From an uncultured Clostridia bacterium (GTDB lineage Bacteria > Bacillota > Clostridia > Christensenellales > Aristaeellaceae): DNA of 40,040 bases. Under the pieces are notes generated by a model. It had not been told where the DNA came from, made no database searches, and was given only the letters and a program-made list of their open reading frames with translations. The translations under genes were made by a program, and so were the position numbers. The stretch spans positions 1 to 40,040 of the forward strand of contig CALVTQ010000066.1 of the NCBI GenBank assembly GCA_944362695.1. The letters run 5' to 3'. Positions 1 through 40,040 of this stretch are shown here, piece after piece (position 1 is the first letter of the stretch; every line of letters starts with the position of its first letter).

Positions 1-459
1 GTGGTCGAGGTGCCGGGCTTTGTCGATACGTTCGGCATCAACATTCCGGTGCTGGGCGACCTGCCGCTGGGCTGCGCGGCGTGCTGCCAGAGCAACATCA
101 CGGTGCAGCGCCTGGCGATGGAGGCCGGCGCGCACGGCGACATTTCGCTGCTGCGTCAGGCGATGATGATGGACCCGCTCGTCGGCGCGGTCTGCAACAC
201 CGAGGAGATCTGGCAGATGACCGACGAAATGCTCATCGCGCAGGAGCAGTGGCTGCCGCAGTACAAAGGCGAGATCGCCAAGGCCAAGGTGCGCTGGGCC
301 GAGGCCGAGGCAAACGGCACGCTCATCCCGCCGATCAAGACGCAGGGCGCGGCGCGTCTGCACACCAAGACCGTCGAGGAGATGGCGCAGGACAGGGAAG
401 CTGCGCGCAGGAACGCCGCCGAGGCCGACAAGGCCAAGGAGCGCCCGGCTGCAAAATAA
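1..459 (+). CDS. GH4 family glycosidase, C-terminal part (cut by window start)
   Basis: The gene enters from outside the window, so the GTG at base 1 is not its start. The visible 152 residues resemble the end of glycoside hydrolase family 4 enzymes (alpha-galactosidase, alpha-glucosidase and alpha-galacturonidase types), which hydrolyse glycosides in the cytoplasm by an NAD+- and Mn2+-dependent redox mechanism. The family-typical pieces are VEVPGFVD near the beginning, GDLPLGCAA, the SNITVQRLAMEA helix, MMDPLVGAVCN, and a C-terminal QWLPQY segment. The last 40 or so residues are charged and Ala/Glu/Lys-rich, a tail beyond the usual end of the family. The next gene starts 24 bases downstream and is also a glycosidase, so the two probably form one sugar-utilisation operon. 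The NAD-binding N-terminus and metal ligands are not in view, so the substrate cannot be assigned. Confidence 0.8.
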   Translation: MVEVPGFVDTFGINIPVLGDLPLGCAACCQSNITVQRLAMEAGAHGDISLLRQAMMMDPLVGAVCNTEEIWQMTDEMLIAQEQWLPQYKGEIAKAKVRWAEAEANGTLIPPIKTQGAARLHTKTVEEMAQDREAARRNAAEADKAKERPAAK

Positions 460-483
460 GGAAAAAACATTCGGAGGAACGCT

Positions 484-1779
484 ATGAAGATTCGCAAGGA
501 CGCCTTTGCGCCCAAGCCGCCGATGGGCTGGAACAGCTGGGACTGCTACATGTCCACGGTGAACGAGGCGCAGCTGTTGGAGAACGCGCGTTGGCAGGCC
601 GAGCACCTGCTCCCGTTCGGCTGGGAATACTGCGTGTGCGACATTCAGTGGTATGAACCCACGGCGGGCACGAAGCCGGGCATGGAATACATCCCGTTCG
701 CCAGGCTGAATATGGACGAATACGGCAGACTGCTCCCGGCGGAGAACCGCTTCCCGTCGAGCGCCGGCGGCAGGGGCTTTGCGCCCATCGCCGAGCAGAT
801 TCACGGCCTCGGCCTCAAGTTCGGCATCCACATCATGCGCGGCATCCCCAAGCAGGCGGTGTTCGCGCGCACGAAGGTCAAGGGCACGGACGCGACCGCC
901 GACCAGATCGCCGACCCGAATTCGATCTGCCTGTGGAACAGCGACATGTTCGGCGTGCGCAAGGGCCTCGCGGCGTCGCAGGCGTATTACGACAGCCTGT
1001 TCGAGCTGTACGCCGGGTGGGGCGTTGACTACGTGAAGGTGGACGACATCGCGCACACCGGGCCTGCGGAGAGCGGCGGCTATGACGCGGCGCACGAGAT
1101 CGAGATGATCCGCCGGGCCATCGACAAATGCGGGCGCGCCATCGTGCTCAGCCTGTCGCCCGGCCCCGCGCAGATCGGGAAGGCGTGGCACCTCAGCCAG
1201 AACGCGAACCTCTGGCGCATGACCAACGACTTCTGGGACAGCTGGCCGCAGCTCAAGAAGATGTTTGGCTATTGCGAGCTGTGGCAGACGCACGTTCGCC
1301 CGGGCTGCTGGCCGGACTGCGACATGCTGCCGCTCGGGCGCATCGGTGTGGCGTTCGGACACGGGCGCACGACGAACTTCACGCCCGCGGAGCAGAAGAC
1401 GATGATGACGCTCTGGGCGATCTTCCGCTCGCCGCTGATGCTCGGCGCGGAGCTGATGAGCCTCGACGATGCGACGCTGGCGCTGCTGACGAATGAGAAG
1501 GTGCTGGCCGTCAACCAAAACGGCGCGAACCCGCGCCAGATTGCCCGCGACGACGGGCACGCCGTCTGGGTCAGCGAGAACGAGGACGGCAGCGTCAACG
1601 TGGCGCTGTTCAACCTCGGCGACGAGGCGCGCGAGGTCGGCTTTGACTTCGCGGAAATCGGCTGGGACGAGGCCGCGTGCGACGAGCTTTGGACGGGCGA
1701 GGGCCTGGCGGGGGCGCGCATTTCGGCGAAGATCGAGCCGCACGGCGCGGAAATCTGGCACTGCGAGCGGATGGCGTAA
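484..1779 (+). CDS. GH27 alpha-galactosidase-like glycoside hydrolase
   Basis: This 431-residue (beta/alpha)8-barrel enzyme probably removes terminal alpha-galactosyl or related residues from oligosaccharides. It opens with PPMGWNSWDCY (residues 12-22), the GH27 barrel start. YVKVDD carries the likely nucleophile Asp187 after Lys185, and the LWRMTND stretch carries the likely acid/base Asp249. The C-terminal 80 residues look like the usual antiparallel beta domain. There is no signal peptide, so it is cytoplasmic and would act on imported oligosaccharides. The start is supported by a CGGAGGAA ribosome site at about 470-478. The WNSWDCY and CDIQWYEP wording differs from typical eukaryotic-like GH27 enzymes, so a relative such as a beta-L-arabinopyranosidase is possible. 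The neighbouring GH4 and GH5 genes suggest galactose-decorated plant polysaccharide as the source (inference). Confidence 0.85.
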   Translation: MKIRKDAFAPKPPMGWNSWDCYMSTVNEAQLLENARWQAEHLLPFGWEYCVCDIQWYEPTAGTKPGMEYIPFARLNMDEYGRLLPAENRFPSSAGGRGFAPIAEQIHGLGLKFGIHIMRGIPKQAVFARTKVKGTDATADQIADPNSICLWNSDMFGVRKGLAASQAYYDSLFELYAGWGVDYVKVDDIAHTGPAESGGYDAAHEIEMIRRAIDKCGRAIVLSLSPGPAQIGKAWHLSQNANLWRMTNDFWDSWPQLKKMFGYCELWQTHVRPGCWPDCDMLPLGRIGVAFGHGRTTNFTPAEQKTMMTLWAIFRSPLMLGAELMSLDDATLALLTNEKVLAVNQNGANPRQIARDDGHAVWVSENEDGSVNVALFNLGDEAREVGFDFAEIGWDEAACDELWTGEGLAGARISAKIEPHGAEIWHCERMA

Positions 1780-1792
1780 GGAGAAAACGAGC

Positions 1793-2398
1793 ATGACAAT
1801 TCTGATCAATGAAATCATCGGCAGCGCGGTGCAGATTGCCGCGTTTGCGCTGATTCCGCTGATCTGGTGGGCGGTCACATCGCGCGGGAAGCAGGGCTTT
1901 TTGCCGTGGATCGGCCTGACGAAACCCGTGGGCGGCGGGCGCATGTGGGGCTGCACGGCTGCTGCTGCGCTGGCGTTCGTGCTCTCCGGCGCGCTGGCGC
2001 TATGGATCGTGCGCGGGCTTGAGACGGCGGCGTCGGCGTTCGCGGGGCAGGGGATCGCGGCGATGCCCGCTGTGCTCGTCTATGCGATATTTCACACGGC
2101 GCTGCCGGAGGAGCTGGTCTTCCGCGGCTTCCTGCTCAAGCGGCTCGCGGTGCGCTTGGGCTTCACGGCGGCGAATGCTGTGCAGGCGGCGCTCTTCGGC
2201 CTCGTGCACGGCGCGATGTTCTTCGCCGTCGCCGGGCCGGTGAAGGCGCTTGCGATCATCGCGTTCACGGGCGCGGTGGCGGCGTGCATGGGGTACATCA
2301 ACGAGAAGCAGGCGGGCGGGTCGATCCTGCCAAGCTGGGCGATTCACGCGGCGTCGAACGTCTTTTCGGGCATCGTCACGGCGTTTTCGCTGATCTGA
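1793..2398 (+). CDS. CPBP family intramembrane glutamic-type protease
   Basis: A 201-residue polytopic membrane protein of the CPBP/Abi (CAAX protease and bacteriocin-processing) family. I start it at ATG 1793, 13 bases after the previous stop and behind a GGAG at 1780-1783; the longer open frame upstream is the shadow of the GH27 gene. Motif 1 is EELVFR (Glu106, Glu107, Arg111), motif 2 is FGLVHG with His139, and a later membrane segment holds the SWAIHAASN motif with a third conserved His. These residues form the active site in this family. Hydrophobic segments lie near residues 8-28, 52-72, 90-105, 125-142 and 150-170, plus the last helix. Bacterial members can process peptides or provide bacteriocin immunity. 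No bacteriocin-like ORF is visible beside it, so its substrate is unknown. It seems to belong to the glycosidase transcript and is followed by a terminator. Confidence 0.85.
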   Translation: MTILINEIIGSAVQIAAFALIPLIWWAVTSRGKQGFLPWIGLTKPVGGGRMWGCTAAAALAFVLSGALALWIVRGLETAASAFAGQGIAAMPAVLVYAIFHTALPEELVFRGFLLKRLAVRLGFTAANAVQAALFGLVHGAMFFAVAGPVKALAIIAFTGAVAACMGYINEKQAGGSILPSWAIHAASNVFSGIVTAFSLI

Positions 2399-2410
2399 GC
2401 ACGACAAAAA

Positions 2411-2440
2411 AAGTCCGGGCAAAAACGCTCGGACTTTTCG
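2411..2440 (+). terminator. Rho-independent terminator after the CPBP gene
   Basis: An 8-bp stem AAAGTCCG (2411-2418) pairs with CGGACTTT (2431-2438) around a 12-base loop and runs into T-rich sequence. It closes the GH4-GH27-CPBP transcript. Confidence 0.85.
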
Positions 2441-2481
2441 TATTTTCGTGCAGATAATGGCTATACGCGCGGCATATATGA

Positions 2482-2490
2482 TGATATAAT
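2482..2490 (+). promoter_or_regulatory. Extended -10 promoter for the GH5 gene
   Basis: TGATATAAT at 2482-2490 is a perfect extended -10 (TGn-TATAAT). The -35 position (2462-2467, TATACG) is poor, as is common for extended -10 promoters. It lies 35 bases before the GH5 start. Confidence 0.7.
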
Positions 2491-2524
2491 GAAGGAAGCA
2501 AACTAACACATACGGGAGGCTTTT

Positions 2525-3520
2525 ATGAAGGCATTTGAAGGATTCCGAAACGGCATCAATCTCGGCGGCTGGATTTCGCAGTTTGACAAGTATGACCGCG
2601 CGCACTTTGACACGTTCATCACCGAGGCGGACATTGCGAACATCAAGGCGATGGGCTTTGACCACGTGCGCGTGCCTGTGGATTACGTCGTGCTCGAGGA
2701 TGAGGACGGCAATCTCAAGGCGGACGGGTTTGAGTACCTTGGCAAGTGCCGCGCGTGGTGCGAGACGCACGGGCTGAACATGCTCATCGACCTGCACGAG
2801 TGCTACGGCTACTCGTTTGACCCGCTCAAGAAGGACATGGACAGGAAGAAATTCTTCTATGACGCGGCGCTGCAGGAGCGATTTCTTTCGCTGTGGCGCG
2901 AGATCGCGACGCGGTTCAAGGATTATCAAAATCAGGTCGCGTTCGAGCCGCTCAACGAGGTCGTCAGCGGCGAGGTCGTCGATGCGTGGAACGAGCTGCT
3001 GGGCCGTTACATCCGCATGATGCGCGGCATCGTGCCGGACGCGTGGCTCATCATCGGCGGCGTGCTGTACAACAATGTGCTGACCGTGCCGCTGCTTGAC
3101 GTGCCGGTGGATGAGCACATCGTCTACAACTTCCACTGCTACGAGCCGATGGTCTTCACGCATCAGGGCGCGTATTGGGTGGACAAGATGCCGCTCGATT
3201 TCAGGATCGGCTACCCCAAGACGCTTGCGGAATACCGCGATGCGGGCAGCATGCTCAATCCCGAGCTGGCCGGTGCGGTCTACAAGGAGGGCATCGCCGA
3301 GATCGGCGCGGGGTTCTTTGAGGACATCTTCGCGCCCGCGGTTGAGAAGGCCGAGCGCGACGGCGTGCGGCTGTACTGCGGCGAATACGGCGTCATCGAC
3401 CGCGCCGCCGAGGACGACAGGCAGCGCTGGATCGCCGACATCGGCAAGGCGTTTGACAAATACGGCATCGGCCGCGCGATTTGGAATTACAGGCAGAAGG
3501 ACTTCGGCCTCGTGCCGTGA
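2525..3520 (+). CDS. GH5 family glycanase (endoglucanase/mannanase type), cytoplasmic
   Basis: A 331-residue retaining glycoside hydrolase of family 5 with a TIM barrel. The family markers are GINLGGW (residues 10-16), the HVRVPVDY strand, LIDLHE (88-92), the acid/base Glu145 in EPLNE, the FHCYEP strand near 203-208, and the nucleophile Glu287 in YCGEYG. The length is that of a bare catalytic domain. No signal peptide, carbohydrate-binding module or dockerin is present, so it probably cleaves imported beta-linked oligosaccharides such as cello- or manno-oligosaccharides rather than polymer outside the cell. The start has a GGGAGG at 2514-2519 and its own extended -10 promoter. The HAD phosphatase gene follows almost without a gap. 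The exact GH5 subfamily cannot be told by eye. Confidence 0.88.
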   Translation: MKAFEGFRNGINLGGWISQFDKYDRAHFDTFITEADIANIKAMGFDHVRVPVDYVVLEDEDGNLKADGFEYLGKCRAWCETHGLNMLIDLHECYGYSFDPLKKDMDRKKFFYDAALQERFLSLWREIATRFKDYQNQVAFEPLNEVVSGEVVDAWNELLGRYIRMMRGIVPDAWLIIGGVLYNNVLTVPLLDVPVDEHIVYNFHCYEPMVFTHQGAYWVDKMPLDFRIGYPKTLAEYRDAGSMLNPELAGAVYKEGIAEIGAGFFEDIFAPAVEKAERDGVRLYCGEYGVIDRAAEDDRQRWIADIGKAFDKYGIGRAIWNYRQKDFGLVP

Positions 3521-3531
3521 CGGAAAATCGC

Positions 3532-4350
3532 ATGCGGACATTGTATGTTTCCGACCTCGACGGCACGCTGCTTAGAAGCGACGAGACGGTGTCCTCCTAC
3601 ACGTGCGGCGTCATCAATGCGCTGGTGGAGCGCGGCATGCTGTTCTCGTTTGCGACGGCGCGCTCGCTGGTCACGACGAGGAAAGTCACGCGCGGCATCG
3701 GCGTGAGGCTGCCGCTGATCGTATACAACGGCGCGTTCGTGATGGACAGCGCGACCGGAGAGATCCTGATTGAAAACCGCATGGACGGCGCGCAGGAAGT
3801 GCTTTGCGATCTGTTTTCACGCGGGGTGTATCCCATCGTCTACGCGTTTATTGACGGCATCGAGAAGTTCTCGTTCGTGCCGCGGCTGTGCACGCCGGGC
3901 ATGCGCGCGTTCCTCGAGACGCGCAGGGGTGATATCCGTTGGAACGAGGTCGATTCGCCCGACGAGCTGCGGCGCGGCAGCATATTCTACATCGTCTGCA
4001 TCGGCGAGCCGGACAAGCTCGCGCCGCTGCACGATACATACAAGGACAGATATCACTGCGTCTATCACGTGGATATCTACACCAGGGCGCAATGGCTGGA
4101 GATCATGCCCAGGGGCGCGTCCAAATCAAGCGCGGCGCGCAAGCTCATGGATATGCTCAATTGCGGCAGGCTTGTCGCGTTCGGCGACGCGCTCAACGAC
4201 ATCGACCTGTTCGAGCTCGCGGACGAAGGTTACGCCGTGGCCAACGCGCACGAGAACCTCAAGCGGCTGGCGGCGGGCGTCATCGCGTCCAACGACGAGG
4301 ACGGTGTGGCGAGGTGGCTTGAGGAGAATTGGAAAGACGGCGAAAAGTGA
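3532..4350 (+). CDS. HAD superfamily Cof-type sugar phosphatase
   Basis: A 272-residue cytoplasmic phosphatase of the Cof/YidA class (HAD type IIB cap). Motif I is VSDLDGTLL with nucleophile Asp8 and acid/base Asp10. Motif II lies near FATARS (Thr), a Lys near SKSSAARK serves as motif III, and motif IV is FGDALNDIDLFE, which binds Mg2+. Family members dephosphorylate sugar phosphates or related metabolites. I chose ATG 3532. An in-frame GTG at 3517 overlaps the stop of the GH5 gene and is the alternative; neither has a strong ribosome site, so translation is probably coupled to the GH5 gene. Its position suggests a housekeeping role in sugar phosphate turnover for the preceding glycosidases (inference). 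A shared terminator follows. Confidence 0.85.
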   Translation: MRTLYVSDLDGTLLRSDETVSSYTCGVINALVERGMLFSFATARSLVTTRKVTRGIGVRLPLIVYNGAFVMDSATGEILIENRMDGAQEVLCDLFSRGVYPIVYAFIDGIEKFSFVPRLCTPGMRAFLETRRGDIRWNEVDSPDELRRGSIFYIVCIGEPDKLAPLHDTYKDRYHCVYHVDIYTRAQWLEIMPRGASKSSAARKLMDMLNCGRLVAFGDALNDIDLFELADEGYAVANAHENLKRLAAGVIASNDEDGVARWLEENWKDGEK

Positions 4351-4361
4351 GCCATACAAAG

Positions 4362-4401
4362 AAAAATCCTCCGTATGACGGGAATCATGCGGAGGATTTT
4401 T
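4362..4401. terminator. Bidirectional terminator between the HAD and transglutaminase-like genes
   Basis: AAAAATCCTCCG (4362-4373) pairs with CGGAGGATTTTT (4390-4401), and the stem extends inward with a G-T pair. A-tract and T-tract flank both sides, so it can serve the + strand HAD gene and the - strand gene that ends at 4420. Confidence 0.9.
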
Positions 4402-4419
4402 GATATGCGCAGATGTGCG

Positions 4420-5772
4420 TCAGTCGAGTTCCTCATAAGAGAGTATCCGGCTGTCGGTATCGAATTCATCGCGTCCGAGCGCGCGATTGAGCGTCTCGGC
4501 CTCGCCGTTCTGGTTGTCGGTCGGGTCGCGGCGCAGGAAGGCCATCGGCGGGGTGAACTGCTCCTGGAACGCGCGGCACTGGGGCAGACGCCACGGCTCG
4601 AGGTTGCCGAAGTAGAAATTCCAGCGCTCCGGCTCGCCCGCGCGATACGCCGAGCCGCCGAACGAGCAGTCGGCGAACAGCCAGCCGTAGGGCTCGACAT
4701 AGAAGCGCGCCCAGTCGTGGTTGCCGGTGGATTCGGGCGTGGTGTAGCGGCCTGCCTGCCACTGGGCCGGAATGCCGCACAGACGGCAGAGCGTGACGAA
4801 CGTGATGGCCTGCACGCCGCAGTCGCCGCGCAGACCGGTTAAGAAGTATTCCGGGATGTTCGGCACGGAGCGATAGGACGGCATGAAGCGGTAAACCGCC
4901 TGCGTGGTGATGAAATCGTAGATGCGGCGGGCCTTCTTGAGCGGATTCGTCTCATTGCCGACGATTTCCTTTGCCAGCGCGCGCAGATACGGCGTGAAGA
5001 CCACGTGCGGCGCGAACTCGCCGAGATCGAAATCGGGATGCTGAGGCGTCACGGCGTCGGGGTCGGGCTGCACATATGCTGTCTCGATCTCCCAGAGCAC
5101 GTCGGCGGAGACGGTCATGCCCGGCTCGTAGGGCAGCTCGAAGTAGGCCGTGCGGGCGGGGTGATTTTCGGGATTGATCAGCTTGGGCGCGTGGGACGTG
5201 GAAAGGAGCTGCGCGCGCTTCACCTGCGCATCGACGATGGGCAGCGGCAGATGGATGCGCAGCGTCTCGCCGGGCGTCAGGCGGTCGCTGCTCACCGTCA
5301 TCTCCTCGTGCATGGTGAAGCGCACGTGCGCGCCGCCTTTTTTCTTCATCTTATTGATGACGTCGGAAAGCGCGGTTGACTTGGGCGCGGGGTTGATCGC
5401 GCGGGCGGCATAGGCCGGGCGCGTCTTGAGCAGGCCGGACACGGCGTTGTCCTTGAAGAAGACCTTGCCGTTTATGTAGCGCCAATCGAGCGTGCCGTCG
5501 TCGCGCAGGGTCTCCAGCTCGTCCTCGGTGAAATCGCGGACGGTCTTTTGCAGCTCGGCGAGCAGCGCGGCCTGATCGTGGGGATACGCCGCCGGGATGT
5601 CGCCCGCGATCTCGAGCTGATAGGAAAGGCGGCGCTTGAGCGTCTCGGGCGTGCGCGGGTCGGCAAGGCGCATGCGGATGACGCGCTCCATGCGCGCAAA
5701 GTCGCCCGCGTCAAACAGGCGCTGCACGTCGGGCGGCAGGGGATAGGACAGGAAATCCATATCGATATGCAT
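4420..5772 (-). CDS. Transglutaminase-like cysteine protease-fold protein, cytoplasmic
   Basis: A 450-residue protein whose C-terminal part carries a transglutaminase-like (PF01841-type) core. Catalytic Cys318 sits in RGDCGVQA, His352 in GNHDWARFYV, and Asp368 in LFADCS, so the triad is complete. The first 120 residues are helical, rich in Leu, Arg and Glu. Residues 150-235 look like a beta domain of the kind that precedes transglutaminase cores. No signal peptide or membrane helix is present, unlike secreted bacterial transglutaminases. GGAGG at 5780-5784, 7 bases before ATG 5772, sets the start. A terminator separates it from the isomerase gene upstream, so it is probably a single-gene unit. 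The activity could be peptidase, amidase or crosslinking; the substrate is unknown. Confidence 0.8.
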   Translation of the reverse strand: MHIDMDFLSYPLPPDVQRLFDAGDFARMERVIRMRLADPRTPETLKRRLSYQLEIAGDIPAAYPHDQAALLAELQKTVRDFTEDELETLRDDGTLDWRYINGKVFFKDNAVSGLLKTRPAYAARAINPAPKSTALSDVINKMKKKGGAHVRFTMHEEMTVSSDRLTPGETLRIHLPLPIVDAQVKRAQLLSTSHAPKLINPENHPARTAYFELPYEPGMTVSADVLWEIETAYVQPDPDAVTPQHPDFDLGEFAPHVVFTPYLRALAKEIVGNETNPLKKARRIYDFITTQAVYRFMPSYRSVPNIPEYFLTGLRGDCGVQAITFVTLCRLCGIPAQWQAGRYTTPESTGNHDWARFYVEPYGWLFADCSFGGSAYRAGEPERWNFYFGNLEPWRLPQCRAFQEQFTPPMAFLRRDPTDNQNGEAETLNRALGRDEFDTDSRILSYEELD

Positions 5773-5804
5773 GGGATGACCTCCTTGTCAAACCTGATCG
5801 GGAT

Positions 5805-5837
5805 AAAAAGGCCCTCCGCCGAAAGAAACGGAGGGCC
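5805..5837 (-). terminator. Terminator after the RpiB/LacAB-type gene
   Basis: GGCCCTCCG (5810-5818) pairs with CGGAGGGCC (5829-5837). On the minus strand it is followed by five Ts (5809-5805). Confidence 0.9.
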
Positions 5838-5845
5838 GGATTGTC

Positions 5846-6484
5846 TTACGCCAGCAGCTCGCGGACGTAGGCGATGATGGCCTCATCCTTGGCATGCGCG
5901 AAGAACAGCTCGGCGAACTTCTCGCCCGCGACCGCGCCGCGCACGAGCTCCTGGTCGATGCCCTTGAGGCAGGTGATCAGGCCCTTGAGCGTGTGGGCGC
6001 GCACGGCGTCGAGAATCTTCTTGTTGCGCTGCTCGGGAACGACGCGGTCGGCGGGATAGCCGTTGCCGGAGCCGAAGCCGAAGAGCTTCTCAAACGTGTA
6101 CTCGAGGTTGAGCTCTGCGCCCCAGCCGTAGCCCTTGGCGAACGGCATGGACACGGCGTTGCCGTCGTTGATCTGGGCGAACATGTAGCCGTCGGACGGA
6201 TCGACGACGTGGCCGCAGATGACGCCCGGGAAGCTGTTGAGCGCGAGCATCGCGCCCTCGCCCGTGCCGCAGCCGGTGACGACATAGTCCGCCGCGCCGG
6301 AGTTGAGCAGGATGGCGGCGAGGATGCCGTTCTGCACATAGGTCAGGGACGGCTCGCCGGCGGTGCCGTACATGCCGTAGTTGTCGACCTCGTGGCCCAT
6401 CGGCGTGACGACCTTCTTGAGGGCGGCCTCGATCTGGGCGTTCTTGGCGGCCTGGCTGTTTTCGTTGATCAGAGCGATGCGCAT
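5846..6484 (-). CDS. RpiB/LacA/LacB family sugar-phosphate isomerase
   Basis: A 212-residue cytoplasmic isomerase of the RpiB/LacAB family, which interconverts aldose and ketose phosphates such as ribose 5-phosphate and ribulose 5-phosphate. The N-terminus MRIALINEN begins the Rossmann-like fold. VVTGCGTGEG contains the Cys that acts as general base in RpiB, and ICGHVVDPSDGYMFAQINDGN corresponds to the active-site loop. It is about 60 residues longer than classical RpiB (about 150), with an added C-terminal helical region ending in IAYVRELLA; long variants of this kind are common in Clostridia. The start at 6484 is set by GGAGGAA (6491-6497). The longer upstream frame is not coding. Its substrate may be a pentose or hexose phosphate other than ribose 5-phosphate. 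Confidence 0.85.
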   Translation of the reverse strand: MRIALINENSQAAKNAQIEAALKKVVTPMGHEVDNYGMYGTAGEPSLTYVQNGILAAILLNSGAADYVVTGCGTGEGAMLALNSFPGVICGHVVDPSDGYMFAQINDGNAVSMPFAKGYGWGAELNLEYTFEKLFGFGSGNGYPADRVVPEQRNKKILDAVRAHTLKGLITCLKGIDQELVRGAVAGEKFAELFFAHAKDEAIIAYVRELLA

Positions 6485-6614
6485 GATGATTTCCTCCGTA
6501 TTCATAGCGTGGGCCGTCGCGGCCCGATTCTTTGCAGTAACAGCATACCGCCGCGAGCAGATGTTGTCAAGCGGGCGGGGAAAGATTTTGGCGCGGGCGG
6601 CTGTCATATAAAAA

Positions 6615-6644
6615 AGAAAAAACCCCGGCGCATGGCGCACGGGG
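6615..6644 (-). terminator. Terminator after queT
   Basis: CCCCG (6623-6627) pairs with CGGGG (6640-6644), with an inner GCGC/GCGC stem (6628-6631 with 6635-6638). On the minus strand it is followed by an A/T-only T-rich tail (6622-6611). Confidence 0.85.
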
Positions 6645-6658
6645 CGAAAGGGGACGAA

Positions 6659-7162
6659 TCAGCCCAGCAGCTCGCGCGGGACGCGGGAGAGCGCCTTCAT
6701 CATCAGCGGCCCGACGATGAAGCACGCAATCGCCTCGCCCACGGCGACGGAGAGCATGCACAGCACAAGCGGAATCGCCGGGGAATAGCAGAAATGCACG
6801 ACCGCGCCGACGATGACGCCGTTGAAGATCACGGGCATGGCGGCGGCAAGCCAGAAGCGCTTGCGCAGCAGATACGTGCAGATGCCGGCGAGCAGGGTCG
6901 CCAGCGTGCCGAAGACGATATCAAAAATCGTGCAGCCGCCGAGGATGTTGGCCAGCAGGCAGCCGATGGTCAGCGCAGGGATGGCCTGCGGCATCATGAT
7001 CGGCAGGAGCGTGAGCGCCTCGGAGACGCGCACCTGAATCTGCCCATAGGAGATCGGCGCGAGCACGAGGGTCAGCGCGGTGTAGATGGCGGCGATCACG
7101 GCGCCCACGGCGATGGCGCGGGCGGTGAAGACGGGTTTTTGCTGCGTGTTTGCGGTGTTCAT
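6659..7162 (-). CDS. queT: QueT family queuosine-precursor transporter
   Basis: A 167-residue integral membrane protein of the QueT family (PF06177), the substrate-binding S component of ECF-type uptake for queuosine precursors such as preQ1. Several hydrophobic segments span the whole chain. Typical pieces are the opening FTARAIAVGAVIAAIYTALT, then YGQIQVRVSEALTLLP, then CLLANILGGCTIFDIVFGTLATL, and an end that includes AVGEAIACF. The Q-x-R-x-S-E-A-L segment is the family hallmark. I start it at ATG 7162 behind AAGGAG (about 7172-7177); a TTG upstream is not used because it lies before this site. It has its own promoter (7395-7367) and a structured leader that looks like a preQ1 riboswitch, which supports the function. 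The ECF energising module is not in the window. Confidence 0.9.
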   Translation of the reverse strand: MNTANTQQKPVFTARAIAVGAVIAAIYTALTLVLAPISYGQIQVRVSEALTLLPIMMPQAIPALTIGCLLANILGGCTIFDIVFGTLATLLAGICTYLLRKRFWLAAAMPVIFNGVIVGAVVHFCYSPAIPLVLCMLSVAVGEAIACFIVGPLMMKALSRVPRELLG

Positions 7163-7257
7163 GTGGAATTTCTCCTTTTCATTTTGCTCAACCAGCAAAA
7201 CGGGAGGAGCGGCGAGCGCCGGAAGCCGTCATTTCTTAAAAAGGAAAAGAAATGCAA

Positions 7258-7360
7258 CAAAAAACGGCGCAAGGCCGCAATGGGGATACGCCCATGACGT
7301 ATTCCCGGCCCATAGTTTTGTTTAAGGACTGGATGGTTTCGAACAGTCCATTCGGTTGTC
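7258..7360 (-). promoter_or_regulatory. Candidate preQ1 riboswitch (H-type pseudoknot) in the queT leader
   Basis: Reading the minus strand after the promoter, stem GGACTG/CAGTCC pairs 7349-7344 with 7331-7326. Its loop holds TTCGAAACCAT. CCAT in the loop (7336-7333) can pair with ATGG (7313-7310) after the A-rich linker TTAAACAAAACT, giving an H-type pseudoknot, the shape used by preQ1 aptamers. A second hairpin (7306-7298 with 7290-7282) and a short GC hairpin followed by six Us (about 7277-7259) come next, which suggests control by transcription termination. The loop and A-rich linker resemble what I remember of the class III aptamer found upstream of queT in Faecalibacterium relatives. 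The class is inferred; the pseudoknot and the queT context are seen. Confidence 0.6.
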
Positions 7361-7366
7361 GCGTGC

Positions 7367-7395
7367 ATTATAGCAAAGACGCGCGCAAAAATCAA
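7367..7395 (-). promoter_or_regulatory. queT promoter
   Basis: On the minus strand, TTGATT (7395-7390), a 17-base spacer, then TATAAT (7372-7367). Transcription would start near 7360, giving a leader of about 200 bases before queT. Confidence 0.85.
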
Positions 7396-7475
7396 GCCCC
7401 GGCACGGGAAAGCGCGGGCTGCGCGCATGATTTGTCGATATAGGCGGTTTTTCGCCGTTATTTTTTGGCGAACGC

Positions 7476-7504
7476 TTGACGAAAGGCGCGCCGTGGTGTA
7501 CATT
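7476..7504 (+). promoter_or_regulatory. Promoter for the LysR gene
   Basis: TTGACG (7476-7481), 17 bases, TACATT (7499-7504). Just downstream, GAAT-ACG-ATTC (7541-7551) and ATTCA...TGAAT (7517-7544) form dyads that could be autoregulatory LysR sites (weak evidence). Confidence 0.6.
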
Positions 7505-7583
7505 GTAGGAACAAACATTCATGCCTTTCACGGCGCGGGTGAATACGATTCACATATGCGCGGGGCATTTCTGGAGGACAAGC

Positions 7584-8507
7584 ATGACGCTGCTGGAATA
7601 CCGCATCTTTCACACCGTGACGCAGCAGGGCAGCTTCGCCCGCGCGGCGCAGGCGCTTCACCTGACGCCCAGCGCCATCAGCCACGCCATCAGCTCGATG
7701 GAGGAGGCGTGCGGCTTTTCGCTGTTCGTGCGCGGCAAGGGCGGCGTGTCCCTCACGCGCAGCGGCGAGGCGCTCTACCCGTTCATCAGGCAGGTGCTCT
7801 CCGCCGACGAGGCGCTCAATCAGACCGTCGACGAGCTCAAGGGTGTACAGCGCGGCAAGGTCAAGATCGGCGCATTCAACAGCGTGTGCATGACGTGGCT
7901 GCCGCAGATCGTGACGACGTACAAGAAAAAATACCCCGGCGTGGAGATCGGGATCAACCAGGGGACATACGACGACGTCATCAACTGGATCAAGACCGGC
8001 GTGGTGGACATCGGCTTTCTGTCGGTCAACTGCACGCGCGATCTGGTCGTGCATCCGCTGTATCGCGACAGGCTGATGTGCGTCGTGCCGCGCGGACACA
8101 GGACGAGGGCGGCGGGATACATCACGCCCGAGGAGATGCGCCAGGAGACCTTCGTCGTGCAGGACGATGCGACGGACGCCGACACGCAGGCGTTTTTGGC
8201 GAAATACCGCATCGCCGTGCGCGCGAGCTGCCGCGTGCAGGACGACCTGTCGACCATCGCGATGGTGGAAAGCGGGTTCGGCATCTGCATCCTGCCCAGC
8301 CTGATCCTCGGGCGCGTGCACGGCAACGTCGACGCATACCCCATTGAGCCGCTGGAATACCGCGAATTCGGCATCGCCGTGCAGAACCCCGCGATGATGG
8401 CCCCCGCCGTGCGCCAGATGTGCGAGCACATCGAGGAATTTGCCCGCGAAAGGCGCGCCGAGGAGCCGCAGACGAACGCGGGGCTGGAGCCGATGCCGTG
8501 GGCGTGA
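7584..8507 (+). CDS. LysR family transcriptional regulator
   Basis: A 307-residue DNA-binding regulator. Residues 1-60 form the winged helix-turn-helix: LLEYRIFHTV, then GSFARAAQALHLTPSAISHAI, then FSLFVRGKGGVSLTRSGEALYP. Residues 90-300 form the periplasmic-binding-protein-like effector domain beginning KVKIGAFNSV. ATG 7584 is preceded by GGAGG at 7573-7577, which excludes the longer frame from 7521. LysR proteins usually control a divergent neighbour or themselves. The divergent gene here is queT, but the queT leader already looks riboswitch-controlled, so the target is uncertain. The effector domain has the general CysB/GltC look and no residues that tell me the ligand. The gene ends 65 bases before the Lrp gene, which has its own promoter. 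Confidence 0.9.
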   Translation: MTLLEYRIFHTVTQQGSFARAAQALHLTPSAISHAISSMEEACGFSLFVRGKGGVSLTRSGEALYPFIRQVLSADEALNQTVDELKGVQRGKVKIGAFNSVCMTWLPQIVTTYKKKYPGVEIGINQGTYDDVINWIKTGVVDIGFLSVNCTRDLVVHPLYRDRLMCVVPRGHRTRAAGYITPEEMRQETFVVQDDATDADTQAFLAKYRIAVRASCRVQDDLSTIAMVESGFGICILPSLILGRVHGNVDAYPIEPLEYREFGIAVQNPAMMAPAVRQMCEHIEEFARERRAEEPQTNAGLEPMPWA

Positions 8508-8511
8508 GCGC

Positions 8512-8541
8512 TTTACAAGGCCCGATTTAATGTGCTATAAT
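8512..8541 (+). promoter_or_regulatory. Promoter of the Lrp-aminotransferase operon
   Basis: TTTACA (8512-8517), an 18-base spacer, then TATAAT (8536-8541), also with TG in the extended -10 position (8533-8534). It overlaps an ATG at 8540, which therefore cannot be the Lrp start. Confidence 0.85.
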
Positions 8542-8572
8542 GAACGGCAGTCCGAAAAAAGGAGTGGGATAC

Positions 8573-9067
8573 ATGTTTTCTACACTTGATATGCATATTC
8601 TGGAGATCCTGTGCGAGGATGCACGCGTGACCCCGCGCGAGATCGCCGTGATGACCGGCAGCGACGAGGCGCAGGTGAACAGCGCCATCGAGAGCCTGCA
8701 GCGCAGCGGTGTGCTGGTGGGCTATCAGGCGCTCATCAACTGGGAGCGCACGGACAAGGAGTTCGTGCAGGCGATCATCGAGGTAAACGTCCAGCCCCAG
8801 CGCGAGAAGGGCTTTGATGCCATCGCCCAGCGCATCATGCAGTATGACGAGGTCAAGAGCTGCTATCTGATGAGCGGCGCGTATGACCTGATGGTGCAGT
8901 GCGAGGCGGCGACGCTGCGCGAGCTGGCGCAGTTCGTGCACAGCCGCCTGTCCGTCATCGAGGGCGTGACCGGCACGAGCACGCACTTCATGCTCAAGAC
9001 GTACAAGTACGGCGGCGTCGTCTTCGAGGGCGGCGCGAGCGACAGGCGGCAGGCGGTGATGCCCTGA
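8573..9067 (+). CDS. Lrp/AsnC family transcriptional regulator (AlaR-like)
   Basis: A 164-residue feast/famine regulator. The N-terminal helix-turn-helix covers about residues 5-50 (LDMHILEILCEDARVTPREIAVMTG, split here at a natural turn, then AIESLQRSGVLVGYQALINW). The C-terminal RAM ligand-binding domain covers about 65-145, with the VKSCYLMSGAYDLMVQCEA strand-turn that binds amino acids in this family. GGAG at 8561-8564, 8 bases before ATG 8573, sets the start. Its stop TGA overlaps the ATG of the aminotransferase (TGATG at 9065-9069), so the two are translationally coupled. Bacillus subtilis alaR-alaT has the same regulator-transaminase order, so this may be an alanine-responsive pair (inference from synteny). 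Confidence 0.88.
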   Translation: MFSTLDMHILEILCEDARVTPREIAVMTGSDEAQVNSAIESLQRSGVLVGYQALINWERTDKEFVQAIIEVNVQPQREKGFDAIAQRIMQYDEVKSCYLMSGAYDLMVQCEAATLRELAQFVHSRLSVIEGVTGTSTHFMLKTYKYGGVVFEGGASDRRQAVMP

Positions 9068-10248
9068 TGCAGTACGATCGCGTCATCAACAAGCGCATCG
9101 CGGACGTGCCGCCCAGCGGCATCCGCAAATTCTTTGACATCGTGCGCAAAATGCCGCATGCGATTTCCCTTGGCGTCGGCGAGCCGGACTTCGTGACGCC
9201 GTGGGCCATCCGCGACGCGGCGATTCAGTCCATCGAGGACGGCCAGACGCAGTACACCTCCAACTGGGGCATGGAGAGCCTGCGCGAGAAGATCGCGGCG
9301 TATCTGCGCATGCGCTATCACGTGACATACAGCCCCAAGGACGAGATTCTGGTGACCGTCGGCGCGAGCGAGGGCATCGACCTGGCCCTGCGCGCGGTCA
9401 TTTGCCCCGGCGACGAGGTGCTCGTGCCCGATCCGGGCTACGTGAGCTATCAGCCGTGCGTGACGTTCGCGGGCGGCGTGCCCGTCCCCGTGCGCACGCA
9501 TGCCAAGGACTGCTTCGCGCTGACCCCGGAGGCGCTGGCAGCGGCCATCACGCCGAAAACCAAGGCGCTGATCCTGCCGTACCCCAACAATCCGACCGGC
9601 GGCGTCATGACCCGCGAACAGCTCTGCGCCATCGCGCAGGTGCTCGAGGGGACGGACATCGTCGTGCTCTCCGACGAGATCTACTCCGAGCTGATCTACG
9701 ACGGCCACGAGCACACGGCGTTTGCCTCCATCCCCGGCATGCGCGAGCGCACGGTGACGCTCAACGGCTTTAGCAAGGCGTTCGCAATGACCGGCTGGCG
9801 CGTGGGCCATCTGTGCGCACCGCGCGAGCTGCTGTCCCCGATGTTCAAGATTCACCAGTACACCATGCTCTGCGCCTCCATCGTCAGCCAGAACGCGGCG
9901 GACAAGGCGCTGGGGCGCGCGTTTGAGACGAATTTTGAGGACGTCAAGACGATGGTTCGCTCCTACGACAGGCGCAGGCGGCTGATGGTGGAAAACCTCA
10001 ACGCCATGGGCCTTGCCTGCTTTGAGCCGCGCGGCGCGTTCTACGTCTTCCCGTGCATCGAATCCACCGGCATGACCAGCGAGGAATTCTGTACAAAGCT
10101 GCTGGAGGAAAAGCACGTGGCGTGCGTCCCCGGCACGGCGTTCGGCGCGTCGGGCGAGGGCTATGTGCGCTGCTCCTACGCAACCAGCATCGAGAATCTG
10201 ACCGAGGCGCTCAAGCGCATCCGCGAGTTTGTCGAAGAACACAAATGA
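9067..10248 (+). CDS. PLP-dependent class I/II aminotransferase (AlaT/PatA-like)
   Basis: A 393-residue fold-type I aminotransferase that moves an amino group between an amino acid and a 2-oxo acid in the cytoplasm. The N-terminal SGIRKFFDIV and LGVGEPDF are typical of AlaT/PatA-like enzymes. Other markers are the GASEGIDLA cofactor loop, the NNPTGG motif with Asn175, Asp203 and Tyr206 in SDEIY that hold the PLP ring, and the Schiff-base Lys237 in GFSKAFAMTGWR. A conserved Arg near the C-terminus in GYVRCSYA binds the substrate carboxylate. The start ATG overlaps the stop of the Lrp gene, so it is co-translated with its probable regulator. Alanine or aromatic substrates are likely; the sequence alone does not decide. 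No clear terminator follows. Confidence 0.9.
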   Translation: MQYDRVINKRIADVPPSGIRKFFDIVRKMPHAISLGVGEPDFVTPWAIRDAAIQSIEDGQTQYTSNWGMESLREKIAAYLRMRYHVTYSPKDEILVTVGASEGIDLALRAVICPGDEVLVPDPGYVSYQPCVTFAGGVPVPVRTHAKDCFALTPEALAAAITPKTKALILPYPNNPTGGVMTREQLCAIAQVLEGTDIVVLSDEIYSELIYDGHEHTAFASIPGMRERTVTLNGFSKAFAMTGWRVGHLCAPRELLSPMFKIHQYTMLCASIVSQNAADKALGRAFETNFEDVKTMVRSYDRRRRLMVENLNAMGLACFEPRGAFYVFPCIESTGMTSEEFCTKLLEEKHVACVPGTAFGASGEGYVRCSYATSIENLTEALKRIREFVEEHK

Positions 10249-10321
10249 CGGCAATGCGCCGCCGGAATGTGAACGCATTGTGGCGAACGGATGAAGGATC
10301 AATGGCAATTTGTCGAAATTG

Positions 10322-10350
10322 TTGCGTTTTTTGTGGAAAGCGCGTATAAT
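10322..10350 (+). promoter_or_regulatory. Promoter of the PPIase lipoprotein gene
   Basis: TTGCGT (10322-10327), a 17-base spacer, then TATAAT (10345-10350), giving a leader of about 65 bases. Confidence 0.75.
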
Positions 10351-10419
10351 GAAACGCATGGATCATGGGGAAAGAATCCCTGTGCAAATCTGAAAAAGAT
10401 GATGGAGGGTATAGTGATT

Positions 10420-12840
10420 ATGAAGAAAAGAACGCTGCTTGCCCTGCTGCTCGCGCTGCTGCTCGTGATCGCGGGCGGCTGCGGCAGCGAGGATGAAAAG
10501 GCGACGCCCGTCCCGATTGCGGCGCCGACCGAGGCCCCGACGGCTGTACCGACCGTTGAGCCGACGGCTGAGCCGACGACTGAACCGACCGCTGAGCCGA
10601 CTGCTGAACCGACCGCCGAGCCGACCGCTGAGCCGACTGCGGAACCGACCGCCGAACCGACGGCTGAGCCGACGGCTGAACCGACCACCGAGCCGACTGC
10701 TGAACCGACCGCCGAGCCGACTGCGGAACCGACCGCCGAGCCTGCTGCTGAGGCGACCGAAGCCCCGGCTGACGAGGCCGTGATCGGCGGCGCGGACGCT
10801 GCGACCGACATTCTGGTGACCGACGAGACCGTCGAGCCCGTTGCCGATGAGACCGGCAGCGAGACGATGGACGAGCAGGATGAGCAGAATCCCGTGCTCG
10901 CCAGCGCGTATGACGGCGAGGTCATGGTGCGCGCGGAGGAAGTGCGCCAGACGTACGACCAGATGCTCGCTTCCTATGTGGATTACTACACGCAGTACGG
11001 CTATGCTGTGGACGAGTATGACACCGAGCTGCAGCAGAGCGTCGCGGGCGAGGTTGTGCAGGCGGAGCTCATCAACCGCATCGCCATGCATCATGCGCTT
11101 GCCAACGGCTATGAGATGACCGCCGAGCGCGAGGCTGAGCTCGTGGCGATGGCCGATTCGATGATGGCCGACATGCGCGAGTATGTCACGACGTATCTGT
11201 CCAGCTTCGGCATCACGGGCGAGGAGCTCGACGCGATGGTCGAGGAGCAGATTGCGGCTGCCGGCTATGATTACGATTCCCTGATGGAGAGCCTGAAGAT
11301 TCAGGATATGGTCGACTTCCTGTTTGAGCAGGCGACTGCCGGCGTGACCGTCACCGACGAGGAGGTCAAGGCCGCGTTTGATGCGAAGGTCGCCGAGCAG
11401 CAGGAGAGCTACGCCGACGTGAACACGTTCATCAGCGACTATCTCAACGGCGAGGACGTCGTCTACACGCCGGAGAACATGCGTCTTGTCTACGCGCTGT
11501 ACATTGCGCCCGACGAGCTGACCGCCGCGCCGTATGACGCGACTGCGGGCGAGGCCACCGCGGACGAGGCGAGCGAGGATGAGACCGATGCGACCCCGGC
11601 GGAGCCGCAGGATATCGCGGCGCTGACGGGCAAGGCCAAGGCCAACGCCGTGCTCGCGGCGATTCTGGGCGGCATGGACTTCACCGAGGCGATGTTCGCC
11701 TACAACGAGGACGGCGCCACCGAGGAGGCCATGCTGCTGGGCTACCCGGTCTGCATGGACGGCGACGATATGTACGGCGAGAAATTCCACGAGGCTGCCG
11801 TCGCGCTTGAGAACGTGGGCGACATCAGCGGCGTGATCTCCGACACCTACGGCTACTATATCCTGTGCTATGCGGGCGACATGACCCCGGGCGCGGCCGA
11901 CTTCGAGGCGCGCAAGGAGCAGGAGACCGAAGAGGCGCTCTCCGCCAAGCAGCAGGATGCCTTCAATGCCTACATCGACCAGATGATCACCGATGCGAAT
12001 GTGCAGTTCGGCGATATGACACCGCTGTTCCATGTGTATGTCGGCGTGACCGTCGAGGCGACGGAGGCCTATGCGTCCGTGTCCGCCGAGACCGCGCTGA
12101 CCGATATGCCGGGCGGCGATGCCGTGGCCACGCTGGCCGTGGGCGCGTCGCTGGACGTGCTGGGCCACATCAGCGTCGACGGTGAGGATTACATGCTCGC
12201 CGCCGTGCCGGGCACCGAGTTCAAGGGCTTTGTCGATGCCAAGAACACCGCCGCGGCCGAGAAGGACGCCGCGCTGGCCGTGGACAACACGGCGCTGGCG
12301 ACGGCTGCAGAGCTCCCGGATAAGCTGCCGACCTTCGTCATCGCGATGAACGACGGCTCTGTGATCTACGGCGAGCTGTATCCCGATGTGACGCCGGAGT
12401 CCGTGGGCAACTTCGTGACGCTGGCCAACAGCGGCTTCTACAATGGGCTGACCTTCCATCGCGTCGTGCCGGGCTTTGTCATCCAGGGCGGCGACCCGAA
12501 CGGCGACGGCACCGGCGGCCCGGGCTACAGCATCAAGGGCGAGTTCTCCAGCAATGGCGTGCAGAATGACCTGTCCCACACGCGCGGCGTGCTCTCGATG
12601 GCGCGCGCCTCTGCGCCGGATTCTGCGGGCAGCCAGTTCTTCATCATGCATGCGGATAACGACTTCCTGGACGGCGACTATGCGGCGTTCGGCATGGTGC
12701 TCGGTGGCATGGAGACGGTCGACGTGATCGCGTCCGTCCCGACCGACAGCAACGACAAGCCGAGGAATGATCAGGTCATGCGCGAGGTGTTCGTGCAGAC
12801 CTACGGCCAGGAGTACACCTTCAGCAAGCTCGACGATTGA
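10420..12840 (+). CDS. Lipoprotein foldase: SurA/PrsA-like region fused to a cyclophilin
   Basis: An 806-residue exported lipoprotein. A 20-residue signal ends in AGGC, with Cys21 as the lipidation site. Residues 44-111 are 17 tandem PTAE-type tetrapeptides, a flexible acidic linker through the cell wall. Residues of about 165-385 are helical and SurA/PrsA/trigger-factor-like. About 400-495 ([12 protein letters not shown] to [11 protein letters not shown]) reads as a degraded parvulin domain. About 545-625 looks SH3-like. Residues of about 637-800 form a cyclophilin with [14 protein letters not shown] and SQFFIMHA, keeping the Arg, Phe and Gln of the active site. It probably folds secreted proteins at the membrane-wall interface. 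GGAGGG at 10404-10409 supports ATG 10420; GTG 10414 is an alternative. The parvulin assignment is the least certain part. Confidence 0.85.
10549..10752 (+). repeat. 17 copies of a 12-bp coding repeat (PTAE)
   Basis: Tandem 12-base units read mostly as CCGACCGCTGAG-like variants and encode Pro-Thr-Ala-Glu. Codons vary between units (GCT/GCC/GCG, GAG/GAA), so the peptide is conserved more than the DNA. It lies inside the lipoprotein gene and stays in frame. Confidence 0.95.
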
Positions 12841-12853
12841 TTTGAGCGAATAC

Positions 12854-12885
12854 AGAGCCTCTCCCGCGCGGAGGGGCTCTTTTTC
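12854..12885 (+). terminator. Terminator after the PPIase lipoprotein gene
   Basis: AGAGCCTCTCC (12854-12864) pairs with GGAGGGGCTCT (12870-12880) with one G-T pair, followed by five Ts. Confidence 0.92.
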
Positions 12886-12899
12886 ATCGCCGGAATTTG

Positions 12900-12908
12900 T
12901 GATATACT
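12900..12908 (+). promoter_or_regulatory. Candidate extended -10 promoter for addA
   Basis: TGATATACT at 12900-12908 fits an extended -10 element and lies after the previous terminator. A second AT-rich hexamer TATATT is at 12912-12917. No good -35 is seen. Confidence 0.5.
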
Positions 12909-12939
12909 GTGTATATTCGAAACGAAGGAGGGGAGCGCC

Positions 12940-15900
12940 ATGCCGCAATGGACGGCGCAGCAGCAGGACGCCATCAGCGACAGGGGACACAGCCTGATTG
13001 TCTGCGCGGCGGCGGGCTCGGGCAAGACCGCCGTGCTCGTGGAGCGCATCGTGCAGCTCGTATGCGAGGGATGCCCGATCGACAGGATGCTCGTGGTGAC
13101 ATTCACCAACGCGGCGGCGGGCGAAATGCGTCTGCGCATCGGCGAGGCGCTCGTGCAGGCGGCGCGCACGCGGCCCGAGCTCGCATCGCAGGCGATGGCG
13201 CTCTCGCGGGCGAGCATATCGACGCTGCACAGCTTCTGCGGCAACATGCTGCGCGAGCACTTTCAGGCGCTGGGCATCGACCCGGCGTTTCGCATCGGCG
13301 ATGAGCAGGAATGTACCGTGCTGCGCGCGCAGGCGATGGAGGATGCGCTCTACGCCTGCTACGACGTGGGCAGCGAGGCGTTTCTGGCGGCGGACGCGTG
13401 CTATGAGCAGGAGGAGCTCGCCGACCTCGCCGCGCAGATTCACCGCTTCATGATGACGCGCCCCGACCCGTGGAACTTCCTCGACCGCGTGCAGGCGGGA
13501 TGCGCCCCGGAGATCGCGGAGCTTAAACATGGCGAGGCCGTGCGGCTGCTGCTTGATGACGCGAAGGACAGGCTTGCGCAGATCATGGAGGATGCGCAGG
13601 CGCTTTGCGATATCTGCTCGGGCGAGATGGGGCCGCTGCATTACAGCGTGGCGTGCGCGGACGACGTGATGCTCGTGCGCGAGGCGATTGCGGCGGCGGA
13701 TCGCGGCTACGAGGCGCTGCGCGGCGTGCTGGGCGGCATGGAGTTTGCCAGGCTGGGCCGCCTGAAGAAGACCGATGTGTTCGACCCGGACAAGGTGCAG
13801 CGCGTCAAGGACGGGCGCGACGCGCTCAAGAAGGCGCTCAAGACGCTTGCCGAGGACTTCGCGTGCTCACTTGAGGACGCCGCCGCCGATATCGCCATGA
13901 CGAAGCTGCCGCTCGAGGGCATATGCGAGCTGGTGCGCACGATGGATGCGCTCTACACCGCCGCCAAGCGCCAGCGGGGCATACTCGACTTCAACGATTT
14001 GGAGCACGGCGCGCTCGCGGTGCTCAAAAATGACGACGTGCGGCACGCGCTCGCGGCGAAGTACCGCTATGTATTCATCGACGAATATCAGGACTCGAGC
14101 GCCATACAGGAGGCCATCATCGGGAGCTTTGCGCCGGAGGACGGATGCTTCTTTGTCGGCGACGTGAAGCAGAGCATATATCGCTTCCGTCAGGCAGAGC
14201 CGTCGCTGTTCCTTGAGAAAGCCGCGCGCTACGACCGCGAGGACGAGCCGTTGGAGCGGCGCATCGACTTGCAGAAGAATTTCCGCTCGTGCGATAACGT
14301 ATTGCAGGGCGTCAACGCCGTGTTTGAGCGGATCATGCGCGGCGACGTGACCGAGATCGAATACGACGAGCGCGAGCGACTGTTCTGCGGCTTGGGTGTA
14401 CGCGAGGACGAGCCGCCCGTCGAGCTGCACATCGCCTACGCGGGCGAGGACGAGGAAACCGCGGACGACGCCGGTGACGCGGATGAGGACGGCGGGGACG
14501 AGCGCGAGCTCGCGGCCATTGAGCAGGAGGCGCTCATCGCGGCCAAGCGGATTCGCGAGCTGGTGGGCACGCCGGTCTACGATTCGAAGAAGGGCGAATA
14601 CAGGCCGCTTCGCTATCGCGATATGGCGGTGCTCATGCGCGTGGCGGCGGGCAGCGCGGCGCTCGCGGCGGACATCCTGACCGGCGAGGGCATCCCCGTG
14701 TTCTGCGATGCGGGCGAGGGTTACTTTGACATCCCGGAGATCCGCGCGATGATGGCGCTTTTGCGCACGGTGGAGAGCGGGCGGCAGGACGAGGCGCTGC
14801 TCGCGGCGCTGCGCGGGCCTGCGTGCGGCCTGAGCGACGAGGAGCTGGCACAGATCCGCATCCACACGCCGGACATCAGGACGCCGTATCATGAGGCCGT
14901 GCGCAGATACCGCGAGGACATGGACGACGCGCTCGCGGGCAAGCTGAATGAGTTTGAAAAGCGGCTGCAATTCTGGCGGCTGTGCGCGCGGCATCAGGGC
15001 GTGGACAGGCTGATCGAGCGCATCTATGCGGAGACGGGCTTCCTCGCGCAGGCGGGCGCACTGCCGGGCGGCGCGGCGAGACAGGCGAATCTACACCTTT
15101 TGACGACGCGGGCGCGGGCGTTCGTGGCATCGAGCGGCGGCTCGCTGTCGTCGTTCCTGCGATACGCCAAAAGGCTCAAAGCGGGCGGCGATTCGATGAG
15201 CGCCAGCGCCATCGGCGAAAATGAGGATGTCGTACGCATCATGACGACGCACAAGAGCAAGGGCCTCGAGTTCCCGGTTGTGTTCGTGCTGGGCATGTCG
15301 CGGCGGATGAGCACGAAGACGGGCGCGGCGCGGCTGCTCATGCATGCGCAGCTGGGCATCGGCCTGCCGTGCATCGACACGCAGCTGCACAGCGAGCGCG
15401 ACACGCTGCTTCGCAAGGCCATCCGCGTGAAGGCATTGGGCGAACAGCTCGCCGAGGAGGTGCGCATCCTCTACGTCGCCATGACGCGCGCCAAGGAGCG
15501 GCTGATCATGATCGGCGCGATCAACAAGCCCGAGCCGCCGGAAGCGTGGACGCGCGGGGAGCAGAAGAGCGCGCTGCGGACCATGCGCACGGGGCTTGAT
15601 ATGGTGGCTCCGGCGCTGATGGCTGCGGGCGCGAGCATGACGATCCGCGAGGAAAGCGTGCGCGTGGGGGATTCGACGTGGCATGTATTCGCGCACAGGG
15701 GCAGCGCGGCAGCGAAGCTCACCAAGCGCAGCAATGAGCGCGTCATGCACATGCTGGCCGAGCTGGAGGGCGCGCAGGTCGAGGACGAGAAGCTGCTCGC
15801 GCTGCTGCGCTTCACGCCGGAACAGCGCGCGATGGTGCGCAAGACGAGCGTCAGCGCCGTTGTACGCGACGAGAAGATCGCCGAGGACGACGGCATCCGG

Positions 15901-16449
15901 CGCAGGGAGATCGAGATCGAGCGCATGCCGCGCTTCATGCAGGAAAAACGCATGACCGGCGCGCAGATCGGCACGGCGTTCCACCGCATGATGCGCATGC
16001 TGAACCTCGATGCGCTGAAAAATACGAAGGACATCGAGCGCGAAATCCGCGCGCAGGTTGAAACGATGCTCCAAAAGGGCATTGTGACCGGGGCCGAATA
16101 CGACGCCGTGCCCGCGCGCATGCTCGTGGGGTTCTTCACTTCGCCGCTGGGCGTGCGCCTGCTTTCAAGCGGCGAGGTGCACAGGGAATGGGCGTTCACC
16201 TACCGGCGCACGGACAGGGACGGCAATGCGCAGCTCGTGCAGGGCGTCATCGACGCGTGTTTTACGGAAAACGGGCGTTGGGTGCTCGTGGATTACAAGA
16301 CGGATTCGCCCGCAGACGTGCCGGGGGCCATCGCGCGCCACAGGCCGCAGCTGGAGATCTACGCCGACGCGCTTTGTACGATCACGGGCAAGGCCGTGCA
16401 CGAACGCGTGCTGTATCTGGTGCGCAGCGGCGTGGGATACAGCGTGTAA
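12940..16449 (+). CDS. addA: AddA, ATP-dependent helicase/nuclease subunit A
   Basis: A 1169-residue protein close to the usual AddA length (about 1200). AddA is the UvrD-type 3'-5' helicase and nuclease of the AddAB complex, which resects double-strand breaks for recombination. Motifs in order: Walker A AAAGSGKT (23-30), TFTNAAAGEMR (motif Ia region), DEYQDSS near 380 (Walker B), GDVKQSIYRFR near 407 (motif III), TTHKSKGLEFPVVFV near 768 (motif V), YVAMTRAKERL near 846 (motif VI), and the RecB-type nuclease motif DYKTD near 1118 with a following Q-L-E-x-Y. All catalytic motifs are present. AAGGAGGG at 12925-12932 fixes the ATG. The usual upstream partner addB is absent from this locus; the gene just upstream encodes the lipoprotein foldase behind a terminator. 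Confidence 0.95.
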   Translation: MPQWTAQQQDAISDRGHSLIVCAAAGSGKTAVLVERIVQLVCEGCPIDRMLVVTFTNAAAGEMRLRIGEALVQAARTRPELASQAMALSRASISTLHSFCGNMLREHFQALGIDPAFRIGDEQECTVLRAQAMEDALYACYDVGSEAFLAADACYEQEELADLAAQIHRFMMTRPDPWNFLDRVQAGCAPEIAELKHGEAVRLLLDDAKDRLAQIMEDAQALCDICSGEMGPLHYSVACADDVMLVREAIAAADRGYEALRGVLGGMEFARLGRLKKTDVFDPDKVQRVKDGRDALKKALKTLAEDFACSLEDAAADIAMTKLPLEGICELVRTMDALYTAAKRQRGILDFNDLEHGALAVLKNDDVRHALAAKYRYVFIDEYQDSSAIQEAIIGSFAPEDGCFFVGDVKQSIYRFRQAEPSLFLEKAARYDREDEPLERRIDLQKNFRSCDNVLQGVNAVFERIMRGDVTEIEYDERERLFCGLGVREDEPPVELHIAYAGEDEETADDAGDADEDGGDERELAAIEQEALIAAKRIRELVGTPVYDSKKGEYRPLRYRDMAVLMRVAAGSAALAADILTGEGIPVFCDAGEGYFDIPEIRAMMALLRTVESGRQDEALLAALRGPACGLSDEELAQIRIHTPDIRTPYHEAVRRYREDMDDALAGKLNEFEKRLQFWRLCARHQGVDRLIERIYAETGFLAQAGALPGGAARQANLHLLTTRARAFVASSGGSLSSFLRYAKRLKAGGDSMSASAIGENEDVVRIMTTHKSKGLEFPVVFVLGMSRRMSTKTGAARLLMHAQLGIGLPCIDTQLHSERDTLLRKAIRVKALGEQLAEEVRILYVAMTRAKERLIMIGAINKPEPPEAWTRGEQKSALRTMRTGLDMVAPALMAAGASMTIREESVRVGDSTWHVFAHRGSAAAKLTKRSNERVMHMLAELEGAQVEDEKLLALLRFTPEQRAMVRKTSVSAVVRDEKIAEDDGIRRREIEIERMPRFMQEKRMTGAQIGTAFHRMMRMLNLDALKNTKDIEREIRAQVETMLQKGIVTGAEYDAVPARMLVGFFTSPLGVRLLSSGEVHREWAFTYRRTDRDGNAQLVQGVIDACFTENGRWVLVDYKTDSPADVPGAIARHRPQLEIYADALCTITGKAVHERVLYLVRSGVGYSV

Positions 16450-16557
16450 ACCGGAGATCAAAATATGCCGTCGGGCGCGTTGTCTGGCGGCGTTTTCGTG
16501 CGTGCCGGGCAAATGTGAATTTGAGATTAAAACAAGGTGAAATTGAGTGCGCGGGGG

Positions 16558-16586
16558 TTGACAAACGGCCCGTTTGGGCGTATTGT
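16558..16586 (+). promoter_or_regulatory. mgtE promoter
   Basis: Perfect TTGACA (16558-16563), 17 bases, TATTGT (16581-16586). Transcription would start near 16593, about 277 bases before mgtE, giving room for a regulatory leader. Confidence 0.85.
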
Positions 16587-16592
16587 AAACAT

Positions 16593-16800
16593 ATGTTCAG
16601 GCGATGTCTGCATCGCGCGGGACGAACGAAAATCCGCAGGATAAGGAGAGGTGAACGACGTGGACGAGTACCCCAGTAGCATCGCGGGCGAACCCCGAGA
16701 ACGCCGGGCGCTGTGCGCCGACGGCTGCGTCGTGAAGCCTCGTTTTTGAGCATAGAAAACGAAGGATGCGCGCAGCCGGCTTTGCTGCGCGCTTTTTTGC
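16593..16800 (+). promoter_or_regulatory. Structured mgtE leader with attenuator, candidate metal-sensing riboswitch
   Basis: After the promoter the RNA can form hairpin GCGATG/CATCGC (16601-16606 with 16611-16616). A closing helix follows: GAGG/CCTC (16648-16651 with 16738-16741), an internal loop with facing TGA and GAAG, then ACGACG/CGTCGT (16655-16660 with 16728-16733). Inside lie hairpins GGCGC/GCGCC (16707-16711 with 16715-16719) and CGGG/CCCG (16685-16688 with 16694-16697). CGGCTGCG (16722-16729), which includes part of the closing helix, is fully complementary to CGCAGCCG (16771-16778), the 5' arm of the terminator. This gives a two-state switch: closed aptamer with terminator, or antiterminator. 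I do not see the conserved M-box core, so the class is unassigned. Confidence 0.65.
16768..16798 (+). terminator. Attenuator terminator in the mgtE leader
   Basis: GCGCGCAGC (16768-16776) pairs with GCTGCGCGC (16784-16792), a 9-bp GC-rich stem followed by six Ts (16793-16798). It lies upstream of, not after, mgtE, so it is a regulatory attenuator. It may also stop addA read-through. Confidence 0.92.
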
Positions 16801-16869
16801 GCCCATTTGAGCCGTTCAAGGGGGAACCGGCCTGCATTTCACGACCGAAAATGACAGGAGGGATTCCCG

Positions 16870-18228
16870 ATGGAGGAAGAAATTCGCAAGGATTTTCTGG
16901 AGCTGATGGCGCTCATGGAGAAGGGCGACATTCAGGCATTTAAGGAGAAGGCGTATGAGTGCCTGCCGGTGGACATCGCCGAGGGACTCGAGGAGGTCGA
17001 GGACAGCGCGCATGTGATCAAGCTGTTCCGCATGCTGCCCAAGGACATCTCCTCGGACGTGTTCTCCTACATGACCAGCGAGCAGCAGCAGCTCATCGCC
17101 GAGAGCGCGACCAACGCCGAGCTCAAGGCGCTGGTGGACGACATGTTCATGGACGACACGGTCGACTTCCTGGAGGAAATGCCGGCCAACGTCGTCAAGA
17201 AGGTGCTGCAGAACGCGGACGAGAACACGCGCGCGGTCATCAACCAGTTCCTCAACTACCCGGAGAACAGCGCGGGCAGCCTGATGACCATCGAGTACGT
17301 CGATCTGCACGACTACTTCACCGTGCGCAAGGCGATGGACTACATCCGCCGCACCGGCATCGACAAGGAGACGGTCTACACCTGCTACGTCATCGACGAC
17401 CAGCGCAAGCTCGTGGGTCAGGTGTCGCTGCGCAAGCTGATCGTCGCGCCGGAGAGCACGTACATCCGCGACATCATGGACACCAACATCATCTCCGCCT
17501 CGACCACCGACGACCAGGAGGAGATCGCCGACGATTTCCGCCGCTACGACCTGACGTCCATCGCCGTATGCGACAAGGAGAACCGGCTCGTGGGCATCAT
17601 CACCATCGACGATATCGTCGACGTCATCCAGGAGGAGAACACCGAGGACATCAAGAAGATGGCCGCCATCATCCCGAGCGATGAGGAATACATGAAGACC
17701 AGCGTCATGAATCTGGTCGCCCATCGCCTGCCGTGGCTGCTGCTGCTCATGATCTCGGCGACGTTCACATCGACCATCATCACGCATTTTGAGCAGCTGC
17801 TCGCCAGCGCGGTCATGCTCACGGCGTTCATCCCGATGCTCATGGACAGCGCGGGCAACTCCGGCAGCCAGACCTCCGTCACCGTCATCCGCAACATGGC
17901 GCTGGGCGAGGTTGAGCTGCGCGACTGGTTCAAGGTGCTCGCCAAGGAGATCGGCGTGGCGGTCGTCTCGGGCGCAGCGCTGGCGGCGGTCAACATGCTG
18001 CGCATGATGATCTTCACCGACGCGGGCCTGCTCGTCTCGGCGACGGTCTCTGTGACGCTGCTGTGCACGGTCATCATCGCGATGATCGTGGGGTGCCTGC
18101 TGCCGATGGGCGCAAAGAAGCTCGGCTTTGACCCGGCGGTCATGGCGAGCCCGATGATCACGACGATCGTCGACGCCTGCGCGCTGCTGATCTATTTCAT
18201 GATCGCCACGATCATCCTCGGCCTGTGA
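16870..18228 (+). CDS. mgtE: MgtE magnesium transporter
   Basis: A 452-residue homodimeric Mg2+ channel of the MgtE family in the cytoplasmic membrane. Residues 1-130 form the helical N domain with many acidic residues. CBS domains lie at about 135-195 and 200-255, the latter ending in GIITIDDIVDVIQEE. About 260-280 is the plug helix, and 280-452 hold five membrane helices with the pore motif PMLMDSAGNSGSQTS (322-336) and the acidic residue in TTIVDACALLIYF near the end. In family members the N and CBS domains close the pore when cytoplasmic Mg2+ is high. GGAGGG at 16857-16862 supports ATG 16870. It sits behind a strong promoter and an attenuated, structured leader, so expression is probably also regulated in the RNA. 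Confidence 0.95.
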   Translation: MEEEIRKDFLELMALMEKGDIQAFKEKAYECLPVDIAEGLEEVEDSAHVIKLFRMLPKDISSDVFSYMTSEQQQLIAESATNAELKALVDDMFMDDTVDFLEEMPANVVKKVLQNADENTRAVINQFLNYPENSAGSLMTIEYVDLHDYFTVRKAMDYIRRTGIDKETVYTCYVIDDQRKLVGQVSLRKLIVAPESTYIRDIMDTNIISASTTDDQEEIADDFRRYDLTSIAVCDKENRLVGIITIDDIVDVIQEENTEDIKKMAAIIPSDEEYMKTSVMNLVAHRLPWLLLLMISATFTSTIITHFEQLLASAVMLTAFIPMLMDSAGNSGSQTSVTVIRNMALGEVELRDWFKVLAKEIGVAVVSGAALAAVNMLRMMIFTDAGLLVSATVSVTLLCTVIIAMIVGCLLPMGAKKLGFDPAVMASPMITTIVDACALLIYFMIATIILGL

Positions 18229-18238
18229 ATTGCATACG

Positions 18239-18285
18239 AAAAATCCTGTATCCGCAAAGCTTTTTGGCGGACACAGGATTTTTTT
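18239..18285. terminator. Bidirectional terminator between mgtE and glgB
   Basis: AAAAATCCTGT (18239-18249) pairs with ACAGGATTTTT (18273-18283), with inner CCGC/GCGG. A and T tracts on each side serve both converging genes. Confidence 0.9.
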
Positions 18286-18287
18286 GA

Positions 18288-20081
18288 TTACACATTTTGG
18301 GTGAGCGCGAGCAGCATGCCCGACTGACACGGCACGTTCAGGCGCAGCGTGCCGTCCCTGCGCAGGCGGGGGACGATGGGCGCGCCGGAGCCGTCCCAGC
18401 TTCGCGCGCCGGTGTTCAGGATGAGCTTCGCGCTTGCGATGCCGGGCAGAGAAATCGTCAGGCCGGGGACGGGCGCGTCGCCAAAGTTGAGCACGGCCAG
18501 AGCCTGCTCGCTTTCGCATTTGCGGACGAACGCACAGAGCGCGCGGTTTTGATCAGGCAGGATCAGCCACGCAAAGCCGTCCGGCTCGTGGTCGCGGGCG
18601 AACAGCGCGGGGTGTTTGGCGTAGAGCGTGTTCAGCCTGCGCATGAAGCGGATGAACGGCGCGTGCAGCGGGTGATGAAGCACCATCCAGTCGAGCTCCC
18701 GGCGCTCGTCCCATTCGCGGGTCATGCCCAGCTCGCTGCCCATGAAATTGAGCTTGCCGCCGGGGTGGGCAAGCATGTAAAGATACAGCAGGCGCGCCTG
18801 TGCGAATTTTTCGCGGATGTCATCGCCGTGCATCTTTTGCACGATGGACGCCTTGCCGTGGACGACCTCGTCGTGGGAAAAGGGCAGCAGATAGCGCTCG
18901 TTGTAAAAATAGAACATCGAGAACGTCAGGCGTTCGGGGTGCGCGCGGCGCTCGGCGGGGGACATCGCCATGAAGGCGAGCGTGTCATGCATGAAGCCCA
19001 GATCCCACTTGCAATCAAAGCCGAGGCCGCCTTCCTGCACGGTCTTGGTGACACCGGGATAGACGGAGGAATCTTCGGCGATGAGCAGCGCGTGGGGATG
19101 GCGGCGTTTGAGCCCCGCGTTCATGGTTTGCAGGAAGGAAATGGCGCTCTCGTTGACGCCGCGCGATTCGTCGCCCTGCCAGTAGATCAGGTTGCGCACG
19201 GCGTCCATGCGCAGGCCGTCAAAGTGAAACTCGGAAAGCCAATAGTGCGCAGCGGACTGAAGGAAGGAGCGCACCTCGCCGCGCGCATGGCAAAAGTTGC
19301 AGGAGCCCCACTCGCTGTAACCGGCGTCGGGATGCGGATATTCGTAAAGCGGCGTGCCGTCGAAGCGGAAAAGGTCATAGTCGTTCACCGAAAAATGAAC
19401 CGGAACGAAATCGAGGATGACGCCGATGCCCGCCGCGTGGCAGCGGTCGATCAGAAACTTGAGGCCGTCGGGCGTGCCGTAGCGCGATGTGGCGCTGAAA
19501 AAGCCGGTGCACTGGTAGCCCCACGACTCGTCGCACGGGTGCTCGAGGATGGGCATCAGCTCGACGTGGGTGTAGTGATTCTTTTTGAGATAGGGAATCA
19601 GGCGCGCGGCCAGCTCGCGGTAGGTGTAAAAGGAGTCGTGGACGGCGCCGTCCGGCTTTTGCCACGAACCGGCGTGGACTTCGTATATATTCAGCGGTCG
19701 GGCGGCGTCGGTGCGGGCTTGCCAGGCGTCGTCGCGGAAGCGGTAGGCCGCGCGGTCGTAGACGATCGAGGACGTCTCCGGGCGCAGATCGGCGAAGAAG
19801 CCGTAGGGGTCGCAGTGGTCAATGAACCGGCCTGTTTTGTCGTAGACGCGCAGCTTGTAGCGCATGCCGGGCGCAGCGTTTGCGATGGTGCAGGCCCAGA
19901 AATTGCCGTCGTATGTGCGGCTCATGGGCGTCTCGCGCCAGTCGTTCATGTCGCCGATGACGCTGACGGACGCGGCGCTCGGCGCATACGTGCGGAAGGT
20001 CACGCCGCCCGCTTCGACGTGCGTGCCGAGATACGTGTGGGCGTCGAACGCCTGACCCGTATAGAAATCGTGAAAATCCAC
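18288..20081 (-). CDS. glgB: 1,4-alpha-glucan branching enzyme (GH13)
   Basis: A 597-residue cytoplasmic enzyme that makes alpha-1,6 branches in glycogen. An N-terminal beta-sandwich (CBM48-like) covers about 15-110 (FRTYAPSAASVSVIGDMNDW). The GH13 barrel follows, with IYEVHAGSW, ELMPILEHP, the nucleophile Asp in DGLRMDAV, the acid/base Glu in LIAEDSS, and the stabilising Asp in SHDEVVHGK. A beta C domain finishes it. The RMDAV, EDSS and HDEVVHGK combination is specific to branching enzymes rather than amylases. The start is GTG with a nearly perfect GGAGGTGATC site (20093-20084). It stands alone: no glgC, glgA or glgP is nearby. A TetR gene diverges from the same 138-base region and is the obvious candidate regulator. 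Confidence 0.92.
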   Translation of the reverse strand: MDFHDFYTGQAFDAHTYLGTHVEAGGVTFRTYAPSAASVSVIGDMNDWRETPMSRTYDGNFWACTIANAAPGMRYKLRVYDKTGRFIDHCDPYGFFADLRPETSSIVYDRAAYRFRDDAWQARTDAARPLNIYEVHAGSWQKPDGAVHDSFYTYRELAARLIPYLKKNHYTHVELMPILEHPCDESWGYQCTGFFSATSRYGTPDGLKFLIDRCHAAGIGVILDFVPVHFSVNDYDLFRFDGTPLYEYPHPDAGYSEWGSCNFCHARGEVRSFLQSAAHYWLSEFHFDGLRMDAVRNLIYWQGDESRGVNESAISFLQTMNAGLKRRHPHALLIAEDSSVYPGVTKTVQEGGLGFDCKWDLGFMHDTLAFMAMSPAERRAHPERLTFSMFYFYNERYLLPFSHDEVVHGKASIVQKMHGDDIREKFAQARLLYLYMLAHPGGKLNFMGSELGMTREWDERRELDWMVLHHPLHAPFIRFMRRLNTLYAKHPALFARDHEPDGFAWLILPDQNRALCAFVRKCESEQALAVLNFGDAPVPGLTISLPGIASAKLILNTGARSWDGSGAPIVPRLRRDGTLRLNVPCQSGMLLALTQNV

Positions 20082-20083
20082 GC

Positions 20084-20093
20084 GATCACCTCC
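20084..20093 (-). promoter_or_regulatory. Ribosome binding site that fixes the GTG start of glgB
   Basis: GGAGGTGATC on the minus strand matches the 16S anti-Shine-Dalgarno almost completely. Seven bases separate GGAGG from GTG 20081. Confidence 0.85.
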
Positions 20094-20100
20094 GAGATCA

Positions 20101-20129
20101 TGGACACGTGTCGTTTTTTATATTATACT
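20101..20129 (+). promoter_or_regulatory. tetR promoter, overlapping the glgB promoter
   Basis: On the plus strand, TGGACA (20101-20106), 17 bases, then TATACT (20124-20129). On the minus strand, TATAAT occupies 20127-20122 with a weak TTCGCT -35 at 20150-20145. The two -10 elements share bases. GACACGTGTC, a perfect 10-base palindrome at 20103-20112, overlaps the tetR -35 and lies in the glgB leader, a plausible operator. Confidence 0.6.
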
Positions 20130-20219
20130 GTGAACAACAGGAAAAGCGAAACCGCCGGATTCGCCGGAGCGTTGGATAAACGACGGATTCGCGAAATGGT
20201 TGGTCAGGGAGGCGCGGAT

Positions 20220-20768
20220 ATGGAGGACAGGCGGGTCGTGCGCACGCGGCGCAGCATTGAGGAGGCGTTCCTTGCGCTGAGAAAGAAGAAGGCGCTCGAG
20301 CGCATCACGGTGCGCGAGCTCTGCGATGCGGCGGGCATCAACAAATCGACGTTCTACACGCACTATCGCGACATATACGACCTGAGCGACGCCATCGAGA
20401 CGCAGATTGCGCGGGATATCGTGGGCGCCGTGAGCTGCCCGGAGGCGATTTTTGACCGGCCCGACGCGCTGATCGGCGAGCTGCGTGCCGCATTTGACGC
20501 GCGGGACGACGCGATTTCCACCGTGTTCTCCGGCAGCCGCGCGGGCATGCTGATTGCGCGCGTGGAGCAGAGCCTCAAGGAAGCGGCGTTCGCGCTGCGC
20601 CCCGATCTTTCGGGCGACGCGGCGGCCGGCGCGCTGTTCACGTTCGCGATATACGGCAGCTATTACGCCTACACGCGCTGCGCCGGGGCGGACGAGCGGG
20701 CCGTCACGGGCGCTATTGCGCAGGCGAGCAGGCAGGTCATGGCGATGCTGCCGGTGGGGGAAAAATAA
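20220..20768 (+). CDS. TetR/AcrR family transcriptional regulator
   Basis: A 182-residue one-component repressor. The N-terminal helix-turn-helix spans about residues 8-55: TRRSIEEAFLAL, then ITVRELCDAAGINKSTFYTHYRDIYDL, the standard TetR recognition pattern. The C-terminal two-thirds are helical and variable, as expected for the ligand-binding and dimer domain. The start at ATG 20220 is set by GGGAGG (20207-20212); the long upstream frame is an antisense shadow of glgB. Likely targets are itself and divergent glgB through the palindrome at 20103-20112. The convergent ABC efflux operon on the other side is a second possibility, since TetR proteins often control exporters. The ligand is unknown. 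Confidence 0.88.
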   Translation: MEDRRVVRTRRSIEEAFLALRKKKALERITVRELCDAAGINKSTFYTHYRDIYDLSDAIETQIARDIVGAVSCPEAIFDRPDALIGELRAAFDARDDAISTVFSGSRAGMLIARVEQSLKEAAFALRPDLSGDAAAGALFTFAIYGSYYAYTRCAGADERAVTGAIAQASRQVMAMLPVGEK

Positions 20769-20775
20769 AGCCATA

Positions 20776-20827
20776 CAAAAAAACAGCGCCTTTCACGCCG
20801 TCATCCGGGGAAAAGCGCTGTTTTTAT
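20776..20827. terminator. Bidirectional terminator between tetR and the adaptor gene
   Basis: AAAAACAGCGC (20779-20789) pairs with GCGCTGTTTTT (20815-20825). It has A/T tracts on both sides and a 25-base loop region. Confidence 0.88.
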
Positions 20828-20839
20828 GTCATGCAATCA

Positions 20840-21880
20840 TCATTCGCCGAGCGTCACGGTCGCGTTCATGCCCGGCAGGAAGCTGCTGCCCTCGGGGACG
20901 GAGATGCGCACATCGAAATACGCGGCGTTCTGCTTGGCCGTGCCGATGGGGCGGATCTCGGTGATCGTGCCGGAGAAGGTCTTATCCGGATAGGCGTCCA
21001 GCGTGTAGGACAGCGTGTCGCCCACGCGCAGCGCGCCGACGTCGATCTCGTCGATCTCGGCGGAGAGCTCCAGGCGGGTCAGGTCGGCGATCTCGCACAG
21101 CAGCATGCCGCGATAGACCTGCGCGCCGGGCGTGGCATAGAGCATGGTGACCGCGCCGTCCACGGAGGAGGCGATGTCGCGGCTCGCACCGGCGGGCGCG
21201 CTCGTGTCGACGACCTCAAAGAGCAGATCGCCGGTCTTGACGCTGTCGCCGGGCTTGACGTGCACGGCGGCGATGCGGCCCTGCGCGCTCACGACGGCGT
21301 CGGCATAGCGGGTCGCCTTGCCGCGCCCGAGCTCGCTGTCGGAATCAAAGCCGTCCTCGCGGAAGATGCGGATGGTGTCGCCGATGTCGTATTCGCCGGT
21401 GAGGATCTCCACGGCATAGCTCGAGCCGCTCACGGAGGTCACGCGGCCGGTGCCCTTCTCGCTGCCGCACTTGAGATAGACGGTCTCGCCCGTGTGGATG
21501 TAGCGGTTCTCGGGATCGTTGTAGGCGTCCCGCGTGCTGGCGTCGACGAAGAGCGGGTTGACCGGCTCGATGACGGCGACGGCGCCATAGTGCGCGGCGA
21601 TGCCCGCAGCGTCGTCGCCCACCTCGGCGAACACAGCGGCGACCTTGCCGTCCTGCGGGGCGTAGATGGGCGCGGCGTCCATCGTGAAGAGCACGTCGCC
21701 CGCAGTCACGCTGTCGCCCGCCTCCAGATCAAAGGGCAGGAGGGTGCCGGCGTAGGGCGCGGTGACCTTCACCGTGTGCGGCGCGATGATGCTGGCGTTG
21801 GCCGTGGCGGCGAGCGCGGCGGCGCATGTGAGCGTCAGCATGAGCGCAAGGAGCAGGGAGACGGCGGCTTTCTTTTTCAT
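20840..21880 (-). CDS. HlyD/RND-type membrane fusion (adaptor) protein
   Basis: A 346-residue exported protein, the third gene of an ABC exporter operon. A signal peptide covers about 1-24 (MKKK, then a Leu/Ala-rich core ending in ALA). The chain has a split biotinyl-lipoyl-like hairpin: VKVTAPYAGTLLPFDLEAGDSV on the N side and GRIAAVHVKPGDSVKTGDLLF in the middle. A C-terminal beta-barrel follows (LELSAEIDEIDVGALRVGD, then FSGTITEIRPIG, then FLPGMNATVTL). Such adaptors hold an ABC permease and extend into the wall in Gram-positives. It lies 42 bases after the permease stop, with its own AAGGAA site. The long coiled-coil hairpin of Gram-negative adaptors is missing. It ends at a shared terminator. 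Confidence 0.82.
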   Translation of the reverse strand: MKKKAAVSLLLALMLTLTCAAALAATANASIIAPHTVKVTAPYAGTLLPFDLEAGDSVTAGDVLFTMDAAPIYAPQDGKVAAVFAEVGDDAAGIAAHYGAVAVIEPVNPLFVDASTRDAYNDPENRYIHTGETVYLKCGSEKGTGRVTSVSGSSYAVEILTGEYDIGDTIRIFREDGFDSDSELGRGKATRYADAVVSAQGRIAAVHVKPGDSVKTGDLLFEVVDTSAPAGASRDIASSVDGAVTMLYATPGAQVYRGMLLCEIADLTRLELSAEIDEIDVGALRVGDTLSYTLDAYPDKTFSGTITEIRPIGTAKQNAAYFDVRISVPEGSSFLPGMNATVTLGE

Positions 21881-21922
21881 GAGCAGTTCCTTCTTTCTCT
21901 ATATTCACATATCGTTTTGCGT

Positions 21923-24235
21923 TTATTCGACGGACTTGAGCGCCTCGACCATGTCGATATGGCGCACCTTGCGCGTGAGCAGACGCTGGAGCAGGCCGGA
22001 GAACAGATACGTCGTGACGCAGGCAATGACGATGGACTGCACCGTCGGCATGCCGGGATAGAAGCCCGTCTCCGGCTCACACGAATGCATGATGATGTCG
22101 GTCAAAAGAATGCCCGGATAGATGCCGCCGAGCACGCCGATGAGCGCGATGATCGTGTTCTCGTGCAGGATCAGGCGGCGGATTTCCTTCTGATGATAGC
22201 CCAGCACCTTGAGTGTGGCGTATTCGCGCAGGCGCTCGACGAAATTCATCAGGCCCATGTTATAGCAGATGACGAACGCCAGCGCCAGCGCAATGCCCGT
22301 GAGCAGCGCGAAGACGGAGGACAGGGTGTCGAGCATCTCCAGCATCTCGCCGATCTGCTCGGCGGGGTAGTCGATAGAGGTGACCTCGTCCATGTCCGCA
22401 AGCTCGGCGATGCACGCATCGGTCGGCGCGCGAAGCTGAATCGCGGTCGGCGTGAACGGCCCCTTGCGCAGGGACTCCCACGTCGTGCGGGTGAGATAGA
22501 CGCCCTGAGAGACGTTGTTGTGGACGATCTGGCCGACGGTCAGCTCGAACGGCTCGTCGTCGCCGGGCAGATAGATCGTGACCGTGTCGCCGGTCTCGAT
22601 ATCCAGCGTGCGTGTGAGCTTCATCGTGACGGCGACGGTGCCGGTCTCGATCGGGATCAGCGTCTCGTTTTCGCCGAGGTGCTGCATCGTCTGCTCGTCG
22701 CCCAGCACGGTGAGCATGACGGTGCGCGAGCCGCCGTCCGCGCGCAGGGAGATCGAGCGCTCCATGATGCACTCGGCGGCCTCGGCGTCCATGCGGCGCT
22801 CGTAGGCCTCGGCGTCGCCCGCCGTACTGTCGAGGTTGGCGCGCACATCGTAATTGAGCGTGCCGGTGTAGTACTTCTGCGACATGCGCGTGACGGAATC
22901 CTGAAGGCCGAGCGATGTGATGATGAGCATCGTACAGCACAGGATGCCGATGAGCGACATGAACGAGCGCAGCTTGTTGCGCATGAGGTTGCGCACGATC
23001 ATCTTGGCGTTAAAGGACAGGCGCGACCAGACCGGCGTGATGCGCTCGAGCAGGATGCGCTTGCCGTCCTTGGGCGGCTTGGGCCGAAGCAGCGCCGCGG
23101 TGACCTCGCGCGCGGATTTGCGATACGTATACCAGCAGATTGCCACGGACATCACGACCGTCAGGCCCACCATGCACCACGCGGGGAAGGAGATCGGCGG
23201 CTCGAGGCGGTAGGGCATCTCGTGCTGGGCGATGAGGGCGTCCCAGAGCATTTTGGGCAGCGTGTAATGGCCGATGAGCGTGCCGAGCACGCCGCCGACC
23301 GCCGAGGGGACGATCGCGTAGGAGAGATAATGCCCGCGAATCTGGCGCGTGGAGAAGCCCAGCGCCTTGAGCGTACCCATTTGCATGCGCTGGTTGTCGA
23401 TCATGCGCGAGAGCGTCGTCATGACGATGAGCGCGGCGATGGCGTAGGCCAGAATCGGGAAGATGAGCGTCATGTTCTCGAACATCTGCGCGTCGTTGTT
23501 GGCGCGGGATGTGCTCATGTGCGCGCCGCGGTTGACGACCAGCGCCTCGGGGATGGCGGCCTCGATTGCGCTCTGCACGGCGTCGCGGTCGGCGTCCGGC
23601 GTGCAGGTGACCACGATCTGCGACAGCGGCAGATGCGGCACGGCGCGCGCGTTCACCAGAATGTAGCCGTAGTTTTCGGGGTCGGCAGATACGCCGTTGG
23701 AGACCATCAGGTACTCCGGGCTCACGGCGATGCCGCGAATGATAAATGTCGTCTCAAGCTCGCCCTGCTTGACGGTGAAGCGGTCGCCGGTCTTGAAGCC
23801 GTGCACGTCGGCGAAGCGCTCCTCCATCAGGCACCCGCGCATATCGGCGGGGTCGAGCGCGCTGCCGTCGCGGATGAGCGGGACGTTGATGTCCATCTCG
23901 CCGTCGTATGCGGTGACGGCCACGTCCACGTCGCCGGGGAGCGTGGTGTCCATATCCACCGAGGCGCGCGCGCGAATCTGGCGGACGCCGTCGATCCCGC
24001 GGATTTTGTCCAGCTCCGTGCGCCCGGCGTGGGGGAGCGTCACCCAGAAATCGGCGAGGTTGTTGTCCTCAAAATAGGTGTTGAGCGTGGTGCGCACCAT
24101 GCGGGCCGTGCCGTCGAGCGCCGCAAAAGCGAACGTGCCCAGTGCGCAGAGCACGATGATCGAAAGAAACTGCATCGCCGCCCGGAAGATGTCCCGGAAC
24201 AGCTTCTTTCGAAGCGTATTGCGCGGCTTCACCAT
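21923..24235 (-). CDS. ABC transporter permease, FtsX-type, two FtsX domains
   Basis: A 770-residue membrane protein. A first helix lies near residues 15-40 (FRAAMQFLSIIVLCALGTFAFAAL). A large external domain of about 220 residues follows, then FtsX domain 1 with three helices in about 265-400. A further helix lies near 430-455 (SFMSLIGILCCTMLIITSLG), then a second external domain, and FtsX domain 2 with three helices in about 645-770. This is the layout of large MacB/BceB-like permeases that move peptides, lipids or drugs out of the membrane by mechanotransmission. It overlaps the ATPase gene by 7 bases (24229-24235), showing tight coupling, and precedes the adaptor gene. Start ATG 24235. 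The substrate cannot be told; antimicrobial peptide or lipoprotein export are options. Confidence 0.88.
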   Translation of the reverse strand: MVKPRNTLRKKLFRDIFRAAMQFLSIIVLCALGTFAFAALDGTARMVRTTLNTYFEDNNLADFWVTLPHAGRTELDKIRGIDGVRQIRARASVDMDTTLPGDVDVAVTAYDGEMDINVPLIRDGSALDPADMRGCLMEERFADVHGFKTGDRFTVKQGELETTFIIRGIAVSPEYLMVSNGVSADPENYGYILVNARAVPHLPLSQIVVTCTPDADRDAVQSAIEAAIPEALVVNRGAHMSTSRANNDAQMFENMTLIFPILAYAIAALIVMTTLSRMIDNQRMQMGTLKALGFSTRQIRGHYLSYAIVPSAVGGVLGTLIGHYTLPKMLWDALIAQHEMPYRLEPPISFPAWCMVGLTVVMSVAICWYTYRKSAREVTAALLRPKPPKDGKRILLERITPVWSRLSFNAKMIVRNLMRNKLRSFMSLIGILCCTMLIITSLGLQDSVTRMSQKYYTGTLNYDVRANLDSTAGDAEAYERRMDAEAAECIMERSISLRADGGSRTVMLTVLGDEQTMQHLGENETLIPIETGTVAVTMKLTRTLDIETGDTVTIYLPGDDEPFELTVGQIVHNNVSQGVYLTRTTWESLRKGPFTPTAIQLRAPTDACIAELADMDEVTSIDYPAEQIGEMLEMLDTLSSVFALLTGIALALAFVICYNMGLMNFVERLREYATLKVLGYHQKEIRRLILHENTIIALIGVLGGIYPGILLTDIIMHSCEPETGFYPGMPTVQSIVIACVTTYLFSGLLQRLLTRKVRHIDMVEALKSVE

Positions 24236-24930
24236 GCGATGTCCTCCACGCGCGCCGGATGATCGTTCGTCTCGATGGACTCGATGCCGCCGTTCTTGAC
24301 GTGGATGACGCGGTTGCCAAGCGGCGCGATCATGGCGTTATGCGTGATGATGACGACGGTGGCGTTGTGCGTGCGGCAGACGTCGGTCAGCAGGCCGAGC
24401 ACCTGCACGCCGGTCTTGGAATCCAGCGCGCCCGTCGGCTCGTCGCACAGAAGAAGCGCCGGATTTTTGCACAGCGCGCGGGCGATGGACACGCGCTGCT
24501 GCTCGCCGCCGGAAAGCTGCGCCGGGAAATTGCGCAGGCGCTCGCCCAGACCGACCTGCTCCATGACGGTGCGCGGGTCGAGGGCGTCGCGGCAGACCTG
24601 ACGCGCGAGCTCGACGTTCTCAAGCGCGGTCAGGTTGGGCATGAGGTTGTAGAACTGGAAGACGAAGCCGACCTTGTGACGGCGGTATTCGGTCAGCTGG
24701 CGGCCGTTCATGGCCGTGACCTCCTGACCGTCGACCATGATCTTGCCGCTGGTGGCCTTGTCCATGCCGCCCAAGAGGTTGAGAATGGTCGTCTTGCCCG
24801 CGCCGGATGGGCCGAGCACGACGCAGAACTCGCCCCTCTCGACGGCGAAGTTGACGTTGTCCACGGCCTTGACGACATTGTCACCGGACTGGTAATACTT
24901 GCAGACATTTTCAAACGTGATATAGCCCAC
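24229..24930 (-). CDS. ABC transporter ATP-binding protein (MacB/LolD type)
   Basis: A 233-residue cytoplasmic ATPase that powers the FtsX-type permease encoded next. Walker A is GPSGAGKT (40-47), the Q loop is FVFQFYNLMP (89-98), the signature is LSGGEQ (139-144), Walker B is LLLCDEPTGALD with Asp163 and Glu164, and the switch His is in IITHNAMIA. This is the classic MacB/LolD/BceA subfamily pattern. I choose GTG 24930 rather than ATG 24948, because the GGAGG ribosome site lies at 24942-24938, inside the longer reading and exactly 7 bases before GTG, so the protein begins MGYITFENV. A strong promoter (25019-24990) drives the three-gene operon. Confidence 0.93.
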   Translation of the reverse strand: MGYITFENVCKYYQSGDNVVKAVDNVNFAVERGEFCVVLGPSGAGKTTILNLLGGMDKATSGKIMVDGQEVTAMNGRQLTEYRRHKVGFVFQFYNLMPNLTALENVELARQVCRDALDPRTVMEQVGLGERLRNFPAQLSGGEQQRVSIARALCKNPALLLCDEPTGALDSKTGVQVLGLLTDVCRTHNATVVIITHNAMIAPLGNRVIHVKNGGIESIETNDHPARVEDIAW

Positions 24931-24937
24931 AGGAACG

Positions 24938-24942
24938 CCTCC
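24938..24942 (-). promoter_or_regulatory. Ribosome binding site that selects GTG 24930 for the ABC ATPase
   Basis: GGAGG on the minus strand lies 7 bases before GTG 24930. It would be inside the coding region if ATG 24948 were used. Confidence 0.8.
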
Positions 24943-24989
24943 TGACATAAAGCATGGGAAACCGCAGCGCCTGCGATTCCTTTCAACTT

Positions 24990-25019
24990 ATTATAGAAGG
25001 AAAACCGAGCGCGTGTCAA
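24990..25019 (-). promoter_or_regulatory. Promoter of the ABC exporter operon
   Basis: On the minus strand, TTGACA (25019-25014), an 18-base spacer, then TATAAT (24995-24990). This is a near-consensus, probably strong promoter. Confidence 0.88.
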
Positions 25020-25083
25020 TATGATGCGGGGCCAAACGGACTGACCCGCAAGCGCATTGGGACAAATTGCTGCGCCAAAACGC

Positions 25084-25113
25084 AAAAAACCCGACAGGGC
25101 TGATCCTGCCGGG
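25084..25113 (-). terminator. Terminator after the rRNA methyltransferase gene
   Basis: CCCG and CAGG (25090-25098) pair with CCTG and CGGG (25105-25113), with one mismatch. On the minus strand a run of six Ts follows (25089-25084). Confidence 0.88.
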
Positions 25114-25126
25114 CGAACCGATTGGG

Positions 25127-26317
25127 TCAATCGAGCATCTGAAGCCAGAGGCTCTTGAGGTAGTGGCTCTCGGGATAGCCCGCGAGCACGGGGTGGTCGA
25201 TGTCCTGACGGCGCAGGGTGATCACGCGCACCTGACGGTGCAGGTCCTGCGCGGCGGAGAGGACGGTGTTGACGAACACGTCCTCGGGCATGTGATACGA
25301 GCAGGAGTGCGTCGCGAGCACGCCGCCCGCGGGAAGCAGGCGCATGGCGGACAGCGCGATCTCCTTGTAGCCGCGGCAGGCGTTGGCCATGTTCGCGTGC
25401 GCCTTGGTGAAGGCGGGCGGATCGAGGACGATCACGTCGTAGCGCTGCTTGTCCTTGACCTGCGCGCGCAGATAGTCAAAGCAGTTGGCACAGACGGTGT
25501 CAACCGCAAGGCCGTTGAGCGCGGCGTTCTGTTTGATGAGCTGCACCGCCGACTCGCTGATGTCCACGGCGGTGACGCTTTCCGCGCCCGCAGCCGCGGC
25601 GTTCAGCGCGAAGCCGCCGATGTAGGAGAAGCAGTCGAGCACGCGCGCGCCCTTGCAGAACTGGCGGACAAAGAGGTGGTTGTCCTTCTGGTCGAGGAAG
25701 TAGCCGGTCTTCTGGCCGCCCATGACATCGACGGACAGGCGGATGCCGTTTTCGTTGATGACGACCTGCTCGGGCAGCGCGCCGTGGAGCACGCGGGTGA
25801 AGCACTCCATGCCCTCCTTGCGGCGGATGGCGTCGTCGTTTTGAAGCAGCAGGCAGTCGGGATGCTCGCACTCGATCAGCGCGTCGGCGATGACCTGCGT
25901 GTATTTTTCCATGCCGAGGGCGAGGATTTGCAGCACGACGACCCCGGCGAAGCGGTCGCAGATGACGCCGGGCAGGCGGTCGGCTTCGCCGTAGATCAGG
26001 CGGCAGGAATCGGTGCCGGGGCGGGACTTGACGAAGCGGCGGTAGGCGCAGGCCTCGCGCACGCGGCGGGCGATGAGCTCGTCCGTGATCTCCTCCTGAC
26101 GGTGGGTCAGCAGCCGGACGGTGATCAGCGACTTGCTGTTGTAGAAGCCCGTGCCCATGTATTTATTGCGGAAATCGACGACCGTGACCAGCTCGCCGTC
26201 GATGGGTTCGCCCTCGACGCGCTCGATCTCGTTGCCGTAGACCCACGGGTGGCCCTGCATCAGCTTTTTCTGGCGGCCGTTGATAACGTGGACGATGGGA
26301 AGGGAAGGATTGCTCAT
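25127..26317 (-). CDS. rlmI: Class I SAM-dependent rRNA methyltransferase (RlmI/YwbD family)
   Basis: A 396-residue enzyme of the RlmI/YccW family, whose E. coli member makes m5C at position 1962 of 23S rRNA. Residues 8-85 form a PUA RNA-binding domain with QGHPWVYGNEIERVEG. A linking domain carries YGEADRLPGVICDRF. The Rossmann core has VMGGQKTGYFLDQKDN, the SAM-binding FSYIGGFALNAAAAGA and TAVDISESAV, the motif IV LDPPAFTK, and a late SCSYHM with the probable catalytic Cys. GGAGAA at about 26324-26329 supports ATG 26317. It stands alone between a terminator and the divergent GNAT region. The exact target base in this organism is inferred from the family. Confidence 0.88.
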   Translation of the reverse strand: MSNPSLPIVHVINGRQKKLMQGHPWVYGNEIERVEGEPIDGELVTVVDFRNKYMGTGFYNSKSLITVRLLTHRQEEITDELIARRVREACAYRRFVKSRPGTDSCRLIYGEADRLPGVICDRFAGVVVLQILALGMEKYTQVIADALIECEHPDCLLLQNDDAIRRKEGMECFTRVLHGALPEQVVINENGIRLSVDVMGGQKTGYFLDQKDNHLFVRQFCKGARVLDCFSYIGGFALNAAAAGAESVTAVDISESAVQLIKQNAALNGLAVDTVCANCFDYLRAQVKDKQRYDVIVLDPPAFTKAHANMANACRGYKEIALSAMRLLPAGGVLATHSCSYHMPEDVFVNTVLSAAQDLHRQVRVITLRRQDIDHPVLAGYPESHYLKSLWLQMLD

Positions 26318-26578
26318 AATGTTCTCCTGTAAAGTATCGTTAATGAAGCGCGAAGCGAAGATGGGTCAAGGGCAAAGCCCTTGCGGGATCAAAGGGCAGC
26401 GCCCTTTGCAGGGTTTGGGACAGCGTCCCAATGTAACCCCTATCTCATATAAAATGTAGTCGCAGAGCAGACCGAAGGTCTACGATTGCGACGGGGCAGA
26501 TGCGCCAAAGCTGCGCATGCTTACACCCCAAAAAACAAGCACTTCATTATATCATCGCCGGCCCAGCCTGTAAAGACG
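26318..26578. repeat. Intergenic patch with clustered short palindromes
   Basis: No gene is visible here. Three palindromes follow each other: AAGGGCAAAGCCCTT (26368-26382), AAAGGGCAGCGCCCTTT (26391-26407) and TTGGGACAGCGTCCCAA (26415-26431). AGACC-GAA-GGTCT lies at about 26470-26480, and further small dyads around GCGCC/GCGC near 26510. Each of the first three has the form GGGnCA-nnG-nCCC with a CA-rich loop. The pattern resembles extragenic palindromic repeats seen in many GC-rich Clostridia; copies elsewhere in the genome cannot be tested here. It separates the divergent rlmI and GNAT genes. Confidence 0.55.
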
Positions 26579-26607
26579 TTGCCAACGCAGCTTTCGCGTG
26601 CTATACT
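26579..26607 (+). promoter_or_regulatory. Promoter of the GNAT gene
   Basis: TTGCCA (26579-26584), 17 bases, TATACT (26602-26607), with TG at the extended -10 position (26599-26600). Confidence 0.8.
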
Positions 26608-26631
26608 GTCACGAGAAAGGATGTGCAGCCC

Positions 26632-27147
26632 ATGCAAAGCCGTTACCGCCTCGAGTCCGCGCAAAAGGCCGATATGCCCGCCGTGTTTGATATGATCGAC
26701 AGCCGCATCAGGTGGATGGACGCGCGCGGCCTGCGCCAGTGGAACATGGTCGATTACTGGGGCATCTATCCGCAGTCGCATTACGATGCGCTGCGCGAGG
26801 CGGGACAGCTGTATGTGCTGCGCGACACCGAAAGCGGAAAGGCCGTCTGCACGGCGGCGCTGCTGGAGCGCGACGAGCGCTGGGACGCATGCGAGGATCG
26901 CGACGAACCGGCGTATTACGTGCATCACCTTGCGTCGGGAATCGGCGTGCGCGGCGCGGGCAGCGAGATGATCGAGAGGATTGAGGCGCTTGCGAAGGCG
27001 AACGGCAAGGCGTTCGTGCGGCTTGATTGCATGGTGGACAACCCGTTCCTCAACGAGTTTTACGGGAGCAGGGGATATCTGCCGCGCGGGTCGTTTGTCG
27101 AGGGGGATTACGAGGGACTGCGGCGCGAGAAGCGGATCAATCCGTGA
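26632..27147 (+). CDS. GNAT family N-acetyltransferase
   Basis: A 171-residue acetyl-CoA-dependent acyltransferase. The GNAT fold is suggested by RLESAQKADMPAVFDMIDSR at the N-terminus, a central strand YVHHLASGIGVRGAGSEMIERIEALA that matches the acetyl-CoA-binding strand-loop-helix, and LDCMVDNPFLNEFYGSRGYLPRG, the usual motif B ending where the residue after N-x-x-L contacts the cofactor. The N-terminal RIRWMDARGLRQWN is typical of a Clostridial subgroup annotated only as GNAT. The start is ATG 26632, with a modest AGAAAGG 11 bases upstream; the longer frame from 26500 predates the promoter and is rejected. The substrate is unknown: small amines, aminoglycosides or protein N-termini are all possible. 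Confidence 0.82.
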   Translation: MQSRYRLESAQKADMPAVFDMIDSRIRWMDARGLRQWNMVDYWGIYPQSHYDALREAGQLYVLRDTESGKAVCTAALLERDERWDACEDRDEPAYYVHHLASGIGVRGAGSEMIERIEALAKANGKAFVRLDCMVDNPFLNEFYGSRGYLPRGSFVEGDYEGLRREKRINP

Positions 27148-27162
27148 AAATGTGAATAGAAT

Positions 27163-27204
27163 AAAGAAAATCCGCACGGGTTTAATGCCTGTGCGGATTG
27201 TGTT
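27163..27204. terminator. Bidirectional terminator between the GNAT and RNase J genes
   Basis: AATCCGCACGGG (27169-27180) pairs with CCTGTGCGGATT (27188-27199) with one G-T pair. T-rich and A-rich tails flank it. Confidence 0.85.
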
Positions 27205-27234
27205 TTGGGGGAATTCTTGCGGAAGCTGCGCCGC

Positions 27235-29472
<2,238 letters not shown>

Positions 29473-29477
29473 GGATA

Positions 29478-29485
29478 TTTCCTTT
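29478..29485 (-). promoter_or_regulatory. Ribosome binding site that fixes the GTG start of rnj
   Basis: AAAGGAAA on the minus strand. Its AGGA core is 7 bases before GTG 29472. Confidence 0.75.
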
Positions 29486-29653
29486 CTTAAACTATAACAT
29501 AAAATTGTGATATGCCGCGATGCGTGATTGCGCACGCGGACAGCCGCACGCCGCAATGCTGCGGGGCGGCAGAGAGAAGCGGGCCGCGCGGAGGTCATCC
29601 CGTTTGGCCGAATATCTTGAGCGGGGCAGCGCCTCGCGCAAAAGTCCATATCA
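29486..29653 (-). promoter_or_regulatory. Long GC-rich 5' leader of rnj
   Basis: Between the promoter and the ribosome site lie about 180 transcribed bases without a credible ORF. It can form GCGG-CTGT-CCGC and other GC hairpins. RNase J mRNAs could be self-regulated through such a leader, but I recognise no known motif. Confidence 0.4.
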
Positions 29654-29659
29654 TTTTCA

Positions 29660-29688
29660 TTATACACGAAAAGGAATGGCGTTGCAAT
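29660..29688 (-). promoter_or_regulatory. rnj promoter
   Basis: On the minus strand, TTGCAA (29688-29683), 17 bases, then TATAAT (29665-29660). Confidence 0.85.
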
Positions 29689-29749
29689 GGGTTGGACGAA
29701 GAATTGTGCGTCATGGCCGTAAAGAACGGGGAAACAATGAGCATACCGC

Positions 29750-29778
29750 TTGATTTTTTCCTCTTTTTATGCTATGTT
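29750..29778 (+). promoter_or_regulatory. Promoter of the LCP gene
   Basis: TTGATT (29750-29755), 17 bases, TATGTT (29773-29778), with TG at the extended -10 position. Confidence 0.7.
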
Positions 29779-29896
29779 TATGGGCGTAGTTTTTATGCCG
29801 TAAACCGGCGTATTCGAAGCGATTTTGATGAAATTCACAAGGGCCGCGGCGATGTGCGCGCGGCGGCTGTGCATGCGGCAAAGGAGGCGCGGGCGC

Positions 29897-30763
29897 ATGG
29901 AGAAAAAGGGCGCGGGAAGGAAAAAACGGCTGGTCATCGTGCTGGCGGCGGTTGTGCTCGTGCTGATCGCGGCATATCTGATCGTCAGGCCGCAGGGGGT
30001 GAAGACCTACCTCGTCATCGGCATGGACAATTACGGCTCGCTCGAGGAGACGGGGCGCAACGACGTGACCATGCTCGTGCAGCTGGACTTTGATAACCGC
30101 AGGATCAGCGCGGCGACGTTCGCGCGCGATATGTTCGTGAACAATGAAAACGGCAAGCCCGTCAAGATCAACACCCTCGTCAAGAGCAAGGGCGAGGACG
30201 GCCTCGCCGACGCCATCGAGCGCAATTTCGGCGTGCGCACGGACGGATGGTTCCGCCTGAACTTCACGACGGTCGTGCTGCTGGTGGACGCCATCGGCGG
30301 CGTGGAGGTCGAGCTGTCGGCCAAGGAGGTCAATTACATCAACAAGGACGCGGGCATCTACGATGAATACCCGCTCAGCGAGGGCGTCTGTCTGCTCAAC
30401 GGCGGACAGGCGCTGTCCCTGGCGCGATGCAGGAAGCTGGACAACGACCTGGGGCGCGGCGACCGGCAGACGCGGCTCGTGGCGGCGCTGGCGCAGCGGG
30501 CCAAGCACATCGGCGCGGGCGAGATCATGGGCCTGCTCGATGCGCTGGGCTATGCGTGGCGCTCGTCGCTGACAGGTGCGGAGCAGGCGAAGCTGCTGGC
30601 GCAGTGTCTTTGGCTGCGCGGCGCGGATGTGCAGCGCATCGGCCTGCCGTTTGACGGCACATGGGGCTACGGCGAGAAGAACGGCACGAGCGGCGTCGTC
30701 GCCAACATCGAGAAAAACCGCGAGCAGCTGCTTGATGCGCTGGGGCGGGAAACACAGCAATGA
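29897..30763 (+). CDS. LytR-CpsA-Psr (LCP) family protein
   Basis: A 288-residue membrane-anchored enzyme of the LCP family, which transfers teichoic acid or capsule-type glycopolymers from a lipid carrier to peptidoglycan. Residues 1-10 are basic, 11-30 form one membrane helix, and the outside domain has the LCP pattern: VIGMDNYG, RNDVTMLVQLDFDNRRISAATFARDM (broken here as one run in the protein), INTLV, and a late DLGRGDRQTRLV. The conserved Arg and Asp residues that bind the pyrophosphate lipid are in GRNDV and FARDM. AAGGAGG at 29881-29887 supports ATG 29897. It is shorter than many LCP proteins but has the whole core. The AI-2E-type gene begins 50 bases later in the same operon. Confidence 0.85.
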   Translation: MEKKGAGRKKRLVIVLAAVVLVLIAAYLIVRPQGVKTYLVIGMDNYGSLEETGRNDVTMLVQLDFDNRRISAATFARDMFVNNENGKPVKINTLVKSKGEDGLADAIERNFGVRTDGWFRLNFTTVVLLVDAIGGVEVELSAKEVNYINKDAGIYDEYPLSEGVCLLNGGQALSLARCRKLDNDLGRGDRQTRLVAALAQRAKHIGAGEIMGLLDALGYAWRSSLTGAEQAKLLAQCLWLRGADVQRIGLPFDGTWGYGEKNGTSGVVANIEKNREQLLDALGRETQQ

Positions 30764-30812
30764 AGGGCGAATTTCGCCGGCATATATCGCATGAAGAAGG
30801 GGTCGATTGCGC

Positions 30813-32063
30813 ATGGATGAGCAATGCAAACGAACGTATCTGCGCCTGATCGTCGAGATCTCGGCGGCGGCTTTGGGCGTGCTGGCCGCGTGGCTGCTGT
30901 ACGGGCCGGTCATCAATATCCTGATGCCGTTTATCCTCGCGTTCATCATGGCGTGGGCGTTCAATCCGGTCATCCGCGTGCTGCAGAAGCGCCTGCGGCT
31001 GACGCGCAAGCTCTTTTCCTATCTGCTGGTCATCGTGTTTTATTCGGTGGTCATGCTCGTGCTGCTCTCCTTCGCGCGGCAGGTGATCTCCCAGCTCGTG
31101 GACATGGCGGGCGCGCTGCCCTCGATCATCGCGCAGCTGCAGAGCGTATATAACCGGCTGGTCGAGTACATCGTGGAGCTGCTGAACATGCTCCCGCCGG
31201 AATACGCCGACGTGGAGAAGGAGATTCTGGCGATGCTGGCCAGCGGCTGGGAATGGCTGCGCGAGGGCATCACGAGCATTCTGACCAGCGCGGTCTCCGT
31301 GACCAGCAACGTCGCGCTGGAGGTGCCCAACTACGTCATCTTCCTGACGGTGCTGATTCTGGCGAGCTGCATCATCACGGCGGACTTCCCCGACCTGCGC
31401 GAGCGGATCTACACCTACCTCGGCTCGCGCGGCAAGAAGTCCATCCGCCTGATGGGCCACAGCTTCCGCACCGCCGTGCTGGGCTTCTTCCGCTCGCAGC
31501 TGATCTTCGCGCTGGTGGATATGGCGATCATCCTGACGGCGTTTTTCATCATCGGCGTGCCGTATCCGCTGCCCATCGCGCTGGTGCTGGCGTTCCTTGA
31601 CTTCATCCCGTTCTTCGGCGCGGGCACGGTGCTCGTGCCCTGGGGCATCATCTGCATGGTGCTCGGCTTTTTCACCATGGGCGCGCAGCTGCTTCTGCTC
31701 TACGGCGTGCTCTACATCATCAGGCGCATATTCGAGCCGCGCGTGCTGGGCGGGGCGACGGGCTTTTCCTCGCTTCAAATGCTCTTTTCGATGTACGCGG
31801 GCATGCAGATCGCGGGCGTGACGGGCCTTGTCGTTGCGCCGATCATCTGGATTGCGGGCGTCAACTTCCTGCGCACGGGCATATTCGACGGCTTCTTCGC
31901 CGACGTGCGCTTCGTGGCGCAGGACATCCAGCGGCGCGTGGAACGCCCCGAACCGACGCACACCACCGAGCCGCCCTCCCTGGGCCACGTCGGCGGGAGC
32001 AAGAGCGGCGGCTTCTCGATCAAAAAGATTTTCACAAAACGCACGGACAAAGAGGACGCATAA
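30813..32063 (+). CDS. AI-2E family transporter / YtvI-like membrane protein
   Basis: A 416-residue polytopic protein of the PF01594 permease family. Hydrophobic segments lie in two blocks: about residues 12-45 and 60-85, then 150-170 and 220-330. GVPYPLPIALVLAFLDFIPFFG is the diagnostic stretch of the family, followed by PRVLGGATGFSSLQMLFSMYAG. Members include Bacillus YtvI, associated with sporulation, and proteins proposed as AI-2 or Na+/H+ carriers, so the transported substrate is unresolved. I use ATG 30813. TTG 30807 is possible, since AAGGGG at about 30797-30802 is nearer to it. The charged tail of about 60 residues (after FLRTGIFDGFF) is cytoplasmic. A terminator follows. Confidence 0.85.
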   Translation: MDEQCKRTYLRLIVEISAAALGVLAAWLLYGPVINILMPFILAFIMAWAFNPVIRVLQKRLRLTRKLFSYLLVIVFYSVVMLVLLSFARQVISQLVDMAGALPSIIAQLQSVYNRLVEYIVELLNMLPPEYADVEKEILAMLASGWEWLREGITSILTSAVSVTSNVALEVPNYVIFLTVLILASCIITADFPDLRERIYTYLGSRGKKSIRLMGHSFRTAVLGFFRSQLIFALVDMAIILTAFFIIGVPYPLPIALVLAFLDFIPFFGAGTVLVPWGIICMVLGFFTMGAQLLLLYGVLYIIRRIFEPRVLGGATGFSSLQMLFSMYAGMQIAGVTGLVVAPIIWIAGVNFLRTGIFDGFFADVRFVAQDIQRRVERPEPTHTTEPPSLGHVGGSKSGGFSIKKIFTKRTDKEDA

Positions 32064-32070
32064 TCGCATC

Positions 32071-32113
32071 GGGCATATTTTTCCCCGGTCAATGGGGAAA
32101 ATGTGCCTTTTTT
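32071..32113 (+). terminator. Terminator after the AI-2E family gene
   Basis: GGCATATTTTTCCCC (32072-32086) pairs with GGGGAAAATGTGCC (32094-32107), followed by six Ts. Confidence 0.92.
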
Positions 32114-32114
32114 G

Positions 32115-32143
32115 ATGACAAGTCTGCGCGGATTTGATATAAT
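32115..32143 (+). promoter_or_regulatory. Promoter of the XpaC-family gene
   Basis: ATGACA (32115-32120), 17 bases, TATAAT (32138-32143), plus TGA as an extended -10 (32135-32137). Confidence 0.85.
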
Positions 32144-32189
32144 GATGCCGACTATGGGGTTTTAACGATCATGGAGGTTGGGGAAACGC

Positions 32190-33098
32190 ATGAAGGCAAA
32201 GGATTTGCTGCGCAAGCTGAATTATCTGCCGCGCTGGGCATGGTATCTGATGTCGTTATTTGTATTCGGGCCGTTCGGTCCGGTGTTCGTATATCTGATT
32301 TTTCATGCGCTGGAAAAGAGCGCGGCGGATCAGGAGGAGCAGGAGCGCCAGGGAACATGGGATCAGGCGTTCCGCGACGCGCAGTACAGCCGCCGCACGG
32401 CGCGCTCGGGCCGCGTGTATCAGGACGATGACTGCACCGTGCGCGATGAGACGGACGAGGTCGAGGTCAACCGCCGCTGGGAGCAGACGTGCCGCAATGC
32501 CGAGCGCGCACGCACGCAGCAGACGTATGAGCAGAGCCGCACGTATCAGACGAGCCGGAGCGAGCAGGACGCGCCGGAATTTGACGAGAACGGCAGCGTG
32601 GACGACGTGCTGCGCGACGGCAACGATGCGCTGCGCCGCATCCGCCGGGCGAACGACATCATCGCCGACGACATGCTCTCGCGCAGGATTGACTCGATCG
32701 AAACCAGCTGCGGACAGATCTTCTCCGTGCTCGAGCAGAGACCGCAGCTTTTGCCGCAGCTTCGCACGTTCCTGCGCTACTACCTGCCCACGACGCTGCG
32801 CCTTCTGGAGGCCCGTGCCAAGCTCGAGAGCGGCGCGAACACGCCCAAGGCCCGCGAGGTGCGCGCGCGCATCGCAGAGGCCATCGGCGTCATCGACAAG
32901 GCGCTCATCCGCCAGGTCGAGGCGCTGGACGAATACCGCTTCATCGACCTGGAGAGCGAGATGGACGTGCTGCGCGATATGCTCAAGGCCGACGGCCTGC
33001 TCGACGAGGACGCGCCAAGGGAGGAAGACCCGTTCGCCGAGGTGCTCGGCAGAGGCGGCGCGGCCGTGCAGAGCAGGAAGGATACCATGCTGATGTGA
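32190..33098 (+). CDS. XpaC-like (5-bromo-4-chloroindolyl phosphate hydrolysis family) protein
   Basis: A 302-residue protein. Residues 17-42 form one or two hydrophobic segments (WAWYLMSLFVFGPFGPVFVY). Residues 45-125 are polar, Arg/Gln/Glu-rich and probably disordered. From about 130 a helical domain matches PF10112, the XpaC family, with the diagnostic LRTFLRYYLPTTLRLLEARAKL, then KALIRQVEALDEYRFIDLESEMDVLRDML. Despite the family name, enzymatic activity is doubtful; members often sit next to TelA (toxic anion resistance) and may act on the envelope. No telA is adjacent here. ATG 32190 is chosen; TTG 32178 abuts the GGAGG at 32173-32177 and is too close. It is probably a single-gene unit. 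Confidence 0.75.
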   Translation: MKAKDLLRKLNYLPRWAWYLMSLFVFGPFGPVFVYLIFHALEKSAADQEEQERQGTWDQAFRDAQYSRRTARSGRVYQDDDCTVRDETDEVEVNRRWEQTCRNAERARTQQTYEQSRTYQTSRSEQDAPEFDENGSVDDVLRDGNDALRRIRRANDIIADDMLSRRIDSIETSCGQIFSVLEQRPQLLPQLRTFLRYYLPTTLRLLEARAKLESGANTPKAREVRARIAEAIGVIDKALIRQVEALDEYRFIDLESEMDVLRDMLKADGLLDEDAPREEDPFAEVLGRGGAAVQSRKDTMLM

Positions 33099-33110
33099 CG
33101 AAACAAACGG

Positions 33111-33138
33111 GAAGCCTGCCGTGCGCGGGCTTCTTTTT
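33111..33138 (+). terminator. Terminator after the XpaC-family gene
   Basis: GAAGCCTGC (33111-33119) pairs with GCGGGCTTC (33125-33133), with one G-T pair, followed by a T-rich run. Confidence 0.9.
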
Positions 33139-33149
33139 TCTTTGCTGTA

Positions 33150-33178
33150 AAAGAAAAACCCGGACGCGCTGTCCGGGT
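33150..33178 (-). terminator. Terminator after the peptidoglycan-binding protein gene
   Basis: ACCCGGAC (33158-33165) pairs with GTCCGGGT (33171-33178). A T-tract on the minus strand follows (33158-33154). Confidence 0.9.
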
Positions 33179-33185
33179 GTGCGGG

Positions 33186-34292
33186 TCAGTCGATGGGCTC
33201 GCCCCTGACCGTGCCGCTGGCGAGATCCGCGTTGATGGCGCGCAGCGTGGCGCGGCCCGCGATGCCGTCGGGCTTGAGGCCCTTGGCGGTCTGGTAGGCG
33301 ATGACGGCCTGCTCCGTCTGTGCGCCGAACGCGCCGTCGACCTTGCCGGAGAAGTAGCCCAGCGCGGTGAGGGCGCGCTGAAGCCGGGTGACGTGGCCGT
33401 TGCGGCTGGAGCGGCGCAGCGTCCATTCGATGTTGAGCCTGTCGATGCTCGCGAGGTTGGGCAGCTGCGGGGCGGGCGTGGGGACGGTGACGGTGCCGGA
33501 GGCGGGCGGCGTGACGGTCTCCTTGCCCAGCGCGCCCGCGATGGCGGCAAGCGTGCGCGGGCCCGCGATGCCGTCGCCGGAGAGGCCGTTCGCGCGCTGG
33601 AAGAGGCGCACGGCTTCATAGGTCAGATCGCCGTAGGAGCCCGTGATCGAGCCGGTGTAATACTCGAGCGCCGCGAGATTGCGCTGAAGCTCGGAGACGG
33701 CGTCGCCCTGCGAGCCCCTGCGCAGCGTCGAGGCGTTCGCGCTGCCCGTGGAGGCCGGATAGGAGGGCGCGGTGCTCTGGATATGCCCGGCGAGCGCTTC
33801 GAGCGTGCGTCTGCCCGCGATGCCGTCGCCGGAGAGATTGTTCGCGCGCTGGAAACGGCGCACGGCTTCATAGGTCAGGCTGCCGTATGTGCCGGTGACG
33901 CTGCCGGTGAAGTAGCCCATCGCCTTGAGCTGCTGCTGAAGCGCGATGACGGCGGGGCCTTCGGAGCCCTTGCGCAGCACGATGCCGCTGATGACGCCGG
34001 AGGACGAGGGGGAGGCGGCGTCCGTGACGGCGTAGAGCCTGTTGAGCGTGGTCTGGTCGGCGACGTCCGTCTGCGGCAGGCCGTATTTCTTCTGGAAGAG
34101 CTTCACAGCGCGCTTGGTCTTCGTGCCGAAGCGGCCTGTGATGTCCGCGTAATACAGATCGAGCTCGGTGAGCGCCCGCTGAATCGTGGCGATCTCGTCC
34201 GATTGGTCGCCGATGCGATAGCCTGCGGCCAGCGCTGCGGGGACGATAAAGAGGAAGATGAGGCAAAGTAGGGCGATCCATGCTCGTTTCAT
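33186..34292 (-). CDS. Secreted protein of four peptidoglycan-binding (PF01471) repeats
   Basis: A 368-residue exported protein. A signal peptide covers about 1-22 (MKRA, hydrophobic core, then ALA-AG). Four PG_binding_1 domains follow at about 27-88, 107-168, 192-253 and 293-354. Each has the LQ-x3-L-x-x-L-GYF/YYTG opening, G-x-(Y/F)G, and an FQ or YQ then G-(D/L)GIAG-x-x-T ending. Ser/Pro-rich linkers separate repeats 3 and 4. No hydrolase, amidase or transpeptidase domain is visible, so it is a pure wall-binding protein. Repeats 2 and 3 share near-identical DNA, indicating recent duplication. The start is ATG 34292 with AAGGA; 49 extra codons upstream are not coding. It has its own promoter. 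Confidence 0.88.
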   Translation of the reverse strand: MKRAWIALLCLIFLFIVPAALAAGYRIGDQSDEIATIQRALTELDLYYADITGRFGTKTKRAVKLFQKKYGLPQTDVADQTTLNRLYAVTDAASPSSSGVISGIVLRKGSEGPAVIALQQQLKAMGYFTGSVTGTYGSLTYEAVRRFQRANNLSGDGIAGRRTLEALAGHIQSTAPSYPASTGSANASTLRRGSQGDAVSELQRNLAALEYYTGSITGSYGDLTYEAVRLFQRANGLSGDGIAGPRTLAAIAGALGKETVTPPASGTVTVPTPAPQLPNLASIDRLNIEWTLRRSSRNGHVTRLQRALTALGYFSGKVDGAFGAQTEQAVIAYQTAKGLKPDGIAGRATLRAINADLASGTVRGEPID

Positions 34293-34346
34293 ATGCGTGC
34301 AGTCCTTTCGTTTTGATCGGCGCAGCCGTCGCGGCGCGCGTACCCT

Positions 34347-34375
34347 GATATAGATTAGTCGATCAAAAACGTCAA
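34347..34375 (-). promoter_or_regulatory. Promoter of the peptidoglycan-binding protein gene
   Basis: On the minus strand, TTGACG (34375-34370), 17 bases, then TATATC (34352-34347). Confidence 0.75.
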
Positions 34376-34444
34376 AAGTTGCACGGTTTGAGAAATTTGC
34401 CGAAGAAACTTTCTGGATGGCGCAAAAAAGGCTGTACACAAAAG

Positions 34445-34471
34445 AAAAAACGGATCGGCTGTCGATCCGTT
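34445..34471 (-). terminator. Terminator after gluQ
   Basis: AACGGATCG (34449-34457) pairs with CGATCCGTT (34463-34471). On the minus strand a T-run follows (34450-34445). Confidence 0.9.
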
Positions 34472-34476
34472 GATGT

Positions 34477-35406
34477 TTACATGCGGGTGAGCGCGGGGGA
34501 GAGGCGGGCGTCCTCGCGGGCGACGCGTTCCCACGAGAAATCGCGGATGAGCGCGTCCATCGTCACGGGATGCCAATCGGGAAGCAGCCCGCAGGCGTGG
34601 GCGAGCAGGCCGAGGATGTCCTCGCGCGTGAAGCGTTTGGAGAGCACGGAGAGGTCGAGGTCCTTGTCGCGCTTGGCGAGGCGGCGGCCTTCGCTGTCGG
34701 TCAGGAGCGGGATGTGGACATATGACGGCGCGGGATAGCCCAGCGCGCGCTGCAAAAAGAGCTGGCGGGGCGTGGCGGTCAGGATGTCGCGGCCGCGGAC
34801 GATTTCGGTCACGCCGGTGAGCGCGTCGTCGACGACCACGGCGAGCTGATAGCCGAACAGCCCGTCCGAGCGCCGGATGATGAAGTCGCCGCAGTCGCGC
34901 GCGAGGTTTTCGGTGACTATGCCATAGAGGCCGTCGGTGAACGTCACATCTTCGTCCGGCACGCGCACGCGCATGGCGGGGCTGCGGGTCTTGCTGCGCT
35001 CGGCGATCTCGTCGGGCGAGAGATGGGCGCACGTCCCGGCGTAGACCGGTTCGCGGTCGCCCAGATTCGGCGCGAGGGCGGCGTGAAGCTGCGCGCGCGT
35101 GCAGAAGCAGGGATAGACGAGGCCCATATCCTCAAGGCGGGCAAAGGCGTCCTCGTAGATCGCGGTGCGCTCGCTCTGATAAAGCGGCGGCTCGTCCCAC
35201 GTGATGCCCAGCCAGAGAAGGTCCTCGATGCACTGAGCGGCCAGACGGCGCGGGCAGCGGGGGACGTCGACGTCCTCGATGCGAAGCAGAAAGCGCCCGT
35301 CCCGGCTGCGCACGGACAGATACGCAAGCAGCGCGCAGAGCAGATTGCCCAGATGCAGCCTGCCGCTGGGCGTGGGGGCGAAGCGCCCTGTGACGCGCGC
35401 GCTCAT
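34477..35406 (-). CDS. gluQ: Glutamyl-Q tRNA(Asp) synthetase
   Basis: A 309-residue cytoplasmic paralogue of the GluRS catalytic domain without an anticodon-binding domain, which attaches glutamate to queuosine at position 34 of tRNA-Asp. The HIGH-type motif is SGRLHLGN (14-21). The zinc site Cys100, Cys102, Tyr122 and Cys126 (PCFCTR and YAGTC) is the pattern specific to GluQRS. LAKRDKD near residue 246 replaces KMSKS. The length matches the family (about 300). The ATG overlaps the stop of the small gene upstream (ATGA, 35406-35403), so translation is coupled. It fits with queT elsewhere in the window: this organism takes up a queuosine precursor and then modifies the finished base. Confidence 0.93.
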   Translation of the reverse strand: MSARVTGRFAPTPSGRLHLGNLLCALLAYLSVRSRDGRFLLRIEDVDVPRCPRRLAAQCIEDLLWLGITWDEPPLYQSERTAIYEDAFARLEDMGLVYPCFCTRAQLHAALAPNLGDREPVYAGTCAHLSPDEIAERSKTRSPAMRVRVPDEDVTFTDGLYGIVTENLARDCGDFIIRRSDGLFGYQLAVVVDDALTGVTEIVRGRDILTATPRQLFLQRALGYPAPSYVHIPLLTDSEGRRLAKRDKDLDLSVLSKRFTREDILGLLAHACGLLPDWHPVTMDALIRDFSWERVAREDARLSPALTRM

Positions 35407-35705
35407 GCGTCGGAGAGCGGCGAGCGGGCCGCGCCGTGCTTCTTTTCGCCCTCGGGGAGCAGAAGCTCGATTTCCAGCCTGTCAAAATCGACGGATTCGG
35501 TGAAGTGGTCGCGCGAATAGAACGTGCGGCCGAAGTTCTCGAACTCGCGGTTGTGCTTGGGCAGCTGAATGGGGCGCTGCACGTCAAAGCGGCGGCAGAT
35601 CTCGACGAACGCGGCTTCGATGTCGCCGTCCACGATATCGACCGTCTCGGACTTGGCGATGCGGTGATGGCGGATGATGCGGCCCCAGAGGCGGCTGTTT
35701 TCCAT
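35403..35705 (-). CDS. Conserved small protein of unknown function, coupled to gluQ
   Basis: A 100-residue protein with AAGGAGA at 35717-35711 before ATG 35705. It has no signal peptide or membrane segment. It starts with MENSRLWGRIIRHHRIAKS and continues with an acidic helix DIEAAFVEICRRFDV, a PIQLPKHNREFENFGRT segment and FDRLEIELL. The W-G-R-I-I and K-H-x-R-E-F-E-x-F patterns recall unnamed small proteins I have seen in Clostridia (memory, not a search). I cannot assign a function. Its stop overlaps the gluQ start by 4 bases, which suggests a linked role, possibly in tRNA modification or simply co-expression. The 124 bases between it and the divergent walJ-like gene hold only weak promoter-like elements. 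Confidence 0.75.
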   Translation of the reverse strand: MENSRLWGRIIRHHRIAKSETVDIVDGDIEAAFVEICRRFDVQRPIQLPKHNREFENFGRTFYSRDHFTESVDFDRLEIELLLPEGEKKHGAARSPLSDA

Positions 35706-35829
35706 AATTGTCTCCTTTACGCGGCGTGGCAAATGATGTATAATTCTGCATTGGACGAAATTTTGCGGGGCGCGGCTGTGCCGTGCGAATCGCTTTGATT
35801 GTATAGCATGGAGAGGAATTTGTAAAGAG

Positions 35830-36633
35830 ATGCGAATGACGGTTTGTCCGCTGTTTTCCGGCTCGTCGGGCAACAGCGTGTATATTTCCTGCGGCGGCGT
35901 GCGTATTCTGGTGGATGCGGGCGTCACGGCCTCGCGCGTGGAGGGCGCGCTTCGCGAGATCGGAAGCGGACCGGAGATGATCGACGCGATTCTGGTGACG
36001 CACGAGCACGTCGATCACGTGCGCGGCATCGGCGTGCTCTGCCGCAAATACGGCATCCCGGTCTACGCCAACGAGGGGACGTGGAACGGCATCCTGCAAA
36101 AGGAGAGCGGCATCCCCGCGCGCTGCATGCGCACGTTTTTTACCGGCGAGGATTTCTACATCGGCGGCATCAACGTGCGGCCCTTCGCCATCCCGCACGA
36201 CGCGATGGAGCCGGTCGGCTTTTCGCTTGAGCATCAGGGGCTGCGATGCGGCGTGGCGACGGACATCGGCCACATCAACGACACGTGGATGGACGCGGTC
36301 TCCGGCTGTCAGGCGCTCGTGCTGGAGGCCAACCACGACATCGGCATGGTCGAGCGCGGGCCGTATCCCATGCGGCTCAAGCGCCGCATATTGGGCAAAA
36401 ACGGCCACCTGAACAACGAGGACTGCGCCAAGGCGCTGCTCACACTGGTGCAGCGCGGCACGCAGGCGGTCTTCCTGTCGCATCTGTCACAGGACAACAA
36501 CCTGCCGGAGCTGGCGTATGACACGGTCTGCGGCGCGCTGGCGAAGGCGGGCTGCGACGTGGGCGGCGAGATCCGCGTTTCGGTCTCCCGGCGCGACAGG
36601 GTGAGCGATATGCTCGTTCTGGGCGATGAATGA
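35830..36633 (+). CDS. walJ: MBL-fold metallohydrolase of the WalJ/YycJ family
   Basis: A 267-residue cytoplasmic metallo-beta-lactamase-fold protein. The opening CPLFSGSSGNSVYI and LVDAG are typical of YycJ/WalJ. THEHVDHVRG supplies the His/Asp zinc ligands, then AIPHDAMEPVGF, DIGHIND, a LEANHD strand with a further Asp, and LSHLSQDNN near the end. Family members are associated with the WalKR system in Bacilli and have been linked to DNA processing; the substrate is not settled. No walR, walK, walH or walI gene is beside it here. Start ATG 35830 has AAGAG just upstream; ATG 35836 two codons later is equally plausible. The DUF378 gene follows 60 bases later. Confidence 0.85.
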   Translation: MRMTVCPLFSGSSGNSVYISCGGVRILVDAGVTASRVEGALREIGSGPEMIDAILVTHEHVDHVRGIGVLCRKYGIPVYANEGTWNGILQKESGIPARCMRTFFTGEDFYIGGINVRPFAIPHDAMEPVGFSLEHQGLRCGVATDIGHINDTWMDAVSGCQALVLEANHDIGMVERGPYPMRLKRRILGKNGHLNNEDCAKALLTLVQRGTQAVFLSHLSQDNNLPELAYDTVCGALAKAGCDVGGEIRVSVSRRDRVSDMLVLGDE

Positions 36634-36693
36634 CGCGCCATGCATAAACCGCGCGCGGACGGCGCATCCTGCATCCCGAAAGGAGTGGATGAC

Positions 36694-36930
36694 ATGGATC
36701 GTCTGTCTTTGGCGCTGGTGATCGTCGGCGCGGTGAACTGGGGACTCGTGGGCCTTTTCCAATTCGACCTGATCGCCTTCCTCTTCGGCGGACAGGGCGC
36801 GCTGATCTCCCGCGTGCTCTACACGGTGGTCGGCGCGGCGGGCCTTTGGAGCATCACGATGCTCTTCACGGGCCGCGTCGGCGCGCACGATACGCATGCC
36901 ATGCCCGCGGAAGGCGGCACGGGCGCGTAA
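36694..36930 (+). CDS. DUF378 family small membrane protein
   Basis: A 78-residue protein with two membrane helices: about residues 5-30 (LALVIVGAVNWGLVGLFQFD) and 38-58 (ISRVLYTVVGAAGLWSITML). The VGAVNWGLVGLF and a following FDLIAFLFGG are the DUF378 (PF04070) signature. A short hydrophilic tail ends in AEGGTGA. The function of the family is unknown. AAAGGAGTG at 36679-36686 supports the start at ATG 36694; the in-frame codons upstream from 36640 lie before this site and are not part of it. It lies close behind the WalJ-like gene and may share its transcript. A GC-rich hairpin follows. Confidence 0.85.
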   Translation: MDRLSLALVIVGAVNWGLVGLFQFDLIAFLFGGQGALISRVLYTVVGAAGLWSITMLFTGRVGAHDTHAMPAEGGTGA

Positions 36931-36948
36931 ACCAAAATAAAACACGGC

Positions 36949-36995
36949 TTGCCCCGCTGACCGGCGACAAAAACCGGGCGGCGGGGCAAAATTTT
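36949..36995 (+). terminator. Terminator after the DUF378 gene
   Basis: TTGCCCCGC (36949-36957) pairs with GCGGGGCAA (36981-36989), with an inner CCGG/CCGG stem and a short T-run (36992-36995). The T-run is weak. Confidence 0.65.
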
Positions 36996-37042
36996 ACTGA
37001 AATAACTTGCGCTATCCCCTGTCATTGCGCGCTATTATGGTG

Positions 37043-37048
37043 TATAAT
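37043..37048 (+). promoter_or_regulatory. -10 element of the cdaA promoter
   Basis: TATAAT at 37043-37048, 36 bases before cdaA. The -35 region is poor. Confidence 0.6.
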
Positions 37049-37071
37049 AGATTTGCATGACGGTATAGACG

Positions 37072-37076
37072 GGAGG
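37072..37076 (+). promoter_or_regulatory. Ribosome binding site that selects the TTG start of cdaA
   Basis: GGAGG lies exactly 7 bases before TTG 37084. The first in-frame ATG (37114) has no such site. Confidence 0.8.
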
Positions 37077-37083
37077 GTGCAGC

Positions 37084-37974
37084 TTGAACGCAATCGGCGA
37101 ACAATTTTCCGCAATGGTGTGGAATATATTCAACCGCACGCGTCTGATCGACGTGGTGGATATCCTCCTGCTGACGTTCATCATCTACGAAATGCTCGTG
37201 CACGTGCGCCAGACGCGCGTCTCCCAGACATTGAAGGGCGTTTTGATCCTGCTGGCGGCGACGTGGCTGAGCGAAGTGCTCAACATGCGCACGATTCACG
37301 CGCTGCTTTCCTGGCTGATCAACGCGGGGCCTGTGCTGCTGATCGTGCTGTTTCAGCCGGAGATCCGGCGCATCCTCGAGGAACTGGGCAACAACAGCGT
37401 GTTTGACACGCCTGCGTACATGCAGAAGGAGTCAAGCTCTGCGCTCATCATCGACGAGCTGATCCTCGCGCTGTCGCACATGGCCAGGCGCCGCGTGGGC
37501 GCGTTGATCGTCATCGAGAACAAGACGAGGCTGGCCGACGTCATCGCCACAGGCACAAAGGTCGACGGCCTGATCTCCCAGCCGCTCATTGAAAACATAT
37601 TCGAGCCGAATACACCGCTGCACGACGGCGCTGTCGTCATAAGGGGCGACCGCGTGGTCTCCGCCGCGTGCCTTCTGCGCCTGTCGGACACGACCGGCGT
37701 GGGGCGCGATCTGGGCACGAGACACCGCGCGGGCCTGGGCGTCAGCGAAGTTTCCGACGCGACGGTGTTCATCGTCTCCGAGGAGACGGGCATCATCTCC
37801 ATGGCCGAGGGCGGCAAGCTCAAGCGCCATCTGGACGAGGCGTCCCTGCGCCAGATTCTGCACGGCATCTACGATAAGGAAGAGAAGGAAAACCGCCTGT
37901 CGCTGATTCAGCTGATGCAAAGGCAAAGGAGGCGCATCGCTCGTGATGAACAGCAGACCGACAAAAAAGCATGA
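37084..37974 (+). CDS. cdaA: Membrane diadenylate cyclase CdaA (DacA)
   Basis: A 296-residue enzyme that joins two ATP into cyclic di-AMP, the second messenger that controls potassium, osmolyte and wall balance. Three N-terminal helices lie in about 22-40, 50-66 and 72-92 (DILLLTFIIYEML, LKGVLILLAATWL, WLINAGPVLLIVLF). The DAC domain follows, with catalytic DGA (181-183, LHDGAVVI) and RHR (213-215, GTRHRAGL). The start is TTG 37084, decided by the GGAGG site. The tail past 270 is basic and helical. It overlaps cdaR by 32 bases, the order usual in Bacillota (cdaA-cdaR-glmM). No glmM follows in this window, although the region after cdaR is partly visible. Confidence 0.95.
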   Translation: MNAIGEQFSAMVWNIFNRTRLIDVVDILLLTFIIYEMLVHVRQTRVSQTLKGVLILLAATWLSEVLNMRTIHALLSWLINAGPVLLIVLFQPEIRRILEELGNNSVFDTPAYMQKESSSALIIDELILALSHMARRRVGALIVIENKTRLADVIATGTKVDGLISQPLIENIFEPNTPLHDGAVVIRGDRVVSAACLLRLSDTTGVGRDLGTRHRAGLGVSEVSDATVFIVSEETGIISMAEGGKLKRHLDEASLRQILHGIYDKEEKENRLSLIQLMQRQRRRIARDEQQTDKKA

Positions 37975-39274
37975 CCAGGACCGGGGACCGTTCCGCCAGC
38001 TGCGCCGCATCGTGGCCAAGCTGCTGGACAGCCGCGTGTTCCTGATTACGATGGCGCTCGTGCTCTCGCTGATGACCTGGAGCATCATGGTCGCATCGGA
38101 CGGCACGCTGACCCGGCCAAAGACGTTCACAAACGTCCCCGTGACGGTCACGGGCGAAAACACGCTCAAGAGCCGCGGCTACATCGTCATCGACGACATC
38201 GGCGAGCTGCTGCCGGGCATCCGCATGACCGTGGAGGTCGCCCAGCAGAATTACAGCCGCGTGACGAGCATGTCATACAACCCGCACATCGACCTGTCGC
38301 AGGTCAAGGGCGAGGGCGAAAACGAGCTGAGCATCAATTTCACATCGACGATCTACGGCAGCGTCGTCTCCTGCGAGCCGAGCACCGTGAAGGTGAATGT
38401 CGAGCGATACATCACCCGCCGCGTGCCGGTCGTCGTGCAGGTCACGGGCGAAGCGCCTGCGGGGACGTATCTGGATGCCTACCGCACCGACCCGACGATG
38501 CTCTCGATCTCGGGCCCGCAGAGCGTGGTCATGCGCGTGGCGCGCGCCAGCGTGACGCTCGATGCGTCGAAGCTCTCCGCCGAGCGCATGAGCGACAAGA
38601 CGGCCATCGAGGTCAGCCTGCAGGACAATGCGGGCACGGTCATCGAATCGGACAAGCTTGAAATCACCAACCAGACGGTCTACACCAGCTCAGTCGTCGT
38701 GGAGACGGATCTCGTGCCGGCCAAGGACGTGGCGCTCGCGGCGGATACGTTTGTCACGGGCGAGCCGGGCGAGGGCTTTGCGCTCACGGGCGTCACCGTC
38801 AGCCCGGCGAGCATGACGGTCGCGGCCAAGGAAGAGGTGCTCGAGGCCATCGAGTTCATCACGACCGATTCGCCGCTGGACATCTCCGGCGCGACGCAGG
38901 ACGTGAGCGGCACCGTGCGCATCAGGCGGCCCAGCAACCTTGAAAACACGCTGTCCAGCGAGGTGAGCGTGACGGCGCACATCAGCGAGACGCAGCTGGA
39001 GCGGACGTTCCGCTCGGTCAACGTGGAGCTCTACGGCCTGCAGGAGGGCATGAAGGCGTCGGTCTCCTACATGAAGACGAACGTGCAGCTCTCGGGCGGA
39101 TACACGTTCATCAAGGGGCTCAAGAAGGAAGACATACAGCTCTTTGTCAACGCGGACGGCCTTGGCGAGGGCAAGCACACGCTGCCCGTGCAGATCCGCA
39201 TCGACAACAGCCAGCCGTTCACCTGCGCGCTGGATACGCCGCAGATCACCGTGACGATCTCGCCGAAGCAGTGA
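37943..39274 (+). CDS. cdaR: YbbR-domain protein CdaR
   Basis: A 443-residue membrane-anchored regulator of CdaA. After a basic N-terminus, one helix at about 34-52 (FLITMALVLSLMTWSIMVAS) anchors the protein. Outside are four YbbR repeats at roughly 60-135, 140-225, 235-325 and 335-440, each beta-rich, with patterns such as PVTVTGENTLKSRGYIV and PVVVQVTGEAPAGTY. The start is GTG 37943, ten bases after AAAGGAGG (37925-37932); ATG 37946, the next codon, is equally possible. It overlaps cdaA, so the pair is translated together. In Bacillota it binds CdaA and usually tunes its activity. A terminator-like hairpin lies 73 bases downstream. Confidence 0.9.
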   Translation: MMNSRPTKKHDQDRGPFRQLRRIVAKLLDSRVFLITMALVLSLMTWSIMVASDGTLTRPKTFTNVPVTVTGENTLKSRGYIVIDDIGELLPGIRMTVEVAQQNYSRVTSMSYNPHIDLSQVKGEGENELSINFTSTIYGSVVSCEPSTVKVNVERYITRRVPVVVQVTGEAPAGTYLDAYRTDPTMLSISGPQSVVMRVARASVTLDASKLSAERMSDKTAIEVSLQDNAGTVIESDKLEITNQTVYTSSVVVETDLVPAKDVALAADTFVTGEPGEGFALTGVTVSPASMTVAAKEEVLEAIEFITTDSPLDISGATQDVSGTVRIRRPSNLENTLSSEVSVTAHISETQLERTFRSVNVELYGLQEGMKASVSYMKTNVQLSGGYTFIKGLKKEDIQLFVNADGLGEGKHTLPVQIRIDNSQPFTCALDTPQITVTISPKQ

Positions 39275-39346
39275 GGCCGGCCGGACGCTGAGGATACAGG
39301 CAATTGCCGCTGCGACGGTATGCCATGAGCAACCGGCGCGGGCGTG

Positions 39347-39377
39347 ATTCCGGCCGCAACGCGCGACCGGAATTTTT
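39347..39377 (+). terminator. Terminator after cdaR
   Basis: ATTCCGG (39347-39353) pairs with CCGGAAT (39367-39373), followed by five Ts (39373-39377). The 70 bases before it hold the palindrome GGCAATTGCC (39299-39308) but no gene. Confidence 0.75.
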
Positions 39378-39446
39378 CTGTCAGGCACGACATATCCCGC
39401 GGGCCGCCGCGTATGGCGCACGGCTTTGCGGGCGATGGGAGGACAT

Positions 39447-40040
39447 ATGGGCATTTTCGCGGATTCACTGTTTACGGTGCTGATGAGCTGGGTGCGCGCG
39501 CTGGTCAGCGGCATCTGGGCGCTGTTCACATCGGATCAGACGACGCTGCTCGGCTTTTTGGGGGAGCACTGGTTGATGATCGCCATCGTGATCGTCGCTG
39601 CGGGTCTCGTGATCGACTGGCTCGTCTGGCTGGTGCGCTGGCAGCCGTATCAGATATGGGGCATGCGCGTGCGCAGGCTCCTGGGCAAGCCCGCAGAGCA
39701 GGACGGCGAGGAGGAGGAAGCGCCCAAGCGCAAGGCGACGGCGGCAAAGAAGCCCCGCAAGCCCGCGCCGCAGCCCGAACAGCCGGCCTATGCGGCGGGC
39801 GCTGCGCAGGAGGCGTACGCGCGGCCCGCACAGCAGCGCAATTGGCTGCCGCTCGAATCGCCGAACGCGGATGAGCGCGAGCTTCAAAGGGCGATGGAGC
39901 AGGCCGAACGCGTCCCGGACGAGCAGCTCGGCGCGTATCCCGGCATGCGATACGGCACGCAGGCGCCACAGAGCGCGGACGACGACACGCGGACGTTGTC
40001 CGCCGTGCACCGCGCAGGCCCCGGCGCCGCTGAGGTGAAC
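39447..40040 (+). CDS. Membrane-anchored protein of unknown function (cut by window end)
   Basis: An open frame from ATG 39447 runs past the window edge (198 codons visible, no stop). GGGAGG at about 39436-39441 supports the start. Two hydrophobic segments lie at about residues 5-30 (FTVLMSWVRALVSGIWALF) and 40-62 (LMIAIVIVAAGLVIDWLVWLV). They are followed by the basic stretch RWQPYQIWGMRVRRLL and a long Lys/Pro/Ala- and then Gln/Glu-rich tail, probably disordered. I do not recognise a family. It lies after the cdaR terminator, so it has its own transcript or is reached by read-through. Its place behind cdaA-cdaR, where glmM is common, is notable. Confidence 0.75.
   Translation, partial: MGIFADSLFTVLMSWVRALVSGIWALFTSDQTTLLGFLGEHWLMIAIVIVAAGLVIDWLVWLVRWQPYQIWGMRVRRLLGKPAEQDGEEEEAPKRKATAAKKPRKPAPQPEQPAYAAGAAQEAYARPAQQRNWLPLESPNADERELQRAMEQAERVPDEQLGAYPGMRYGTQAPQSADDDTRTLSAVHRAGPGAAEVN

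Follow-up and report, generated by a model that had tools for sequence, protein, structure and literature searches.

A candidate leader-peptide attenuator of the MgtL/MgtQ type ahead of mgtE in an uncultured Clostridia bacterium

Leader control of the Mg2+ transporter gene mgtE in Gram-positive bacteria is usually ascribed to the M-box (RF00380), an OFF switch found ahead of this gene. In E. coli and Salmonella, the 5' leader of the Mg2+ transporter gene mgtA carries mgtL, a short ORF with acidic and proline residues in its early codons; its RNA adopts mutually exclusive structures, and low Mg2+ leads to poor leader translation, which turns the transporter on (PMC11282234 and PMC11552253; here and below, papers are cited for their passages on the element named). 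In Salmonella, mgtQ lies between mgtC and mgtB, with acidic residues at codons 2 and 5 and a region 1 inside the ORF; of its alternative pairings 1:2, 2:3 and 3:4, impaired leader translation favours 2:3 (PMC8092293). The corL leader ORF precedes corA in E. coli and Salmonella, where corA expression depends on Mg2+ and is inverse to that of the leader (PMC11552253). Leader ORFs also occur together with M-boxes, as in the Mycobacterium abscessus mgtE leader, where a short uORF is protected in ribosome profiling (PMC4974804), and in M. tuberculosis pe20, where the uORF is conserved (PMC12810186). Two further cis elements, the mgtE motif of Thioalkalivibrio (PMC11109978) and the corA motif of gamma-proteobacteria (PMC6429828), are riboswitch candidates presented as RNA motifs in other taxa. 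Our literature search found no leader of the mgtL/mgtQ kind described in Bacillota.

Here we analyse the mgtE leader in a 40,040-nt stretch of DNA (the window) from an uncultured Clostridia bacterium. We propose, with a probability of roughly two in three judging from sequence comparisons, that it is a leader-peptide transcription attenuator of the MgtL/MgtQ type.

Promoter, leader ORF and terminator

All features described here are on the forward strand. A sigma-70-type promoter at 16558-16586 matches the consensus at 10 of 12 positions (TTGACA at 16558, a 17-nt spacer, and TATTGT ending at 16586), and similar TTGACA-like and TATTGT-like motifs lie upstream in 14 of the 15 genus leaders inspected by eye, the exception being L008. 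An intrinsic terminator occupies 16768-16798, with a hairpin of -17.4 kcal/mol (16768-16792) directly followed by six T; we call its 5' arm (16771-16778) region 3 and its 3' arm region 4. A second small hairpin (16835-16853), whose pattern is present in 17/19 genus loci, sits immediately 5' of the Shine-Dalgarno (SD) sequence of mgtE. The mgtE gene itself (16870-18228, 452 aa) encodes a Mg2+ transporter with Pfam MgtE, MgtE_N and CBS domains above cut-off. A sequence-only reading of this DNA had placed a promoter, a structured leader and a strong terminator ahead of mgtE, and we find each of them in its place. That reading overlooked the ORF at 16660-16749, which spans its supposed aptamer.

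Judged from its sequence, most of the supposed aptamer reads as a leader ORF. An SD sequence (AGGAGAGG, 16644-16651) is followed by a GTG start at 16660 and 29 codons ending with a TGA stop at 16749 (MDEYPSSIAGEPRERRALCADGCVVKPRF), an ORF conserved in 19 same-genus genomes; in 15/15 genus leaders inspected, an AGG-containing SD with differing flanking bases precedes the start codon. The locus thus has a short SD-led ORF inside the leader of a Mg2+ transporter gene, as MgtL/MgtQ-type leaders do. The peptide begins MDEYPSSIAGEPRER, opening with M-D-E-Y-P, so that acidic and proline residues fall in the first few codons, again as in MgtL/MgtQ-type leaders; the full set is D2, E3, P5, E11, P12 and E14. 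With no run of more than two of any amino acid, the window peptide does not resemble a trp-type amino-acid attenuator.

Of 29 same-genus genomes, 19 contain the leader, each as a single strong match, and it lies upstream of all 18 orthologous mgtE genes detected in the genus. One weak genus match (L027, E = 0.0098), which has none of the motifs sought, was excluded from the alignment. The first 17 codons of the ORF are the most conserved stretch of the leader. Indels within the first 54 nt occur in 4/19 leaders (L014, L015, L024 and L026) and all preserve the frame; in the second half of the ORF, the reading frame itself drifts among genus leaders. The codons CCC, CGA and GAA have invariant third letters in the genus at an mgtE pS of 0.41, and therefore part of the conservation acts at the RNA or codon level. 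This extra constraint may leave room for a direct contribution of the metal. We infer that the ORF, conserved as it is, is very probably translated.

Alternative helices

Region 1 (16655-16663), defined by pairing in the window and conservation in the genus, includes the GTG start and forms the 5' strand of a closing helix, in which ACGACG (16655-16660) pairs with CGTCGT (16728-16733). The start codon of the leader ORF thus falls within this helix. Region 2 (16722-16733) serves two helices: its 16725-16733 part is the 3' strand of the closing helix, and its 16722-16729 part is the 5' strand of an antiterminator, in which CGGCTGCG (16722-16729) is complementary over 8 nt to CGCAGCCG (16771-16778). 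That closing helix, antiterminator and terminator exclude one another with OFF-type logic had been claimed from the sequence alone, and both the window pairings and their conservation support it.

The covariation check called for by the same reading comes out in favour of the closing helix, which has changed on both sides at 3 pairs among 19 species. RNAalifold on the 19 leaders (in which row L026 is misaligned at the 3' end) returns the closing helix and two short inner hairpins; as both-side changes are limited to the closing helix, we do not claim the two hairpins. Wherever a C arm can be recognised (13 species), the antiterminator pairing is retained, with three species changed on both sides; in the other 6 of the 19 species no C arm can be recognised. 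Taken alone, the structure in the window is not beyond chance, and it is the conservation of the helices among relatives that raises it above that level. The leader folds no better than its shuffles (z of -0.61, with 46/200 shuffles folding equally well), and perfect 8-nt inverted repeats, of which we observe four, appear at least once in 55% of 300 shuffles and four times in 6.3%. The mutually exclusive structures overlap the ORF, as in MgtL/MgtQ-type leaders, with the reservation that the composition control is mostly not significant: the antiterminator duplex is more stable than 95% of those from composition-shuffled arms in only 3/18 species.

In folding calculations without a ribosome and without the 3' arm of the terminator, 2:3 is already favoured over 1:2 (0.90 vs 0.00), and therefore the OFF state requires that 1:2 form first or that region 2 be covered. 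When region 1 is blocked, the terminator drops from 1.00 to 0.65, and a ribosome placed at codon 12/13 only leaves 1:2 and the terminator intact. Given the intrinsic terminator, we do not assign the leader to Rho-dependent termination (mgtL, corL) or to sequestration of a ribosome binding site (mgtQ). We consider it probable that the leader ORF attenuates transcription.

Spread over mgtE and corA genes

An Rfam search of the whole window gives zero families at gathering score, and a permissive search of the leader returns Thr_leader alone (E = 9). The sequence-only reading had failed to find an M-box core, and it was right: the leader is not an M-box, because RF00380 does not reach its gathering score in a search that does detect M-boxes in relatives. 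Among 118 mgtE loci of our choosing, 14 have an M-box, and at least 8 of these 14 carry a leader ORF after it. A covariance model of the leader, run with strict filters that lose weak matches, hits 1/297 genomes of the order, which is the window itself. A new riboswitch class had been our first candidate; we demoted it once the core read as SD, GTG and ORF and the covariance model failed beyond the genus.

The leader ORF persists where the RNA model does not; Clostridia that have one include Clostridium tetanomorphum (MDTDPEP) and Tissierella simiarum (MDSGPLP). SD-led Met-Asp ORFs lie upstream of 73/146 mgtE genes, compared to 0/146 on the reverse strand, 0/125 downstream and a shuffle mean of 2.1. 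A looser filter finds 89/146 (reverse 0, shuffle mean 4.7), and requiring at least two D/E/P at positions 3-8 after M-D leaves 37/146 (reverse 0, shuffle mean 1.6, maximum 5). These 146 loci are not independent, because they include the genus leaders and other relatives. Among 40 distant mgtE loci hand-picked from a longer list, 17 have a Met-Asp ORF (1/40 reversed, shuffle mean 1.1) and 12 have M-D with at least two D/E/P at positions 3-8 (reverse 0, shuffle mean 0.1). The filter combines an SD regular expression, lengths and start codons, and it was loosened stepwise between scans; the reverse and shuffle controls cover the first two mgtE versions and not the further corA scan described below. 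Under relaxed rules, the ORF is present at 28/29 family loci, 18/25 order loci and 31/75 loci of a GTDB scan, which leaves 52/146 mgtE upstreams without one, 44 of them among the 75 of the GTDB scan. In 12 further family upstreams beyond the 146, we recognise a leader ORF by eye in eight (all but L067, L069, L071 and L072).

Such leaders also occur on corA. The first corA scan (26 of 27 CorA hits, omitting L313 at a contig start) finds them on 7/26 genes, exactly the seven best-scoring, and the dnaA control (29 of 30 loci, the upstream of L330 being too short) finds them on 2/29. Of eight genomes in which CorA scores high and MgtE is absent, defined as no match at E <= 1e-60 (G170 and G195 alone were also tested at 1e-40), six have a corA leader and two have corA without one. 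Examples from relatives without a close MgtE begin MDADPYS and MDGDPYS. A further corA scan, covering 27 of 30 loci (the other three were already counted in the first), finds leaders on 13/27 with a minimum of 10 codons and M-E-[DSNP] permitted.

The persistence of leader ORFs across genera would also be expected if the ORF encoded a small protein that targets the transporter in trans, in the manner of MgtR or MgtU, with the terminator a separate element; conserved small ORFs of unknown role do follow mycobacterial M-boxes (PMC12810186). We hold this to be very unlikely, as conservation is limited to the first part of the ORF, with the frame drifting in the second, the ORF overlaps the switch helices, seven leader peptides have zero matches in Pfam or NCBIfam, and the peptides of mgtE and corA leaders are unlike each other.

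The CGA codon, the signal and known systems

Codon 13 of the leader ORF, following Pro12 (CCC), is the rare arginine codon CGA (16696-16698), invariant in genus leaders. Where the conserved Pro is followed by Arg, the codon is CGA in 18/18 genus and 22/22 family leaders, while CGA makes up 1.5-2% of the Arg codons in the downstream mgtE genes. The tRNA-Arg genes found have anticodons ACG, CCG, CCT and TCT, with no TCG among them, and therefore CGA is readable only through wobble by the ACG tRNA. Selection specific to the reading frame is clear in the block around CGA and not in another, at codons 3-8. For the four codons around CGA, pN/pS is 0.57 in frame vs 1.38 and 3.02 in the other frames (17 distinct sequences, anchored by codon and not by amino acid), and the Ser that follows is encoded by both AGY and TCN. 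In family leaders, codons 3-6 (28 leaders) give 0.77 in frame with 1.44 and 0.81 in the other frames, and codons 3-8 give 0.81 with 1.19 and 0.75; a first family codon test (0.54 vs 1.51 and 1.58) was biased towards the reading, because it was anchored with an amino-acid motif.

The lack of clear frame-specific selection at codons 3-8 in the family, together with the strong RNA-level conservation in the genus, the covarying closing helix and the OFF-type expression platform, would fit a metal-sensing riboswitch of the genus, either a new class or a far M-box, with the ORF incidental or secondary. Here the sequence-only reading, which allowed for a new Mg2+- or nucleotide-sensing class, is not supported as to a ligand-binding aptamer: the conserved core reads as an ORF with in-frame indels and frame-specific selection around CGA, no Rfam family matches, Asp/Pro leader ORFs are also present on corA, and in our scans the covarying core is confined to 19/29 genus genomes instead of the wide phylogeny of a riboswitch. 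We consider such a riboswitch quite improbable; the sequence evidence favours translation over an aptamer acting without it.

A leader-peptide attenuator could also respond to another signal, such as the charging state of the tRNA decoding CGA, the supply of arginine or a general slowdown of translation. The fixed CGA and its wobble-only reading speak for this, and Salmonella mgtP senses charged tRNA-Pro (PMC8092293). Nevertheless, one CGA is a poor amino-acid sensor, the leaders are on two unrelated Mg2+ transporter families, CGA at codons 10-18 is found in 0/20 corA leaders (6/20 have it at codon 6 or 8), and early CGA is absent from Tissierella/Clostridium-type mgtE leaders with Pro-x-Pro. 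We regard another signal as unlikely, and Mg2+, sensed through translation of the leader ORF, as the fairly probable one.

In the proposed Mg2+-responsive attenuator, region 2, in the late part of the ORF, would have two alternative partners: region 1, near the leader start codon, and region 3, which is the 5' arm of the 3:4 terminator hairpin. At ample Mg2+, the ribosome would traverse the ORF, vacating region 1 and crossing region 2; 1:2 would re-form or region 2 would be covered, 3:4 would form, and transcription would terminate. At low Mg2+, we infer that ribosomes would falter early, at Asp2-Asp/Glu3, Pro5, and Pro12 with the CGA codon, and a stalled and/or newly initiating ribosome would hold region 1 open, so that 2:3 forms and mgtE is transcribed.

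More widely, we suggest a proposal that could go either way: a Bacillota-wide, unnamed class of Met-Asp leader ORFs in which the ribosome would be the Mg2+ sensor for the importer of the lineage (mgtE or corA), often replacing the M-box. The mgtE leaders of the window's order would add a fixed Pro (or Gly)-CGA within codons 11-18, roughly a ribosome's length downstream of the start, where ribosomes may pause or queue. If true, a function open to testing could be assigned to many mgtE and corA leaders in which no element is known, and ribosome faltering at early acidic and proline residues would be a general Mg2+ gauge beyond Enterobacteria. A warning also follows, that a conserved structured leader may be a uORF taken for a riboswitch, for which ilvB-II is a precedent (PMC11109978).

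The M. abscessus uORF differs from the window leader in belonging to Actinobacteria, in its peptide and in its M-box, and the cited passages report no Asp/Pro or CGA feature for it. The corL leader is Rho-dependent, has fewer acidic and proline residues and belongs to another phylum (PMC11552253). With 8 codons, mgtQ frees a ribosome binding site and so controls translation, whereas 3:4 in the window is a transcription terminator. Before mgtA, mgtL acts on a Rho-dependent terminator; the window has an intrinsic one before mgtE, in Bacillota, a peptide milder than the EPDP of MgtL, and, in its group, a CGA fixed after Pro. We see in this a likeness and not an established homology; if the wider proposal is true, the mgtL/mgtQ/corL solution would exist in two phyla, through convergence or great age.

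The mgtE leader in its genus

From sequence comparison, we best read the leader in front of mgtE in the window as a real regulatory leader, a leader-peptide attenuator. The window is one complete contig (G000:C66), in which a consensus-like promoter (16558-16586) precedes a leader of about 200 nt, an intrinsic terminator (16768-16792, followed by T6) and mgtE (16870-18228; Pfam MgtE, MgtE_N and CBS). The closing helix (16655-16663/16725-16733) has the leader start codon inside it. We name its 5' strand region 1; region 2 (16722-16733) is its 3' strand together with the antiterminator 5' strand, and regions 3 (16771-16778) and 4 are the terminator arms. The sequence-only reading had proposed these helices as the mutually exclusive parts of a riboswitch that does not read as an M-box, perhaps a divergent one or a new class, and they are exact in the sequence. 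The leader is indeed not an M-box, as Rfam has zero matches at the gathering score in the whole window; an Rfam search of the leader alone gives nothing meaningful. The whole leader folds no better than its shuffles (z -0.61), and at least one 8-nt complement is present in 55% of shuffles. A second small hairpin, CATTTC..GAAAATG (16835-16853), lies directly 5' of the mgtE SD and may add translation control of mgtE; its pattern is kept in 17 of 19 genus loci.

A DNA search finds the stretch around 16648-16731 in 15 of 41 relatives, all of them from the same genus; at E <= 0.01, 20 of 29 genus genomes match, one apparently spuriously. A covariance model built from 19 same-genus leaders matches 19 of the 29 strongly, once per genome (E <= 2.4e-13), with all remaining matches at E >= 0.088, and over 297 genomes of the order, under strict filters, it finds the window itself only. 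Each of the 18 mgtE orthologs detected (79-100% identity) adjoins a leader directly, and at the nineteenth leader (L007) the contig ends with mgtE just begun. Ten genus genomes are without both leader and orthologous mgtE (G004, G022, G015, G023, G002, G016, G020, G006, G012, G021); nine have a distant MgtE only (26-31%) and one has none at E <= 1e-40. Since these ten members lack the ortholog and seven of them measure 3.4-5.0 Mb, the genus may be mixed.

Three pairs of the closing helix show changes on both sides among the 19 genus leaders. For the antiterminator, 13 of the 19 species have a recognisable terminator 5' arm, and region 2 pairs with it as GGCTGCG/..CGCAGC in nine, GGCCGCG/..CGCGGC in three and with a wobble in one, leaving no mismatch at the varying pair (0/13; one-sided P 0.014 assuming independent rows). 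The exclusive helices are thus borne out by the relatives. The conserved core consists of an SD, about 8 nt, a GTG and then an ORF in 15/15 of the first genus loci, with stop after 27-35 codons and the consensus peptide M-D-[DE]-[YHT]-P-[SG]-[SN]-x-A-G-x-P-R-E-R-x-A (Pro5 is absent from L014 and L015). Four further genus species agree, two of them with small deletions (L024, L026). Indels within the first 54 nt occur in four genus leaders and always keep the frame; beyond codon ~17 the reading frame drifts between species. The RNA-level dissection of the sequence-only reading therefore stands and its riboswitch reading is not supported, because the conserved core is an ORF that is also found outside the genus.

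Leader ORFs of other magnesium transport genes

In other genera of the family (L030-L058), an SD-led ORF occupies the same place in 28 of 29 mgtE loci, with peptides such as MDDHGHDAGVPRS..., MDDGERCPVSEGVPRSS... and MDEGGRCLTTEGVPRSC...; further family loci, mostly less similar, have a leader ORF by eye in 8/12. Part of the family (L042, L047, L049, L050) has a CATTCTTCACACA..CGAACGTC-like stretch separating the leader ORF from mgtE that looks conserved by eye. Other families of the order have the ORF in 18/25 mgtE loci (MDAGSSSGTSGSTGHIPRC..., MDAGGSSCGTHTDGYPRRS..., MDGNGKCGPGEAMPGRSR...). An MgtE profile run against GTDB gives 80 loci, 75 of them usable, with a leader ORF in 31 and none in 44; examples are Tissierella simiarum (MDSGPLPSCS...), Clostridium tetanomorphum (MDTDPEPKRC...) and C. 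cuniculi (MDDIPLKNN...). Phylum-wide, the ORF is present at 15/29 closer mgtE loci and at 17/40 more distant, hand-picked ones (MDADPGSSS..., MDGDPGS..., MDPLPR...). None of seven leader peptides tested matches Pfam or NCBIfam. In nine loci (L102, L107, L108, L115, L117, L118, L126, L137, L079), the leader ORF runs about 6-8 nt past the assumed start of mgtE, which suggests translational coupling rather than termination.

Our main control counts ORFs of 18-45 codons that follow an SD and begin with Met-Asp. They occur in 73/146 mgtE upstreams versus 0/146 reverse complements and 0/125 downstream stretches, and ten shuffle sets have a mean of 2.1 (maximum 4). Neither these counts nor the following ones are independent trials, because the loci are related to one another. 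Relaxed rules give 89/146 versus 0 reversed (shuffles mean 4.7, maximum 7), and the distant set 17/40 versus 1 reversed (mean 1.1, maximum 4). If residues 3-8 must also include at least two D/E/P, 37/146 remain versus 0 reversed (shuffle mean 1.6), and in the distant set 12/40 versus 0 reversed (shuffle mean 0.1).

The putative leader ORF goes with magnesium transport genes, corA as well as mgtE. CorA at E <= 1e-20 is present in 26 of 60 family genomes, and 7 of 26 corA upstreams scanned carry the ORF, those of the seven best-scoring CorA (MDPEPRPS, MDGDPYST, MDADPYSC, MDGDPYPP, MDGDPYST and, twice, MDADPYSR). Eight genomes have CorA at E <= 1e-45 and no MgtE at E <= 1e-60; six have a corA leader, absent in G333 and G355. 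For the control gene dnaA, 2/29 upstreams have a leader ORF, neither with the Asp-Pro pattern. By looser rules, 13/27 further corA genes of the order have a leader, often very short (MDPDPRPKKIRCNN, MDPDPYSRNCLG, MDADPYNSIYID). Short Asp-Pro corA leaders (MDPDPRPKKIRCNN, MDADPYS..., MDGDPRS...) are seen at L288-L294, L346, L351, L354, L356, L362 and L367, several in genomes without close MgtE.

A scan of 118 mgtE loci for the M-box, RF00380, is positive in 14 (L055, L056, L058, L077, L079, L094, L096, L098, L104, L110, L119, L123, L141, L159). Because a Met-Asp leader ORF sits between M-box and mgtE in eight (L055, L056, L058, L077, L079, L104, L110, L119), the two putative controls can share one gene.

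The CGA codon

Outside the genus, 40/76 leaders have CGA at codons 10-18, preceded by Pro (27/40) or Gly (11/40) and followed by Ser (25/40). Arg after Pro is always CGA in the genus leaders (18/18) and in the family-type ones, 22 of which (out of 25) have Pro-Arg; the remaining 51 leaders write it as CGA five times and as AGG twice. Among Arg codons of the corresponding mgtE genes, CGA makes up 7/356 (genus), 7/476 (family-type) and 43/881 (other), and in four window genes 4/183. None of 20 corA leaders (seven family, 13 order) has CGA at codons 10-18, and in six of them CGA is codon 6 or 8. The feature common to mgtE and corA leaders is hence the initial Asp/Pro, and the late CGA is one of mgtE leaders of this order.

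For the four codons around CGA in family leaders, pN/pS is 0.57 in frame, and the two other frames give 1.38 and 3.02, in a test of 17 distinct blocks anchored on the codon itself; synonymous variation includes Ser AGT/AGC or TCA/TCG, Pro CCT/CCC/CCG and Val GTG/GTT/GTA. Genus leaders (16 codons, 13 distinct) have 0.53 versus 0.74 and 1.87. In 28 family leaders, neither codons 3-6 (0.77 versus 1.44, 0.81) nor codons 3-8 (0.81 versus 1.19, 0.75) show a clear frame preference, and the outcome of the codon test without an amino-acid anchor is mixed.

The tRNA-Arg anticodons found in the source genome are ACG, CCG, CCT and TCT. TCG was not found among the tRNA genes of this assembly, which is 83% complete, and inosine wobble, which is known to be slow, is therefore the expected way of reading CGA.

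A possible mechanism and known systems

We folded the window leader with ribosomes of assumed footprint. The full leader without ribosome has both 1:2 and the terminator at 1.00. Covering region 1 reduces the terminator to 0.65 and raises 2:3 to 0.34. While the terminator still lacks its 3' arm, 2:3 is the preferred helix in 5/5 cases (0.74-0.90), including the ribosome-free case; for this reason the OFF state would need 1:2 to form first in transcription, or a stop-codon ribosome to cover region 2. A ribosome at codon 12/13 alone leaves 1:2 closed in the full leader, and we therefore propose that a ribosome at CGA would act by queuing. CGA is 36 nt from the start in the window leader (30-51 nt in relatives), a spacing of about one ribosome, such that the waiting ribosome and the next one at the start could jointly cover region 1.

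What makes this leader of interest, in our view, is its wide spread, its swap onto corA and its fixed CGA codon. Among the open-access journal papers surveyed, as far as titles, abstracts and excerpts show, none treats a leader ORF upstream of mgtE or corA from Bacillota. The nearest described systems are the enterobacterial mgtL, mgtQ and corL, mycobacterial M-box uORFs and riboswitch candidates from other taxa (PMC11109978, PMC6429828). As far as the excerpts of the cited papers go, mgtE of Mycobacterium abscessus is preceded by an M-box together with a uORF protected by ribosomes (PMC4974804), and M. tuberculosis has an M-box uORF (PMC12810186). In mgtL, initial acidic and Pro residues lead to pausing or drop-off, which Mg2+ counteracts, and low Mg2+ switches mgtA on (PMC11282234, PMC11552253). 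In mgtQ, Asp2 and Glu5 hamper leader translation and favour 2:3 (PMC8092293); the window leader has the 1:2/2:3/3:4 layout described there, in which region 1 sits where the leader begins.
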